Source of the DNA: Oscillospiraceae bacterium
Lineage (GTDB): Bacteria > Bacillota > Clostridia > Oscillospirales > Ruminococcaceae
Direction: 5' to 3'
DNA length: 64,000 nt
Assembly (NCBI GenBank): GCA_021202155.1
Contig: JAJQDP010000033.1
Coordinates: 1 to 64,000 of the forward strand
Shown here: positions 1 through 64,000 of the stretch, in pieces
How positions within the stretch are numbered: the stretch's first letter is position 1
Layout of the letters: every line of letters begins with the position of its first letter
Program-made: the position numbers and the translations under genes
The notes under the pieces: model-generated
Database searches by the model: none
The model's input: only the letters and a program-made list of their open reading frames with translations
What the model was told of the DNA's origin: nothing

Positions 1-523
1 CTTTTTGCAACTCCTTATCCTCTTTTGCTTCACGGAAAAGTGCATCCCACTCGTCAATAATGACGACAAACTTATTTCTCGTTTTATGGCTGATAGCAAA
101 AAGCGCATTCGCTAATGCTCTTTCGTCCTCTTCTATGCACGCAGGATAAGCTTCCCTTAGTTCCTTTATAACTCTTAGCTGAAGCGTTTTTACAACCTCT
201 TTCAATGAAGTCGCAACAGAGATAAATCTTGTAATGTCGAGATATATCACGTCAAACTTATTCAAGTATTTCTCGAAAGAATCCATCTCTGAAATCTTCA
301 AACCATCGAATAGTTCTCTTGAATCACAGCTCTTGTCATAGTAAGCACAAAGCATCTTTGCCGCAAACGACTTGCCGAATCTCCTTGGGCGACTGAAACA
401 GGTCAGCTTCGCCGGTGTGTCGACAGTGCTGTTCACATAATCAATCATGCCAGTTTTATCTACATAAATTCCGTTACGAATCTGTCGGAAGGATTCATTT
501 CCTGGATTCAAATATAATCCCAT
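1..523 (-). CDS. AAA-ATPase-like protein (DUF1703/PD-(D/E)XK type), N-terminal part, truncated by window edge
   Basis: Minus-strand translation from ATG at 523: MGLYLNPGNESFRQIRNGIYVDKTGMIDYVNS...CFSRPRRFGKSFAAKMLCAYY...; Walker A-like RRFGKS and VVIIDEWDALF motif; open to window edge. Confidence 0.8.
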   Translation of the reverse strand, partial: MGLYLNPGNESFRQIRNGIYVDKTGMIDYVNSTVDTPAKLTCFSRPRRFGKSFAAKMLCAYYDKSCDSRELFDGLKISEMDSFEKYLNKFDVIYLDITRFISVATSLKEVVKTLQLRVIKELREAYPACIEEDERALANALFAISHKTRNKFVVIIDEWDALFREAKEDKELQK

Positions 524-667
524 TTCAGTCTGCCTCCTTGCGGGTTCAAGTTTTTCTCATATATAGCTTACCACAAATTCGAGGGTTAGTCAAGAGTGAG
601 AAATGGGGCTTGAATGCTGACCCTCCCAAAAATCTCAAAAAAATTTCTCATCCCCCTTAAAAAGTAC

Positions 668-696
668 TTGACAAGTTGGACGAGGGGGTTTATAAT
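668..696 (+). promoter_or_regulatory. Sigma-A type promoter of adhesin cassette A (TTGACA-17-TATAAT) inside nested inverted repeats
   Basis: TTGACA 668-673, TATAAT 691-696, 17-bp spacer; ACTTGACAAGT palindrome 666-676; CCCCCT(652-657)/AGGGGG(683-688). Confidence 0.85.
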
Positions 697-700
697 TGTA

Positions 701-901
701 GTACCATGTGGTGGAAGGGCAGTTGAAGCTTAACCACATGAACCATTGCGGGGGGGGTACACGTTCCCCGGCGCGGAATTTTTTCGAGCCTTTTCTGGAA
801 ATTGTACCCATACCAAACCTCCGACACTATTAATAAAGTGCAACGGAGGCATTTTTGTCTACATTTTGTCCTCCTTTGTGCGAAACTAAGGAGGAATTTT
901 T
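701..901 (+). promoter_or_regulatory. Structured 5' leader (riboswitch-like) of adhesin A
   Basis: Stem CATGTGGT 705-712/ACCACATG 733-740; GGGTAC 755-760/GTACCC 804-809; terminator-like CCTCCG 818-823/CGGAGG 844-849 + ATTTTTG; SD hairpin CCTCCTT 870-876/AAGGAGG 888-894. Homologous leader at 9787-9991. Confidence 0.7.
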
Positions 902-3900
902 ATGGCGAAACGCATTATGTGCATCATAATAAGCGTTTTAATGATCGTCTCACTCCTTCCAACCGGCGCGTTTGCGGACAGCGGTGATGATACGGGTGGT
1001 ATCGTCGAAGTCACCGCTTCATCGTCAGGCGACGCCGACTCTGGCGAGACGACGGATGAGGACAGCTCATCAGAATCTGACGGGGAGGAGGTAGTTGAAG
1101 AATTCACGGTAGAAGGAGAAACCGTGTCTGTTGAGGCGGCGTTGACTGGTACAGAAGATTCTGTTGCTTCTATCGGTGACACTACATATGCAACGCTTGC
1201 GGCGGCTGTTGCGGGAGTTTCAACTGATGGCACTCAGACGACAATTACTCTGACGGCTGATACTACAGAATCAGCCAGCATAACCGTTGCAAGCAGTCAG
1301 AACATCGTGCTTGACTTGAACGGCAAGACGGTTGATATGAATAGTCACAATCTGTTCGTAGAGGGAACATTGACGATTCAGGACAGCACAGCTTCAACTT
1401 CTGGACCGACTGTTAATAGTGATTACTCTGTAACCTATACCTCAGGTAAGATTACTTCTACGGTTACTACTGTTTATGTCAGAAAAGGCGGTACTGCTAC
1501 TCTTGCGAGCGGTACGGTAGAATCAACCACGAATATTGCTTTCTCTGCTGAGGGTGATACAACCGGTACAACATCTATTGTTTCTACAGTTAATGTAACC
1601 GGAGGATATGCTGTTTCGGTAGAAGGTGCAATTTTAGTTAAGGGAAAAGGTGCAACGGCAAATATTTCTGGCGGCGTTTTGACCGCTAGTGATAACGCAG
1701 TTGTTGCTGGTAACGGTACTAATAGCGGTACAACCAACTATGGTGGCACCTCAATCACCATCTCCGGTGGTACTTTGATTGGACATATCACGACTTCCGG
1801 TTACGTTGCCTGCGGTATTTACCATCCGCAGAGCGGTACGCTTACTATCTCCGGCGGTACAATCTATGCTGATGGCGGTTGCGGCATCCTCATGCGTGGC
1901 GGTACGCTCACCATGACCGGTGGCACGATTATTGCAACTGGTGACAGCACTACAACCGGTAAAGTCGGCGATTCACGTGTTGTTGTTTCGGATTCAGGTA
2001 TTGTTTACGACTATGACAGCGGCTACTACGATGTAGCTAACGTATCTGTAAGTCTTTCCGGTTCGGTTTCAGTAACTGCCGCGGCAAGCGCGATTTCGGT
2101 TGTAGATACAAGTGGTTCAGCAAGTTCAACTGCGGTTACTGTTTCCGGCGGTACATATACGAATTCTGATGGTAGTGCTGATACGAGCGTAAGCTCATAT
2201 GTTGCAGATGGTTTGACGGTTGATGAGAGCGGTGCTGTTGTAACTGACACAACCACCTACGTTGCCCAGATAGGTGATACAAAGTATGCAACACTGGGCG
2301 AAGCAGTCGCGGCTGTTCCTGTGGGAACTGATGCTGACAATCTCGGCACGGCAACAACAATCAAAATCCTCTGCGACATCGATGATGCTGAGGGCATAAG
2401 TGTTCCGAGCTATGTCGACCTGACGATTGACTTTGACGGACATACCTACATCCTCACCGGACCGGGTGCAGGTTCTACAAACACTCAGACCAATGGCTTC
2501 CAGCTTCTTAAGGATTCCACAATCGTAATGAAGAATGGTACTATCAAGATTGCTGAGGATGCGACCAGGATCTATCGTATCATTCAGAACTACTCAAATC
2601 TGACTCTTGAGGATATGCAGATTTATTCTCAGAATCAGCTTGGCGGAGAAGATTACTGCTTGAGTTTTAACTATGGTACGATTACTTTCAAGGGAAATAC
2701 AAGCATTCACTCATCATCAAGTTCAGTAATCGCATTTGATGTTTACTATTGGGCAAGTGCGTACGAAGCAGGTACTACTGTTGTGTTCGATTCAAGCTAT
2801 ACCGGAACTATTGACGGTGTTATCTTGTACGATACAACCAATGCTGACAAAGCTCACTTAACCATAAATGGTAGTGGTACTTTCGTTGGCGGTATTTCAC
2901 TTTCTTCAAGTGCATCATCTCTTGAAGAAGTTGATATTTCCATCACCGGCGGTACTTTCGGAACTGATGTCAGCGAATACTGCACATCAACCACAACTGC
3001 ATTAGACCTTGATGGAGATGGCACTTACACCGTCGTCACATGCTGGGATGTTTCCAAAAATAGCGATGGTTCTGTAAAGGCATATGCTACAGTTGAAAGC
3101 GACGGCTATGTAACTCTGCACATCATCGGCACAGGTGCTATGAAGGATTACGACGCGGCTTCTGACAGACCTTGGCACGCTGACTTCACTACAGTCAACG
3201 GCGGAACAACTACTTACAGTAAGGAATCCGTAACTGCAGTAGAGATTGAGGACGGCGTCACCAAGATTGGTGCATACGCATTCTCAAGCTTGATGATAAG
3301 CTATGCTATAATTCCTGAGTCTGTAACGACTATTTCAGCTAACGCATTCAGTGCGGCAAGACCCGGAACTGGCGATGACGGCACTTATCTTCCTGTTATT
3401 GTCTACATGGTCGGCGACACTGAATATACTCCTAATTCAACCACGAGTGAGGGCAATGTTATCTTAGCTTACCTGAACGGTGGCTCACTTGACGAGTCGA
3501 CGATTGACGGCGGAGATGGTAACACTAATCTTGCAACTCCTACTAAGGAGGGAGACACCTTCGGTGGCTGGTATCGCAACAGTTCATTCAGCGGTACTGC
3601 TTATACTACCGGTGAAAAGGGCAAGGTCTACTATGCTAAGTGGACAAATGAGAGCTCTTGGGATGTCTCCGAAGACGGAGATGGCTCGGTTCTCGCATAT
3701 GTCTCACTTAATGAAGATGGAACAGTAACTCTTCACATCACCGGTACAGGTGCTATGAAGGACTTCACAAGTAACGATGAACGTCCTTGGCACTCAGGCT
3801 TCACGGTCAGTGGTGCATCTGGAACATTCGCTAAGGAGTCCATCACCAACATCGTGATTGAAGACGGCGTCACCCACATCGGCGCATTAGCCTTCTGCAG

Positions 3901-6412
3901 TACAAAGGTCTCATCCGTTGTAATCCCTGCCTCCGTCGAGTCAATCGGCGAGAACGCTTTCGCGTGGGTCAAGGGCTACACAGATGATAACACCAACTAT
4001 CTCACGATAGTTTACCTCGAAGGCGACACCGACTGGACTCTCAGCTCCGGCGAGACCGCCTACGTCGCCCAGGCATACCTGAACGGCACGTCGCTTCCAG
4101 ACACCATGACAGGTACTCCAACTCTTGAGGAAACCACCCTGACCGGCTACACCGTCATGGGCTGGTACACCGACAGCTCAGCTTCTGGCACAGCAGTCAC
4201 CACTGCCGAAGCCGGCAAGACCTACTACGCCTGCATAGCAGTTGCAAGTATCGGAGATACCTACTACGCAACCCTTGAGAGCGCAGTCTCCGCGGCGAAT
4301 GAGGCAACCGACGGTGCAACCGTAACCCTTCTCGCCGACATCACCCTCGACGCTCAGATCGTAATCACTGGTACAGTAACCCTTGACTTGAACAGCCACA
4401 GTGTAACTCGTAACACCGAGACCAACACTACAGCCGGCTTGATTCTTGTCAGCAGTGGCACGTTCACTGTTCAGGATACAAGCAGTGATGCAAGTGGATA
4501 TATCGACGGCGCAACATATACGCTTAACGGCAGTACATATGTCGGCTATGGCATCTACATAACTGGTGGTACGGTTAACGTTAAGAGCGGCACTGTTGCA
4601 GGCTACCGTGCAATCTATGGTTCTGCTGGTACTCTTAACGTATCTGGCGGTACAGTTTCTGGTACTCAGATTGGTATCATGGATGGAGGCTCGCTTAGTG
4701 TCAATATCAGTGGCGGAACTGTAACAGCAACACATTCTTGTGTTTACATGAATGGCGGCACTGTTAAAGTAACTGGTGGCACTATTGGTGGTACGTCCAC
4801 ATCATACGGTGTTAACGTACAGGCTGGTACAGCCGAAATCAGTAGTGGTACCATCGAAGGCTCTACGGCTGGTGTTATAGCTACTGGTGGTTCCAGTGTC
4901 ACGATTGGAACTGAGAGTTCAACTACTGGACCTAATATTACAGGTGGCTATGAAGCGGTTGAAATTAACACGCAAGCAACTGCTACAACACCGTCAATTG
5001 TAAAGGTATACAGCGGCACTCTCTCCGGCACATCCTATGGTATTTGCATCTATGGCAAGAATTCCAGCACTGATTGCTATAGCCAGTTGTACGTCTACGG
5101 TGGAACAATCTCTGCTACTACATACTTTGGCATCACTGGCAACGGTTCAACCGGTCAGGGATATACTACAATCTATATCTACGGTGGCACTATAACCAGT
5201 ACAAATGGGCAGGCAATCTATCATCCTCAGCAGAATGGCACGTTGTATGTCTATGGCGGAACAATCAAGGGCGACACCGGTATCGAAGTCAGAGGTGGTA
5301 CGGTCATTATTGAAGATATGACCGAAGATGGTTCTTTGACTATCGAAGCGACTGGAACACCTACCACATCCGACCCGAACTACAGTGGTTCAACCACATC
5401 CGGCGCGGCTGTTGCAATTGCTCCTTACAACCTGAGCAACATCAGTGTAAGCATCGTTAGCGGTACTCTTACTGGTGAAACTGCAGTTGCAGTAGTAAAC
5501 CCGAACAGCGTTACAGATTGGAATTACACTACTTCTGTGGAAATTTCCGGTGGTACGTTGACCGGTGCAATTACCGAAGAAATTGAAGATGTTCTTCAGA
5601 TCTCCGGCGGCACCTACTCAACAGAGGTCAACCCCGAGTACTGCGCAGACGGTTACACACCGACAGCGACAACGGATGAAGAGACTCAGACAACTACCTA
5701 CGGAGTTACAGAGTTCTCTCTCGGAATCTACGGTTCTGAATCTACGGTCAAGGCAACCATCGTCTCTGGCGAAGGCACGAACACGATGTACGTAAAGGTT
5801 TCCTCTGCGAACATCAGTAACTACACAACTGAGAAGTATCCGACGACATCAGTAACCTACACGCCAACCGAAACAGTTGACAGCGGCAGTTACGTCTTCG
5901 CCGGCTGGTACAGCGCATCGACTACAACGGATGAGGATGGCAATACAGTAACAAATTATACTGCCCTGTCTGAATTCCCGGAGGATACCACCGCCTACGC
6001 CAAGTTCGTAGATGCGAATGTGTTGACTGTGAGGGCACAAGTTCCGACAGATGCTGGCTCATCTACAACGACCAGTATGAGGCTGATTAGTACAGTTGAT
6101 TCGGCAAACTACAAGAGTGTTGGATTTGAAGTCTATATTGGTTCAAATACCACAAAGATTTCTGCAATTTCAAGTACTGTATATTCAACTATCACTGCAC
6201 TTGGCTCTGAGTACAAACCTACGGAGTTCAGTAGTTCTTCGCTGTACTTCTTTACTTGCACGTTGAAAAATATTCCATCCTCAGGATATGACACTACTAT
6301 TAAGGTCACCCCGGTTTGGACTACATTAGATAGTACAACGGTGTATGGTACAACAAGAGAGTTCACGGTCAACGAGATACTTTCGAGCTATAGTACAGGT
6401 AGTGATAGCTGA
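902..6412 (+). CDS. Large secreted surface protein/adhesin A: signal peptide, parallel beta-helix (SGGT) repeats, BspA-like LRR segments, InlB_B (Listeria-Bacteroides) repeats, conserved C-terminal domain
   Basis: 1836 aa ORF; N-term MAKRIMCIIISVLMIVSLLPTGAFA; many xISGGTxx repeats; VEIEDGVTKIGAYAF LRR_5-like; GGWYRNSSFSGTAYTTGEKGKVYYAKW; SD AAGGAGG. Confidence 0.9.
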   Translation: MAKRIMCIIISVLMIVSLLPTGAFADSGDDTGGIVEVTASSSGDADSGETTDEDSSSESDGEEVVEEFTVEGETVSVEAALTGTEDSVASIGDTTYATLAAAVAGVSTDGTQTTITLTADTTESASITVASSQNIVLDLNGKTVDMNSHNLFVEGTLTIQDSTASTSGPTVNSDYSVTYTSGKITSTVTTVYVRKGGTATLASGTVESTTNIAFSAEGDTTGTTSIVSTVNVTGGYAVSVEGAILVKGKGATANISGGVLTASDNAVVAGNGTNSGTTNYGGTSITISGGTLIGHITTSGYVACGIYHPQSGTLTISGGTIYADGGCGILMRGGTLTMTGGTIIATGDSTTTGKVGDSRVVVSDSGIVYDYDSGYYDVANVSVSLSGSVSVTAAASAISVVDTSGSASSTAVTVSGGTYTNSDGSADTSVSSYVADGLTVDESGAVVTDTTTYVAQIGDTKYATLGEAVAAVPVGTDADNLGTATTIKILCDIDDAEGISVPSYVDLTIDFDGHTYILTGPGAGSTNTQTNGFQLLKDSTIVMKNGTIKIAEDATRIYRIIQNYSNLTLEDMQIYSQNQLGGEDYCLSFNYGTITFKGNTSIHSSSSSVIAFDVYYWASAYEAGTTVVFDSSYTGTIDGVILYDTTNADKAHLTINGSGTFVGGISLSSSASSLEEVDISITGGTFGTDVSEYCTSTTTALDLDGDGTYTVVTCWDVSKNSDGSVKAYATVESDGYVTLHIIGTGAMKDYDAASDRPWHADFTTVNGGTTTYSKESVTAVEIEDGVTKIGAYAFSSLMISYAIIPESVTTISANAFSAARPGTGDDGTYLPVIVYMVGDTEYTPNSTTSEGNVILAYLNGGSLDESTIDGGDGNTNLATPTKEGDTFGGWYRNSSFSGTAYTTGEKGKVYYAKWTNESSWDVSEDGDGSVLAYVSLNEDGTVTLHITGTGAMKDFTSNDERPWHSGFTVSGASGTFAKESITNIVIEDGVTHIGALAFCSTKVSSVVIPASVESIGENAFAWVKGYTDDNTNYLTIVYLEGDTDWTLSSGETAYVAQAYLNGTSLPDTMTGTPTLEETTLTGYTVMGWYTDSSASGTAVTTAEAGKTYYACIAVASIGDTYYATLESAVSAANEATDGATVTLLADITLDAQIVITGTVTLDLNSHSVTRNTETNTTAGLILVSSGTFTVQDTSSDASGYIDGATYTLNGSTYVGYGIYITGGTVNVKSGTVAGYRAIYGSAGTLNVSGGTVSGTQIGIMDGGSLSVNISGGTVTATHSCVYMNGGTVKVTGGTIGGTSTSYGVNVQAGTAEISSGTIEGSTAGVIATGGSSVTIGTESSTTGPNITGGYEAVEINTQATATTPSIVKVYSGTLSGTSYGICIYGKNSSTDCYSQLYVYGGTISATTYFGITGNGSTGQGYTTIYIYGGTITSTNGQAIYHPQQNGTLYVYGGTIKGDTGIEVRGGTVIIEDMTEDGSLTIEATGTPTTSDPNYSGSTTSGAAVAIAPYNLSNISVSIVSGTLTGETAVAVVNPNSVTDWNYTTSVEISGGTLTGAITEEIEDVLQISGGTYSTEVNPEYCADGYTPTATTDEETQTTTYGVTEFSLGIYGSESTVKATIVSGEGTNTMYVKVSSANISNYTTEKYPTTSVTYTPTETVDSGSYVFAGWYSASTTTDEDGNTVTNYTALSEFPEDTTAYAKFVDANVLTVRAQVPTDAGSSTTTSMRLISTVDSANYKSVGFEVYIGSNTTKISAISSTVYSTITALGSEYKPTEFSSSSLYFFTCTLKNIPSSGYDTTIKVTPVWTTLDSTTVYGTTREFTVNEILSSYSTGSDS

Positions 6413-6465
6413 TTTGGTTGAACTTTTGAATTGCTTGGTTCGTTAAGCGAAAGGAGTTGTTTGTC

Positions 6466-6585
6466 GTGAGTTACGAAGAAGCAAGAATAGAAATAATCCA
6501 CTTTGATGAAGACATCTTTACAGGTTGTGTAACCGTCAGTGATACTGGCAACGGTAGTGAATATGATGTTGGTGGTTACTTCTGA
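6466..6585 (+). CDS. Micro-ORF peptide P1 (39 aa)
   Basis: GTG start with AAAGGAG SD: MSYEEARIEIIHFDEDIFTGCVTVSDTGNGSEYDVGGYF; N-term resembles P2-P12. Confidence 0.65.
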   Translation: MSYEEARIEIIHFDEDIFTGCVTVSDTGNGSEYDVGGYF

Positions 6586-6615
6586 TAGCACCAGCGATAT
6601 TGAGGTGTATTGGTT

Positions 6616-6735
6616 ATGTTGAAATACGAAGAACACATAATGGAAATCGTATTCATGAACGGTTATGTTTGGACGTTAGAAACTGCCTCTACACCGTCAG
6701 ATGATGACGACACCCCGTGGGGCAAAATGTACTAA
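6616..6735 (+). CDS. Micro-ORF peptide P2 (39 aa)
   Basis: MLKYEEHIMEIVFMNGYVWTLETASTPSDDDDTPWGKMY; shared KYEEH-x-x-EI-F N-terminus, acidic tail. Confidence 0.65.
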   Translation: MLKYEEHIMEIVFMNGYVWTLETASTPSDDDDTPWGKMY

Positions 6736-6752
6736 CTCATCAAATTTCCCAA

Positions 6753-6786
6753 CCCAGGGTGGGGTTAATCCCGCCCTGGGATTGTT
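6753..6786 (+). terminator. GC-rich hairpin (attenuator/terminator-like) between peptides and TM gene, copy A
   Basis: CCCAGGGTGGG GTTAAT CCCGCCCTGGG ATTGTTT; same hairpin at 13262-13293. Confidence 0.7.
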
Positions 6787-6801
6787 TAAGGAGGAAGAAA
6801 G

Positions 6802-7428
6802 ATGGAGACGGAGAAAAGAAGAATTGTGATTGCGGTTGCTTGCGTGGTGGCGGTGGTCTTGGTTGTTATCTGCATTGCGGTTTTGGCAGTGCGGGTGGGA
6901 AACAGGAGCATTGATAATGTTTCCGAGGCGGAAACTACTGCTGAGGCGGAGGTAACTTCGGTTACAGAAGCTGAGGATGAGGTCACTACTACTACTGCTA
7001 CTGCTACTGCGGCGGAGGATTCCTCCGACGAAACAAGCACGGCGGCAGGGGATAGCGATAACTCGGCGACGCCCTCGGCGGCGACCACAACGGCAGTTGA
7101 TGCTACAGCAGAAGTTGAGCCCGTTGCTGGAACGACCAGCGAGGAATCTGGCGGATTGGATGTCGTTGAAGTTCCCGATGATGACGAGGACAGCATCGAC
7201 TTTGAGGAGATAGTTTCCGGAACGACTTCGGTTACAACTACCGAGTCCACGACTGCTTCCACAAGACCGATTTCTGTGTACTCAGGAACTACTACGACAG
7301 CGTCCACAACCACATCTACAGACTCCAGCGAAAGTGAGACAACGACCACAACTGCTGCTTCCGACTCGTCGGCACTGTCAGTTGATACAGAGTCAACAGA
7401 CAGTGTTGTCTGGGGACCGCTGTACTGA
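6802..7428 (+). CDS. Thr/Ser-rich single-pass membrane protein A, C-terminus WGPLY
   Basis: METEKRRIVIAVACVVAVVLVVICIAVLAVRVGNR... one N-terminal TM then Thr-rich region; paralog at 13308; SD AAGGAGG. Confidence 0.85.
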   Translation: METEKRRIVIAVACVVAVVLVVICIAVLAVRVGNRSIDNVSEAETTAEAEVTSVTEAEDEVTTTTATATAAEDSSDETSTAAGDSDNSATPSAATTTAVDATAEVEPVAGTTSEESGGLDVVEVPDDDEDSIDFEEIVSGTTSVTTTESTTASTRPISVYSGTTTTASTTTSTDSSESETTTTTAASDSSALSVDTESTDSVVWGPLY

Positions 7429-7443
7429 TGAGGACGGTGTAAA

Positions 7444-7674
7444 ATGCCCACAATCAAAGACCCCGAACAACAGCGGGCACAGAAGCGCGAGTGCCGCAAG
7501 CGTTACTACGCGAAGACCGCGAACCTCTACCCCCGCCACCCTTGGACGGAGGAGGAAGTAGCCTTGGTCATGGAGCACTCCGTTCCCGACAGCGTCCTCT
7601 CCGAAAAAATCCAACGCTCCGTCAAAGCCATCCAGCAAAAACGCCTGATGGAGAAAAAGCGGGCGGAGAAGTAG
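7444..7674 (+). CDS. Small SANT/Myb-like putative DNA-binding protein A
   Basis: ...RECRKRYYAKTANLYPRHPWTEEEVALVMEHSVPDSVLSEKIQRSVKAIQQKR...; paralog at 13984. Confidence 0.75.
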   Translation: MPTIKDPEQQRAQKRECRKRYYAKTANLYPRHPWTEEEVALVMEHSVPDSVLSEKIQRSVKAIQQKRLMEKKRAEK

Positions 7675-7702
7675 GCGTGTCTACATAACATTCACAAGAA
7701 TT

Positions 7703-7735
7703 CTGCGTGGCTAACTCTGCCGCGCAGTCTTTTTT
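7703..7735 (+). terminator. Intrinsic terminator after cassette A
   Basis: CTGCGTGGC TAACTCT GCCGCGCAG TCTTTTTT. Confidence 0.8.
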
Positions 7736-7805
7736 CGCTCCACGGTAGCTTTTTCTTGCCCGCTGTGCTATAATGGAGGAAAATCCCGCCAAGGAGGCTT
7801 CCGCC

Positions 7806-9680
7806 ATGCGCGACAAAATATCAATAATCTATATAAACCTGCAATTATCCCTCGACTGCAAAACGCTTCTCTACACGATAGAAACTCCTCGCCACACCTG
7901 GAAGCAGTCGCCTGATTCCTGTCCGCGCTTCATCATGGAAGACGGGAGCACCGTCCCGTTCAGCTCTGCCGACGAAATCTCGCACGAAAGCTATAAAAGC
8001 GGCGTCGGGGAGGGGATTCTCTCCCATTATAAATGGAACTCAGGCTTCTCGTTTGAGACACTTTGCTGGATAGAAGTCGTCAAGAAGGCTGTACACTTTG
8101 AGCTCATCCCCGGTGAGGGCTCGCTCCCGTTCAAAAAAGTTTTCTTTCCCGGCTACTTCTCGTTCGAGGAGAAGAGCGACACCGCCTACACCGTGATGCC
8201 GGTTTTGCAGGGAATCCTCATCCCGAACAACTGGGAGAACGAAGTCAGAAAGCTCCCGTTCGACGGGCAGTTCTGCTCGTCGGGCGCATATATGCCCTGG
8301 CTCGGGCAGGTGGAGGGACGTCACGGCTACATCGCCATCTGCGAGACCCCGTGGGACGCCGGTTACTACGTCGACCACCCGGCGGGCGGCTCATATACTC
8401 ATGTGGGAGCATACTTTCTCCCGAGCCTCGGCGAATTCTCCTACCGCAGAAGCGTTCGGTACATATTTTCGGACGATTGCGACTATAACGACCTTTGCAA
8501 GATATATAGAAATTACGCCATCGAAACGGGTCTTCTGACCACTCTCAGGGAGAAATCCGCCCGCAACCCTCTCGTCGACCAGCTCATCGGCTCGGTCATC
8601 GTACACAAGGGCATCAAAAAGCACGTCTCGCCCGATTCGAGATACTATGATAAAGAGAACCCCGAAAACAACGACTCTGTCGTCCCGTTCCACGCCCGCA
8701 CCGTTGAGATTCAGAGGTATCACCAGAAGGGCGTCAAGAAGCTCTATCTCCACCTTGACGGCTGGGGCGAGCCCGGCTATGACAACAAACATCCCGACTA
8801 CCTCCCCGCATGTCGCAAGGCGGGCGGCTGGATAGGCTTCAGGGAGCTCTCGGACACAATCCAGGACTGCGGCTACCTCTTCGGTCTTCACGACCAGTAT
8901 CGTGACTACTACTTAGACGCCGAGACCTATGACCGGGAATTCGCACTCCATGCGCCCGATGGTTCAGTCTTTGAAATGTCTGTCTGGGCGGGAGGACGGC
9001 AGAACTACCTCTGCGCGACGCAAGCTCCCTACTATGTCAAGCGCAACTTCGAGTGGGTTCTCCAGCGCGGCATCCGCTTGCAGGCGTCATATCTTGACGT
9101 CTTCACCTGCAACGAGCCGGACGAGTGCGCCCACCCGATGCACCGGATGACCCGGCGCGAATGCCTCGGCTACCGCAGTGCCTGCTTCTCATACCTCTGG
9201 TCAAAGGGCATCCTCCCGAGCAGTGAGGAGTGCTCCGACTGGGCGATGCGTGAACTCGTTTTCTGCCACTACGGACCCTGTGACTTCATGCTCGAAAGCC
9301 CGGGGAGTCCCCGCCGCGGCGTTCCCGTCCCGCTTTTCAACCTCGTCTACCACGACTGCATGGTGCTCCCGTGGTTCATGGACAAGGTGGACGGCGAGGA
9401 CTACATGCTCTATGCCCTCCTGAACGCCGGCGCGCCCTATCTTGACAGAGACGGAGCATACCCGAACACCGACGGCTCGTTCGACAGCGAAGCCGAGAAG
9501 CGTCTTGACGAGGAGATAGCCCGCTGTGCCGTCGTCACCTCTCTCCAGGAAAAGGTCGCCAAGTGCGAGATGCTCCGGCACGAATTTCTCTCGGAGGACT
9601 ACTCCCGCCAGCGCACCACCTTCTCCGACGGAACAACCGTCACTGTGGATTTGGCGACGGGCGAGTACGAAATTGTCTGA
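7806..9680 (+). CDS. Putative TIM-barrel glycoside hydrolase (DUF5696/GH101-like)
   Basis: 624 aa from ATG 7806 with AAGGAGG upstream; motifs KKLYLHLDGWGEPGYDNKHPDYLP, LFGLHDQYRDYYLDAETYD, LQASYLDVFTCNEPDECAHP. Confidence 0.6.
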   Translation: MRDKISIIYINLQLSLDCKTLLYTIETPRHTWKQSPDSCPRFIMEDGSTVPFSSADEISHESYKSGVGEGILSHYKWNSGFSFETLCWIEVVKKAVHFELIPGEGSLPFKKVFFPGYFSFEEKSDTAYTVMPVLQGILIPNNWENEVRKLPFDGQFCSSGAYMPWLGQVEGRHGYIAICETPWDAGYYVDHPAGGSYTHVGAYFLPSLGEFSYRRSVRYIFSDDCDYNDLCKIYRNYAIETGLLTTLREKSARNPLVDQLIGSVIVHKGIKKHVSPDSRYYDKENPENNDSVVPFHARTVEIQRYHQKGVKKLYLHLDGWGEPGYDNKHPDYLPACRKAGGWIGFRELSDTIQDCGYLFGLHDQYRDYYLDAETYDREFALHAPDGSVFEMSVWAGGRQNYLCATQAPYYVKRNFEWVLQRGIRLQASYLDVFTCNEPDECAHPMHRMTRRECLGYRSACFSYLWSKGILPSSEECSDWAMRELVFCHYGPCDFMLESPGSPRRGVPVPLFNLVYHDCMVLPWFMDKVDGEDYMLYALLNAGAPYLDRDGAYPNTDGSFDSEAEKRLDEEIARCAVVTSLQEKVAKCEMLRHEFLSEDYSRQRTTFSDGTTVTVDLATGEYEIV

Positions 9681-9757
9681 AATGCACAAAATCCGTTCAA
9701 CCCGCCCCCACAAATTCTAACACGTCAAAAAAATTTAAATTCCCCCATGAAAAACAC

Positions 9758-9786
9758 TTGACAAGTTGCTCATGGGGGTCTATAAT
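9758..9786 (+). promoter_or_regulatory. Sigma-A type promoter of adhesin cassette B (TTGACA-17-TATAAT) inside nested inverted repeats
   Basis: TTGACA 9758-9763, TATAAT 9781-9786; ACTTGACAAGT 9756-9766; CCCCCATG 9742-9749/CATGGGGG 9771-9778. Confidence 0.85.
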
Positions 9787-9991
9787 AGAAGCATGTGGTG
9801 GAAGGGCAAATAACAGCTTAACCACATGAATCATTGCGGGGGGGTACACGTTTTCCGTAGCTCGGAATTTTTTCCGAGTTTCGCAGAAACTCGTACCCAT
9901 ACCAAACCTCCGACACTAATTATTAAAAAGTGCATCGGGGGATTTTTGTATCTATATTTTCCTCCGAAGTACAACTAAGGAGGAATTTTTT
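9787..9991 (+). promoter_or_regulatory. Structured 5' leader (riboswitch-like) of adhesin B
   Basis: CATGTGGT 9792-9799/ACCACATG 9821-9828; GGGTAC 9842-9847/GTACCC 9893-9898; CCTCCGA 9907-9913/TCGGGGG 9935-9941 + ATTTTTG; CCTCC 9961-9965/GGAGG 9979-9983. Confidence 0.7.
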
Positions 9992-12900
9992 ATGGCAAAA
10001 CGCCTTATGTGCATCATAATAAGCGTTTTAATGATCGTCTCACTCCTTCCCACTGCCGCGTTTGCGACCGATGAATCCGGGGACTCCAACCCCGTCGTAG
10101 AGTCGACCGCCGATGCGGATGAGGGCGATGCAGAAGAAAGTGGGGAAACTGAAGAAGTAGTGGAAGCTGAGGCAGAAGAAGCCGCCGAAGCCACAGAAGA
10201 GACCACCGTCTCCGCCGCCGCTCAGGCAGTTCAGTCCATGATAGACGCCCTGCCGACCGTGGATGAAGTAGCGGCAATGGACACTGACGGACAGAATGAG
10301 GTTTACACCGCCTTCCTCGAAGCTTGTGAAGCTTACGATGCTTTGAGTGAAGAGGATCAAGCCACAGTAGACGATTCCGCCCTTGATACTTTGTCTGATT
10401 ACTTCAACGGAATGGTTTCAACAACTGCTACTATTCCGACTTCTGGAGCACTCACAACCGGTACATATACGTTGACCGGAAATGTTACTCTTACAGGTGC
10501 ATTGACTGTAGCCAGTGGGCAGACAGTTGTTATAGATCTTGCAGGGTATACTATCAGTTATTCGGGGTCTTCTGTCACCCTTTTAATATCTAATACTGGA
10601 ACGCTAACGATTATGGACAGTAGTGAAGCTGGTGCAGGTAAAATTTCGTTTACTTATACAGGTAGCTCATCTGCATACGTGATTAGGACTTCTAATGGAG
10701 GCACTCTTACGGTTGAGTCCGGTGGAATTGAAATTAGCAGTACTAACGGAACAGTTGCTACTATTAATGCGACGTCAAGTTCTTCATCCACGCAAACAAT
10801 AACAATCAATGATGGAACTATCAGCTCAACGAGTAGTGCAGGAAATGCCTATGGAATATATGGACAAGCGAGTAAAGATAAAATTACTGTTAATGATGGA
10901 ACTATCACTGCAACAAGCACATCTGGAAATGCATACGGCGTTTACTCTTCCGCAAGCAATGTTCTGGTCTATACTGCAATATATGGAGGTAGTATAACAG
11001 CAACGGGTGGTGTTGACTCGTATGGAGTTTATGTCAGTGACAATAGCGCAAAAGTTTATGGAGGCAGTATCTCTGCAAATGGAGCTGGAAGCGTGTATGG
11101 AGTGTATGCAAAATATACTACGGTTTCTGACGGAACGATCACAGCATCTGGCGATGGAACAACTTATGGAGTCTATGGTAGCTCATCAGTAACTATTACT
11201 GATGGAACTATATCTTCAAGCACAACAGATAGCAACTCAACAGCTTATGTAGCCAATAAGGCAACAATTTCTGATGGAAACTTTACTGGAACTTTGTATG
11301 AAGGAACTACTGTAACAGGTGGAACGTTTAGCTATGATGTATCTGATTTTGTCAATACAGATACATATCAGGTTAAAAGCAATGGTGATGGAACGTATAC
11401 AGTCAGCGTGAAGAACAGTGAAGAAAATGGTGCAACTGAGCAAAGTGAAAACCATGTTGCTTCAGTTACAAGTAAGTCTGACAGTAGCGACATAAAATAC
11501 TACATTTCGCTTCAGGATGCAATCGATGCCGCTTCTGAAAATGATACGGTTTCGTTACTGGTGGATGTCTCTGAAAACGTTACAGTAGCGGAAAGTCAAA
11601 GTATCACTCTTGATCTTTGTGGATTTACACTGACCACGGAAGATTCTACTGCGAATGTTTCTATCATTTATGTCTACGGTACAATGACCTTAAAGGATAG
11701 TAGTGAAGATCAGACAGGAAAAATAACCGGATCGGGTGCTGAGATACCCAGTACAACTAACAAATTATATGGTGGTGGTATTCGTGTCAAAGGTACTGTA
11801 ACCATGGAAAGTGGCTCGATAACCGGTAACGGAAAGTTAGGAAACTATGTTAGTGGTGCAGGCGTTTATGTTGATGATGGTGGAACATTCACTATGAATG
11901 GCGGAAGCATTAGCGACAACCTCGGAGATTGGGGTGGAGGCGTATATGTCACTTCTGGTGGAACGTTTACCATGAACGATGGTGAAATTTCTGGAAACAC
12001 TATTCAGAACTGGGGTGGCGGTGTTGTTTTATATGGCAATTGCACCTTTACCATGAATGGAGGAACAATTACCGGCAATAAAGGAGTTTATGGCGGAGGT
12101 ATCTATTTACACGGTAGTTCTGATGTTGGCTATCCAACATTTGTAATGACAAAAGGTGCAATCTACAACAATACCGCTACAACTGAAGGTGCTGATATAT
12201 ACTCTACTGGCAGTAGTTCTGTAACTTTGATAGCTGCGAGTGAAATGACAGATGGCACTAAAGACTTTACTGGCTATTGTTGGTATACTGATGCAAGTGG
12301 AAACAGATATGATGCAGAGACGAATGTCACAGATACAGTTGATGTTTCGGAGACATTAACAGGTGCGTACTCACTAATCGCCTCAAAGCCATATACCTTC
12401 ACCCTCGGCATCAGCACTGACTCCACAACCACCGTCCCCGCAGAAATAGCCTCCGGCGAAGGCACAGCTACAATGTACGTCAAAGTAACTTCCGAGAACA
12501 TCGGTAGCTACACAAATGCCGCTTATCCTACAACATCTCTCACATTCGGTGACAATAATACCGGCTATGTATTCGCAGGCTGGTACGAAGACAGCGAGGG
12601 GACAACGACTTGCACAAGTGTTCCGTCAACCGATGCTTATGCCAAATTTGTTGACGAGAATGTCTTAGATGTATGGGTTCAGACCACATCAGGCACATCA
12701 AGCGCATCAGAAAAAACCGATATGAGGCTTGTGAGCACAGTTGATACTCTGCGTTATGCCTGTGTAGGATTTGAAATTACAATCACCCAGTCTACTAAAA
12801 CCTCGACCACAAGTGTATATAAGCAACTCGTAGGTTCTAGTGGAGAGACTGTTTTTAATTATAGTCCAGAGGATATTTGTAGCATTTCAACCTACTTCAT

Positions 12901-13033
12901 GACATATACCATATTCAACATTCCTAATAGTAGCTTTGACACACAAATGACGATCAGAGCTTACTGGACAACTAATGATGGCACTACTGTGTATGGTACT
13001 GCAAGAGTAGTGAGTGTCAACGACGTAATGTAA
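9992..13033 (+). CDS. Large secreted surface protein/adhesin B (paralog of adhesin A)
   Basis: 1013 aa; near-identical signal peptide MAKRLMCIIISVLMIVSLLPTAAFA; NDGTI/MNGGTI beta-helix repeats; C-term MRLVSTVD...VGFEI...YWTTNDGTTVYGTARVVSVND as in adhesin A. Confidence 0.9.
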   Translation: MAKRLMCIIISVLMIVSLLPTAAFATDESGDSNPVVESTADADEGDAEESGETEEVVEAEAEEAAEATEETTVSAAAQAVQSMIDALPTVDEVAAMDTDGQNEVYTAFLEACEAYDALSEEDQATVDDSALDTLSDYFNGMVSTTATIPTSGALTTGTYTLTGNVTLTGALTVASGQTVVIDLAGYTISYSGSSVTLLISNTGTLTIMDSSEAGAGKISFTYTGSSSAYVIRTSNGGTLTVESGGIEISSTNGTVATINATSSSSSTQTITINDGTISSTSSAGNAYGIYGQASKDKITVNDGTITATSTSGNAYGVYSSASNVLVYTAIYGGSITATGGVDSYGVYVSDNSAKVYGGSISANGAGSVYGVYAKYTTVSDGTITASGDGTTYGVYGSSSVTITDGTISSSTTDSNSTAYVANKATISDGNFTGTLYEGTTVTGGTFSYDVSDFVNTDTYQVKSNGDGTYTVSVKNSEENGATEQSENHVASVTSKSDSSDIKYYISLQDAIDAASENDTVSLLVDVSENVTVAESQSITLDLCGFTLTTEDSTANVSIIYVYGTMTLKDSSEDQTGKITGSGAEIPSTTNKLYGGGIRVKGTVTMESGSITGNGKLGNYVSGAGVYVDDGGTFTMNGGSISDNLGDWGGGVYVTSGGTFTMNDGEISGNTIQNWGGGVVLYGNCTFTMNGGTITGNKGVYGGGIYLHGSSDVGYPTFVMTKGAIYNNTATTEGADIYSTGSSSVTLIAASEMTDGTKDFTGYCWYTDASGNRYDAETNVTDTVDVSETLTGAYSLIASKPYTFTLGISTDSTTTVPAEIASGEGTATMYVKVTSENIGSYTNAAYPTTSLTFGDNNTGYVFAGWYEDSEGTTTCTSVPSTDAYAKFVDENVLDVWVQTTSGTSSASEKTDMRLVSTVDTLRYACVGFEITITQSTKTSTTSVYKQLVGSSGETVFNYSPEDICSISTYFMTYTIFNIPNSSFDTQMTIRAYWTTNDGTTVYGTARVVSVNDVM

Positions 13034-13087
13034 TAAGCAATGCAGGTTTAATGTGCTCTTATAGGACACGTGAAAGGAGATGCAATC

Positions 13088-13213
13088 GTGAAATACGAGA
13101 AATCAGATATGGAAATCATCAACTTTGATTACCACGATAACTTTGTTCTCGCTAATTTAAGCGGTAATGAAAAAGGCGACGATTCAGGCATCGATTTTGG
13201 AGAACTAAAGTGA
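13088..13213 (+). CDS. Micro-ORF peptide P3 (41 aa)
   Basis: GTG start, AGGAGAT SD: MKYEKSDMEIINFDYHDNFVLANLSGNEKGDDSGIDFGELK. Confidence 0.65.
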   Translation: MKYEKSDMEIINFDYHDNFVLANLSGNEKGDDSGIDFGELK

Positions 13214-13261
13214 GAATTAGAGCCTTAGTTCCCACTAAATCAAAGCAGTAACATGCCCGAC

Positions 13262-13293
13262 CCAGGGCGGGTTAATCCCGCCCTGGTTTGTTT
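13262..13293 (+). terminator. GC-rich hairpin between peptide and TM gene, copy B
   Basis: CCAGGGCGGG TTAAT CCCGCCCTGG TTTGTTT. Confidence 0.7.
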
Positions 13294-13307
13294 AAGGAGG
13301 AAGAAAG

Positions 13308-13946
13308 TTGGAAGCTGAGAAGAGAAAGATTTTGATCGCGGTTTGTTGCGCGGTGGCGGTTGTGGTGGTTGTTATCTGCGTGGCACTCGTGGCGGCGCGG
13401 GTCGGGAACAGGGCTATTTCAGAGCTTCCCGCGGCGGCGACTACCACGGCGGCTGAGACGGAGGAGACTCCGGAGGTGACTTCTGTGACGACGGTCACGG
13501 AGGAGGTCAGCACGACTGCGACAACAACCGTTTTAGCGGAGGATTCCCCCGAGGAGACGACTGCCGGCACGACGGCGGCGAGCAGTTCCGCGACAACTGT
13601 GGCTACTACAACCACGACCACAACTAAGGCTGAGACTTCGCCGGTCGCGGGAACGACGAGCGCGGAGGACGGTTTGGACGTCGTCGACCTTGGCGACGAG
13701 GACGAGGTTGAGATTGTTGAGGACAGCATCGACTTCTCCGAGATAGTTTCCGGAACAACCGTTGCGACCACCCAGGCGTCGGTGACCACCACGAGACCGA
13801 TTTCCGTCTACTCGGGGACAACGACCGCGGGGACGTCCACAACCTCGACCGAGAGCACGACGACCACAACCGAGGCGTCGGAAACACCCGAGCTGTCGGT
13901 GGCGACCGAGTCGTCGGACGACACAAAGTGGGGACCGCTGTTTTGA
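13308..13946 (+). CDS. Thr-rich single-pass membrane protein B, C-terminus WGPLF
   Basis: MEAEKRKILIAVCCAVAVVVVVICVALVAARVGNR...DSIDFSEIVSGTT...TRPISVYSGTTT...KWGPLF; paralog of 6802-7428. SD AAGGAGG. Confidence 0.85.
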   Translation: MEAEKRKILIAVCCAVAVVVVVICVALVAARVGNRAISELPAAATTTAAETEETPEVTSVTTVTEEVSTTATTTVLAEDSPEETTAGTTAASSSATTVATTTTTTTKAETSPVAGTTSAEDGLDVVDLGDEDEVEIVEDSIDFSEIVSGTTVATTQASVTTTRPISVYSGTTTAGTSTTSTESTTTTTEASETPELSVATESSDDTKWGPLF

Positions 13947-13983
13947 GCGGCAGGAATGAATTTTGCGGGAGGATGGTGTCAGA

Positions 13984-14208
13984 ATGTCAAGAATCCTGAC
14001 CGAAAGGCAGAAGGAGCAGAAGCGCGAGTGCCGCAAGCGTTACTACGCCAAGACCGCGAGCCTCTACCCGCGTCATGCGTGGACGGAGGAGGAGACGAAG
14101 CTCGTCCTTGAGCACAAGATGCCCGACAGCGAGCTTTCGGAAAAGATAGGCAGGTCGCTAAAATCCATCCAGGAGAAACGCCGCCGTCTCAAGCGCGCAG
14201 AGAGGTAA
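13984..14208 (+). CDS. Small SANT/Myb-like putative DNA-binding protein B
   Basis: MSRILTERQKEQKRECRKRYYAKTASLYPRHAWTEEETKLVLEHKMPDSELSEKIGRSLKSIQEKRRRLKRAER. Confidence 0.75.
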   Translation: MSRILTERQKEQKRECRKRYYAKTASLYPRHAWTEEETKLVLEHKMPDSELSEKIGRSLKSIQEKRRRLKRAER

Positions 14209-14212
14209 CCCC

Positions 14213-14360
14213 TCAGTCTGCGCCTGCGGCGCATCCAGCTCCCCTTTCAGGGGAGCCTTTTTATATTCTCCCAAAAGCTTCTGGAAGAGGCAATAATAGC
14301 CTCCCCTGAAAGGGGAGGGGGACCATCGCCAACGGCGATGGTGGAGGGGTTTCCGCGGGA
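14213..14360. repeat. REP-like palindromic repeat pair (CTCCCCTGAAAGGGGAG family), inverted copies
   Basis: CAGCTCCCCTTTCAGGGGAGCC and GCCTCCCCTGAAAGGGGAGGGGGACCATCGCCAACGGCGATGGTGGAGGGG; related copies at ~16169-16262 and ~53801-53850. Confidence 0.75.
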
Positions 14361-14436
14361 GAAGTTTCCGAGCCATCGAAGTAACTCATATAAATATCTT
14401 CACTCTTTCAAATTCAACATACGCCGAAATATTATA

Positions 14437-14465
14437 TTGACATTCAATATAAGGGGGAGTACAAT
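14437..14465 (+). promoter_or_regulatory. Promoter of micro-ORF array (TTGACA-17-TACAAT)
   Basis: TTGACA 14437-14442, TACAAT 14460-14465; GGGGG just upstream of -10. Confidence 0.75.
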
Positions 14466-14516
14466 TTTAGACGTGGGGGAGATTTGAGCAAGCAACTTCT
14501 GAAAGGCGTGACCAGA

Positions 14517-14630
14517 ATGTACGAAGAGCACGAATTGAATATAATCGCCTTCGCCGACATTGACGTTTTCGCTGATCTTTCAATAGCCTCTGACGCGGAT
14601 GATGACGGCAGCGGTAGTAGTTATCATTAA
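14517..14630 (+). CDS. Micro-ORF peptide P4 (37 aa)
   Basis: MYEEHELNIIAFADIDVFADLSIASDADDDGSGSSYH. Confidence 0.75.
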   Translation: MYEEHELNIIAFADIDVFADLSIASDADDDGSGSSYH

Positions 14631-14646
14631 TTTCGGAGGCTGTGGC

Positions 14647-14775
14647 ATGTACAAGAATCACGATTTAGAGATTTTGATTTTTGAAGAAGTTAATTGCTAC
14701 GTCATGGAATGGGCGTCCGACGGCGAAGAGGGCGAAGACCAGTATTCCATCCAACCCGGACGCGAGGCAATTTAG
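14647..14775 (+). CDS. Micro-ORF peptide P5 (42 aa)
   Basis: MYKNHDLEILIFEEVNCYVMEWASDGEEGEDQYSIQPGREAI. Confidence 0.75.
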   Translation: MYKNHDLEILIFEEVNCYVMEWASDGEEGEDQYSIQPGREAI

Positions 14776-14785
14776 CGAGGCACAA

Positions 14786-14914
14786 ATGATGTACAGTAAT
14801 CACAACATGGACGTAGTCATCTTTGACGCAAACGGCGAAGTCTGCGCCTGGCTTGTCGATGACGGAAGCGACATGGAAACCGAGAGCTATAATCCTAATT
14901 ACGAGGCAAAATGA
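14786..14914 (+). CDS. Micro-ORF peptide P6 (42 aa)
   Basis: MMYSNHNMDVVIFDANGEVCAWLVDDGSDMETESYNPNYEAK; track ORF 14681-14914 is the same frame extended upstream. Confidence 0.75.
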   Translation: MMYSNHNMDVVIFDANGEVCAWLVDDGSDMETESYNPNYEAK

Positions 14915-15051
14915 TGTATAACGAGCATGAAATTTCAGTGGTCAATTTTGACGATACCGATGTGTTTGGCTTAGACCTCAACGGTAGCCAGGATGGTGGC
15001 GGAGGAGCTTCCGGCGGTTCAAGCATTGACCCAACACTTGAGGCGAAGTGA
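14911..15051 (+). CDS. Micro-ORF peptide P7 (46 aa)
   Basis: MMYNEHEISVVNFDDTDVFGLDLNGSQDGGGGASGGSSIDPTLEAK; ATGA overlap with P6 stop. Confidence 0.75.
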   Translation: MMYNEHEISVVNFDDTDVFGLDLNGSQDGGGGASGGSSIDPTLEAK

Positions 15052-15056
15052 GCGCG

Positions 15057-15194
15057 ATGAATTTTTACGAGAATCACAAGTTAGATGTAATCCAGTTTGA
15101 ACCCGCCTGCGTGTTCGCCGACCTTGGCGTCAGTGGAGACGAATCCGGCGGCATAGTAGTTCACTCGGTTAATCCTGGCACGGCAGATAGGTAG
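15057..15194 (+). CDS. Micro-ORF peptide P8 (45 aa)
   Basis: MNFYENHKLDVIQFEPACVFADLGVSGDESGGIVVHSVNPGTADR. Confidence 0.75.
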   Translation: MNFYENHKLDVIQFEPACVFADLGVSGDESGGIVVHSVNPGTADR

Positions 15195-15201
15195 GGATAA
15201 T

Positions 15202-15303
15202 ATGTATAACGAACACGAGTTGACAATAATCGCATATGATGAGAATCTTTATGTGGTGTGCAGTTATTCTGATGGAGGCGACACTGGGTGGAGTTACGAT
15301 TGA
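15202..15303 (+). CDS. Micro-ORF peptide P9 (33 aa)
   Basis: MYNEHELTIIAYDENLYVVCSYSDGGDTGWSYD. Confidence 0.75.
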   Translation: MYNEHELTIIAYDENLYVVCSYSDGGDTGWSYD

Positions 15304-15431
15304 TGTATCAGGAACACGACATAGAAATATCAGAATTCAACGAGCAAGATGTGTTTGCAAATATTGCAGATGAAGCTTCCGAAGATGGTGAAGGCACGCA
15401 TAGTTTCATCCCAGACAGTTCGGACATATAA
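15303..15431 (+). CDS. Micro-ORF peptide P10 (42 aa)
   Basis: MYQEHDIEISEFNEQDVFANIADEASEDGEGTHSFIPDSSDI; TGATG overlap with P9 stop. Confidence 0.75.
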   Translation: MYQEHDIEISEFNEQDVFANIADEASEDGEGTHSFIPDSSDI

Positions 15432-15442
15432 AGGTGATGCAC

Positions 15443-15568
15443 ATGTACAAAAAGCATGAATTAAAAGTCACTCTCTTCGAGCCCGGAGAGGTCTTTGCAG
15501 AAGGCTTGGATCAGGGAGCGGTTTCAGGCGGCGAGATTGAGGTTTTACCGGATGATGATGACGACTGA
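15443..15568 (+). CDS. Micro-ORF peptide P11 (41 aa)
   Basis: MYKKHELKVTLFEPGEVFAEGLDQGAVSGGEIEVLPDDDDD. Confidence 0.75.
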   Translation: MYKKHELKVTLFEPGEVFAEGLDQGAVSGGEIEVLPDDDDD

Positions 15569-15683
15569 CTATGAAGAGCAGAGGAGGGTTTCCCTCCTTT
15601 TTTGATAAGAGAACTTCCCACCTGAGATTTTAAAGAATATTAAATTGAAATTCAATTTCTCACAATCGGCTAAAAACTTTATA

Positions 15684-15712
15684 TTGACATTTGCGGGGGG
15701 TAGTAGAATAGT
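15684..15712 (+). promoter_or_regulatory. Probable separate promoter for P12
   Basis: TATATTGACATTTGCGGGGGGTAGTAGAATAGT: TTGACA 15684-15689, G6 tract, TAGAAT/AATAGT -10. Confidence 0.5.
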
Positions 15713-15760
15713 AAGTGTAGAAATTCTTATATCTGCGGATTTTGCGGAAGGAGCGAGTTT

Positions 15761-15877
15761 ATGATGTATGTAGAACATGAAATGAATTATGTAGCGTTCG
15801 ATTGCAATGATGTTTTTGCACAAGAAGGAGTAGATCAGGGTAGTGCAAACATGGGTGAAGAAGATCCGTGGGCTTGA
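15761..15877 (+). CDS. Micro-ORF peptide P12 (38 aa)
   Basis: MMYVEHEMNYVAFDCNDVFAQEGVDQGSANMGEEDPWA; SD GGAAGGAG upstream. Confidence 0.75.
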   Translation: MMYVEHEMNYVAFDCNDVFAQEGVDQGSANMGEEDPWA

Positions 15878-15964
15878 GTAAAAGTTTTTTCAAAATAGAC
15901 GAGTGGTGCAGATAACCCTGCACCGCTATTTTTATGCACTCATGAGAGCTACAAAGGCGCACTA

Positions 15965-16275
15965 CAGGCTCTCCTTATCAAGGAGAGCTGGCGCGCGAAG
16001 CGCGACTGAGAGGTGTCGCGAGCTGAAGGCGAGCGACTTGTCAAGGCGGCTTCAGCCGCCGCAGACGACAAGTAGAGGCGGATACCATCCGCCCGTTGTA
16101 GTGCTGATTACTATGTTTCGGGCGGATAATATCCGCCCCTACAAAATTTGCATAGAACAGCAACAAGCCTCCCCTGAAAGGGGAGGTGGACGCGCCAGAG
16201 GCGCGGACGGAGGGGTTCCCACGGAGGGGGACCGCCGGCTGAAAGCCGGTGGTGGAGGGGTTTCCACACATTTTC
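15965..16275. repeat. Cluster of palindromic intergenic repeats (REP-like; GGCGGAT...ATCCGCC and CCTCCCCTGAAAGGGGAGG families)
   Basis: GTAGAGGCGGATACCATCCGCC, GGGCGGATAATATCCGCCCCTAC, GCCTCCCCTGAAAGGGGAGGTGGACGCGCCAGAGGCGCGGACGGAGGGGTT, CCGCCGGCTGAAAGCCGGTGGTGGAGGGGTTTCC. Confidence 0.7.
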
Positions 16276-16352
16276 CCTCATCTGCCACTTGCGCAACCCC
16301 ACAAAATACGCTATAATAGTATCAGACATTATTCTGAAAGCAAGGCGTTCTG

Positions 16353-17147
16353 ATGGAATATTTTTGGTATGTTGTAGCCGCTTTGGGAGCGGGCGTGGGA
16401 ACAGGACTGGCGGGGCTTTCTGCCGCGACGGTCATGGTGCCTATTTTAATAGTACTCTGCCCGTCGTTCAGCGGGGAATACGGCGCGTATCAGGCGACGG
16501 CAATCGCACTCGCGTCCGACATTCTTGGCTCGGCAGTGACATCCTCAGTTTATGCGCGGAATAAGAAGATTGACCTAAGGCACGGCTGGGTGATGATGAC
16601 CTGCATAATCGCACTCAGCGCGGTCGGAAGCTATGCGGCATACCTTGTCGGAAACGTCGTCCTGGGCGGATTCACCCTCTTCCTGACCCTTTGCATCGGC
16701 ATAAGATTTCTCATAAAACCTGACACCTCAAAATCTGGCGCAGACAGTTCTGATGTCCGCCTCGGCGTGAAGGAGATAATAATTTCGGTATTTTTCGGGC
16801 TCACAATCGGATTCGGAACAGGCTTCGTCGGGACTGGCGGAGGAATGATGATGCTGGTTGTCTTCACGGCATTTTTGGGCTATGACCTCAAGACCGCCGT
16901 CGGAACGAGTACCTTCATCATGACGTTCACCGCACTCATCGGCTTCATCAGCCACTCGCTAATCCATCCTGCAATAATTTTGGAGAGATGGGACGTTCTG
17001 ATAATCTGTATAGTAACAGCCACCGCGGCGTCGCTAATTTCCGCAAAATTCGCGAACAAGGTGAACAACAAGACGGTCGGTCGGGTCACCGGCGTCATCC
17101 TGACCGTATTGGGTGTGGCGATGATTTATCTGAACTATTTCCACTGA
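16353..17147 (+). CDS. TauE/SafE family sulfite exporter/permease
   Basis: 264 aa multi-TM; GAGVGTGLAGLSAATVMVPIL, GFGTGFVGTGGGMMMLVVFTAFLGYDLKTAVGTSTFIM. Confidence 0.85.
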   Translation: MEYFWYVVAALGAGVGTGLAGLSAATVMVPILIVLCPSFSGEYGAYQATAIALASDILGSAVTSSVYARNKKIDLRHGWVMMTCIIALSAVGSYAAYLVGNVVLGGFTLFLTLCIGIRFLIKPDTSKSGADSSDVRLGVKEIIISVFFGLTIGFGTGFVGTGGGMMMLVVFTAFLGYDLKTAVGTSTFIMTFTALIGFISHSLIHPAIILERWDVLIICIVTATAASLISAKFANKVNNKTVGRVTGVILTVLGVAMIYLNYFH

Positions 17148-17213
17148 ATTCAACCGGGAGCAGTTGCAAGCTCCCGATTTTTGTGGTAGAATACCGGACA
17201 GGGGAGTGATGAT

Positions 17214-19196
17214 ATGAAATTTCATGGCAAATGGATCACCACAAGGGACTTTATTTCGGAGAGACCGGCAAATGTCTTCCACCGCGAGCTTGAGCATATT
17301 GATCTGAAAAACTGTGGAATCAGGAACTACTACGCCCTCTTCCGCCGCAAATTTGAGCTTTCTGATACACAAAATACGACTATAAGAATCTCCGCAGACG
17401 ACTATTATAAGCTCTATCTGAACGGCAATTTCGTCTGCCAGGGACCCGCGCAGGCGTACTATTTCTCGTATAACTATAACGAAATTGACATTTCCCGCTT
17501 ACTGAGACCCGGTGAGAACACCGCCGAGGTGCTCGTTTTCTATCAGGGCGGAATCAACCGCGAGTGGTGCAGTGGCGACAATCGTCAGGGCATGGTCGCC
17601 GATATTCTTCAGAACGGCGAGCCAATCCTGAGCACCGATTCGAGCTGGGAGTACACGATTCTCAAGAACAGAACCCACTCTGAGAATTCCTACGGCACGA
17701 TAACCTCCGAGAATATTGACTTCCGCGTCCGTGAAGCTATTTTTGAGAATGCAATTGTGGACTCAGACGACGACCACGTTTTCAAAGATGCTCCCGTCGA
17801 TACTGTTGATGTCTACGAGCTGAAGCCCAAGACTGTCAGGAAACTCGGGTCTGGCGAGTACTTCATAGATATGGGTTGTGAGGTCGCCGGAAGCCTTAGC
17901 CTCACCGTCCGCGGCGGACGCGGTCAGAAGCTCACAATAGCCTATGGCGAGGAAGCTGAGAACGAACATGCGAAGTTTGACATGCGCTGTAACTGTCGCT
18001 ATCTTGACGAGCATATTTTGTCCGGAGAAACCGACACCCTCGACTATTTCACCTACAAAGCTTTTCGCTATGTAAATATCTCGACCGATATTGACAATCT
18101 TGACACGGACAGCTTTTGTGTGACGGCAAGAAATCACAGATTTCAGGAGAAAATCACGCTGAAAAGTGACATAGAGCACCTTGAAGACATCTGGCAGATA
18201 TGCCGCAACGCCCTCAAAATCGGCACTCAGGAGGGCTTCCTCGACTGCCCGACCCGCGAAAAGGGGCAATATCTCGGCGACTTCACAGTGAGCGGGCTCA
18301 GCTATCTCTATCTCACAGGCGATGCCGAAATCTATCGTAAGACCCTCTTCGACTTCGCTGATTCCGCAAAAATCTGCCCGGGACTATTGGCTGTCGCCCC
18401 GTCGGGCTACATGCAGGAAATCGCCGACTTCTCGCTCCAATACCCGCTTCAAGTCCTGAACTATTATAAGTGCACCGGAGATATTGAGACCGTCCGTCGG
18501 CTTTTCCCGACAGTCCGCGGAGTCATCGGCTTCTTCCGGAATTACGAACGCCCCGACGGGCTTATCTGCGGCGATATGGGCAAGTGGAACATCGTCGACT
18601 GGTCGCCGAATTTCCGCGACGGCTACAATCTTCCGAACGAGCGCGAGGGCTTCATCCCTTGCCACAACGTCATCAATGCCTTCTACATCGGCGCAATGCA
18701 GGTTGAAAACGGGCTTGCCGCAGTTATCGGCGAGCCTCCCCGCCACGACATCGAGCGTTACAAAGCGGCGTATATCAACGCTTTCTATAACCCCGAAACC
18801 GGTCTTTTCTGCGATTTGGAGGACAAAGCTCACTCCGCCCTACATTCAAATTCCCTCCCGGCGTTTTTCGGGATTCTCCCCGCCGGCAACCGCATCGCAG
18901 ACTTTATAGAAGAAAAGGGTCTTGCCTGCGGTGTTCAGTTCTCCTATTTCGTCCTGAAAGCACTTGCGAATCTTGGCGAGTACGAAGCGGAGCTCAACCT
19001 CATCACAAACGAAACCAACCATTCCTGGGTCAACATGCTCCGCGAGGATGCGACCACCTGCTTTGAAGCGTGGGGAAGAGACCAGAAGTGGAACACCAGC
19101 CTCTGCCACCCGTGGGCAAGCTCGCCGATTATCGCCATTGTTGAAGACTTGGCACCGAGCTTTCCGGATAAGCTTCGGATAGTGCCGCTTGAATGA
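17214..19196 (+). CDS. Alpha-L-rhamnosidase-like glycoside hydrolase (GH78)
   Basis: 660 aa; ISADDYYKLYLNGNFVCQGP, YFTYKAFRYVNI, EGFLDCPTREKGQYLGDFTVSG. Confidence 0.85.
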   Translation: MKFHGKWITTRDFISERPANVFHRELEHIDLKNCGIRNYYALFRRKFELSDTQNTTIRISADDYYKLYLNGNFVCQGPAQAYYFSYNYNEIDISRLLRPGENTAEVLVFYQGGINREWCSGDNRQGMVADILQNGEPILSTDSSWEYTILKNRTHSENSYGTITSENIDFRVREAIFENAIVDSDDDHVFKDAPVDTVDVYELKPKTVRKLGSGEYFIDMGCEVAGSLSLTVRGGRGQKLTIAYGEEAENEHAKFDMRCNCRYLDEHILSGETDTLDYFTYKAFRYVNISTDIDNLDTDSFCVTARNHRFQEKITLKSDIEHLEDIWQICRNALKIGTQEGFLDCPTREKGQYLGDFTVSGLSYLYLTGDAEIYRKTLFDFADSAKICPGLLAVAPSGYMQEIADFSLQYPLQVLNYYKCTGDIETVRRLFPTVRGVIGFFRNYERPDGLICGDMGKWNIVDWSPNFRDGYNLPNEREGFIPCHNVINAFYIGAMQVENGLAAVIGEPPRHDIERYKAAYINAFYNPETGLFCDLEDKAHSALHSNSLPAFFGILPAGNRIADFIEEKGLACGVQFSYFVLKALANLGEYEAELNLITNETNHSWVNMLREDATTCFEAWGRDQKWNTSLCHPWASSPIIAIVEDLAPSFPDKLRIVPLE

Positions 19197-19459
19197 TTAT
19201 TTTTGCATAAAAATCCCCGCCGCAGGACGCAAATCCCATGGCGGGCTTTGCTTTGCAATTATTAATCTTTCATTAAGTTTCTCCGCAAGCCATTGATATT
19301 CAAACGCTTTTATGCTATACTTTCGGCAGAAAAACCTTTTAGCCCTCCGCACCATCCTCTCGGCAGTGAAGAAGTAAAAAATTTTTTCTCTCCGCAGTGC
19401 AATAATCCCGCCTCTCAATCTGTATTACTTATAGAAAAACATTTCAAGGAGGCACTACT

Positions 19460-19846
19460 ATGAGAAAAATATTATCTTTAGTTTTAGCATTAGCTGTAGT
19501 CACAGCAACCCTCTGCTTCACCGCCTGCACCACCGGTGACACCGCTCAGAAGCTCTACTACAACGGCAACGAGTACTGGATTTGCGGAGCGGGAGAAACG
19601 GGTGAGGGGAGTGTCCTCGAAGCCTGCGGTTTGCCTTCAGAACTGACCGCCGACCTTCGCGGTGAGTTTATCGGTTTTCTCGAATCCGCCGGCAATAATA
19701 CTTATGAAGTTGTTGAATCAGAAACCGACATCCCTGTGTATAACTACGCCCCGCAGGAGACGGAGAATGTCTATATCGTAAAAATTGACGGCATCTACTA
19801 TGCCGCTATCAGGCATGATGGCGAGATCTATTATGGCTTGAATTAA
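19460..19846 (+). CDS. Hypothetical lipoprotein
   Basis: MRKILSLVLALAVVTATLCFTACTTG lipobox-like; SD AAGGAGG. Confidence 0.7.
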   Translation: MRKILSLVLALAVVTATLCFTACTTGDTAQKLYYNGNEYWICGAGETGEGSVLEACGLPSELTADLRGEFIGFLESAGNNTYEVVESETDIPVYNYAPQETENVYIVKIDGIYYAAIRHDGEIYYGLN

Positions 19847-19959
19847 GCCCAAAATCGCAAAATCAGAGCAGTCCCGCCCGTCAGGACTGCTATCTTTTTT
19901 TCAAATCTTTCTGTAAGATTCCTGCGCGAATCCATAGTATATAGGTGAAAGGAGCTGAT

Positions 19960-20523
19960 ATGATGCTTGAGGACAGCGAGATAATTGAGCTATTCTTTTC
20001 CCGCTCGGAGCGGGCGATTTCCGAGGCGAGGGAAAAGTACGGTGCGGCTTGCCTGGCGATTTCCCGGAATATCCTCGGGAACAGCCTTGATGCCGAGGAG
20101 TGCGTGAGCGATGCGCTCTTGGCTCTGTGGAACGCCATTCCGCCGGAGAAGCCGGAGCCGCTCAGGGCATATCTTTTCCGGATCGTCCGCAATATCTCGA
20201 TATCGAAGTACCACTCGAACACCGCCGGGAAGCGGAACAGCTTCTATGACGTGGCTCTTGACGAGCTTGAGGACTGCCTTGCGGGAACGGGAACGGTCGA
20301 GCAGGAGATAACAGCACGTGAGTTATCAACGCTGATTGACCGATTCTTGGAGACCCTGGACGAAGACTCAAGAATGCTTTTCGTCCGCAGATATTGGTAC
20401 TCCGACAGCGTCAAAGATTTAGCCGAGCACTTAGGAATAACCGAGAACAACCTGTCAGTTCGCCTTTCACGTCTGCGGACGAAACTCCGCAAGTATCTAC
20501 AGAAAGAAGGATATAAAGTATGA
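19960..20523 (+). CDS. ECF-type sigma-70 family RNA polymerase sigma factor
   Basis: MMLEDSEIIELFFSRSERAISEAREKYG...AEECVSDALLALWNAIPPEKPEPLRAYLFRIVRNIS...VKDLAEHLGITENNLSVRLSRLRTKLRKYL; SD AAAGGAG. Confidence 0.9.
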   Translation: MMLEDSEIIELFFSRSERAISEAREKYGAACLAISRNILGNSLDAEECVSDALLALWNAIPPEKPEPLRAYLFRIVRNISISKYHSNTAGKRNSFYDVALDELEDCLAGTGTVEQEITARELSTLIDRFLETLDEDSRMLFVRRYWYSDSVKDLAEHLGITENNLSVRLSRLRTKLRKYLQKEGYKV

Positions 20524-21257
20524 ACAGAAATGATATTTCAGACGCAATCACAGACATAAATCCCGCCTATGTAGAACAGGCGGCGGACTATAAACCCACA
20601 ACCAACAAGTTCAGGCACACAAGAGTTATAATCGCGATAGTAGCGGCAGTAATTCTCACAATCACGGTTTTCGCCGCGGGAGGACTCCTTTCAGCATCCG
20701 ACGTTGCAAACCAGTGGGGAATGACGCCTCTCGCAGAGTTCTTTGAGAACGGCGGAGGCGAAGCCTTCAATATCGAATCCCAGACCAGCGGCGGCTATAC
20801 CGTGAGCGTTTTGGGAATTGCCACCGGCTACGACCTTGTCGAATACGATGAATCAGTCGACCCTGACAAGACCTATATCGTCTGCTCCATCGAAAGGGAA
20901 GATGGTGAAGGCATCGCCAGTTACCATGATGTCTGGGTTACCATATTGATTTCCGGTTATGAGCCGGTGAAGGTCAACAACCTCGCACTTGCAAGCGGAG
21001 ATTATTGGCTTCTTGTTGAGGACGGCATTGAGTACGTTCTTTTGGAGACAACCAATATCAACATCTTTGCCGACCATACGGTTTATATTGCCGCCTATGA
21101 CGGGTATTACATGCCGTTCAAATATAGTCTGAACGATGACGGCACCATCTCGGTGGTTGAAGGCTGTGATGGAGTTGCAGCCCTGTTTGAGATTCCTCTC
21201 GACGAAACGCTTGCCGACCCCGAAGCCGCAGAGGCTCTGATTGAGAAAATCTATTGA
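20520..21257 (+). CDS. Membrane protein following sigma factor (putative anti-sigma/regulatory protein)
   Basis: ATGA overlap with sigma gene; single TM VIIAIVAAVILTITVFAAGG. Confidence 0.65.
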   Translation: MNRNDISDAITDINPAYVEQAADYKPTTNKFRHTRVIIAIVAAVILTITVFAAGGLLSASDVANQWGMTPLAEFFENGGGEAFNIESQTSGGYTVSVLGIATGYDLVEYDESVDPDKTYIVCSIEREDGEGIASYHDVWVTILISGYEPVKVNNLALASGDYWLLVEDGIEYVLLETTNINIFADHTVYIAAYDGYYMPFKYSLNDDGTISVVEGCDGVAALFEIPLDETLADPEAAEALIEKIY

Positions 21258-21267
21258 GGTAAAAGAT

Positions 21268-23883
21268 ATGTTTAAAACAATATTCGGACTCGCGTTTCAA
21301 GGAGTCAAAAAAAGAAAGAGGCAATCGCTCCTCATCTTCTTTGTCCTGCTCATATCCTTTACTTTCGCGATAATTCTTCTTAGCTACACCACCAGTATCG
21401 CCGAGACCAACACTCAGCTTCGGCTTGATACTTATGGCTCTTGGTATGGGGCGATTACCGATGGCGTCGACAGAGATTTGGAATACTTAGAGAGCGCAGA
21501 CTTTGTTGAGGACGTTGGAACGAGTGTCAATTATGGCACCGCTACGGTATTCGTGTCTGACATAACGATGGGTACTATTGAGGTAGGTATCGCTGACGAA
21601 GCTCTAATCAATATGGGTATAACCTTGGAGAGCGGAAAAATTCCGACATCGGGGTACGGAATAGCAATAGAGTCGGCAACGCTTGAAGAGATTGGTTGCG
21701 GTATTGGCGGAAATATAACTTTACAATTCTTTCTTTTTGATGAAAATGGGCTCTTCACTATTGTTGAAAGAGACTTCCAGATTATCGGAGTTCTCAGCGA
21801 ATATACCGGACTTTGGTCTGTGGACTGCACGCTCAACACCGCAATCATTTCCGAAGAGGCTATGGAGGACATTCTTGCGGAAGCAGAAACAGTCCTCGGG
21901 ACAAGCGAAATCGCCAATGCAGAAACAACATATTTCTTCACCGTTAATTCAACTGACAGCGATGTTGAAAGTGAAGTAAACAGATACCTGTTTCAGAACC
22001 GTGAAGGCTACACAGTAAGAAGCGTCACCATAAATCCCGTTGTCGATATGGAGACCGAAGCGGCGCAGACAAATATGGTCTATCTTGCTTTGATTCTCGC
22101 TATTACTATTTTAGCCGTAGTCATGATTTACATACTCCAGATGCAGGTAGAAGTGAAAAGAATCGTCAGATTCAGAAGCATCGGTGGCTCCAAGGGTCAG
22201 CTACGGGTTCTTATCCTCACAGAAACCCTCATGCTCGCAATTCCTGCCGTTTTATTCGGAATACTTCTTGGCTTCCTTGGAATCAAAGCCTTGCTTGCGA
22301 TAAGCGTATATTCCGGCTCAGCCGAAATCATAGTAAGTATTCCGTGGAACAATCTTATGGTAGCTCTTGCTCTCTGGATAGTCGGCATACTTTTAGTACG
22401 CATGATTACTTTCCAGGTCGCACTTGCAACGCCTATGACCGGCAGAATGGGAATTCAGAGGAGCAAAAATCGTGTCGTTGTCGGATTCCGCAGAGTTCTG
22501 ATTATGCTTATGGCGACCCTTCTGTGTGTTTCGGCGGTATTCACAACGGTAAACATCGGCAAACCTTTGAGCGAATATAACTATTGGGCTTCCCGCTGGT
22601 CATACTTCATATGTGAAAAGGACGACGGGACGAATTTGCGTTCTGATTTCCGAATGGCGGATTTAAGCGAATATGAGAGCCTGTTCTTGTCCGCACCGGG
22701 CATTTCCGATTTCGTCGGCATGAACAGATTATATGCCCTTGTAAGCACTTCAGAAGACGATGCGACAAGCTCTGCAGTCGTTATCACTATGGATTGGGAA
22801 GATGTTCAGAAGTATGCAGACACAACCGGTGTCGACCAGGAAGCTTACGAGAGCGGCGAAAGCGTGATAGTTCAGATTGTCTCCAACAGCAAAAGCGAGT
22901 CATACACTCCGAGCGTAAGCTCCGATATGACTATCTATATCGACTATGAAAAATTTCCGGAATATACGCCCGGAAGTGTTTTATTCCGCATTAACCCTAC
23001 TCTTACATCAAGCAGTTTGGAGAGCTCCGGATTAGTCAGCGTAGGCACAAATGTCGGTTCTGTACAAGTGGTAGAAAGCACCAATACTCTTGTGGCACAG
23101 CTTGAATATGACCGAGCCGGAAGGTACAGTCTCGAAAGCTATACCTATTTTGTGATATGTTCCTTGCCCGTGCTCCAGAATATCGTTGACCAGATTCCCG
23201 AAGGCACACGCTGGTATATTGAGGACGAGACATTCTTTGCGGGACAGCAGGAGGTCGGATATAGTCAGGCTTTCATCTACACCAGCATGAATGCCGGCGA
23301 CCTCGCTTCAGATGCGGCAGTGTCGAATATCATGGATCAACTCGTGTATGAACGCTACTCAGGTATGCAAACGGTTTACCTTGACTACTGCTCGCTCTAT
23401 AATTTCCGAGAAATCAACCATGCAAATGCTGAAGTTTACCAGCAGTCTCTCATCATGACCATCGTAAGCGGTGTCTGCATAGCGGTTGTAGTCCTCCTGA
23501 TTCTCGTGAGTACACTCAGACTTGAAACGGAAAGTGAGAAGAAACGGTACGGAATACTCCAAGCAATCGGCATGTCGAGGCGGCAGAGAAATATAGAGCT
23601 TGCACGGCGAGCAGTTGTCAGAAGCGTTATCGCGGTTGTGGCGGCTGTGGGGAGTTACTTGGCTTACTACTTGCTCATAAATATCTCGGTTATTGCTGAG
23701 GGTACAAGCCCGGTTGCAGTGCTCGGGACTATGTTCGCGACGCTTGCGGGGTATGGTCTTACTGTGCCGGTGCTTCTTGGAATACTTGCAGTAGTATTTC
23801 TGATCACATTCGCCATATGCTTTGGCTCGAAGCTGAGTATAAATAAGTATACTATTATGGAAATGTTAAGAGAAGACAGATAG
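21268..23883 (+). CDS. ABC transporter permease (FtsX-like)
   Basis: MFKTIFGLAFQGVKKRKRQSLLIFFVLL...; multiple TMs; adjacent ATPase. Confidence 0.85.
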   Translation: MFKTIFGLAFQGVKKRKRQSLLIFFVLLISFTFAIILLSYTTSIAETNTQLRLDTYGSWYGAITDGVDRDLEYLESADFVEDVGTSVNYGTATVFVSDITMGTIEVGIADEALINMGITLESGKIPTSGYGIAIESATLEEIGCGIGGNITLQFFLFDENGLFTIVERDFQIIGVLSEYTGLWSVDCTLNTAIISEEAMEDILAEAETVLGTSEIANAETTYFFTVNSTDSDVESEVNRYLFQNREGYTVRSVTINPVVDMETEAAQTNMVYLALILAITILAVVMIYILQMQVEVKRIVRFRSIGGSKGQLRVLILTETLMLAIPAVLFGILLGFLGIKALLAISVYSGSAEIIVSIPWNNLMVALALWIVGILLVRMITFQVALATPMTGRMGIQRSKNRVVVGFRRVLIMLMATLLCVSAVFTTVNIGKPLSEYNYWASRWSYFICEKDDGTNLRSDFRMADLSEYESLFLSAPGISDFVGMNRLYALVSTSEDDATSSAVVITMDWEDVQKYADTTGVDQEAYESGESVIVQIVSNSKSESYTPSVSSDMTIYIDYEKFPEYTPGSVLFRINPTLTSSSLESSGLVSVGTNVGSVQVVESTNTLVAQLEYDRAGRYSLESYTYFVICSLPVLQNIVDQIPEGTRWYIEDETFFAGQQEVGYSQAFIYTSMNAGDLASDAAVSNIMDQLVYERYSGMQTVYLDYCSLYNFREINHANAEVYQQSLIMTIVSGVCIAVVVLLILVSTLRLETESEKKRYGILQAIGMSRRQRNIELARRAVVRSVIAVVAAVGSYLAYYLLINISVIAEGTSPVAVLGTMFATLAGYGLTVPVLLGILAVVFLITFAICFGSKLSINKYTIMEMLREDR

Positions 23884-23893
23884 GAGAAAAATT

Positions 23894-24562
23894 ATGAGTA
23901 CAGTATTAAGAGCAAAGGACATTTTCAAGACCTACAAGGCGGAATCAGGCGAAACTCACGCATTGAACGGCGTGAGCGCAGAGTTCGAGGAGGGGCTTTT
24001 CTACACCATCATCGGGCGAAGCGGTTCGGGCAAGTCGACGCTTCTACATATCTTGGGCGGTCTTGATGAGCCGACATCCGGCAACATCTTCCTCGGCGAT
24101 GAAGATTTATATTCCTACCCTGATGCGAAAATGGCGGAGTTCAGACGCCGCCACATGGGCTTTGTCTTCCAGCAGTTCAATCTTTTGGACGAGTACACGG
24201 TGCTTACAAACATCTGTATGCCGATGAAGCTCGACAACAAGAAGCCCGACCCGGAGTTCTTGCAGAACGTGACGGAGCTTCTGGGCATCGACGACAAACT
24301 CAAGAAGTACCCAACCGAACTTTCGGGCGGTGAACAGCAGAGGGTTGCGATTGCGCGGTCAGTCCTTGCAAAGCCCCAGCTCATCTTCGCGGACGAGCCG
24401 ACGGGAAATCTTGACAAAAAGAACGGCGAGACGACCATCCAGCTTCTTCGTGACTGCGCCCAGCAATTCGGGCAGACGCTCATCATGGTCACCCACGACC
24501 CTGAAATCGCCGCAAAGGCGGACGTGGTTATAAAGATTGAGGATGGGGTTGTTATTGATTGA
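23894..24562 (+). CDS. ABC transporter ATP-binding protein (MacB/LolD-like)
   Basis: Walker A GRSGSGKST, signature LSGGEQQRVAIARS, LIFADEPTGNLD. Confidence 0.95.
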   Translation: MSTVLRAKDIFKTYKAESGETHALNGVSAEFEEGLFYTIIGRSGSGKSTLLHILGGLDEPTSGNIFLGDEDLYSYPDAKMAEFRRRHMGFVFQQFNLLDEYTVLTNICMPMKLDNKKPDPEFLQNVTELLGIDDKLKKYPTELSGGEQQRVAIARSVLAKPQLIFADEPTGNLDKKNGETTIQLLRDCAQQFGQTLIMVTHDPEIAAKADVVIKIEDGVVID

Positions 24563-24742
24563 TTGGTCTGCAAAAGAGTGGCTGTTACACCACTTATCGG
24601 CACTCAGGGCTGGTAGCCTTTTTATGACAAGCTACCGAGAAGATCAGATAAAAAGGTTCGTAATGAGCCTTTTTTATGTTGACAAAATACCTGTGACATG
24701 TTATCATAGAACTAAAGTTTCTCGTGAAATGGCGGTGCTTTG

Positions 24743-27109
24743 ATGACTTATCCTGAGTTCAAAGAAAGATATAATATCAAGCTTAATCCTCAACAGGAGC
24801 AGGCTTTGTTTGCTGTAGAAGGCTCGAATCAACTGATTGCCGTTCCTGGCTCGGGAAAGACAACAGTTTTAGTTGATCGCCTCGGCTATATGACGCTCGT
24901 CAAAGGCATCAATCCTAAGAAAATTCTCGCCATCACCTTTACAAAAAAAGCCGCAGAGGAGATGAAAGACCGCTTCTGCCGCAAGTTCGGGGGCGAAATC
25001 GGCAGGCAGATTAATTTCCGGACGCTCAATAGCATTTCACTTGAGATATATAACCGCTTCTGCGAGGAAATAGGTACGAAAAAGAGGTCTTTAAACGAGC
25101 GGGATAAGAAGAGCCATTGCGCTTTTGCTTACAGGACTGTCTGTCAGGAAGAACCCTCCGAAGAGGATATTCAGACGCTGATGTCCGGCATTTCATACGT
25201 CAAAAACATGAATTGTCTTGACGAAAGATTGAATCTGACATCTGAATTTGTTGAGGAAATCAAGAAGGACTATCCGAAATTCGTGGAAATGTACAGCGTC
25301 TATAAGAATATTCTTGACAGAAATAAACAGATGGATTTTGACGACCAGATGGTCTATGCACACTGGGCACTCAGCCATAGCCCGAAGTTTTTGCGCCAGT
25401 GGCAGAACAGATTTGAATACATCAGTGTCGACGAAGCTCAGGATACGTCAAAAATTCAGCACGAGATAATCCACATGCTCTCGGGCGGAAACAATATCTT
25501 CATGGTAGGCGACGAAGACCAGAGCATTTATGGCTTCCGTGGTGCTTATCCGGAGGCATTTCTTAACTTTTCCAAGGATTATGTTAATCCAAGCGTTCTC
25601 AGAATGGAGACAAACTACCGCTCTACCGGGCAGATAGTTGCGAAATCGCAGGAGTTCATCTCCAAAAACAAGGGCAGATACGAGAAGCATATGACTTCTG
25701 CACGTGAAAAAGGCGAGGACGTCCACCTGATAAAAGTGAACACTGTTGAGGAACAGTATCAAAAAATTCTCGAAATCGCAAAGATGGCGACGGAGGAAAC
25801 TGCAATTCTTTATCGCGATAACGAAAGTGCGATAGTTCTTGTTGACCTTTTTCTGCGAAATAACATCGATTTCAGACTCAAAAAGCCGGAGCAGAACGTC
25901 TTCAACAGTCGGGCTGTGAGGGACATCAGGGACTATCTGACGATAGCCTCCGCCACGAATTCCCGTGAGTCCGCGGAGGCTTTCGGCAGAATCTGCAATC
26001 ACGGAATTATTTTCATGAAAAATCAGCAGAAGCAGTATGTAGTGAATAATTGCAGGAGAGGCATGCCTCTGTTTGTGGCACTTGAGGAACAGATGAAATA
26101 TGTCAAGAGCCAGTATAAGGATAGGGCATCCGATTTCGAGAGAGTTATGAAAAGGGCTTCAGAGCAGAATTCACTCGGCGCAATAGAAACTCTGATGGTG
26201 AACGGCTACGGCAAGTACCTGAGTGAGATAGGCACCGGCAATAGCAGAATCGAAGTGCTCAAAATGCTTGCCAAGCAAGAGCCGAATATATCAAAGTTTT
26301 TAAGCCGCCTCAAGCTTCTTGAGACTGAGATGATGAATGAGGTAACTTCTGAAAACGCCCTCATCACTCTTTCCACGATTCATACAAGCAAGGGTCTTGA
26401 GTACCGGAACGTCTACATCATCGACGTTTATGACGGACGCTTCCCCACGACCAAAGAGAATAATTTTGCAGTCGGCAAGGACAGCCCGGACAGTAAAATG
26501 CAGGAGCGCAGGCTTTTCTATGTCGGAATGACCCGCGCCCGAGACAATCTGACTCTTTTCAGCATCAAAGACTCCCCGAGCCAGTACATAGAAGAACTCT
26601 TCCCGGAAATCTGGGTTGAGCGTAGGAGAAATCAGTCGACGCAAATCCAGCCTCCGAAGAAGCAACAGCGCACTGCTCCTAAGCCCAGTAAGTCTTCACC
26701 GACAAATGCCAAACGTTTACCCGTAACACCAGCCGCTCCAACCGCTCCTAAAAAAGCTACTTCAAGTGTCTACGAGCAGATAATTCGCGCCAAAATTCAG
26801 GAGGAAAACCGCAGGAAGATTCAGGAGAGGCTGAGGTATAGAATGGATGAGGACAAGAAAGCCGAAGAGGAGAAGCGGAGAAAAGAAATGCTCGCACACG
26901 AGGAGCGAGTTCGTCAGGCTGAGGATATAAAAAAGCGTTTCACCGACCCATTGCCGGGAAAGCCGGTATGGGATTCCCATGGCGACAGGTGGATAAAGTG
27001 CAAATGTTGTGGTGATATAAAGCGTGCCACGGACTTCTCCACCTACGGCGGATTCGATGGCGTTAATTTAGGCGTATGCAGGGAATGCTATGAGAAGGGG
27101 AGACGGTGA
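24743..27109 (+). CDS. UvrD/REP-family helicase with C-terminal Cys-rich (CxxC...CxxC) module
   Basis: GSGKTTVLVDRL, ISVDEAQDTSKIQHEII, MVGDEDQSIYGFRGA, STIHTSKGLEYRNVYIID; C-term CKCCGDIKRATDF...GVCRECYEKGRR. Confidence 0.85.
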   Translation: MTYPEFKERYNIKLNPQQEQALFAVEGSNQLIAVPGSGKTTVLVDRLGYMTLVKGINPKKILAITFTKKAAEEMKDRFCRKFGGEIGRQINFRTLNSISLEIYNRFCEEIGTKKRSLNERDKKSHCAFAYRTVCQEEPSEEDIQTLMSGISYVKNMNCLDERLNLTSEFVEEIKKDYPKFVEMYSVYKNILDRNKQMDFDDQMVYAHWALSHSPKFLRQWQNRFEYISVDEAQDTSKIQHEIIHMLSGGNNIFMVGDEDQSIYGFRGAYPEAFLNFSKDYVNPSVLRMETNYRSTGQIVAKSQEFISKNKGRYEKHMTSAREKGEDVHLIKVNTVEEQYQKILEIAKMATEETAILYRDNESAIVLVDLFLRNNIDFRLKKPEQNVFNSRAVRDIRDYLTIASATNSRESAEAFGRICNHGIIFMKNQQKQYVVNNCRRGMPLFVALEEQMKYVKSQYKDRASDFERVMKRASEQNSLGAIETLMVNGYGKYLSEIGTGNSRIEVLKMLAKQEPNISKFLSRLKLLETEMMNEVTSENALITLSTIHTSKGLEYRNVYIIDVYDGRFPTTKENNFAVGKDSPDSKMQERRLFYVGMTRARDNLTLFSIKDSPSQYIEELFPEIWVERRRNQSTQIQPPKKQQRTAPKPSKSSPTNAKRLPVTPAAPTAPKKATSSVYEQIIRAKIQEENRRKIQERLRYRMDEDKKAEEEKRRKEMLAHEERVRQAEDIKKRFTDPLPGKPVWDSHGDRWIKCKCCGDIKRATDFSTYGGFDGVNLGVCRECYEKGRR

Positions 27110-27221
27110 AGGCACAAAAATGGTAGAGCCCACATTTTCCGCCACATATAAACAATCATCAAAACCAATCAAATGCAAGACAAGCCCCGCAAACAAGCCA
27201 TTTGCGAGGCTTCATTTTAAC

Positions 27222-27298
27222 TGGTCTGAGTGACGGGACTTGAACCCACGGCCTCTACCACCCCAAGGTAGCGCTCTACCAAGCTGAGCTACACCCAG
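27222..27298 (-). tRNA. tRNA-Pro(TGG)
   Basis: Reverse complement CTGGGTGTAGCTCAGCTTGGTAGAGCGCTACCTTGGGGTGGTAGAGGCCGTGGGTTCAAGTCCCGTCACTCAGACCA; 7-bp acceptor stem, anticodon loop TTGGGGT, GGTTCAAGTCC T-arm, encoded CCA. Confidence 0.95.
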
Positions 27299-27436
27299 AT
27301 TCACAACGCTTGATATTATATCACACCACGCCGAAAAAAGCAACCCCTAATTTCAGTTTTTTGCGATTTTTTGGGGAAGGGATTTGCGGGGAGGCTTCGG
27401 CAGGGAAGGGCGGAAAAGTGACAGAAAGAGCAACCC

Positions 27437-27659
27437 TCACAGTCGCTCTTTCTTTTTGAAACCAACCGCCAACCCCACACAGATAGTAATCCCAATCCCA
27501 TACGGAACGGCATACAAAAATGCCGTGCTTGGCGGTGCGCTATATCCTGCATACTCCATTCCCCAGCGAATGGCGCAGTAGTTGTACGCCACAACGGCGC
27601 ACATGATGTCAGACAGAATAACCGCCAGAATTCCAAAGATGACAGATAATTTTTTCATG
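27437..27659 (-). CDS. Small membrane protein
   Basis: MKKLSVIFGILAVILSDIMCAVVAYNYCAIRWGMEYAGY...; two TMs; follows XRE regulator. Confidence 0.6.
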
Positions 27660-27672
27660 CGAATTACTCCTT

Positions 27673-28161
27673 TTATTTCCGCTTCGAGCTTTTCAGGAGC
27701 AGTATTGCACCGACAACGATAGCGGCAATGCAAAGAATCAGGAAAGCCCCATTCCCGTCTATGGAAATCGTCGACGATTCGCTGATATGACCTGACGCAG
27801 TCGGGCTGAGTATCGACAATAATCCCCATACAATCAGACAGATAGCCCCGCCCATGCAGGCGACAATTCCCAGAATCCATTGAGCGCGATTTGTAGTCGG
27901 AGTTACTGTTTCGTCTGTTGATAAAGCGACGCCCGACGGTTCATCGTCCTTCAACAAGTAATCCAGCGAAACATTGAAGTAATTGCTGATGGCGACGAGT
28001 TTATCGCTTTCGGGAATTGAGTTGCCCGACTCCCATTTTGAAATTGCTTGACGGGACACGCCGAGCCGTTCTGCAAGCTGCTCCTGTGAAAGACCGCTCT
28101 TTTTACGAAGCGTATATAGTTTTTCAGATAAAGCCATATTTCCTCCTTTCACCCTGAGCAT
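27673..28161 (-). CDS. XRE-family HTH regulator with C-terminal TMs
   Basis: LYTLRKKSGLSQEQLAERLGVSRQAISKWESGNSIPESDKLVAISNYFNVSLDYLL. Confidence 0.9.
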   Translation of the reverse strand: MLRVKGGNMALSEKLYTLRKKSGLSQEQLAERLGVSRQAISKWESGNSIPESDKLVAISNYFNVSLDYLLKDDEPSGVALSTDETVTPTTNRAQWILGIVACMGGAICLIVWGLLSILSPTASGHISESSTISIDGNGAFLILCIAAIVVGAILLLKSSKRK

Positions 28162-28231
28162 ACCATCAAGGCGGGTAGAAATCTATACATTCGGATAATC
28201 AATTCCGCAACCGTCGGTTGCAAATGGAATT

Positions 28232-28897
28232 TTAATTATATATTCCAACCCTCCCAATCGCTTTTATATTCCCGTTATCAACAACGATTGCGCCATTTCC
28301 CAGATGTGTAGCATAAACTGTTTTGCCACGCTCTTTTATTACTCTACGGATAGAAGCATCTTGTATATATGTGCCTTCATAGTGGACTTCCAGATAAAAG
28401 TCATCGAGATAGCCAAGACCCTCGTGGTAGGAAAATTCGGGGTAATCATCATCGGGAGAAAGGTGATACTCCGAAAGCTGAATCAGAGCTCCGGCACTAT
28501 ATCCCATAATGATGCCTTTATGGTTTACAATTGTATCATATAATTCAAGTTCCTTGATTCGTTCAAACATTCTGTCCGGCAAGCCACCGAGGAAGTACAG
28601 AATATCGGCTTTTTCGATTTTTCTTTTTGCCGTCTCTTTACTGTCGGCAAAATAGTTTAAGAACTCAATGCTATTCTCGGAGATACCGTATGCAGTCAAG
28701 CCATCAACGATACCGCCGTAATATTTACCGTTGTCCTTGTCGTAAAGAACATTCCAATCCTCAAGGCTTTTCACACGGCTATCCCGGTAGGCAAGAGCGA
28801 TAACCGCAACCTTGTGGTTCGGCTTGATATATGCTTTCAATTCATTATACAGCCACGGAACGGCAATGTCGTAGCCTTCAAGTAAAATGTTAATCAT
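28232..28897 (-). CDS. Peptidase E-like (S51) protein
   Basis: ILYFLGGLPDRMFERI...GIIMGYSAGALIQLSEY...; nucleophile-elbow GYSAGA. Confidence 0.8.
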   Translation of the reverse strand: MINILLEGYDIAVPWLYNELKAYIKPNHKVAVIALAYRDSRVKSLEDWNVLYDKDNGKYYGGIVDGLTAYGISENSIEFLNYFADSKETAKRKIEKADILYFLGGLPDRMFERIKELELYDTIVNHKGIIMGYSAGALIQLSEYHLSPDDDYPEFSYHEGLGYLDDFYLEVHYEGTYIQDASIRRVIKERGKTVYATHLGNGAIVVDNGNIKAIGRVGIYN

Positions 28898-28956
28898 AGT
28901 TTTTACGAATCCTTTTCAGTTTTTGCGATTTTTGGGGAAGAGATTAGCGGAAAACC

Positions 28957-29766
28957 TCACAACCTCCCAATCGTCCCAGTCACGCTGTTCTGCCCCTCAA
29001 CTCTTTCAAACCCCACAGCCTCCAGAACCGCGATTTCCGCTTCATTGTCTGCATCCACGAGGAACATCATCCTGTTCGGAAGATTCTGCCTGAGGGCATA
29101 GGACAGTAAATCCGCCTCAATCATCTCGTTCTCGTGGGACTCTTTCGCCTTGAAATCATACGGCTCATTTTCCGGGAAGCAATATGTCACATCGAGATAC
29201 CCGACAACCTCGTCTCCCGAAAGCGCAACATATACCCGAAACCTGTCCTTGGCGGACAGCACCTTCTCCGCTGTCCAGTATGTGTCTTTTGTGTGCATCC
29301 TACGGTATTGTTCTTCGTACTTCTCCGAAAGCAATTCTACTTTGTGCTTTGGCTGGTATGGCGACGGAGCTGTTGCCGTCATTCTGACCTGCTCGGGATA
29401 AAGCAAGGCGTTATTCTTTATGAGAACCTCTTTGATTGCCCGATTTGCCGGATTGAAAACGAAATCCATAGCAAAACCGGCATACTTCTCTTTCATCATC
29501 CTGATTAGCTCGCTATAGGCTTTCTCATCCTTCGAGAATCCTATCAGCATTTCGGCATAGTTGTCTTCAGGGAGAATGAGCAAAACAAACAGCCCGATAA
29601 CTCTGTCTTCATCAAAAACGGCGTAAACACTTCTATTGCTTCTCTCTAAAGCAGTGTACAAAGTATCAGGTGAATAGGTAAAATGCGGGTCTGAATACTC
29701 CGGATCTGCTTTGAAAGACTCGCAAAATCCAAGATACTCATCCAAATCGAAAACCTGTTTTATCAC
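28957..29766 (-). CDS. GNAT-like N-acetyltransferase
   Basis: RFRVYVALSGDEVVGYLDVTYCFPENEPYDFKAKESHENEMIEADLLSYALRQ. Confidence 0.65.
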   Translation of the reverse strand: MIKQVFDLDEYLGFCESFKADPEYSDPHFTYSPDTLYTALERSNRSVYAVFDEDRVIGLFVLLILPEDNYAEMLIGFSKDEKAYSELIRMMKEKYAGFAMDFVFNPANRAIKEVLIKNNALLYPEQVRMTATAPSPYQPKHKVELLSEKYEEQYRRMHTKDTYWTAEKVLSAKDRFRVYVALSGDEVVGYLDVTYCFPENEPYDFKAKESHENEMIEADLLSYALRQNLPNRMMFLVDADNEAEIAVLEAVGFERVEGQNSVTGTIGRL

Positions 29767-29781
29767 AAATTATCGCCTCTC

Positions 29782-30243
29782 TTATAGCTCTCTCCTCACC
29801 ATAACAAACTCATCCGTCCTGTATTCTTCCTTAAACCCGCATTTTTCAAACAGCCTTACAGCGGGATTACCGATAGCGATGTTGTCATAGACTTTCGTTA
29901 TTCCGTTCAGTTTAGCTTCTTTGCACAGTTCGTCCAAGGCATACCTGCCGTAGCCATTGCCTCTGAATTTGTCCATGATTATCACATCTACGAGGTACTT
30001 ATTTTCAATCGAATCGTAGTGATAACCACATTCTCCGACGAATTGTCCCTCATCGTTTCTGACATAACGGTATAAAAAATTGCTATCGGCATTGCCAATC
30101 CATCTGGTATACCAGTCCTTCCACCTGTCCTTGCCGAACTCAATAGCTCCGCCCCATCTTAAGTTGAACGACATGGTCTCCTCATCCGCCAAGAGCTCTT
30201 TTCTGAACCATAAATCCCCGATTTTCGGCTTCACAAGCTCCAT
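29782..30243 (-). CDS. GNAT N-acetyltransferase
   Basis: YLVDVIIMDKFRGNGYGRYALDELCKEAKLNGITKVYDNIAIGNPAVRLFEKCGF. Confidence 0.9.
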   Translation of the reverse strand: MELVKPKIGDLWFRKELLADEETMSFNLRWGGAIEFGKDRWKDWYTRWIGNADSNFLYRYVRNDEGQFVGECGYHYDSIENKYLVDVIIMDKFRGNGYGRYALDELCKEAKLNGITKVYDNIAIGNPAVRLFEKCGFKEEYRTDEFVMVRREL

Positions 30244-30407
30244 CCAATCACATCCAAACTTGTTTTAACCCAGTATACCATACTCCCAAAACAAAAGCAA
30301 GAGCGATGATTGGCACATTCCAAAATCCAGTTTTAATTCTTCTTGCCAATCTCAAGCGAATATGCTATACTATTTTTAAGATGATGATACGGATGGAGAT
30401 GCACAAA

Positions 30408-31421
30408 ATGAATGATTCCAAAATTATTATTTATACTACAGAAGATGGTCTCGCTAAGATAGAGACTACGTTTGATGACGACACAGTTTGGCTTTCTATT
30501 GAGCAAATGGCAGAGTTATTCCAAAGAGACAAATCCACAATATCTCGACACATAAAAAACGTGTTCGCTGAGGGCGAACTCAGGCGAGAGGGAACTGTTG
30601 CAAAATTTGCAACAGTTCAAATGGAAGGGGACAGGCAGGTTGAACGTAACATAGAGTACTACAACCTTGATGTAATAATCTCCGTAGGTTATCGAGTGAA
30701 GTCAAAGCGTGGCACACAATTCAGAATCTGGGCAACAGAAGTACTGAAAGAATATATGAAAAAAGGATTTGCGCTTGACGACGATCGCTTGAAAAATCTG
30801 GGCGGAGGCGGTTACTTCAAGGAATTACTTGAGCGAATTCGGGACATCAGAGCCTCCGAAAAGGTTTTTTATCGTCAGATTTTAGAAATTTACGCCACAA
30901 GTATTGATTACGACCCTAAAGCAGAGATTTCACAAGAGTTTTTCAAAAAGGTTCAGAATAAAATTCATTATGCGGTGCATGGTCAGACTGCGGCGGAGGT
31001 GATTTATAGCAGAGCCGATGCTGAAAAGGAGTTTATGGGGCTTACCACTTTTGCAGGAAGTCAGCCAACACTTCAAGAGGCTGTAATTGCTAAAAATTAT
31101 CTTAACGAAAAAGAGCTTCATTCAATGGGACAGCTTGTATCTGGGTATCTTGATTTTGCGGAACGCCAAGCAGAACGTGAGCAGGTTATGACAATGAAAG
31201 ACTGGTCAGAACATCTTGACAGAATTTTGACTATGAGTGGAGAACAGCTCCTTGCAGGAAATGGTAGCATATCGCATAAACAAGCGGTAGATAAAGCAAC
31301 TGTTGAGTATAAGAGATATAAGGCAAGGACGCTTAGTCCGGTAGAACGTGATTATCTCGATTCCATAAAACTACTAGAGGAGAAATCATCACAAGCTACA
31401 AAACACGACTGTAAAGATTGA
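30408..31421 (+). CDS. RhuM-family protein (virulence protein/DNA-binding)
   Basis: WLSIEQMAELFQRDKSTISRHIKNVFAEGEL...YYNLDVIISVGYRVKSKRGTQFRIWAT. Confidence 0.9.
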   Translation: MNDSKIIIYTTEDGLAKIETTFDDDTVWLSIEQMAELFQRDKSTISRHIKNVFAEGELRREGTVAKFATVQMEGDRQVERNIEYYNLDVIISVGYRVKSKRGTQFRIWATEVLKEYMKKGFALDDDRLKNLGGGGYFKELLERIRDIRASEKVFYRQILEIYATSIDYDPKAEISQEFFKKVQNKIHYAVHGQTAAEVIYSRADAEKEFMGLTTFAGSQPTLQEAVIAKNYLNEKELHSMGQLVSGYLDFAERQAEREQVMTMKDWSEHLDRILTMSGEQLLAGNGSISHKQAVDKATVEYKRYKARTLSPVERDYLDSIKLLEEKSSQATKHDCKD

Positions 31422-31432
31422 ATCAACACATC

Positions 31433-31460
31433 AAGAGCGACCGGGAAAGTCGCTCTTATA
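31433..31460. terminator. Intrinsic terminator, AAGAGCGACC stem family
   Basis: AAGAGCGACC GGGAAA GTCGCTCTTAT. Confidence 0.75.
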
Positions 31461-31465
31461 GTAGT

Positions 31466-32692
31466 TTACAGCCTGCCCAATCTCTTTTCAAGCCTCTTTG
31501 CCAAATCCTCCGGCAGAAAGTTAAGCGAAGCGTGAAGAGTTTGTATCATTTCATCTGGTAACTTGCGAAAAACGTCGAACGGCATTTTCAATGCTAATTC
31601 TGCCATCTTTTCCATCTCTTTAACCGCTTCCTCAAACGCAGGGTCAGAAAGTCTGTAAAAGAAGTGTTCCTTTGCATGGTGAAAAGCTGATATGTCTCCT
31701 TTATACAAACTGATTAGAACATCGGTCTTTTCGCTGAAATCCTTGAGATAAGCGTAGGTAAGCTCGTCAACACAGCGAATTTCTTTTGGATAAAAGTTCT
31801 CGCTTCTCCAACACTTTGCATAATCCCAGAGAATAATCTGAGGATCTGGATTCACGCCTTCCATAAGAGACATCGGAAGGAAATTTTTATCTTCCTCGTT
31901 GAACATAATGAGGATTTGCGGATAATATGCCGCTTCATTCGGAGAACTCCGACACGAGTGAGGAATTCTTACTAACTGAGCATCCCAGATTCCCGATTTC
32001 GGAAGATTCCTGACAGCGTCAATGGTAGTCTGATTGGTAGTCTTGACGTATTCGTATGTTATCTCTTTATCGCCTGGTACAGGAGCCAACCCACATATTT
32101 TTAGCTCGCCGTCGACAACGTCAAACAGTGAAACATTTTTTGTATCCTTGTCGATTTTATTTAGCCCGAGAGCTTGAGCTCCGACTTCGTCAATCCTATC
32201 TGAAAGTAAAATCGAGACTTCTGCGGCTTTTATAAGAGCCATAGCATCCTTCGCAGTGTCTATTTTCCACGGCGTGCAATTGGGTCTTATACGCATAAAT
32301 TTTGGATAAGTATTGTCACCATCAATCCTGATGTTATTCTTGCGCATATAAGCTTGTGCTTCTTTGAGCTCATCAGAAAGCATGTAATCCTTGGCGGAAT
32401 AGCAAAGCTGCATACAGTCCTGGCTTATCACGATTTCAAAATCTGAAAACTCATCGTGGTGATACAAGACACGCCGATAGCCGTTGAATCCAACCTCGCC
32501 AACGAAAATCGCGATGGCGTAATCGTTCCCAGCCATTCTTACGATTGAAACATACCCATATTCACCATCAGGGAGTTTTATCGCGAAAATCTGAGTATCG
32601 CAAATCTTACCCCAAAGCTTCGACTTTCTGAATCGATACGCCGCGTCGTACAAAGCATCTCTTAATACACTCATGCCATCGTCTCCTTGCAC
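31466..32692 (-). CDS. Hypothetical protein
   Basis: 408 aa ORF, start probably at internal M (MSVLRDALYDAAYRF). Confidence 0.6.
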   Translation of the reverse strand: MQGDDGMSVLRDALYDAAYRFRKSKLWGKICDTQIFAIKLPDGEYGYVSIVRMAGNDYAIAIFVGEVGFNGYRRVLYHHDEFSDFEIVISQDCMQLCYSAKDYMLSDELKEAQAYMRKNNIRIDGDNTYPKFMRIRPNCTPWKIDTAKDAMALIKAAEVSILLSDRIDEVGAQALGLNKIDKDTKNVSLFDVVDGELKICGLAPVPGDKEITYEYVKTTNQTTIDAVRNLPKSGIWDAQLVRIPHSCRSSPNEAAYYPQILIMFNEEDKNFLPMSLMEGVNPDPQIILWDYAKCWRSENFYPKEIRCVDELTYAYLKDFSEKTDVLISLYKGDISAFHHAKEHFFYRLSDPAFEEAVKEMEKMAELALKMPFDVFRKLPDEMIQTLHASLNFLPEDLAKRLEKRLGRL

Positions 32693-32835
32693 TTTGATCT
32701 TATTTGATTATACAATATTTCTTCTGCAATTACAACCCTATTTTCAGCATTCACCCATCGAATCAAATCTTCATATACTGCAACAGGTACAAAGCCAAAG
32801 TAACAGCCAAAGCTGTACGAAAGGACTGTTTTAGA

Positions 32836-33666
32836 TTGAACATTTTGATTGTAGGCGGGGATGCCCGCCAGATATATTGTGCCGGTCGGCTGGCACTTGA
32901 GCCGGGAGTGAAGGTTCGCCGCATGACTCTCGGAACAGAGAATTTTTCGGGAGAGACTGCCCCGTGCGACGTCCTTCTCCTGCCATACAAGCCGGAGCAG
33001 GGAAGTAGTATTGCCGGTTCGGCGGACATAAACGGCGAGGAAGTTTATCTTTCAGATGCCCTGAATCTCGTGAAAGACGGCGGAGCAGTCTTTGCGGGAA
33101 AGATGGTTGATGGGATTGTAAATTCTCTCAAGGCGAGAAAAATTGCCGTTCACGACTGGTTCTCTGACGAAGCCCTGACTCTTGCGAACGCCAGACTCAC
33201 CGCCGAAGGAGCGTCCCAGATTATAACTAGGAACGCCCCGGGCGGGGTCAGCGGCTCGAAGATTCTGATTTTGGGGTGGGGAAGAGTGGCGAAAGCCTGC
33301 GCCGGGCTTTTCGGAAAGATGGGAGCAGGCGTCACGGTGGCGGCGAGACGCCGGGAAACTCTCACCGATTGCATCTATAGCTACGCCGGCTTCATCGACC
33401 CTGAAAAAATCTCCGAAGCCGACGTGATTGTGAACACAATTCCGGCAAGAGTTTTCGGAGAGGAAGAGCTTTCTCACGTGAAAAAAGGCGCATTCATCTT
33501 AGAACTCGCTTCAAAGCCATACGGAATCGATTTCGACAAGGCAAGGGAGCTCGGAATCCCAGCGATTTTAGCTTCCGGAGTCCCCGGAAAATACACTCCC
33601 GAGGAAGCCGGTCTGGAACTCGCGGAGGCAGTTCTCCGCAAGCTGAAAGAAGGCGACGGCTTATGA
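32836..33666 (+). CDS. dpaA: Dipicolinate synthase subunit A
   Basis: TTG start; MNILIVGGDARQIYCAGRLA...SKILILGWGRVAKACAGLF; followed by DpaB. Confidence 0.85.
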   Translation: MNILIVGGDARQIYCAGRLALEPGVKVRRMTLGTENFSGETAPCDVLLLPYKPEQGSSIAGSADINGEEVYLSDALNLVKDGGAVFAGKMVDGIVNSLKARKIAVHDWFSDEALTLANARLTAEGASQIITRNAPGGVSGSKILILGWGRVAKACAGLFGKMGAGVTVAARRRETLTDCIYSYAGFIDPEKISEADVIVNTIPARVFGEEELSHVKKGAFILELASKPYGIDFDKARELGIPAILASGVPGKYTPEEAGLELAEAVLRKLKEGDGL

Positions 33667-34253
33667 ACGACAAACCGAGAATCGGGTTTGCAATAACCGG
33701 CTCCTTCTGCACATTCAAGCCGGCGTTCGAGACCGCCGAGGCACTTGTCAGAGCAGGCTATGAGCTGACGCCGATAATGTCCTTCAACGCCTATAACCTC
33801 TCGACAAGATTCGGTAGTGCTGAGGAGAACCGGACGAGGATAGAGAGCATCACCGGGCGCGAAATCATTCACACGATAGAATCGGCTGAGCCGATAGGAC
33901 CGAAGCGGCTTTTCGACCTGATAGCCGTCTGCCCCTGCACCTCGAACACCCTCGCCAAGCTCGCGACCGGCGTAAACGACACCCCGGTGACGATGGCGGT
34001 GAAGAGCCACCTCCGCAACCAGCGACCGGTGGTGATAGCCATCTCAACCAACGACGCCCTCTCAAACGCCGCGAAAAATATCGGCATCCTTGAAAGCATG
34101 AAGCACTACTATTTCGTCCCCTATTGCCAGGACGACTATATCCTAAAGCCCTTCTCCATGGTCGCCGACTTCTCCAAACTTGAGAGAACGTGCGACCTCG
34201 CCCTCTCCGGAATCCAGGTGCAGCCGATGCTCACCCAACTCATTGACACTTAA
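33663..34253 (+). CDS. dpaB: Dipicolinate synthase subunit B
   Basis: RIGFAITGSFCTFKPAFETAEALVRAGYELTPIMSFNAY; flavoprotein-like; adjacent to dpaA, ATGA overlap. Confidence 0.88.
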   Translation: MNDKPRIGFAITGSFCTFKPAFETAEALVRAGYELTPIMSFNAYNLSTRFGSAEENRTRIESITGREIIHTIESAEPIGPKRLFDLIAVCPCTSNTLAKLATGVNDTPVTMAVKSHLRNQRPVVIAISTNDALSNAAKNIGILESMKHYYFVPYCQDDYILKPFSMVADFSKLERTCDLALSGIQVQPMLTQLIDT

Positions 34254-34441
34254 CACAAACCCTTCTCAAAAAAGGAGGGCTTTATTGTTTTCTTGTCCGA
34301 AATTCACTGAAAACTCACTTGAATTGCATATAATTTCTATTTACAAGAATGATACCCATGTGGTAGAATGATTACGGTTCAGAGGGCTCATCCCAATTGA
34401 GCCTGAGGACTTATTACTATACACTATGGAGGTTTTATATA

Positions 34442-35659
34442 ATGGCAAGATTTACTCTACCCCGTGATTTATATCACGGCAAAGGCTCGCTTGAGACCCT
34501 TAAGACCCTCAAGGGCAAGAAAGCAATCATTGTTGTCGGCGGCGGCGCAATGAAGAGAAACGGCTTCTTACAGAGAGCTGAGGACTACCTCAAGGAAGCA
34601 GGAATGGAAGTCAAGATCTTAGAAGGCGTTGAGCCGGATCCTTCCGTTACCACAGTCATGAACGGCGCACAGGTTATGCTCGACTTCGAGCCTGACTGGA
34701 TCGTAGCAATGGGCGGCGGTTCACCTATCGATGCTGCAAAGGCTATGTGGATAAAGTATGAATATCCCGAATGCACCTTCGAGGATATGTGCAAGGTCTT
34801 CGGCATTCCCGAGCTCCGCAAGAAGGCTCACTTCTGCGCTATTCCTTCCACCTCAGGAACAGCTACCGAGGTTACTGCATTCTCCATCATCACCGACTAC
34901 GACAAGGGTATCAAATATCCTATCGCTGACTTCGAGATCACTCCCGATGTCGCTATCGTAGACCCCGACCTCGCTGAGACCATGCCCAAGAAGCTTGTTG
35001 CTCACACCGGTATGGACGCTATGACCCACGCTATCGAGGCTTATGTTTCCACCGCTAACTGCGACTACACCGACCCGCTTGCTATCCATGCTATTGAGAT
35101 GATCATGAAGGAACTCATCCCTTCCTACAACGGCGACATGGACGCTCGTGCTAAGATGCACAATGCTCAGTGCCTCGCCGGTATGGCATTCTCAAATGCA
35201 CTTCTTGGTATCGTACATTCAATGGCTCACAAGACCGGTGCCGCTTTCGCTGACTACGGCGCACACATCATCCACGGTGCCGCAAACGCTATGTACCTTC
35301 CAAAGGTCATCGCATATAATGCAAAGGATCCTACCGCTAAGAAGCGTTATGGCGTAATCGTTGACTACATGGGTCTCGGCGGTTCTAACGACGACGAGAA
35401 GGTTAAGCTCCTCATTGACTACCTCCGTGGCATGAACGACGAGCTCAACATTCCTCACTGCATCAAGAACTACGGTGCTGACAGCTATCCTTGCGAGCAG
35501 GGCTTCGTTCCCGAGGAAGTATTCCTTGAGAGACTCCCTGAGATTGCTAAGAATGCTATTGGCGACGCTTGCACCGGCTCCAATCCTCGTATTCCTACCC
35601 AGGAAGAGATGGAGAAGCTCCTCAAGTGCTGCTACTACGACACCGAAGTCGACTTCTGA
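34442..35659 (+). CDS. Iron-containing alcohol dehydrogenase
   Basis: MARFTLPRDLYHGKGSLETLKTLKGKKAIIVVGGGAMKRNG...IVAMGGGSPIDAAKAMW...IVHSMAHKTGAAF. Confidence 0.93.
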   Translation: MARFTLPRDLYHGKGSLETLKTLKGKKAIIVVGGGAMKRNGFLQRAEDYLKEAGMEVKILEGVEPDPSVTTVMNGAQVMLDFEPDWIVAMGGGSPIDAAKAMWIKYEYPECTFEDMCKVFGIPELRKKAHFCAIPSTSGTATEVTAFSIITDYDKGIKYPIADFEITPDVAIVDPDLAETMPKKLVAHTGMDAMTHAIEAYVSTANCDYTDPLAIHAIEMIMKELIPSYNGDMDARAKMHNAQCLAGMAFSNALLGIVHSMAHKTGAAFADYGAHIIHGAANAMYLPKVIAYNAKDPTAKKRYGVIVDYMGLGGSNDDEKVKLLIDYLRGMNDELNIPHCIKNYGADSYPCEQGFVPEEVFLERLPEIAKNAIGDACTGSNPRIPTQEEMEKLLKCCYYDTEVDF

Positions 35660-35754
35660 ACAGCAATTCCATTTGACTCCTTTCGCTCAGCACAGGCTTC
35701 GGTCTGTGTTGAGCTGTTTAAGGGGACTTTTTCAAGAAAGAAGGAGAACCCACC

Positions 35755-36339
35755 ATGGAACTAAGAGACAAAAACGGGCTTACCGAGGCGGAATTTCTTG
35801 CCGGCTACAGCCCGAAAAACTATCCTCGCCCATCCCTCACAGCCGACGCAGTCATCTTCACCGGCAAGAAGGACGCTCTCAAGCTTCTTCTCATAAGGAG
35901 GGGAGGACACCCGTACCTCGGCTGTTATGCTCTCCCCGGAGGCTTTGTAAATCAGAACGAAACGGTGGAGCAGGCGGCAAGGCGGGAGCTGAATGAGGAA
36001 ACCGGACTGACAGAGACTGCAATGTCCCTTATCGGTGTTTACAGCAAGCCGGGAAGAGACCCAAGAACCTGGGTAGTCTCCACCGCATTCTTTGCCTATT
36101 TAGAGTCAGAAGTAAATCCAACCGCCGGCGATGACGCCTCCGATGCCAGGCTCTTTTCGCTTGAATATAATCTCACGCAAGACGCATGCACCTTCTCCCT
36201 CACAAACGGTGAAGACAAGCTCTCCGGCTCTGTCAGGTATTTGCAGGACGGAATGCCAACCGAAATCATAGACTCCCAAGGTCTTGCATTCGACCACGCC
36301 GCAATTATCGCCGACGCACTAAGGAAACTCATGGCATAA
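35755..36339 (+). CDS. NUDIX hydrolase
   Basis: GGFVNQNETVEQAARRELNEETGL Nudix box. Confidence 0.92.
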   Translation: MELRDKNGLTEAEFLAGYSPKNYPRPSLTADAVIFTGKKDALKLLLIRRGGHPYLGCYALPGGFVNQNETVEQAARRELNEETGLTETAMSLIGVYSKPGRDPRTWVVSTAFFAYLESEVNPTAGDDASDARLFSLEYNLTQDACTFSLTNGEDKLSGSVRYLQDGMPTEIIDSQGLAFDHAAIIADALRKLMA

Positions 36340-36372
36340 AAAAATCCCGTAGACCTCTCTACGGGAATCTTT

Positions 36373-37296
36373 TTAATCAAGATGCTTCGGTGCGGCGGAA
36401 ACCTGCTTGCCGATGTGCTCCTTTTCCTCAAGATAGATTCTGTCGGCGTACTCACGAACCTTGTTACAAATCCACATATAAGCGGTCGTGCCCTCTGAGT
36501 AGTCCGCCTCGGCGTACATGTTGATTCTGCCGTCGTGGCGCATCTTTTCAACCTGATTGAAGGCGGTGATGTTGCCTTTCGGATAGATTGCAAAGGTCGA
36601 GCCGCCGTTTTTGTTGACGACCGAGAACGCCGGAATGTCGCTCGGACCGTCGGCGATGTAAATCATGTTCTTGAACTTAACCCTGCGGAACTCTTCTGCG
36701 AGAGTGCTGTTGACGTCGACTCCGTCCTGCTTTCCGACGCCTTTGTTTATCTCAAAGAGAGCTCTTGTCTTGGAGGTGTTGTCCAAGGCACAGATAATCT
36801 CGCTTATGACCGGCTTGCCCTCGGCGTTCGGAGCTTCAAGGAGCTCACAGCCCCAGATGTCCTCGACATAGTCGTTGACAACCGAGCCGCGAATCGTCTC
36901 GGCAGTGCCTGTGCTGACGATGTAGTGCTCAACCTTGATTCCGTATTCCTGATACTTCGGGTCGTTCGCAACGACATTCTTTATCTTGTCGAAAATCTCC
37001 GGAACACCGTTGTAGAACCGAACCCTCTGCCCGTATTCACGGAGCTTGGCGTTCGATAAATCTTTGAATTTCCCGCTCTGCGCATACTTTATAAGAAAGT
37101 TCAGGTAGCAGGTGTCCGCATTGACCCGCACTCCGGTCTTCTTAATCTCCTCGGCGAACGCATCGACCTCTTTCCAGAATTCGCTCCCGTCAACCCCATT
37201 GTCCTCAAAAATCGGCGTCTGCATGTATTCGCTGACAAGCGTCTTGTCAAAATCCCATATAATCGCTATAACATTAGCCATCTTAACGTCTCCCAA
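36373..37296 (-). CDS. HAD-like hydrolase
   Basis: IAIIWDFDKTLVSEYMQTPIF; IYIADGPSDIPAFSVV. Confidence 0.85.
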   Translation of the reverse strand: MGDVKMANVIAIIWDFDKTLVSEYMQTPIFEDNGVDGSEFWKEVDAFAEEIKKTGVRVNADTCYLNFLIKYAQSGKFKDLSNAKLREYGQRVRFYNGVPEIFDKIKNVVANDPKYQEYGIKVEHYIVSTGTAETIRGSVVNDYVEDIWGCELLEAPNAEGKPVISEIICALDNTSKTRALFEINKGVGKQDGVDVNSTLAEEFRRVKFKNMIYIADGPSDIPAFSVVNKNGGSTFAIYPKGNITAFNQVEKMRHDGRINMYAEADYSEGTTAYMWICNKVREYADRIYLEEKEHIGKQVSAAPKHLD

Positions 37297-37409
37297 ATCT
37301 CAATATTATACATCTTATGATAGCACTTTTTGAAGGGAACTGCAAGACCCATTTACAAAAGAATCCCGCATCCGAAACCGGTGCGGGATTTTTGAAGCGA
37401 AAATGTAAA

Positions 37410-37811
37410 TTATCTCTTCGAGAACTGCGGTGCTCTTCTTGCAGCTTTGAGACCGTACTTCTTTCTTTCCTTCATACGAGGATCTCTTGTGAGGAAGCCG
37501 GCTGCCTTGAGCTGGGGGCGAAGCTCCGGGTTGTACTGGAGCAAAGCTCTTGAGATACCGTGTCTGATGGCACCTGCCTGACCGGTAACTCCACCGCCTG
37601 CAACAGTGCAGACTACGTCAAATGTGCCTTCTGCTCCGACGAGCTTGAGAGGCTGACGGACGATGAGCTTGAGGGTCTCAAGACCGAAGTAATCGTCGAT
37701 GTCTCTACCATTGATGGTAACCTTGCCGGTACCCTGATAAAGTCTTACTCTTGCGACAGAACTCTTTCTTCTGCCGGTTCCATAGAAATAAGCTGATTTA
37801 GATTCGTACAT
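37410..37811 (-). CDS. rpsI: 30S ribosomal protein S9
   Basis: [35 protein letters not shown]...[20 protein letters not shown]...[24 protein letters not shown]. Confidence 0.98.
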
Positions 37812-37826
37812 GATTCATCCTCCTTC

Positions 37827-38255
37827 TTAAAGCTCGATGGTTTCGGGCTGCTGAGCGGCATGAGGATGCTCCGAACCCTTGTAAACGCGAAGTCTCTTAG
37901 CGGAGTTGGCACCGATGGTGTTGTGAGGGAGCATACCCTCGACAGCTATCTTCATAGCTCTCTCCGGCTCCTTTTCCATCATGTCGGAATACTTGTATTC
38001 CTTGAGGTGTCCGATCCAACCGGTGTGCCATCTCAGGACCTTCTTGTTGACCTTGTTTCCAGTGAGAACTACCTCGGCACAGTTGATGATGATAACGTGG
38101 TCTCCGCAATCAACGTGAGGAGTGTAGGTGGGCTTATGCTTGCCATTGAGAATGGTAGCGGCTGCGGCGGCAACTCTTCCGAGAGGCTTGCCTGCGGCAT
38201 CAATTACATACCACTTGCGCTCAACATTCTGCGGCTTTTCCATAAATGTTGACAT
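37827..38255 (-). CDS. rplM: 50S ribosomal protein L13
   Basis: [47 protein letters not shown]... Confidence 0.98.
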
Positions 38256-38572
38256 TTAATTTCCTCCTATTGGAATTAATAAACTCTGCACCTTGAAACG
38301 GGGGCACAAAGCCTTGCTTTTCAAGCGACGTTTCGTATTATAAACTCTAAATTTCCGGTTGTCAAGCCCTTTTGAGAACTTTTTTTAAATATATCCCGAT
38401 TTCTTTCGATTTCTCTTGATTTCTTTCGATATTTCTTCAATTCTCGGTTTTCATTTCAATTTTTCACGTCTCCGTTTGAACCAGTTGATTTTTTCTCCGA
38501 CATGTGGTAAAATAATCTCCGGAAAATAATCGCCAACCGGCAAAATAGATATTTTTTCAGGAGGAATTCACC

Positions 38573-40375
38573 ATGGCAGAAGTAAAAAGTGTGCCGAAAA
38601 GATGCGAGGTTCCGGAAGAATTCACATGGAATCTTTGCGATTTATATGAGACCGATGACAAGTGGCTCGAAGCTTCGGAGGAGGCAAAAGCCATCCCCGG
38701 GAAGATAGCCTCTTTTGAAGGCAAAATCTCTCAGAGTGCCGAATCACTCTTGGAGTATTTCAAGTATGACGACGAGATTTCGCTCGACATAAACCGCCTC
38801 GCTAACTACGCTATGCGCAAGTATGACCAGGACACCGCCGAGCCTAAGTATCAGGATTTCTACTCAAAGACTATGATGCTCTATCAGGACATCGCCGCCT
38901 CTGCCGCATTCTCGATTCCTGAGATTATCTCAATCCCGGATGAGACTCTTGACGACTTCTACAAGACAGCCCCCGATTTGGAGCTCTACAGGATTTCGAT
39001 TAACAGAATCAGAATCGAAAAGGATCATGTCCTCTCCGCCGCTGAGGAAGCGATTCTGGCGATGACCCAGCAGGTCAGAGGCGTTCCCGACGACGTCTAC
39101 GGCACTCTTGAGAGTACAGATCTGAAGTTCCCGTCTGCAGTTGACAGCGAGGGTAACGAGCATCCTCTCACAAACGGCTCTTATGTCGCACTCGTCGAGA
39201 ACCCCGACAGAGAACTCCGCCGTGATGCATTCCAGAAGCTTTACGGCACCTATGAGCAGTTCAAGAACACGTTCGCGTCCCTTTATTTCGGCGAGGTCAA
39301 GCAGTCGATGTTCATGTGCCGGGCGAAGAAGTACAATTCCACCCTCGAAATGGCTCTTGCCGGCAACGAGGTTCCGACTTCCGTCTACCATAATCTTATC
39401 GACGCCGTCCACTCGAATATGGGCTACATGCATAAGTATATGAAGCTCCGCAAGAAGCTAATGGGCGTAGACGAACTCCACATGTACGACCTCTACACAA
39501 CTCTCGTCCCCGACGCCGACGCAGAGGTAACCTATGAGGACTCGAAGAGAGACATCTTAGACGCAATGCAGATTTTAGGCGACGATTATGTTTCTATGCT
39601 CAAGGAGGGCTTTGACAACCGCTGGGTCGATGTTTACGAGAACGAGGGCAAGCGTTCGGGAGCATATTCCGCCGGAGCAAGACCTCATCCTTACGTCCTT
39701 ATGAACCATAAAGACAATTTAGACAGCGAGTTCACCCTCGTCCACGAGATGGGTCACTCTCTCCACTCATATCTCTCCCAGAAGAATCAGCCCGTCTGCT
39801 ACAGCGACTATGTCATATTTGTAGCGGAGGTCGCCTCCACCTGCAACGAAGCACTTCTCATGCAGTACCTTCTCTCGAAGACGACTGACAAGAAGGAAAG
39901 GGCATACCTCATAAACTACTTCTTGGAGCAGTTCAGAACCACCCTCTACCGCCAGACAATGTTTGCCGAGTTTGAGCTTCTCACTAAGGAAGCCGCCGAG
40001 AGGGGAGAGACCCTCAATGCCGATTATCTCTGCGACCTTTACTACAAGCTCAACAAGCAGTACCATGGCGACGACATCACCGTCGACCCCGAAATCGCTT
40101 TCGAGTGGGAGAGAATCCCTCATTTCTACTATAACTATTACGTCTATCAGTACGCAACCGGCTTCTCCGCCGCAATCGCTCTTTCGCAGAAGATTATTCA
40201 TGAAGGCGAGCCGGCAGTGAAGAACTACCTTAAGTTCCTTTCGAGCGGTTCGATAACCGACCCGATAAGCCTTCTCAAGATAGCCGGAGTTGACATGAAC
40301 TCTCCAGAGCCTATAAACGAAGCTCTCAAGATGTTCGGCGACCTGATTGACGAGCTCGACGAGCTTCTTGGATAA
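38573..40375 (+). CDS. pepF: Oligoendopeptidase F
   Basis: 600 aa; LVHEMGHSLHSYLS (HExxH), M3B-like architecture. Confidence 0.95.
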   Translation: MAEVKSVPKRCEVPEEFTWNLCDLYETDDKWLEASEEAKAIPGKIASFEGKISQSAESLLEYFKYDDEISLDINRLANYAMRKYDQDTAEPKYQDFYSKTMMLYQDIAASAAFSIPEIISIPDETLDDFYKTAPDLELYRISINRIRIEKDHVLSAAEEAILAMTQQVRGVPDDVYGTLESTDLKFPSAVDSEGNEHPLTNGSYVALVENPDRELRRDAFQKLYGTYEQFKNTFASLYFGEVKQSMFMCRAKKYNSTLEMALAGNEVPTSVYHNLIDAVHSNMGYMHKYMKLRKKLMGVDELHMYDLYTTLVPDADAEVTYEDSKRDILDAMQILGDDYVSMLKEGFDNRWVDVYENEGKRSGAYSAGARPHPYVLMNHKDNLDSEFTLVHEMGHSLHSYLSQKNQPVCYSDYVIFVAEVASTCNEALLMQYLLSKTTDKKERAYLINYFLEQFRTTLYRQTMFAEFELLTKEAAERGETLNADYLCDLYYKLNKQYHGDDITVDPEIAFEWERIPHFYYNYYVYQYATGFSAAIALSQKIIHEGEPAVKNYLKFLSSGSITDPISLLKIAGVDMNSPEPINEALKMFGDLIDELDELLG

Positions 40376-40407
40376 ATCATACGCACTTTGAACAGGAGTA
40401 AACCAGA

Positions 40408-41358
40408 ATGAAATACTATATTGGAATCGACCTCGGCGGCACCAACATCGTCGCCGGCGTCGTCAATGAAAGCTACGAGATAATTGCCCGTGCCACCACC
40501 CGCACCAACTGCCCCCGCCCCGCCGAAGAGATTATAAAGGACATGGCGAAGGTCTCCCGCGAGGCGGTCGAGAATGCCGGTCTCACCTGGGACGACATCG
40601 AATCTGTCGGTTTGGGCTCTCCCGGAACGATAGACAGCGACAGGGGAGTAATCGAGTATTCAAACAATCTTGATTTCTACGACATCCCTGTGGGCGAGCT
40701 TCTCTATAACGAGCTCGGAAAGCCCATCTATGCCGAGAACGATGCCAATGCCGCGGCATACGGCGAATACGTCGCCGGAAGCGCGAAGAATGCCAACAGC
40801 GCGGTCTGCATAACTTTAGGCACAGGCGTAGGCGGAGGAGTTGTCATCGACGGCAAGATATATTCCGGCTTCAACTATGCCGGAGCAGAGCTCGGTCACA
40901 CAGTCATCGAGGTTGACGGACCTCTTTGCACCTGTGGCAGACATGGTTGCTTTGAGGTTTATTCCTCCGCTACCGGTCTTATACGCATGACAAAAGAGGC
41001 GATGGCGGCTCATCCCGAATCTAAAATGCACGAAATGATGGGCGACCACGTCTCCGGCAGGCTTGCCTTCAACGCTATGAGAGCGGGCGACGAAGCCGCA
41101 AAGGAAGTCGTCGACAAGTACATCAAGTACCTCGCAACCGGCATTGCAAATGTAATAAACGTCTTCCAGCCGGAAGTCCTCTGCATCGGCGGAGGAGTCT
41201 GCAACGAGGGCGACGCTCTTCTTGTGCCTCTCAAGGAGCGGGTAGCGAACGAGGTCTACACGAAGCGCGGCTCCCGCAATACCGAAATCGTCCGTGCATC
41301 TCTCGGCAACGATGCCGGCATCATCGGCGCGGCATTCTTGGGCAGAAGCAGAAAGTAG
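40408..41358 (+). CDS. ROK family sugar kinase (glucokinase-like)
   Basis: YIGIDLGGTNIVAGVV; GTGVGGGVVIDGKIYSG; CTCGRHGCFEVY. Confidence 0.93.
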   Translation: MKYYIGIDLGGTNIVAGVVNESYEIIARATTRTNCPRPAEEIIKDMAKVSREAVENAGLTWDDIESVGLGSPGTIDSDRGVIEYSNNLDFYDIPVGELLYNELGKPIYAENDANAAAYGEYVAGSAKNANSAVCITLGTGVGGGVVIDGKIYSGFNYAGAELGHTVIEVDGPLCTCGRHGCFEVYSSATGLIRMTKEAMAAHPESKMHEMMGDHVSGRLAFNAMRAGDEAAKEVVDKYIKYLATGIANVINVFQPEVLCIGGGVCNEGDALLVPLKERVANEVYTKRGSRNTEIVRASLGNDAGIIGAAFLGRSRK

Positions 41359-41369
41359 GACTACTCAGG

Positions 41370-41798
41370 ATGAAAATTTTAGCCGTTGACTACGGAGACG
41401 CCCGAACCGGTCTTGCTTCCTGCGATAAGGGCGAATCGATTGCGTCTCCCGTCGGAACTATTTCCGAATGGAATCGTGAAAGGCTTCTTGAGAAAATCTC
41501 AGCCAAAGCGAAAGAACTCGGCACCGAGCTAATCGTCGTCGGATTGCCTAAAAACATGGACGGCTCAGAGGGCGAGCGCGCGGAGAAGTGCAAGGACTTT
41601 GCTTCGGAGCTTTCGGAACTCTCCGGCATCAAAACCACCCTCTGGGATGAGCGCATCACCACCGTCGAAGCCATCGGCATCTTAAACGAAACCAACGTCC
41701 GTGGCAAGAAGCGCAAAGCCGTCATCGACACCGTCGCCGCGACCCTGATTCTTGAAAATTATCTTGAGTACAGGAGGAAGAAAGGATTAACACCATGA
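41370..41798 (+). CDS. ruvX: Holliday junction resolvase RuvX (YqgF)
   Basis: ILAVDYGDARTGLASCD...IVVGLPKNMDGSEGERAEKCKDFA...LWDERITTVEA. Confidence 0.95.
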   Translation: MKILAVDYGDARTGLASCDKGESIASPVGTISEWNRERLLEKISAKAKELGTELIVVGLPKNMDGSEGERAEKCKDFASELSELSGIKTTLWDERITTVEAIGILNETNVRGKKRKAVIDTVAATLILENYLEYRRKKGLTP

Positions 41799-42367
41799 CA
41801 AAATACCGTAAAAACCTCATTAACCTCACTTTATCCGCAATGTTTCTGGCAATCGGGCTTCTTCTCCCGTTCCTGACCGGGCAGATTCCGCAGATAGGCA
41901 GTATGCTTCTTCCGATGCACATCCCGGTGCTTCTATGTGGTCTTATCTGTGGCTGGCAGTATGGACTGACAGTCGGCTTCATAACCCCACTTCTTCGGAG
42001 TCTCCTCTTTGGTATGCCTGTCTTATATCCCGGAGCCATTGCGATGGCGTTCGAGCTTGCAACCTATGGCGCAGTAATCGGCTTCCTCTATGGAATCTCA
42101 AAGTGGAAATGTATCATCTCCCTCTACAGAAGCATGATTGCAGCGATGGTCGCTGGCCGACTCGTTTGGGGTGTCGCCGAAATAATCCTACTTGGCATCA
42201 AAGGCAACACCTTCACTTGGTCTGCCTTCATCTCAGGAGCTCTCTTAAACGCCATCCCCGGCATCATCATCCAGCTTATTCTCATCCCCGCCATCATGGT
42301 TGCTCTTGACAAGGCGAAGCTCGTCAGATTCACCAAGAAGGCAAATAAAGTTAAGACTGCGGACTGA
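41795..42367 (+). CDS. ECF transporter S component-like membrane protein
   Basis: LTLSAMFLAIGLLLPFLTGQIPQIGSMLLPMHIPVLLCGLICGWQYGLTVGF. Confidence 0.85.
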   Translation: MTKYRKNLINLTLSAMFLAIGLLLPFLTGQIPQIGSMLLPMHIPVLLCGLICGWQYGLTVGFITPLLRSLLFGMPVLYPGAIAMAFELATYGAVIGFLYGISKWKCIISLYRSMIAAMVAGRLVWGVAEIILLGIKGNTFTWSAFISGALLNAIPGIIIQLILIPAIMVALDKAKLVRFTKKANKVKTAD

Positions 42368-42389
42368 TAGATACTGAAAAATAGCATAA

Positions 42390-42432
42390 CAAAACGGCTG
42401 ACACCTCTTGGGTATCAGCCGTTATTTTTTGG
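42390..42432. terminator. Bidirectional intrinsic terminator
   Basis: AACGGCTGACACCTCTTGGGTATCAGCCGTTATTTTTT. Confidence 0.8.
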
Positions 42433-42625
42433 GGGCTTCCGCCTTGTCGCCACATGACGTATAAAACCCGCACGAAGCAGGTGGGTATCAGCCCAAGCGT
42501 TTCGTGCTCCCTTCGTCCTCCGTACTTGAACAGGGCACAGAGTGCCGTGCGTACTTTGGGAGGTCTGCATCCCCGCGCCCGGAGCGAGATTCCCGAATTA
42601 TATGTGTTGGATTATAAAAACCATG
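42430..42625 (-). ncRNA. Candidate 6S-like RNA
   Basis: ORF-free ~190-nt region between convergent signals; minus-strand TTGTTC-16-TATAAT upstream; internal stems (GCACGAA/TTCGTGC; CCTCC/GGAGG; GGCAC/GTGCC); motif ACGAAACGCTTGGGCTGATACCCACCTGC; ends at terminator 42390-42432. Family call is from memory. Confidence 0.45.
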
Positions 42626-42689
42626 CTTAATCGAACAAGGCAGAATAGATTCTGATTTCAGAGAGTAGTATAACTCGCCTTATCGCGAA

Positions 42690-43046
42690 TTATTCCTCGT
42701 GATGATGGCAATGGCAATCCTCGTCATCGCAATCGCAGTCGTCATCTTCACATTCGCACTCGTCATCCCAGTTGTCGAACCTGTCGATGAAGATTTGTCC
42801 CAGCCTGTCGTATTCCTCTTCGCTCTCGATAGAAACAAGAGTAATCTCGTCGCCGGTGTCCTCGACCTTGAGAATGATGAACTCACCGTTGTCGTTCACG
42901 AGATCCTCGGGATTCTCATAGTAGGGGGCGAGTGCATAATAGGTGTTGTCGCCTTCGTCATAAATGTCTATAAGCTCATATTCGCCAACATTGCCCTCTT
43001 CGTCCTCAAGGGTATAGATTTCAGGCATATATTCGTTTTCATCCAT
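42690..43046 (-). CDS. DUF1292 domain protein
   Basis: MDENEYMPEIYTLEDEEGNVGEYELIDIYDEGDNTYYALAPYYENPEDL...EFIILKVE. Confidence 0.88.
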   Translation of the reverse strand: MDENEYMPEIYTLEDEEGNVGEYELIDIYDEGDNTYYALAPYYENPEDLVNDNGEFIILKVEDTGDEITLVSIESEEEYDRLGQIFIDRFDNWDDECECEDDDCDCDDEDCHCHHHEE

Positions 43047-43246
43047 TTGGGTAATCTCCTTTGTAAATAGGTTTGATTCTATTATAGTGAAAACTTGCGG
43101 GTTTGTCAATGGTACTTTTGTGTAGAAACCGCTCAAATTTATATTCAAAAGCTAACACCTGGTCTTCAGAAAAATTCCACAAAAAAATTTGAAAAAAGTT
43201 TGAAAAACCTATTGACATTTGAATTCGGGTGTGTTATAATACAATC

Positions 43247-44101
43247 ACAGAAGAGAGATAAATAAAAAAGTCACTGAAAACTAAAAGGGAGAGGGTTCCG
43301 ATGAAGAGGTAAGAAAACCTCAGATAACTTCTAAAGCGAGGCGGCACTTGTAAAACAAGTAAGCAATCTGCTAAGCAAGAACTGAGGGAGCTATCAAAAA
43401 CCACCAAAGGCAAAATAACACCGCGTCTTAAGAAAGTAAAGGAGCGATTGTTATGAAAGTATTGGCAGTAGCAAGAAACGGAACTTGCAGGTAAAATAAA
43501 CTGAAAGAGGTGAGTCCAGCAATCTATGCATAACTTTCTCGACTCACAGATTCAAAAGTAAAGCTAATCTTACAGACTTGACACATTACGAGATGTTCTC
43601 TTAGGTACGAAACCACTTTCTCAAGCTAAGATTAAAGCTCTGAAATTGATTCTGTAACCTATCTGAAATATGATAGAAGTCAGCAAAAAACGCTGATAGC
43701 AAGAGAGATGAAAATCTCAAATATCTTGCCCACTTATAATCAAGAAAATCCTAATCATAGGTTTAAAGCCCGAAAGGATTTGATGCACCATGAAACTGTC
43801 TTACAAAAAGGAAATCAAAATTCAGCAGTGAGAGGGTGAGTCCAACAAAGACTTTAAATTGAGTTGTAGTCGCATCAGTGAAATATGGGATCTAAGATTA
43901 AGATCTGAGGTTCATGATCAAAGATAGATACCAAGCTTTAACAATAACTCTGGTTCATACGCAAGGTTTATTTTAAGACCAAAAGCGTGATGAAGTAAGC
44001 TAAGTTAAAACCTGATACCAAGCGACATTGAATCGAGAGATTCTACAACATATGGTGATAAATTGATATAGTGAGGGAGCGGTTATATCCGCTCCCTTTT
44101 T
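43247..44101 (+). ncRNA. Large (~855 nt) structured noncoding RNA candidate
   Basis: Promoter TTGACA 43212-43217, 17-bp spacer, TATAAT 43235-43240; terminator GGGAGCGG 44075-44082/CCGCTCCC 44089-44096 + T5; no ORF in track; many local hairpins including GNRA loops (GAGAT-GAAA-ATCTC 43705-43718; GAATC-GAGA-GATTC 44030-44043). Confidence 0.8.
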
Positions 44102-44153
44102 GGTTTGCAGAATCCCTTGTAACCTTTCGGACGACTCCCGAATAGTATAGATT

Positions 44154-44218
44154 AACAGCATGACGGCTCAAAAGTAAGTTTTCAAGAGGGGAGAAGAGCC
44201 GGAAGGACTGCTGTTTTT
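44154..44218 (+). ncRNA. Small hairpin RNA or complex terminator downstream of the large ncRNA
   Basis: AACAGCA(44154-44160) CGGCTC(44164-44169)...GAGCCG(44196-44201) TGCTGTT(44209-44215) followed by T tract. Confidence 0.5.
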
Positions 44219-44332
44219 ATATACGAGCCGCCGGAAATGGCGGCTTTTCGGGTTCGGCAATTTCACCGAGACTGCAGGAAAAAAGTCGGTAATATTTTGC
44301 TTTTTAGTAACCGTTTTGTAACCAAAGATTGT

Positions 44333-44362
44333 TTGACAACTGCCGGGCTGTTGCTGTATAAT
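44333..44362 (+). promoter_or_regulatory. Promoter of rpe (TTGACA-18-TATAAT)
   Basis: TTGACA 44333-44338, TATAAT 44357-44362. Confidence 0.75.
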
Positions 44363-44397
44363 GATGGTGGATAGTTATGAGTTTTCTGGAGGGAAAA

Positions 44398-45045
44398 ATG
44401 AAAACGAAAATATCAGCATCAATTCTTTCTGCAGATTTCGGTCACCTTGCGGACGAGCTCTCCCGTGCGGAATCCGCCGGCTGTGATATGATACATTTTG
44501 ACGTCATGGACGGTCACTTTGTCCCGAACATCAGCTACGGCGTCCCTGTTTTAAAGTCAATCAGGAGATACTCCCGCCTTCCGTTCGACGTTCATCTCAT
44601 GATAAGCGACCCGAATTCATATATAGAACCATTCGCCAAGGCTGGAGCCGACGGAATCACCTTCCATCTTGAAGCGTCAGCCAACCCGGTCGGCATAATA
44701 GACAAAATCCATTCTCTCGGGCTTCGTGCCGGAGTTTCCGTCAAGCCTAAAACCGACGTGAGCCTGTTATATCCGCTCGTCGGAATCATGGACATGGCAC
44801 TCATAATGACTGTTGAGCCCGGCTTCGGCGGTCAGGGCTTTATCCCTGAAACTCTTGCAAAAATAAAAGCCTTAAGAGACTACGCCGACAGCACCGGAAT
44901 AGCTCTTGACATCGAGGTCGACGGCGGAATCTCCGACAAGACCGCTCACTCAGTAAGAGAAGCCGGAGCGAATGTCCTGGTTTCCGGCTCATACCTGTTC
45001 AGAGCGGAGGATATGGCTAAGAACTGCAAGCTACTAAAAGACTAA
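44398..45045 (+). CDS. rpe: Ribulose-phosphate 3-epimerase
   Basis: KISASILSADFGHLADEL...CDMIHFDVMDGHFVPNISYG...MTVEPGFGGQGFI. Confidence 0.95.
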   Translation: MKTKISASILSADFGHLADELSRAESAGCDMIHFDVMDGHFVPNISYGVPVLKSIRRYSRLPFDVHLMISDPNSYIEPFAKAGADGITFHLEASANPVGIIDKIHSLGLRAGVSVKPKTDVSLLYPLVGIMDMALIMTVEPGFGGQGFIPETLAKIKALRDYADSTGIALDIEVDGGISDKTAHSVREAGANVLVSGSYLFRAEDMAKNCKLLKD

Positions 45046-45064
45046 TTAAGGACGGTATACCACC

Positions 45065-46225
45065 ATTTCAGACACAGCTATAGCATCAATCGGAAAAACA
45101 GAACGGCACAGATATTCAAGGCTCTGTTGCTTCCTACTTGCTCTCTGCATACTGCCATACTATTACTATGGGCTGAGGGCTTGGATTGTTGTTGCCATTT
45201 CCGTGGTCACAAGCGTTCTGGCGGAGTATATCTGTACCTCTCTGATGCGCAGAAAATACGACTGGCGCGACCCGTCACCGGTGGCAAATGGGATCATGCT
45301 GGCTCTTCTCATGCCTGCGTCCGTTCCATATGGCGTCATAATTTTCGCAAGCGCGTTCATGGGCTCAGTCATGAAATACGCTTTTGGCGGGCATCATAAC
45401 AGAATCTTTCACCCGGTTGCAACAGCGTACATGGCGGCGGCACTCTGTTGGCCTTCCAGCGTTTTAAGATACCCGACACCGTCTATTTTCGGAAATCTTT
45501 CGCTCTCATCGACCCTGACAGACGCGCTTGACCGCTCGTTCACCCACTATGTCGACGTCTCCATGAGCTCTTCAAGCTGGCTCGACATCCTCTGGGGAAG
45601 ACTGGCAGGACCTATGGGCACCGGCTGTGTCGTTCTTATTGTCATCTGTACAGTCGCACTCTATTGCTTCCGGGACATTCCCGGACCTGTCCTTTTCTCC
45701 GGAATTGCGACCGAGGTTCTTCTCTTCATCTGCTTCCCAATATCCGCGACCGGCTGGCAAGCGGCACTTTATGCAGTAGTAACCGGCTCGTTCATGTATG
45801 TCCTTGTGTTCATGGTCTGCGACCCGTGCTTCACGCCCTCAAACGGCTTCGGACAGGCACTTTATGGCTTCGCGTATGCACTGACAGCCTTCCTCCTGCG
45901 GAAATTCTCCGGCTATGAGGACAGCTCTGTTCTTGCGCTTATGATAGTCTCAATCTTCCCGTCGGAATTCGACAGATTCGCAAACTTTGTCATCGATAAT
46001 CTTGACAGATTCCGCCACTTTGTTGCAACGAGCTTCCGCGAGTACCAGATATACCGCAGATTCAAGAAGTATGAGAAGCTCCCCGAAGAAACAGAATCAA
46101 CAGAGCCTTTGGAGTCTACTGAACCCGCAGGACCCTCCGATTCTACTGAAGAGGACTCTGCCACAGAAGAACCAACTCCCGACGTAGAGGAGTCAAAGAA
46201 GGAGGACGACCAAAGTGAAGATTAA
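45065..46225 (+). CDS. rnfD: RnfD-like membrane subunit (probable ATT start; first ATG-like start in track 45203)
   Basis: Reading frame open from 45050; KYDWRDPSPVANGIMLALLMPASVP, GGHHNRIFHPVATAYMAA; followed by RnfE- and RnfA-like genes. Confidence 0.75.
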   Translation: MSDTAIASIGKTERHRYSRLCCFLLALCILPYYYYGLRAWIVVAISVVTSVLAEYICTSLMRRKYDWRDPSPVANGIMLALLMPASVPYGVIIFASAFMGSVMKYAFGGHHNRIFHPVATAYMAAALCWPSSVLRYPTPSIFGNLSLSSTLTDALDRSFTHYVDVSMSSSSWLDILWGRLAGPMGTGCVVLIVICTVALYCFRDIPGPVLFSGIATEVLLFICFPISATGWQAALYAVVTGSFMYVLVFMVCDPCFTPSNGFGQALYGFAYALTAFLLRKFSGYEDSSVLALMIVSIFPSEFDRFANFVIDNLDRFRHFVATSFREYQIYRRFKKYEKLPEETESTEPLESTEPAGPSDSTEEDSATEEPTPDVEESKKEDDQSED

Positions 46226-46895
46226 AGGCTTCAGATTCCCCGAGCGTAAGCCTACGACCGTCTCCGACATAAGCGAGCTCCAGGCTCTCGTCTCAAACCA
46301 GACGAGTATGGCGAGCAGGGAAGCGGTTCTCACATCCAATGCACTCCTGTCGAGCGGTTCGATAATCGCTCCTGCGGTAGTGGTCGCGACCAGCTTCCAG
46401 ACTGCACTGGCTCTCTGCATCGTTTTCAGCCTCGTGACTTTTGTGACGGTTCTCATCTGCTCGTTCGTCCCAAGAAAGCTTGTCTACACAGTCAGAATCA
46501 TAATTTATACCTTTGTGGCGTCGCTCGTCTATGTTCCCGTCGCAATACTGATGGAGAACATCATGCCTACGCTCTTTTCGGCACTTGGAATCTATGCGCC
46601 ACTACTTATTACAAACTCTTTCATCACGATGAAGACCGAATCGAAATTCTATCGCCTCAAGCGCGGCTATATGGCTGAGCTCTGCGGCTTCTACATCATC
46701 GGCTATGATTTGGCTTTGCTCTTCTTTGGATTCATGCGTGAGCTTCTTACAAACGGCGGACTTTTCGGAGTCCAGTTCCTGCCGCTCAGTATTCCGTCGG
46801 TCGGAACAGTCTATGGCGGATTCATCCTTTTGGCATTGACAGCCGCCACCTTCCGCTGGCTCATCAGCTTCCCGGCAAGAAAGCGTCAGAACTGA
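46215..46895 (+). CDS. rnfE: RnfE-like electron transport complex subunit
   Basis: Multi-TM; ALGIYAPLLITNSFI, GFMRELLTNGGLFG. Confidence 0.75.
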   Translation: MKIKGFRFPERKPTTVSDISELQALVSNQTSMASREAVLTSNALLSSGSIIAPAVVVATSFQTALALCIVFSLVTFVTVLICSFVPRKLVYTVRIIIYTFVASLVYVPVAILMENIMPTLFSALGIYAPLLITNSFITMKTESKFYRLKRGYMAELCGFYIIGYDLALLFFGFMRELLTNGGLFGVQFLPLSIPSVGTVYGGFILLALTAATFRWLISFPARKRQN

Positions 46896-46934
46896 CCGGA
46901 AATATCAGATTTTATGGAAAGGATGTGCGAATAG

Positions 46935-47513
46935 ATGGCAGTCTTTTTGGAGACAATCGGAGCCGCAATGCTCGCCATTATCGTCGAAAACGTAATATTC
47001 ACAACTGCGTTCGGAACGAGCACACTTATCAGCCTTTCCAAACGCGACGGTCAGATTTTCTTCTGCGGGCTCTTCATAACCGAATTCTCCGTCCTTTCAA
47101 GTATGATAGCATACGCCTTTGAAGGACTCATGCTCAGTAACGATATTTCGGCAAGATTCATGCCCACTTTGTATATAATATCTCTTGGGCTGGTTTATAT
47201 TGCGACGCTTCTCATCATCTGGTTCGCGTCGAAAAAAGCGTTCAAACGCTTCAAAAAATACATCCACTTATCCGCATTCAACTGCACTGTTTTAAGCGTG
47301 CTGTTCAACAATACACTCACCGGCGGCACTTTGGGCGAGAGAGTCCTTTTCGCTTTTGAAGTGGGCTTGGGCTTCACTCTCGCCGCATATATTCTTTCTG
47401 TCAATTACGAAAAGCTCAATTCGGATGAGATTCCCGCCTCATTCTCGGGCTTTCCGATATATGTACTGTATATAGGTATCGTCTCCATGGTGGTCTATGC
47501 ACTGGGAAGATAG
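46935..47513 (+). CDS. rnfA: RnfA-like electron transport complex subunit
   Basis: Multi-TM 192 aa; HLSAFNCTVLSVLFNNT (RnfA/E-like PLIxxNCA... position). Confidence 0.7.
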   Translation: MAVFLETIGAAMLAIIVENVIFTTAFGTSTLISLSKRDGQIFFCGLFITEFSVLSSMIAYAFEGLMLSNDISARFMPTLYIISLGLVYIATLLIIWFASKKAFKRFKKYIHLSAFNCTVLSVLFNNTLTGGTLGERVLFAFEVGLGFTLAAYILSVNYEKLNSDEIPASFSGFPIYVLYIGIVSMVVYALGR

Positions 47514-47522
47514 GAGAAACTC

Positions 47523-48758
47523 ATGGCAAATCATAGAAATTACAAGGTGAAACACAAGTCAAAGCCGATGTTCAAGCAGAAGCGCAAAAAGGGCAATTCA
47601 GTACTTGGCATCATCTTCATGATAATACTTCTTGCGGCACTCGTCTTTGTTGGCTATAGTGTCGGCAAGCCGATTGTGGATTTTTTGTCGGGAGAAAGAA
47701 GTTCCCCGACAGCCACTACAGACGCCCAGACGTCCGAAGCAACCGAAACCGAGGCGACGACAACCGCCGCAACCTCCGAAACAACCGAAGCCACAACCGC
47801 TGAGCCTGAACCCACGGTCGCGGTCGGCACAAACATCTACTATGTCTCCTATTCGAGCGACATCGCCGACTTTGAGAGCTATGTCTATTCAGCGGTCGAC
47901 TATGCCGCAGTGAACAGCTATAGCGGAGTCTGCGTAGAACTCATCGCCGAGGGCGGAACGGTAACCTATTCCTCTTCAAACTCCACTGCGACCGAATCTG
48001 GAGCGGTGATAACCGGCGGAATTTCGAGCCTTAGTGACCTGGTCTCAACCATCAATGATTACGGTCTCACGGCGTATGCCCGAATCTCAACCCTGAGCGA
48101 CAACATCGCTTCGACCTACGACAAGACGCTCGCCTACATGATTTCCGGTACAGACACCCGCTGGTACGACGACAACACCGCTAACGGCGGCAAGCCGTGG
48201 ATTTCGCCATACAGCTCATCAGCCACCGAGTATATCGAAAGCCTCGTCTCCGAGATTTCCGACGCCGGTTTCGTGGGCTTGATTGCAGGGGAGATTGAGT
48301 TCCCGCCGTTCAGAAACTCAGATATACGGAACTATTTCTCCGGCACTGATGTCGCGTCCTCAGACAGATATGTTACCCTCGTCTCGTTCGCCGAGACGGT
48401 CTACAACAGCTTCGGCTCTGCCAAGGAATTCTACATCGAGGTCAACGCAGAGGAAATCATCTCCGGCGACTGCGAAATACTCACCGATACCTCCTCCCTC
48501 TGCACAAGCGTCATCTACGTCAACTTCACCCCCGACAATATTGGCACAAGAATATCAAGAGCAGATGGTACAGAAGTATCTTTTGAAGGACTCAGTGACG
48601 CCTATCTATTCCGGACTGTCTTCAACCTCGTCGAGGAGGCATTGGACGGAACGGGAGTAACCGTCATCCCGAAGATAACCGGCTGTGAGATAACAGATGA
48701 TCTTTTAGATGCAGTTGAACTGATGGGATACGACTCAAGTGTGATAATACAGGAATAA
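47523..48758 (+). CDS. Membrane-anchored putative glycoside hydrolase (DUF4015-like)
   Basis: N-term TM, Thr-rich linker, TIM-barrel-like YSGVCVELIAEGG...LTAYARISTLSDN. Confidence 0.65.
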   Translation: MANHRNYKVKHKSKPMFKQKRKKGNSVLGIIFMIILLAALVFVGYSVGKPIVDFLSGERSSPTATTDAQTSEATETEATTTAATSETTEATTAEPEPTVAVGTNIYYVSYSSDIADFESYVYSAVDYAAVNSYSGVCVELIAEGGTVTYSSSNSTATESGAVITGGISSLSDLVSTINDYGLTAYARISTLSDNIASTYDKTLAYMISGTDTRWYDDNTANGGKPWISPYSSSATEYIESLVSEISDAGFVGLIAGEIEFPPFRNSDIRNYFSGTDVASSDRYVTLVSFAETVYNSFGSAKEFYIEVNAEEIISGDCEILTDTSSLCTSVIYVNFTPDNIGTRISRADGTEVSFEGLSDAYLFRTVFNLVEEALDGTGVTVIPKITGCEITDDLLDAVELMGYDSSVIIQE

Positions 48759-48796
48759 ACCAAAACCCACCGACAAAAAATCGGTGGGTATTTTTA

Positions 48797-50278
48797 TCAG
48801 ACCAGCAGGCATATAAGACCTGAACAGCCTTCGTTTACAATCCGCTCGACCGCTTCCCGAAGCTTTTCTCTTGCATCATCGGGAAGCCTTGAAAGCTTCT
48901 GCTCCAATCCCTCCTCCACAAGCTCTGAGACTGACTTTCCAAATATGTTCGTCTCCCAGATTTTGAGCGGGTCGGTCTCATAGTCGCTCATGAGATACTG
49001 TATAAGCTCCTCCGACTGCTTCTCCGTACCGACAATGGGCGCGACTTCTGCGGCGATGTCCGCCTTGATGAGGTGAATCGACGGCGCGCTCGCCGTGAAC
49101 CGGACGCCATATTTTCCGCCCTGCCTGATAATCTCCGGCTCGAACGCCGTAAGCTCGCTCTCAGTCGGCATCACGATTCCATAGCCGGTCTGCTCGACCT
49201 CAGTCAAAGCCTCCGAGAACTTTTCAAGCCGGTTCTTAAAGCTGACAAGCTCCATAATCTTCGGCATCAGTTCATCCTCAGACGATAGCTCCAAGCCCGT
49301 CTCCTCGCTCAGGATGCGATAGAAAAGCCTGTTGTCAAGGGTCACGCCAAGCCTTGCGGTGCCGTTTCCAAGGTCAACTTTTGTAATCTCGGATGTCAAT
49401 ACATCTTCACAACAACCGACCGCCTGTGAAAGCTTCTTCACATCCCTGATGTATCTGAGCTCCGGAGCGGCTTTTCTTATCGAGTCGTAGAGCTCCGCCT
49501 TGAGCCAGTGTCCCTTCTTGAGCGAGCTGACCCATTTCGGCATCACGACGTTAATCTCCTTGACCGGGAAGGCGTATAGAAGCTCAGTAAGAATACTCTC
49601 GATGTCCTCTTTTGTCATCGTGAGGACATTTATCGGCAGTACCGGAACGCCGTATTTCTCACTCATCTCAGAACATAGTGCAGTCGCTTCTTCACTGACC
49701 TCATTCTGTGTATTCATCAGCACAACAAACGGCTTCCCAAGGTCATTCAGCTCGCTTATAACCCTCTCCTCGCACTCCTCATATTCGTCCCTTGGAAGCT
49801 CTGTAACACTGCCATCGGAGGTAATCACAATCCCGACAGTCGAGTGCTCGGTGATGACCTTCTGAGTCCCAATCTCCGCCGCCATGTTAAAGGGAATCTC
49901 CGACTCAAACCACGGCGTCCGGACCATCCTCGGTGAGTCGTTCTCGATATATCCAACCGAACTTGGAATCACATATCCGACGCAGTCTATCATCCGGAGG
50001 CTTACGCTTGCAACGTCCCCAAGTGTCACCTGCACAGCTTCTTCCGGAATGAATTTCGGCTCGGTAGTCATAATCATTTTCCCTTGAGATGCCTGAGGGA
50101 GCTCGTCGATTGTGCGGTCTTTTAAGTAGCCCTCCTTTATGTTCGGAATGACGAGGTTTTCCATAAACCGCCGGATAAAGGTCGATTTCCCGCTTCTCAC
50201 GGGACCCACGACACCGATGTAGATGTCTCCGTTCGTCCTCTCTGCAATACTTTGATAAAGTTTATCGGTATTCATCAT
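48797..50278 (-). CDS. spoIVA: Stage IV sporulation protein A
   Basis: DIYIGVVGPVRSGKSTFIRRFMENLVIPNI...DELPQASQGKMIMTTEPKFIPEEAV. Confidence 0.97.
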   Translation of the reverse strand: MMNTDKLYQSIAERTNGDIYIGVVGPVRSGKSTFIRRFMENLVIPNIKEGYLKDRTIDELPQASQGKMIMTTEPKFIPEEAVQVTLGDVASVSLRMIDCVGYVIPSSVGYIENDSPRMVRTPWFESEIPFNMAAEIGTQKVITEHSTVGIVITSDGSVTELPRDEYEECEERVISELNDLGKPFVVLMNTQNEVSEEATALCSEMSEKYGVPVLPINVLTMTKEDIESILTELLYAFPVKEINVVMPKWVSSLKKGHWLKAELYDSIRKAAPELRYIRDVKKLSQAVGCCEDVLTSEITKVDLGNGTARLGVTLDNRLFYRILSEETGLELSSEDELMPKIMELVSFKNRLEKFSEALTEVEQTGYGIVMPTESELTAFEPEIIRQGGKYGVRFTASAPSIHLIKADIAAEVAPIVGTEKQSEELIQYLMSDYETDPLKIWETNIFGKSVSELVEEGLEQKLSRLPDDAREKLREAVERIVNEGCSGLICLLV

Positions 50279-50284
50279 ATTCTC

Positions 50285-51817
50285 CTAATCTACAATCGGT
50301 ATGAGTATCATTTTCGACTCCGAAAGAGCCTCTTCGCCAAGGTCGTTTTCATCGGTGATAGCCGGCAAAGTCGTGTGCGTTCTCTTTGCGATGTCCCATG
50401 GCTCTTCGCCTTTTTCGGCATAGTAGAGCTTCATCGCAATGTCGCAGTCCCGGTCAAGCGGGCTTGCCTCATCAACAGTGATTCCGCTGATGAATTTGTG
50501 GGATTTGCACCCGAAGAGATACCCACTGAGCCTTATGTCGGCGGAAATCTCCATTGCGTTCGATGAAGTAAGTTTATACGCCGACTGAGCAACCGTCGCA
50601 TGGGCATCGATAGAACAGCTTGAAGCAACCTCGGGGAGCTTCCTCTCGAATTCGTCCGTTCCCTCAAGATAGATGGGCTTTCCCGACTCGTTCTCAGCGT
50701 AGGCGAAATAGGTAATCCTCCCTCTTATTGAAATGCTCCCATCCGAACCGGTCACCGCGTCAAGCTTCCCGACCTCTGCGCCGGCGCACATTACAGAAAC
50801 AATCTCGCCGTCGTAGTAGGTGAGCGACGCCTTGGTTTTGCAGCTCTCAGAAATCTCCTGCGGGACGCACTCAATGTCCTCCTCGCTCATTTCAAGGCTC
50901 GACTCATACATGGTCGAATAGGCATCTGTGGCGATTAGAACGCTCTCGAATCTCATCGCAAGGCAGTTAATCTCGATGTTGAGCTCACAGCTTACCGAGT
51001 TATTGCCGCCCTTTCCCGACGGCTTGATCTCGCAATCTGAGACATTCGCCGAAATCATCACGTCATATCTCTCATCCAAGCCCTCGACATCCGAAATCTG
51101 CGAGAAGGGGACAGCGAATCGGATATTTTCCGCCTTTCCCGAACCCTCCTCCGGAACATAGAGGAGCGAAACCTCCGCTTCGCCTTTCGTGAGAAGCTTT
51201 CCTGAAAGTATCTTCTTATCAGCAGTTATTACCGCCGCATCCGCCCGTATGACTGTCCTGACAGCCGGCTTTGATTGCCCTAAGTCCACTTCATCGACAA
51301 CCGTAATTCTCTTTGTAACTGCGATTCTCTTTGACGGATAAGTGACGAGCGATTTCCTGAGCTGAAGTCCGTCGCCGGAAGCTTCTGAAACCGCCTGCCT
51401 TGCCTCATCGGCAGTAGCCGTGACCGAAACGGAAATAATTCCCCTTATGTCCGCTCTTCTCTTTCCCGAAACTCTGCAGCTTGCACTCTCTGTATAGGGC
51501 GAAATGCTTATTTTCGGCGATTTAGCTGATGCCGAGAGTTCCGCCGAGCGGTTGTATGTGAGAACCTGCTCCGCCGCGCACAGCTCTCCCGACTCGGAAA
51601 CATAGGTGAGCCTGATTTTCGCCGAGAGCTCATATTCAAGCTTAGTGCCGCTGAGTGTCCTTGCCGAAATGCTTGGAAGAATCCGCACATTAAGAACCTT
51701 GAAAATTTCGGGATAGTAGTCGGGCAGTATGTAGTCAAGCTCCACCGACTGCTGGCTGACTCCTCCGCCTAAACGCCCCGGCACGGTGAAGTTTTCTTTT
51801 GTAACCTTGTAATCCAT
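50285..51817 (-). CDS. sipL: SipL-like spore coat morphogenetic protein (SPOCS/DUF3794 repeats + C-terminal LysM)
   Basis: Repeated DUF3794-like segments; C-term LYYAEKGEEPWDIAKRTHTTLPAITDENDL; adjacent to spoIVA. Confidence 0.8.
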   Translation of the reverse strand: MDYKVTKENFTVPGRLGGGVSQQSVELDYILPDYYPEIFKVLNVRILPSISARTLSGTKLEYELSAKIRLTYVSESGELCAAEQVLTYNRSAELSASAKSPKISISPYTESASCRVSGKRRADIRGIISVSVTATADEARQAVSEASGDGLQLRKSLVTYPSKRIAVTKRITVVDEVDLGQSKPAVRTVIRADAAVITADKKILSGKLLTKGEAEVSLLYVPEEGSGKAENIRFAVPFSQISDVEGLDERYDVMISANVSDCEIKPSGKGGNNSVSCELNIEINCLAMRFESVLIATDAYSTMYESSLEMSEEDIECVPQEISESCKTKASLTYYDGEIVSVMCAGAEVGKLDAVTGSDGSISIRGRITYFAYAENESGKPIYLEGTDEFERKLPEVASSCSIDAHATVAQSAYKLTSSNAMEISADIRLSGYLFGCKSHKFISGITVDEASPLDRDCDIAMKLYYAEKGEEPWDIAKRTHTTLPAITDENDLGEEALSESKMILIPIVD

Positions 51818-52033
51818 AATCTCCTCCTGAGCAGGCTTTGCGTTGACAGCAAACCCGCAAATTGAAAAGTGCGTAACTCGTACGTTTGCTATATCATATT
51901 CAGCTTGCCCTCATTTCATGACTTTCGCAGGTTTTTTGAAAAAATTTTTGGAGGAGCGCAATAATCCGCTCTTCCAATGTGTATTAGAAGTAGAAAGTAG
52001 TGCAAAACTGCAGAAATCAAGGAGGAATATATT

Positions 52034-52750
52034 ATGAAAAAACTATTGGCAATGCTTTTGGCAGGACTTATGCTCGCGTCGGTGATGTCGGTTGCGGCTT
52101 TCGGACTTGAATTGCCTGACATTTCGGAAATTTCTCCCGAAGAGGGGAGAACAATTTATGCTCTCGTTATAGACATTCGGGAAGGAAGCAACGGTCACTG
52201 GAGTCTCGACCTCTGTAAGCTCGACTTGAGCAATCCTGACCGCGGTGGTCTTAACAGTGCGTCAATCAGCGACGACACTGAGCTGTTGAATGCCTATGGA
52301 GCAATTACTGCTGACGACATTTCTATGGGTGATATAGTTGCTTTGACCTATACCGGAGTTGTCTTTGAAGTTTCCCCGGGTATAATTGAAGGAACAACGA
52401 GGGTTTATGTCGTCGACCACGTCGACACTCTTGCTGAGATTGAAGATCTTCTTCCCAGTTATTATACAAATTTTGGCGACTATTTTCCTTCATGGAACGT
52501 CTTCGCCAGTATTCCTGAAAGCCTTGACTGTACCACTTCTGATGGCAAGGTAACCCTCTCTTGGCGCAATACTTCTGATGAAACCTACATCGTCTACTGG
52601 AAACGTTCGAGTTCAAGCGAGTGGAAAATAGCTGGAATGACAACCAAGCATAAAGTCAATATCATCGGTCTTAAGTCTGGCGTGAGCTATGACTTTAAGG
52701 TTGAAATCCTCGGACAGGATTCGGAAATCGCCACGATAACGGCAGAATAA
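52034..52750 (+). CDS. Secreted protein with C-terminal fibronectin type III-like domain
   Basis: MKKLLAMLLAGLMLASVMSVAAFG signal peptide; SWRNTSDETYIVYWKRSSSSEWKIAGMTTKHKVNIIGLKSGVSYDFKVE. Confidence 0.75.
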   Translation: MKKLLAMLLAGLMLASVMSVAAFGLELPDISEISPEEGRTIYALVIDIREGSNGHWSLDLCKLDLSNPDRGGLNSASISDDTELLNAYGAITADDISMGDIVALTYTGVVFEVSPGIIEGTTRVYVVDHVDTLAEIEDLLPSYYTNFGDYFPSWNVFASIPESLDCTTSDGKVTLSWRNTSDETYIVYWKRSSSSEWKIAGMTTKHKVNIIGLKSGVSYDFKVEILGQDSEIATITAE

Positions 52751-52885
52751 TAGTCAGACAGAAGGAGAAATATCTATACATTATGCGTGAGCCCACGCAC
52801 TCACCCTCCGGCAAAAGCCCTTCCATCGCCGGAGGGTGAGCTATATCACAAAAACAGGATTATGAGTATTGACAGAATCGTGATT

Positions 52886-52908
52886 TAAGGGTATAATAAA
52901 CCAAGAAT
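52886..52908 (+). promoter_or_regulatory. -10 region of sigma-A promoter (TTGACA-17-TATAAT) for the zinc-ribbon protein
   Basis: TTGACAGAATCGTGATTTAAGGGTATAAT. Confidence 0.7.
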
Positions 52909-52951
52909 CGAAACCGGCATCTGAATTTCACAATAAAGGAGATTGAAATAC

Positions 52952-53371
52952 ATGAAATGTGCAAATTGCGGAAACGAAATCCCCGAGGGTGCGTCCTTCT
53001 GCTCGGCTTGTGGAGAAAAGGTCCATAATGAATATGTAGTTCAGGATGATGAGCAGAACAACCAGGGTAATAACGGCGGCTATCGCCAGAATCCTCCGAT
53101 GGACGACATGTTTGGACAGGGCAATGGCTTGGCTATCGCTTCGATGGTATGCGGTATCTGTTCGCTGGTTCTTTCCTGCTGTGCTTCAACTCTTTCGTTC
53201 ATTCTGGCACTTGTCGGCTGCGCTCTCGGAATCTATGTCCTCATCAGGCACAAGGGAAGCCGCGGAATGGCAATCGCAGGAATCGCTTGCTCAGCAGTGG
53301 CAATACTTGCGTCTGTTGTAGTGTCTATCCTTTACGGACTCTTTGCGTTCTTTGAGTACGGCTGGTACTAA
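52952..53371 (+). CDS. Zinc-ribbon DUF4190-like membrane protein
   Basis: MKCANCGNEIPEGASFCSACGEK...; ASMVCGICSLVLSC TM region. Confidence 0.88.
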   Translation: MKCANCGNEIPEGASFCSACGEKVHNEYVVQDDEQNNQGNNGGYRQNPPMDDMFGQGNGLAIASMVCGICSLVLSCCASTLSFILALVGCALGIYVLIRHKGSRGMAIAGIACSAVAILASVVVSILYGLFAFFEYGWY

Positions 53372-53374
53372 AAG

Positions 53375-53797
53375 ATGACCCCATTCGCTCATAAATATCA
53401 GAAGATATTTTACATTCTGTCGCTGGCGGCACTCCTGCTGTCCGCGGCAGACTGTTTAGTGTGCTATTTTTTAGGAGTAAGCCCGACGGATTTCATCCGC
53501 CCCTGCCTCTTCAACCAGCTCACCGGCTACTATTGCCCCGGCTGTGGCGGGACAAGAGCCATAATCAGCCTCCTTCATCTCAACATAATCCAAAGCTTCA
53601 TCTACCATCCCTTCGTCCCATACGTAGCAATAATCGCCGCAATATTTATGGTGACCTACACCGTCTCGCTAATATCAAAGGGCAGAATAAGCTATTTCAA
53701 GCTCCGCCCGATATACTTTTATATCTCAATCGCACTGATTTTCATAAACTTCATCGTGAAGAACATTCTGATATACAACGGAATTTGGGTGACGTAA
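53375..53797 (+). CDS. DUF2752 family membrane protein
   Basis: RPCLFNQLTGYYCPGCGGTRAIISLLHLN. Confidence 0.92.
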   Translation: MTPFAHKYQKIFYILSLAALLLSAADCLVCYFLGVSPTDFIRPCLFNQLTGYYCPGCGGTRAIISLLHLNIIQSFIYHPFVPYVAIIAAIFMVTYTVSLISKGRISYFKLRPIYFYISIALIFINFIVKNILIYNGIWVT

Positions 53798-53800
53798 AAA

Positions 53801-53945
53801 AGCCTCCCCCGAAGGGGGAGGGGGACCGGCGAAGCCGATGGAGGGGTGCCATTTTCGGCGAAGCCGAAAATGGCGTCGGCGCATGCAACGCCAGTTGCCG
53901 TAGCCGACTAATTACGCATTGCGCATTACGAATTACGCATTAGCT
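53801..53945. repeat. REP-like palindromic repeats and ATTACGCATT-type short repeats
   Basis: GCCTCCCCCGAAGGGGGAGGGGGACCGGCGAAGCCGATGGAGGGGT; CCATTTTCGGCGAAGCCGAAAATGG; TTACGCATTGCGCATTACGAATTACGCATTA. Confidence 0.75.
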
Positions 53946-54281
53946 CCACTTCTCCCAAACCTCCGGCTGATACCCAACCGTCGCCAATTTCCCGTTTCTC
54001 ACAACGGGACTTTTTATTAGCGACGGATTCTCAAGCATCTTTTCAATCTTGTCCTCATCCCGGGCTAAGTACTTCAGAAGCACCGCATCCTGCGACTTGT
54101 TCTTGTCGTCGATAATTGCGTCAATCGACCCGACAGCCTTAAGCACGTTATTAAGCTCGCCCCTGCTCATGCCTTTACTATTCAAATCTATCATCTGCGC
54201 CTTGATTCCGCGCTCTTTAAACCATCTCTCGGCTTTCTTCGAGTCAAAGCACTTGGACTTATAGAAAATCTGTATGTTCAC
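53940..54281 (-). CDS. ArsC/Spx-like family protein
   Basis: MNIQIFYKSKCFDSKKAERWFKERGIKAQMIDLNSKGMSRGELNNVLKAVG. Confidence 0.85.
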   Translation of the reverse strand: MNIQIFYKSKCFDSKKAERWFKERGIKAQMIDLNSKGMSRGELNNVLKAVGSIDAIIDDKNKSQDAVLLKYLARDEDKIEKMLENPSLIKSPVVRNGKLATVGYQPEVWEKWS

Positions 54282-54329
54282 AGTTTTAACCTGCCTTAAA
54301 TTTAATTACGTATTACGCATTTATTCGCG

Positions 54330-54761
54330 TTACAGCACAATCGTGAATGGACCATCATTTTCGAGATTTACAATCATGTGCGCTCCAAAAACTCCGGTTT
54401 CGACTTTAATGCCTCTCAAGCGTAGCTCTTCATTGAACTTCTCATAAAGCCTGTTCGCCTCGTCGGGCTTAGCCGCCTGGGTAAAGCTCGGTCGGTTTCC
54501 GTGGGAGCAGTCCGCAAGAAGCGTAAACTGCGACACTGAGAGAATATCCCCGCCGACATCCTTTATCAAAAGATTGGTCTTCCCGTTCTCGTCCTCAAAA
54601 ATCCGAAGCTTCGAGATTTTCTCCGCCAATTTCGCGCAGTCCGCATCAGTGTCCATGGGCTCCGCTCCAAAAAGCACAAGAAATCCTCTTCCGATGCTTC
54701 CGACAATTTCTCCCTTAACCGTAACCGAAGCCCGGTTCACCCGCTGTATAACGACTTTCAT
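54330..54761 (-). CDS. dtd: D-aminoacyl-tRNA deacylase
   Basis: [34 protein letters not shown]...[27 protein letters not shown]. Confidence 0.97.
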
Positions 54762-54893
54762 AGTACTTCCTCCACCCAATTTGTTGAAACGATTATAGCA
54801 TGAATGGGGCGGGGAAGTCAAGGAGCAGGCGATATATTTTTCTTGACTTACTGAGTAGAAAATGCTATAATATCACTGAGAGGAGGACTTGAA

Positions 54894-55514
54894 ATGGATT
54901 TTTACGAGTATTTAAAGTCGAGTTTCGGCGTAAACGAGCCGATATTTATCTCAGATATACAGTTCAAAAGCTATTCAAAGCCGTGGATTGCAAAGGAACT
55001 TGCGAAGCTTTGCGAAACAGGACAGCTTGCAAGGTTCGACAGGGGAGTCTACTACGTTCCGACTGAAACACCATTCGGAAAAAGCATACTGAATCCTCAA
55101 AAGGTCATAGAGAGGAAGTATATAACCGAAAACGGCGAAAGATTCGGCTTTTATTCGGGTCTTACGGCGATGAATCTTTTCGGACTTTCAACACAGGTTC
55201 CGAACGTCACCGAGATTTGCACAAATAACGAAACAACCAAGCTTCGTAATGTCAAGGTTGGAAATGTAAATGTGATTCTCCGCCGTTCCCGGACAGAGAT
55301 TAATAACGAAAACGCAGACATTCTCAGTTTTCTTGAGCTCATGAACCAAGCTCCGATTGGCTTCTTTGATGATGACAAACGGGAAACTATGTCCAAGTGG
55401 CTGAAAGACAAAGAGATAACCGGCAAGACCATATCTCAGTATGCACGGATTTTCCCGGATAAGGCTCTCAGAAATCTTGTAGAAAGTGGTGTTATTTATG
55501 ATGTTGCACGATGA
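54894..55514 (+). CDS. AbiEi-like antitoxin (type IV TA)
   Basis: Wing-HTH-like N-term (SKPWIAKELAKLCETGQLARFDRGVYYVPTETPFG); overlaps AbiEii-like gene. Confidence 0.75.
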   Translation: MDFYEYLKSSFGVNEPIFISDIQFKSYSKPWIAKELAKLCETGQLARFDRGVYYVPTETPFGKSILNPQKVIERKYITENGERFGFYSGLTAMNLFGLSTQVPNVTEICTNNETTKLRNVKVGNVNVILRRSRTEINNENADILSFLELMNQAPIGFFDDDKRETMSKWLKDKEITGKTISQYARIFPDKALRNLVESGVIYDVAR

Positions 55515-56409
55515 CAAAGAATTATTCACGCAAGTGGTGCTAAGAACATCTGAGAGCTTGAATATCCGCCCTGAGATAATTGAGAAAGATTACTATGTGA
55601 CGATGCTTCTGAAAGAGATATATTCACTCATGCCGGAGATAGTATTCAAAGGTGGCACATCGCTGTCGAAGTGCTATCACCTTATCAAAAGATTCTCTGA
55701 GGACATCGATCTCGGAATTGAATCCGGTGCAAGCATCACAGAAAGCGGTCGCAGGCGGATAAAAGAGGTCATGCTAAAGGCTATTGAGAAAGCGGGACTG
55801 GAACTTGATAACGCAGGTAATGTTAAAAGCAGGCGCACTTACAATCGCTATATAGTGAATATTCCGAACAGTAACGATTCGCCCTATCTGAAAGACAAAA
55901 TTCTTATTGAGACAGCGGTTTACCAGAGGTCTTATCCTACAAAACTGATGGAAGCTACTTCGCTTATTTACGACTACCTTTCTCAGAATGGCTTTGAAGA
56001 TTTCGTCGAGCAGTACAAGCTTCAGCCGGTAACGCTTAAAGTTCAAGCGGCAGAGAGAACTCTTGTCGATAAACTCTATGCTCTCGCCGATTACTATTTG
56101 GCGGGAATGCTTGCTGAGCATTCAAGGCATATCTACGATATTTACAAGCTTCTGTCCGTGGTCGAGATTGATGATAATCTGAAAGAACTTGCAATCTCGG
56201 TAGCTGGCGAAAGAAGAAACGACAGCCATTGCCTCAGCGTTCAGAATGGCGTCAATGTTCGTGACATTCTTACTGAGATAATCCGCACGGAAGCATACAG
56301 AAACGACTACGAGGAAATCACGGCAAAATTGCTGTATGAGCAGGTTTCGTATGATACGGCAATTACTGGTGTTCAGGAGATTGTTGATAGCGAGTTATTT
56401 AGTGGTTAA
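55498..56409 (+). CDS. AbiEii-like nucleotidyltransferase toxin
   Basis: EIIEKDYYVTMLLKEIY...IVFKGGTSLSKCYHLIKRFSEDIDLGIE. Confidence 0.9.
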   Translation: MMLHDDKELFTQVVLRTSESLNIRPEIIEKDYYVTMLLKEIYSLMPEIVFKGGTSLSKCYHLIKRFSEDIDLGIESGASITESGRRRIKEVMLKAIEKAGLELDNAGNVKSRRTYNRYIVNIPNSNDSPYLKDKILIETAVYQRSYPTKLMEATSLIYDYLSQNGFEDFVEQYKLQPVTLKVQAAERTLVDKLYALADYYLAGMLAEHSRHIYDIYKLLSVVEIDDNLKELAISVAGERRNDSHCLSVQNGVNVRDILTEIIRTEAYRNDYEEITAKLLYEQVSYDTAITGVQEIVDSELFSG

Positions 56410-56465
56410 TCAAAAAAGCAGTCCCACCCCGGTGGAACTGCTCTTTCTATACAATTTCAGCTCAA

Positions 56466-57854
<1,389 letters not shown>

Positions 57855-58133
57855 TTACAGTATACCACATTATGCGGATTTTGCAAGTCTTGATTTCAGA
57901 AATTTCAAAATAAATCATCACAGCCCCGATTTTTGAGGAATCTTTTAGAGGATTTGACTAAAGCGGAGGGGATTAAATGTCATAAGACATGTAGTATTTA
58001 TATCAGGGACTTGAATATTCAAAAATATCAGCGTATAATGGTACTACTGGTCATGGATAGATTCCAATTCGTATACGTCGGGTAGAGAGTTTATACACCG
58101 GGCTGGAATACGAATAAAAAGAAGGGACATTCT

Positions 58134-59555
58134 ATGTCAGCAGAGACAAAAATAGAGACAAATAACTATCTTGAAACAGAAAGCCTCGGCAAGCTCATGC
58201 GGAAATACGCTTTTCCTTGTGTGATTTCCATGCTGATAGCGGCACTTTACAATATTGTCGATCAGATTTTTATTGCAAATGCATCTTACCTCGGCTCTTA
58301 TGGAAATGCCGCCAATACGGTTGTGTTTCCGATGACGGTTGTGGCAATTGCAATTGCAGTGATGATCGGGGATGGGTGTTGCACTTTCGTCAGCATCAGC
58401 CTTGGAAGTAAAAAACCTGACGATGCTGCAGGCGGTGTCGGCAATGCTGTTGTTTCCGTTGTAGCGGTCAGCCTTGTGCTTACGGCAATTTATCTTCTGT
58501 TTCAGGAACCGATTCTGCGCATGTTTGGCGCAGATGTGAACGAGGAGACTTTTGAGCTTTCAAAGGAGTATTTTTTCTGGATTACCATGGGCATTCCTTT
58601 TTACATGTTCGGACAGGCTCTGAATCCGATTATCCGTTCTGATGGAAGTCCACGTTTTGCAATGGCGACACTCGTAACAGGAGCAATCTTCAATATCATT
58701 TTTGATCCTATATGCATCTATGTCCTCAGGTGGGGTATGATGGGTGCGGCTGTTGCAACCATCGGCGGTCAGATTCTGTCTGCTGTCATGGCGGCTGTAT
58801 ACCTGTTCAGGATGAAAGCCACGCCTCTGCATAAAGGATGTTTTCATATTCAGTGGAGACTTGTCAGACAAATACTGACTCTCGGATTCGCAAGCTTCCT
58901 CTCACAGTTTTCTATCGTGCTGTCCATGGCGGCAACCATCAACATGGCTGTCAAATATGGCGCAATGGATGATATATTCGGGCAGGCGGAATATGCGCAG
59001 ATCCCGACTGCGATTGCGGGAATAGTGTCGAAGTTCTTCCAGATTGTCATATCCATTTCCGCCGGGCTTGCGGCCGGTTGTATTCCGATAGCCGGTTATA
59101 ATATCGGTGCTGGTCGCAATGACCGGGTTCTTGGGCTGATGAAACGGCTGATGGCATGCGAAGCGATACTCGGGCTGGTTGCGTCGGTCATCTTCCTTGT
59201 GTTTCCAAATCAGCTCATGCTTATTTTCGGCTCAGCAGGTGAAAGCGAATATTACACGCAGTTTGCGGTATGGTTCATCCGTGGGCAACTCTGCCTGTTG
59301 CCTCTTGCCTGCATCAATAAGGGTAGCTTTATCTTCCTGCAATCTCTCGGAAAGGCAAGGGAGTCATCTGTGCTGTCTGTTACCAGGGAATTTGTGTTTG
59401 GCGTAGGCTTCGCTCTGCTGTTGCCCGCCATCTGGGGGCTCTACGCTTTGCCGTTCTTCATGCCAGTTGCAGATACCGTGACTTTCATCGCGGTTTTGGC
59501 AGTTCTTCTCCGGGTAACCAGAGAGCTGAAAGCCCCGGCAAAAGAGCTCAGCTGA
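58134..59555 (+). CDS. MATE family efflux transporter
   Basis: 473 aa multi-TM; LYNIVDQIFIANAS, MFGQALNPIIRSDGSPRFAM. Confidence 0.95.
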   Translation: MSAETKIETNNYLETESLGKLMRKYAFPCVISMLIAALYNIVDQIFIANASYLGSYGNAANTVVFPMTVVAIAIAVMIGDGCCTFVSISLGSKKPDDAAGGVGNAVVSVVAVSLVLTAIYLLFQEPILRMFGADVNEETFELSKEYFFWITMGIPFYMFGQALNPIIRSDGSPRFAMATLVTGAIFNIIFDPICIYVLRWGMMGAAVATIGGQILSAVMAAVYLFRMKATPLHKGCFHIQWRLVRQILTLGFASFLSQFSIVLSMAATINMAVKYGAMDDIFGQAEYAQIPTAIAGIVSKFFQIVISISAGLAAGCIPIAGYNIGAGRNDRVLGLMKRLMACEAILGLVASVIFLVFPNQLMLIFGSAGESEYYTQFAVWFIRGQLCLLPLACINKGSFIFLQSLGKARESSVLSVTREFVFGVGFALLLPAIWGLYALPFFMPVADTVTFIAVLAVLLRVTRELKAPAKELS

Positions 59556-59580
59556 CCGCCTGTTTTGCATAGTAAAATCA

Positions 59581-59606
59581 AGAGCGACCCGTAAAAGGTC
59601 GCTCTA
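59581..59606. terminator. Intrinsic terminator, AGAGCGACC stem family
   Basis: AGAGCGACCCGTAAAAGGTCGCTCTAAAAT. Confidence 0.75.
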
Positions 59607-59617
59607 AAATTATTTCT

Positions 59618-60712
59618 TCATTCTTTATCTTTTTCATGTTGCAGATAGAACATGGCTTTCTGTGTTTCAATTTCCGCACGCAATTCTTCTTCACTCGGCA
59701 AATACAACTTGTACTTTGAAGCAAAAAGCTGTTCGTTACCATGCATAACAGAAAACCTTGCTATATCTTCATCGGTGTCAGAGCAAAGAACAATTCCAAT
59801 TGTCGGGTTATCTCCGTCACTGCGTTTGAGTTCATCGTACATTCGGATATACATATCCATTTGTCCAACATCCTGATGGGTGATTTTCTCTGTTTTCAGG
59901 TCAATCAGCACAAAGCATTTGAGAATGTAATTGTAAAAGACAAGATCAATGAAATAATCCTGCTTTTCTGTATGAATGTGTTGTTGTCTTGCAACGAAGG
60001 CATATCCCTTTCCAAGCTCCATTAAAAACTTTTGAAGGTTGGTAAGAATACTCGACTCCAATTCACTCTCTGTGAAATCAGAATTTGAGGATAAGCCTAA
60101 GAATTCAGCAATCACCGGATTTTTGATAAATTCCAACTTATCAGTCTGATAATCAGACGTAAGCCTTTTCATCTCATTTTCGACAAGACCTTTGTTTTGC
60201 GTTTGCAATATACGGTAGTAGTATTGCGATGAAATGTTTCTTTGTAGCGTACGAACACTCCATGTCTGTTCTGCCGCTTCTTTTTCGTACCAGTCACGAG
60301 CAGTCTTATCTTCAACTTGTAGTAATGTTCTGTAATGTGACCAGGTGAGCAGAGGTGCAGATTTTCCAGACACTGTGTGGAAAATGTCAGGATATATTTT
60401 GTAGAAAGAATAGAAGCTGTAGAGATTCGACTTTGTGTATCCCTTCCCAAATTCTTTTGTCAATGCAGATGATAAATTTTTTATTACTTCCGCACCATAA
60501 TCAGCTCGATTTTCGCCTTTTAACTCTTCGCTTGCAATTCTATATCCAATCAGCCAATTGCGCTGAACAAGAATTGTGTTTACCGCACGGTAAGCTTCTT
60601 TTTGCGAAGATTCTATGATTCTTTTCATATCACTTAAAATGTCATCCGTTTTCGTAAAGCTATTCATAACATCATTTTGCCCAATGCCGATAATACTATC
60701 CATTTTGCTCAC
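59618..60712 (-). CDS. YhcG/DUF1016-family PD-(D/E)XK nuclease-like protein
   Basis: INTILVQRNWLIGYRIASEELKGENRADYGAEVIKNLSSALTKEFGKGYTKSNLYSFYSFYKIYPDIF...YFIDLVFYNYILKCFVLIDLKTEKITHQDVGQMDMYI. Confidence 0.93.
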   Translation of the reverse strand: MSKMDSIIGIGQNDVMNSFTKTDDILSDMKRIIESSQKEAYRAVNTILVQRNWLIGYRIASEELKGENRADYGAEVIKNLSSALTKEFGKGYTKSNLYSFYSFYKIYPDIFHTVSGKSAPLLTWSHYRTLLQVEDKTARDWYEKEAAEQTWSVRTLQRNISSQYYYRILQTQNKGLVENEMKRLTSDYQTDKLEFIKNPVIAEFLGLSSNSDFTESELESSILTNLQKFLMELGKGYAFVARQQHIHTEKQDYFIDLVFYNYILKCFVLIDLKTEKITHQDVGQMDMYIRMYDELKRSDGDNPTIGIVLCSDTDEDIARFSVMHGNEQLFASKYKLYLPSEEELRAEIETQKAMFYLQHEKDKE

Positions 60713-60794
60713 CTCTTTACTAAGTATAACACGTCAGAGCAATAAAAGCAAGCACCCAGCCGCAAAAGAGCGACCCCACCCGGTCGCTCTTACA

Positions 60795-61253
60795 TTACTT
60801 CTTCATCTCAAGATACGGCAACTCTCCATACCCCATTTTCCTGTACAGGTGCACAGCCGCCTCATTCTCCCTTTCAACCTCCAGCCGGAAGATGACGTCC
60901 TGGTCTGCGTACTGCTTCTCAAGATAGTCAAAGAACCGACTGCCGATTCCCAAGCCTCTTTTGGGTTCTTTCAGGTACAAATCCTCTACCCAGATGCACG
61001 GCTTGCCGAACTCAGTTGAAAAGCTCTTAGCAATCATGGAATAGCCGCACACTTCTCCGTCCGACAAGAAGATGTAGCCTTCGAGGTACGGACAGTCGCC
61101 GACGCAGTTATCGAAATCGTTTGCAAAAATCTCCTCCGACCCGTCCGTATACACCGCCGCCGAGCGATAAAACACCCGCATCATCCCGAGAACTTCGTCC
61201 CTGTCGCAGAGTTCCATTTTTCTGAAAAGAATGTTCATATATGCTTCCTCCAC
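60795..61253 (-). CDS. GNAT N-acetyltransferase
   Basis: CIWVEDLYLKEPKRGLGIGSRFFDYLEKQY...NEAAVHLYRKMGYGELPYLEMKK. Confidence 0.92.
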   Translation of the reverse strand: MEEAYMNILFRKMELCDRDEVLGMMRVFYRSAAVYTDGSEEIFANDFDNCVGDCPYLEGYIFLSDGEVCGYSMIAKSFSTEFGKPCIWVEDLYLKEPKRGLGIGSRFFDYLEKQYADQDVIFRLEVERENEAAVHLYRKMGYGELPYLEMKK

Positions 61254-61363
61254 TATGCATATTGAGCAAAATCAAATTCTATGCCAGTATACCACATAAA
61301 GATAACAAAAGCAAGTTGACGGGCAGGAAAAGGAGTGATTTCAGGTGTCACATTTTTTGTCAA

Positions 61364-62887
61364 TCAGTTCTGAAAATATTTTGCTAGAGACCTTAATATC
61401 GGTAAGCCGTCATTAAGGCTATTATCAATCATCCAAATAGTATCAAAATCCCAATCAATATAGTTGGATATGTCTTTGAGTTCCTCCTCTGTATGTCCGT
61501 AAATGTTGTTACTAAAAGATGATGAACCCGCATCACCAATGCCCTTACTTGAATACTCATTATTGTAATTGCAATCAGTCACTTCTATACTTGCGCTATA
61601 TAGTGATTGGTTGTCTACAACCCCAACTATGCCAGCTGATATAGTACTGTCACAATCACTGTTAATGCTGATGTTACTATAACAATGACTTAATTCTGTA
61701 CTATTTTCATTCTTTGATTTTAGATAAAAATATGCTACTATGCCTCCGATTTGTACATCATTATTTCCGTTATAACTAATAACACCACTACTTCCGCAAT
61801 TTGTTATTGTTGTACCCTCCGCTGAACCAATAACTCCGCCTATATTAACAACACTACCACTAGATGTTGAACTTCCATTTACTAATTCAATGTCAATAGT
61901 ACTGTAGCAATTTTCAATAATACACTCTTTATCATTATTTGTTATTGAACCACCACATATTCCGCCAACATTCGAAAGTTTTACAGAATCCAAATCGATT
62001 GTTACATCAGCATAACAATTTGACACCGTTGCGTTGCAAATACTTCCACAAATGCCTCCTATATCATCGTTGCTACTCCCTGATATATAAATATTATGAG
62101 TTGAACAATTAGTAATATTACCACGATCAGCACTTCCACAAATACCGCCAATTTCACTATCGTAATTTAAAATCACTGATTGAGCAACATGACAATTATC
62201 AATCGTTGCATAGTATCCTAAACTCCTCGAAATCACTCCAAATACATAGATTGTAGTTTTTTCCAAATCATAGTTGAAGTATGAACAAACACAGTTAAGA
62301 TTCGATACCGTTCCCGAAAAATCTTCATCCTGCGATATTGCGTAAAATAAGCCTTCACAGCTTCCGCATATGCCATAAATTGTATGTCCATTTCCGTCAA
62401 AGCTTCCGGAAAACTTTCCTATAGAAGTCCATTCATTTGTCCAGTAATCGCCAATATTCTCGTTAGCTTTAAGGTCATCGAAATTCCAATAGCTAATATC
62501 ATTTAACATAATGTCGTTAGTCAACTCAAAGTATACTCCGCTAAATGTTACACCATTATTTGTATCATACGAAAGCTTTGCTAACTGCTCTGCTGTTGCA
62601 ATTTGATATGGGTTATCTATACTTCCATTACCACCGGCGTAACTCTCAGCAATACTGCCATCCCAAACATTCAGCGTTTCTATAGCTTCCTTTGCTTTTT
62701 CTTCAACGCTCTTTTCCTCAGCAATAACTTCTTCATCTTCAACTACTGCTTCTATAGAATCGTTATTATCCTTCTTTTCATCGGATGTCGAACTTGTAAT
62801 ATCCCCTGTTTCACTTTGCACTCCACATCCCACAAACATTGAAACCATAACTAAAACCACAAGCACCATTGCCAATAACTTTCTCAT
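61364..62887 (-). CDS. Lipoprotein with GLUG-like repeats
   Basis: Lipobox MFVGCGVQ; YQIATAEQLAKLSYDTNNGVTFSGVYFELTNDIML...; IGGICGS repeats. Confidence 0.8.
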   Translation of the reverse strand: MRKLLAMVLVVLVMVSMFVGCGVQSETGDITSSTSDEKKDNNDSIEAVVEDEEVIAEEKSVEEKAKEAIETLNVWDGSIAESYAGGNGSIDNPYQIATAEQLAKLSYDTNNGVTFSGVYFELTNDIMLNDISYWNFDDLKANENIGDYWTNEWTSIGKFSGSFDGNGHTIYGICGSCEGLFYAISQDEDFSGTVSNLNCVCSYFNYDLEKTTIYVFGVISRSLGYYATIDNCHVAQSVILNYDSEIGGICGSADRGNITNCSTHNIYISGSSNDDIGGICGSICNATVSNCYADVTIDLDSVKLSNVGGICGGSITNNDKECIIENCYSTIDIELVNGSSTSSGSVVNIGGVIGSAEGTTITNCGSSGVISYNGNNDVQIGGIVAYFYLKSKNENSTELSHCYSNISINSDCDSTISAGIVGVVDNQSLYSASIEVTDCNYNNEYSSKGIGDAGSSSFSNNIYGHTEEELKDISNYIDWDFDTIWMIDNSLNDGLPILRSLAKYFQN

Positions 62888-63135
62888 AAACATCATCCTT
62901 CTAATATATTTTTGCGCAATAAAAAATGCGCCCCAATAAGAGACGCACGAAAAAGTGAATCCCTCATTGTTGCCACACAATCTCATAGCGTATAAACTGG
63001 AATGAGTAAAGAGAGACATCACCTTTTACCAAAGGTGGCATCCCAATTTATACGCAGACTATTAGATTATGTGGCACTTTTATCATACCATAAAGGACTA
63101 ATTTTGTAAAGGCTTTTTGAAAAAATCGCGTAAAA

Positions 63136-63161
63136 AAGAGCGACCCTCAACCGGTCGCTCT
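63136..63161. terminator. Intrinsic terminator, AAGAGCGACC stem family
   Basis: AAGAGCGACCCTCAACCGGTCGCTCTAATT. Confidence 0.75.
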
Positions 63162-63175
63162 AATTATATCCAACC

Positions 63176-64000
63176 TCACATCAACGGCGAGAATACTTTG
63201 AGTACTGCCTGCAACAGTTTATACGGTGCACCACGCTTATTGAGCCATTCAACAGTAACCTCTTCACTCTTATTCATCGTCTCAATGAAGTCCACCTCGG
63301 CGTCCTTGACACAGCTTGATTTATAGGTCAGGACACAGTTCTCAAAGTGGAGATAGAAGCTCCGGAAGTCGAAGTTGGCGGTGCCGACTACGCACATCTT
63401 CCCATCTGCACAGACGGTTTTCGCGTGGATGAAACCGGGGGTGTATTCGTAGATTCTGACGCCCGAATCGAGAAGCGTGCGGTAGTTTGAGCGTGTGACC
63501 GCAAAGACAAGCTTCTTGTCGGGAATTTTCGGAGTGATGATTCTCACGTCAACTCCGCTCTTTGCGGCGTGGCAGAGTGCTGTCGCCATCTCGCCGTCAA
63601 GTATGAGGTACGGCGTCATGACATAGAGATTCTTCGTGGCGCAGTTTATCATGCCCATGTAGCAGAGCTCAACCGTCAGGTCGTCCGACGACGGTCCGTC
63701 CGCAAACGGCTGGACATAGCCGTCCGACTCGCATTTCTGGGTGCTCTGGTATTCAGCATAGTCGACTGTCGATTCGCCACGGGAATAGTGCCAGAGCTGT
63801 AAAAACGTCTCGGTCATCTTTGTGACGGCGTCGCCCTTAATCATGATGCCAGTGTCCTTCCAGTGCCCGAACCTCTGCACCTCGTTAATATACTCATCAG
63901 CAAGGTTGATGCCGCCGGTGAAGGCGGTGTTCCCGTCGATGACGACAATCTTTCTGTGATCTCTGTAGTTGAGGAAGGTGTCCGGCGACGGTCGAATCCT
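63176..64000 (-). CDS. Cardiolipin synthase-like phospholipase D, C-terminal part (runs off window)
   Basis: Frame continues past 63880: ...DHRKIVVIDGNTAFTGGINLADEYINEVQRFGHWKDTGIMIKGDAV...YEYTPGFIHAKTVCADGKMCVVGTANFDFRS (two HKD motifs). Confidence 0.93.
   Translation of the reverse strand, partial: RIRPSPDTFLNYRDHRKIVVIDGNTAFTGGINLADEYINEVQRFGHWKDTGIMIKGDAVTKMTETFLQLWHYSRGESTVDYAEYQSTQKCESDGYVQPFADGPSSDDLTVELCYMGMINCATKNLYVMTPYLILDGEMATALCHAAKSGVDVRIITPKIPDKKLVFAVTRSNYRTLLDSGVRIYEYTPGFIHAKTVCADGKMCVVGTANFDFRSFYLHFENCVLTYKSSCVKDAEVDFIETMNKSEEVTVEWLNKRGAPYKLLQAVLKVFSPLM

Follow-up and report, generated by a model that had tools for sequence, protein, structure and literature searches.

In C. 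difficile, c-di-GMP riboswitches are associated with surface genes and have terminator-type expression platforms (PMC6200980). The rplJL leader of B. subtilis is a protein-dependent attenuator with an antiterminator and an anti-antiterminator (PMC4538822), and in H. pylori, a variable G-repeat in the tlpB leader is read by the small RNA RepG (PMC8295292). The Oscillospiraceae leader described here resembles each of these systems in part. Like the c-di-GMP riboswitches of classes I and II, it is present in many copies per genome, ahead of genes for secreted surface proteins and other surface functions, and has a putative terminator-type expression platform; unlike them, it has no match in Rfam, and its host genomes lack GGDEF genes. 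With the rplJL leader it shares at least three mutually exclusive helices, of which the last is a putative intrinsic terminator, but it is built from serial CCTCC/GGAGG repeats with a G-tract in front, precedes many unrelated genes, and ends in a hairpin that would be both terminator and Shine-Dalgarno lock. As in tlpB, a length-variable G-tract in the mRNA leader appears to be meant for a pyrimidine-rich RNA segment, although here this segment is itself part of the leader (in cis), and the length variation is known between loci and species. Finally, it is reminiscent of processive antitermination of the LoaP/EAR type, in which leader RNA elements precede long surface-polysaccharide operons in Firmicutes, but neither the window leader nor 20 homologous loci have an EAR match in Rfam.

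The leader lies near the start of the window, by which we mean the whole 64,000-nucleotide stretch of DNA analyzed, and comprises the ~200 nt between a promoter and an ATG at 902. Given the location of the promoter, the RNA is expected to start near 703. The leader folds with −70.8 kcal/mol (z = −3.7), and none of 200 dinucleotide shuffles was equally stable. A first-pass annotation had described a riboswitch-like leader with a terminator-like hairpin and a second hairpin that buries the Shine-Dalgarno sequence, and every hairpin it listed is present in the sequence exactly where it had been placed. It had not assigned the leader to a known class, and this agrees with Rfam: in a scan with Rfam 15, the window leader matched no family at the gathering score, c-di-GMP-I/II and T-box included; the highest-scoring candidate at E ≤ 5 was RsaH (18 bits; cut-off, 50), and the 20 homologous loci gave no match at E ≤ 0.05. 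The features are as follows.

668-696, + strand: sigma-70-type promoter with consensus hexamers, TTGACA (668-673), a 17-nt spacer, and TATAAT (691-696)
705-740, + strand: P1, 5′-terminal capped stem, CATGTGGT (705-712) with ACCACATG (733-740); seen in the fold, sequence not conserved among copies
749-757, + strand: segment G, a C plus a tract of eight G; tract found in the copies, the base before it covarying with the sixth base of 818-823
755-809, + strand: P2, hairpin GGGTAC (755-760) with GTACCC (804-809) and a highly variable interior; GGG:CCC closure and covariation
818-828, + strand: segment a, CCTCCG-A-CACT, 5′ arm of P3 and alternative partner of the G-tract
837-849, + strand: segment b, AGTGCAACGGAGG (AGTGC-AA-CGGAGG), 3′ arm of P3 and alternative (antiterminator) partner of 870-881
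818-856, + strand: P3, hairpin (818-849) plus T-run (852-856, within ATTTTTG at 851-857), terminator-like; anti-antiterminator in the model
870-881, + strand: segment c, CCTCCTTTGTGC, comprising the 5′ arm of P4 and bases of its loop that are complementary to 837-843
888-894, + strand: segment d, AAGGAGG, Shine-Dalgarno sequence and 3′ arm of P4
870-901, + strand: P4, hairpin CCTCCTT (870-876) with AAGGAGG (888-894) plus T-run (897-901), Shine-Dalgarno-sequestering and intrinsic-terminator-like; seen in the fold and in homologues
902-6412, + strand: open reading frame of 1836 aa with a signal peptide, BspA-type LRR_5 and Listeria-Bacteroides repeats (adhesin A of the first-pass annotation; its role as an adhesin is a guess)
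9786-9991, + strand: second leader copy within the window (BLAST match 9786-10000, 81% identity; covariance-model match 9897-9991, 94 bits)
9992-13033, + strand: open reading frame of 1013 aa, secreted protein, behind the second leader copy

The annotation had further proposed that CCTCC at 818-822 pairs with either CGGAGG or the Shine-Dalgarno sequence. Competing pairings do exist, but the best-supported alternatives are different ones, the G-tract with 818-823 and 837-849 with 870-881. The segment 818-822 can also pair with the upstream G-tract (750-757); the last three G of segment G close P2, and the remaining ones are able to pair with 818-823. Likewise, CGGAGG at 844-849 can pair with 870-874.

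We consider it likely that the leader is a cis-acting attenuator made of a chain of five segments with mutually exclusive folds, triggered by a trans factor or by pausing rather than by a ligand. In this model, every segment of the chain (G-tract, a, b, c, and d) would be complementary to its neighbors. Left alone, the RNA would pair a with b (P3) and c with d (P4), which is the OFF state: P4 and the U's that follow would stop transcription early, and RNA that is read through would be poorly translated, with the Shine-Dalgarno sequence inside P4. In the ON state, the G-tract would hold a, extending the P2 stem and releasing b, and free b would form about 11 bp with c; P4 would thereby be prevented, the gene transcribed, and the Shine-Dalgarno sequence exposed. 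Some signal would favor the G-tract:a helix or hinder P3. As this trigger, a protein or other trans-acting factor, or pausing of the RNA polymerase, is more likely than a small-molecule ligand. We infer that the switch acts by termination and in this direction, with OFF as the default. A U-rich stretch of the type ATTTTT..ATCTRTATTTT between P3 and P4 (850-869 in the window) recurs in different subtypes and could be a pause site for RNA polymerase.

The leader is a real, previously undescribed RNA family. In its own genome, 11 copies were found by BLAST and 18, two of them in the window, by covariance model, which is far beyond chance. The covariance model (R2) covers the 3′ part of the leader, and its E values are rough because its calibration was short; at E ≤ 1e-3, it finds 82 copies in 11 of the 31 species of the genus. 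Further copies in sixty relatives were essentially all in the same genus, and 299 genomes sampled elsewhere in the family had no genuine copies, only weak covariance-model matches (E = 0.001 to 0.008) that lack the G-tract and were dropped as chance. A scan for the exact pattern in one genome per GTDB species returned 19 stretches, all in metagenome-assembled genomes named Oscillospiraceae bacterium, Ruminococcus sp., or Clostridiales bacterium. None of the viral contigs searched holds the motif. Text searches of the literature found no paper describing the element, and two large motif surveys contain no Ruminococcus or Oscillospira names in their main text, to which this statement is limited. 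Although new as a family, the element is best read as one of a known kind, a transcription attenuator, which to judge from the sequence would also lock the Shine-Dalgarno sequence: its last hairpin is terminator-like and followed by a U-run, and a mutually exclusive antiterminator helix is backed by comparison.

The order of parts is kept in nearly every copy. Most homologous leaders are preceded by a TTGACA-17-TATAAT-like promoter with the same 17-nt spacing, and nearly all have P1 near the start, with a freely varying sequence. Then follow TGY and a tract of 5 to 9 G (mostly 6 or 7), P2 (closed by GGG:CCC in 65 of the 66 distinct sequences), CAA or AAA, P3 as CCTCCG-A-CACT...AGTGC..CGGRGG, a U-rich linker, and P4 as CCTCC...GGAGG with a U-run. 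The last of these, P4 with its U-run, is found in essentially all 82 copies. It holds the Shine-Dalgarno sequence in the window copy and in most others, and in about a dozen copies (for example L110, L128, L129, L145, L152, and L177), it is a free-standing terminator-like stem, the gene having its own start site further downstream. These dozen copies indicate that the switch works at least partly at the level of transcription. The earlier assignment of P3 as the terminator-like hairpin is correct in that a T-run is present, but across the copies it is P4, the Shine-Dalgarno hairpin, that is most consistently terminator-like. A look by eye at the leaders revealed no conserved start codon or reading frame of a leader peptide. 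Two further loci, L035 (G009:C9:68127) and L163 (G027:C2:10240), share the P1-type hairpin, the end with the Shine-Dalgarno sequence, and the signal peptide, but no G-tract/P2 core is recognizable in them, which suggests diverged or alternative platforms.

The first-pass annotation had made its reading depend on covariation among homologous leaders, and such covariation is indeed found. By comparison of homologues, P2, P3, and P4 are established, as are the family and its gene context; the independent support for the G:a and b:c helices is thinner. P2 has a covariation score of 0.379 compared to at most 0.116 for slid controls, with 33 double-change cells, which 0 of 500 shuffles reached. In 76 distinct sequences, the double-change cells of P3 and P4 add up to 65, compared to 16.6 in shuffles (0 of 500 reached this), although the alignment used (A2) was fitted to the structure and thus favors it. 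All eight pairs of P4 show double changes somewhere in these sequences, and the pairs of P3 are formed in 92 to 98% of cells. In 24 core sequences, the G:a helix is paired in 100% of cells; its sole varying pair is C-G in 15, U-A in 6, and U-G in 3, with zero mismatches. Among all copies, an A at position a6 is found only where a T precedes the G-tract (9 of 9; Fisher p = 8e-7, uncorrected for relatedness). Since the a6 base is mispaired within P3 in several copies, P3 alone does not explain this covariation, which amounts to one variable base pair, changed independently perhaps five or six times. The b:c pairs are formed in 98.4% of core cells and show no covariation beyond shuffles, because the core is nearly invariant. 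The loop of P4, in turn, shows complementarity to the 5′ part of b: summed over 35 nonredundant copies, the energy is −172.3 compared to −93.5 (standard deviation, 9.55) for shuffled loops, and 0 of 300 shuffles reached it. Examples are L113 (CAGGTGCT:AGTGCCTG) and L135 (AGTGC:GCACT). As this complementarity is not required by P4, it is the best evidence for the antiterminator fold.

The minimum-energy folds of the growing chain of the window leader pass through both states. G:a is formed at 825 to 845 and a:b at 849 to 877, G:a together with b:c returns at 881 to 889, and a:b with c:d prevails from 893 on. For the window copy, the gap between the ON and P3 folds is 0.4 kcal/mol when d is about to emerge. 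Among 78 copies, ON is the minimum-energy fold before d in only 9, with a median gap of 2.9 kcal/mol, and at full length, OFF is the more stable fold by a median of 9.4 kcal/mol. Since ON is generally less stable, the default should be OFF, and something must favor ON. When P3 and P4 are forbidden, a often pairs with d instead of the G-tract, and a third fold, a:d with b:c, is close in energy.

Could the region of G-tract, P2, and bulge be an aptamer whose small-molecule ligand stabilizes G:a? The first-pass annotation had spoken of a riboswitch-like leader, and its structured, switch-like layout with a sequestered Shine-Dalgarno sequence holds. This layout would fit a riboswitch, as would the many copies in one genome over a coherent set of surface genes. 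P2 is conserved, and so are a few unpaired bases (the invariant A after GGGU, the AA before CCTCC, and the T after GTGC). Known aptamers usually keep a large invariant pocket. Here, the conserved bases are nearly all explained by the competing helices, and hardly any are found outside them, which makes a typical aptamer less likely; P1 is free in sequence, the interior of P2 ranges from ~18 to 75 nt with widely different sequences, and the bulge between P2 and a ranges from ~5 to 11 nt. We regard a ligand-binding riboswitch as unlikely. Somewhat less probable still is purely translational control, with P4 only hiding the Shine-Dalgarno sequence and P3 as a terminator-like bystander. The location of the Shine-Dalgarno sequence in most copies would fit, and an open reading frame of at least 100 aa lies directly behind P4 in 64 of the 82 copies. 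However, at the loci with a free-standing P4 named above, at L136, and at others, P4 has no start signals, yet the strong stem and the U-run are kept.

Variation of the G-tract itself could also be the point. If slippage changed the length of the tract, it would set the strength of G:a and, hence, the expression of each surface gene; the tlpB leader of H. pylori, too, has a variable G-repeat (PMC8295292). Tract length varies from 5 to 9 and differs in 7 of 22 near-identical pairs, while the ~50 to 110 nt that follow differ in length in 5 of the 22; the median gap between ON and P3 falls from 3.4 kcal/mol with six G to 2.7 with seven and 0.2 with eight. Nevertheless, tract length and gap are weakly rank-correlated (rho = −0.20, p = 0.07), and among close pairs the tract hardly affects the gap. 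Tracts of 6 or 7 G are short for high-rate slippage. A role of the tract in phase variation is possible, but as the explanation of the leader we judge it about as improbable as purely translational control. Recent duplication or gene conversion of a cassette of leader and signal peptide among paralogous surface genes, with no regulatory role, would account for the copy at C44:44493, which is identical over 221 nt and has the N-terminal coding region in common with the window copy. It is contradicted by compensatory changes, which are seen in P2, in the G:a pair, and in each pair of P4, and copies are also found before unrelated genes; we consider it very improbable. Attenuation by competing helices is the reading we prefer.

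As for the signal to which such an attenuator would respond, c-di-GMP was rejected. GGDEF genes are found in 0 of 11 element-bearing genomes, that of the window included, and in 18 of 20 element-free genomes; expressed for the 31 genomes of the genus, 11 have only the element, 18 have only GGDEF, 2 have neither, and none has both. Control of the leader by c-di-GMP is unlikely because the element-bearing genomes have no GGDEF gene, and the mutual exclusion may reflect a single clade. CsrA and LoaP were rejected as trans signals: csrA is present in 0 of the 31 genomes, and LoaP has no match above the curated cut-off in any of them, each genome having one NusG-like gene. ANTAR does not follow the element, one gene being present in 29 of the 31 genomes irrespective of it; paired hexaloop hairpins were not seen by eye among the leaders.

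A signal-peptide-like start is found in 62 of the 64 open reading frames directly behind P4. L152 precedes a Wzz-type gene of a capsule operon, and L177 is alike by sequence. Other downstream genes encode PP2C (L145 and L147), FHA (L110), and Sel1 (L129) proteins, a dynamin-like GTPase (L174), and an acyltransferase (L155), and some copies precede genes for short peptides. At L156 (G027:C2:397300-398980), the leader is followed by a gene for a 60-aa peptide and then by one for a radical SAM protein, and the arrangement resembles a RiPP (modified-peptide) locus governed by this leader.

It is tempting, if rather speculative, to see in the element the read-out of an unrecognized global signal in a clade without c-di-GMP synthases, coordinating secreted surface proteins, capsule synthesis, and peptide-modification operons through a single RNA switch that is present 18 times in this genome. 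The element would amount to an RNA regulon, not described before, of uncultured gut-type Oscillospiraceae, in which one switch serves a capsule operon, small modified peptides, and numerous genes for surface proteins, and the GGDEF contrast is a lead on what replaced c-di-GMP control. The design would be one in which a single chain of near repeats governs termination and ribosome access jointly, and the arms of the switch are directly testable in a laboratory reporter.

Directly behind the 1836-aa gene, two short open reading frames on the + strand of the window (6467-6586 and about 6619-6735) encode ~38-aa peptides (VSYEEARIEIIHFDED... and MLKYEEHIMEIVFMNG...), which resemble the short peptides directly behind L016, L118, and L158 (MDKVYEEPKFVIIKFSAKD...). 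Between the two genes preceded by the leader, also on the + strand (7773-9680), lies an open reading frame of 635 aa with a DUF5696 domain and weak similarity to GH101/GH129 glycosidases.

Follow-up and report, generated by a model that had tools for sequence, protein, structure and literature searches.

Within the 64,000-nucleotide stretch of Oscillospiraceae DNA analysed here (the window), two similar leaders each stand immediately before the open reading frame (ORF) of a giant surface protein that starts with a signal peptide. The locus raises the question of what these leaders do and how widely the same arrangement is used. Sequence comparison indicates that they belong to a leader family that is a real, undescribed class of attenuator type, all from one clade of uncultured gut bacteria.

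Two leaders in the window and their relatives

Leader B (9787-9991) aligns end to end with leader A (697-901), and the likeness extends past the leader into the promoter and the signal-peptide codons. Against shuffled sequences, folding is clearly stronger than chance in both, with z = -5.7 in B and -3.0 in A. The original prediction had described B as a second copy of a leader that has a terminator and a Shine-Dalgarno (SD) hairpin. A conserved, folded regulatory leader with these two parts is strongly supported: an exact-position check recovered all the motifs that it had named in B, and the same elements are common to copy A (Table 1). Missing from its list were the promoter and the G-tract, which is complementary to a terminator arm, CCTCCG. 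The first terminator stem differs between the copies as described (A.A to A-U, and U-A to U.G), but a gained pair and a wobble are compatible with stem conservation and do not amount to the compensatory double changes that had been claimed. Such changes are real, but they are seen in the wider family and not in the A/B pair. For the SD hairpin of B, a shrinkage to 5 bp had been proposed; it has 7 bp (TTCCTCC/GGAGGAA), against 8 bp in A.

Table 1. Positions of leader features and following ORFs in the window
Feature	Positions	Strand	Details
Promoter, copy A	668..696	+	TTGACA 668-673, 17 nt, TATAAT 691-696
P1 hairpin, copy A	705..740	+	arms 705/733
G-tract, copy A	750..757	+	8 G
P2 hairpin, copy A	755..809	+	base arms 755/804
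T1, copy A	818..855	+	CCTCCG 818 ... CGGAGG 845, plus T run
T2, copy A	869..895	+	TCCTCCTT/AAGGAGGA, SD inside; CCTCC 870, GGAGG 890
ORF after leader A	902..6412	+	1836 aa, signal peptide, BspA-type LRR_5 + List_Bact_rpt
Promoter, copy B, sigma-70-type	9758..9786	+	TTGACA (-35) 9758-9763, 17-nt spacer, TATAAT (-10) 9781-9786; conserved A vs B
P1 hairpin, copy B	9792..9828	+	CATGTGGT 9792 / ACCACATG 9821 plus inner stem
G-tract, copy B	9838..9844	+	7 G, C 9837 before; proposed antiterminator strand (segment 0)
P2 hairpin, copy B	9842..9898	+	base GGGTAC 9842 / GTACCC 9893
T1, copy B	9907..9947	+	CCTCCGA-CACT ... AGTG-CA-TCGGGGG (TCGGGGG 9935), then T run; intrinsic-terminator-like
T2, copy B	9959..9985	+	TTCCTCC/GGAGGAA, CCTCC 9961, SD GGAGG 9979-9983 inside, T run after
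ORF after leader B	9992..13033	+	1013 aa, signal peptide

The term 'second copy' was an understatement, as the genome holds about 20. With the leader as query, 14 matching stretches at about 11 places were found in its own genome. Searches with a covariance model built from 28 leaders (R1) and a broader one built from 82 (R2) located the leader in one Oscillospiraceae genus, where 11 of 31 genomes carry it. The present genome gave 21 matches, of which at least one (L239) is false; three others (G001, G002 and G029) gave 16 each, and G006 and G030 had the fewest, with three to four. After removal of duplicates and false matches, 111 distinct leaders were parsed. Among the GTDB species genomes, the records that have names are MAGs of Oscillospiraceae or 'Ruminococcus sp.'.

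When about 400 genomes of the family and as many of the order were searched, with stricter filters that may miss distant members, only single weak matches lay outside the genus; these are considered false, those inspected having neither a G-tract nor CCTCC. No family of Rfam 15, T-box and c-di-GMP riboswitches among them, matched at gathering score, or at E<=10 when the leader was scanned by itself; the scan otherwise gave one tRNA in another part of the window and, on the leaders, chance matches below threshold. A literature search found no description of the leader.

Positions 697-1040 of the window (leader A with promoter and ORF start) are identical to positions 1501-1850 of another contig (L009), and the sequence 5' of the promoter differs between the two loci. 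Because the identity stops upstream of the promoter, promoter, leader and signal peptide seem to move as one cassette.

Leader anatomy and competing pairings

Comparison and computation establish the promoter, P1, P2, T1, T2 and the U tails as parts of the leader, together with a covariation between the G-tract and the 5' arm of T1. The order is sigma-70 promoter, P1, a near-invariant YGGGGGG(G)UA, P2, T1, T2 and gene. A promoter-like score of at least 10/12 was obtained for 79% of 117 upstream regions, compared with 3% of shuffled ones, and in these regions the G-tract follows the -10 box at a median of 51 nt. P1 is free to vary in sequence while its pairing is kept, with two-sided changes in all 11 pairs. 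Over P1, P2 and T1, such changes occur in 17 of 27 pairs, counted on an alignment that was fitted to the model, and the covariation score is 0.284, against 0.131 for shuffled and at most 0.061 for slid controls. The base of P2 is GGGUA with UACCC, its apex may be a small UUC/UUCG-type loop, a long arm or something in between, and the linker before T1 is short, usually ending in AA. T1 reads CCUCCG-ACAC/GUGC-CGGRGG and has a U tail in 105 of the 111 leaders; T2 has one in 95, and its 3' arm is usually GGAGG, the SD, before the start codon. Comparative support for this structure is strong.

Two variants depart from this plan. In L136, L142, L158, L165 and L218, T2 is a plain terminator with the gene further downstream, and L225, L229 and L237 are without T2, the 3' arm of T1 itself being the SD. 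A second terminator-like hairpin after the leader was observed in eight cases (L136, L141, L142, L143, L146, L158, L161 and L165), in which the next ORF is at least about 100 nt away or was not found, and signalling, secretion and exopolysaccharide-like genes lie downstream.

The P2 apex of copy B (9848-9892) is variable and holds two overlapping stems, CTCGGAA/TTCCGAG (9861-9878) and GAGTTTC/GAAACTC (9876-9892), which had been offered as a possible alternative fold. Their overlap in GAG is confirmed. The second fold, however, is less stable by 6.9 kcal/mol, its computed probability is about zero, and the alternative is not conserved: the apex is the most variable part of the leader, and about 51 of 82 copies lack it. 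What comparison supports instead is another, putative mutually exclusive pairing, between the G-tract at 9838-9844 and CCTCCG at 9907-9912. Although the apex otherwise varies, a pyrimidine patch at offsets +6 to +9 after the G-tract (9851-9854 in copy B) is conserved, with a pyrimidine at offset +8 in 108 of 111 leaders. A local anti-antiterminator formed by the G-tract and pyrimidines of the apex was rejected, the pairing being no better than for shuffled tails.

Across the 111 leaders, the positions just 5' of the G-tract and just 3' of CCTCC hold C:G in 64, U:G in 18 and U:A in 27; the remaining two are one A:G and one C:A that is a misparse, so that no true C:A occurs. The R1-fitted alignment, which was not fitted to the pairing between G-tract and T1, gave CG 50, UG 15, UA 10 and other 4. 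On a tree built without the two tested columns, the U:A state was reached about ten times independently, six times via U:G and four times as double changes. Only this one pair of the helix covaries because the rest of the helix is invariant. When transcripts that end 6 nt after CCUCC were folded by computation, CCUCC paired with the G-tract at a median P of 0.93; of 83 leaders, 71% had P>0.5 and the other 29% did not exceed it. In full leaders T1 forms in 99% of the 83. In any energy model, G-rich and C-rich stretches pair easily.

These results bear on a rival explanation, in which constitutive tandem leader terminators and the SD hairpin hold surface genes low, and the G-tract and P2 serve RNA stability or insulation. 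Constitutive terminators would agree with T1 being far more stable than the G-tract pairing in 99% of full leaders and with the U tails on both hairpins. However, the G-tract is kept in every subtype amid change around it, and its 5' base covaries with the T1 arm, which is needless for a plain terminator; we consider this explanation improbable.

A further competing pairing would join the 3' arm of T1 to the 5' arm of T2. For T2 of the CCTCC type its median energy is -10.9 kcal/mol, compared with -6.9 for permuted arms, and for other T2 types -8.5, compared with -5.3. Where T1 and T2 share CCTCC/GGAGG this pairing is automatic; of the 36 non-CCTCC arms, some wrongly delimited, just 36% reach p<0.05. 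A crude extraction of T2 arms gave no signal (own -6.8, others -6.4) because flanking bases were taken in, and a compact-hairpin definition of the arm replaced it, so that the T2 result follows one method change.

A candidate two-state attenuator and its target genes

The leaders combine a GC-rich, U-tailed hairpin before an ORF with a covarying, competing upstream pairing, the features of an intrinsic-terminator attenuator. Taking comparison and folding models together, we propose that the leader probably works in cis as a transcription attenuator of two states, with a lock on translation built in, and that it stands before a genome-wide set of surface and secretion genes. Its five segments would be YGGGG in the G-tract (0), CCUCCG in the 5' arm of T1 (1), CGGRGG in its 3' arm (2), CCUCC in the 5' arm of T2 (3) and GGAGG, the T2 3' arm with the SD (4). 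In the OFF state, segments 1 and 2 would pair as terminator T1 and stop transcription, and segments 3 and 4 as a second terminator-like hairpin in which the SD is hidden. In the ON state, pairing of 0 with 1 in the nascent RNA, beside P2, would block T1; segment 2, set free, would capture 3, and the SD in segment 4 would be unlocked. We infer from the covariation and the folding computations that the 0:1 helix may act as the physiological antiterminator, a role for which comparative support is moderate, and that the 2:3 pairing would form as computed. The balance between OFF and ON would presumably be set by a signal acting in trans.

A signal-like segment, called by a simple heuristic, is present at the start of 92 of 108 first genes. 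Pfam domains of the first genes include BspA LRR_5, List_Bact_rpt, Cna_B/SpaA, C-type lectin and lipase; the ORF after leader B has no Pfam domain at E<=0.001. Judged by their sequences, further operons appear to serve type VII-like secretion or exopolysaccharide synthesis, to encode dynamins, or to be peptide operons whose first product is small and Gly-rich. In leader-headed operons, Pfam supports FHA/DUF6382, PP2C, Sel1, YbjN and dynamin, and from our own reading of N-termini we take further products to be EssC-, YukD-, Wzz/CpsD- and PqqD-like. At four loci (L015 8855-9166, L117, L119 and L125) the leader precedes an operon that opens with a Gly-rich peptide of 39-60 aa, followed in L125 by a reading frame that reads as PqqD-like. 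The Gly-rich peptide operons are possible ribosomal-peptide clusters.

It is intriguing to extend the proposal to a genus-restricted switch class, absent from Rfam, in which one G-tract antiterminator would set off two terminators and an SD lock in domino fashion. It would so coordinate as many as about 20 operons per genome, for surface proteins, pili, exopolysaccharide, type VII-like secretion and peptides, in a clade without GGDEF-based c-di-GMP signalling. We give this wider proposal an even chance. If true, RNA would provide a global layer of control over the way in which an uncultured gut bacterium presents itself to its environment, a layer that is visible so far by comparison only. The 111 natural variants, a simple pairing scheme open to testing at each base, and sister lineages that lack leaders next to a clade that has them make both mechanism and trigger directly testable.

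Known leader systems and candidate triggers

What might set the proposed attenuator? A new-class small-molecule riboswitch, with P1, G-tract and P2 as aptamer and T1/T2 as expression platform, would be in keeping with the same regulatory logic in many copies and with the conserved UA after the G-tract, the P2 pyrimidine patch and the AA before CCUCC. Yet P1 and the P2 apex are free to vary in sequence and shape, few unpaired bases are conserved, the distribution is very narrow, and the surface-gene regulon has no metabolic theme. We regard a riboswitch as somewhat unlikely, and because the sequences of P1 and of the P2 apex are not conserved, we think that a protein or an elongation-rate or pausing signal is a likelier trigger than a classic small-molecule aptamer.

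Several known systems were compared with the leader. ANTAR-responsive leaders, which resemble it in having two hairpins before a terminator, require A-N-N-G-N-N hexaloops; these occur in 2 of 111 leaders and never twice in one, and ANTAR control was rejected. One ANTAR protein is encoded per genome, with or without leaders. Antitermination of the BglG/SacY (CAT) type was likewise rejected, a CAT_RBD protein being found in none of the 31 genomes with positive controls. For a Trp-type or other amino-acid leader peptide (ATG TGG TGG AAG GGC ...), no conserved short ORF with a ribosome site was found: the candidate frame, picked by eye, has no nearby stop in L004, L005 and L018 and no SD before it, and other leader subtypes are without its ATG.

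A close counterpart of the G-tract is in pyrG of Bacillus subtilis, where Gs pair with the C/U-rich arm of the terminator. As is proposed for the present leaders, a G run there prevents attenuation at a leader terminator (Meng et al. 2004, cited in PMC4448216). In pyrG the extra Gs have no template and are added at the transcription start when pyrimidines are scarce, whereas the G-tract here is encoded about 50 nt inside the leader, between P1 and P2, surface genes are the targets, and a second hairpin and SD lock follow. Unlike the run of a reiterative attenuator of the pyrG type, the G run here does not lie at the start. Slippage, by RNA polymerase as in pyrG or at the DNA level as phase variation, could change the tract length and so tune the antiterminator. 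The tract has 5-9 G, its length differs in near-identical copies (L141/L143, L147/L156 and L169/L178), and a U directly follows it in 109 of 111 leaders. That U also serves as a base of P2, however, and the tract is far from the start site, which makes slippage a very improbable explanation.

The c-di-GMP riboswitches of Clostridia are multicopy leaders over adhesins, pili and surface proteins (PMC11477304); they resemble the present family in this multicopy control of surface genes and differ in that no Rfam sequence or structure match was found here. A c-di-GMP-controlled leader, as for adhesin genes of Clostridioides difficile, would have target genes of the same kind (PMC11477304), but GGDEF domains are found in 0 of 11 leader-bearing genomes, compared with 18 of 20 leader-less ones, and the leaders match no c-di-GMP riboswitch family, which leaves this explanation with hardly any probability. 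Across the 31 genomes, leader and GGDEF are near-completely anti-correlated, and G023 and G026 have neither.

The LoaP leaders of dfn and mln in Bacillus velezensis carry an RNA hairpin with a UNCG-type loop and an intrinsic terminator before a costly operon (PMC12691694). The leaders studied here share the hairpin and the intrinsic terminator, and many of their P2 apices contain CUUCGG or CUCCGG, but their P2 loops are not uniformly of UNCG type, being triloops in the folding model, and for LoaP leaders no switch between G-tract and terminator is described. LoaP was rejected, as a specialised NusG paralogue was not found and each genome has one NusG. Gene content thus disfavours c-di-GMP, CAT-type antiterminators and LoaP, and loop type disfavours ANTAR; these presence and absence patterns follow the clade split, so that they can exclude trigger candidates and cannot identify one.

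The N-terminal domain of the single NusG in the leader-bearing genomes (L245-L255) contains an acidic insertion, a few residues long (for example EAPVEEEEGGRKRK), that may be clade history only and is not present in the leader-less sisters (L256-L264); the readable alignment rows agree on it, with G024 and G013 covered by match lengths.
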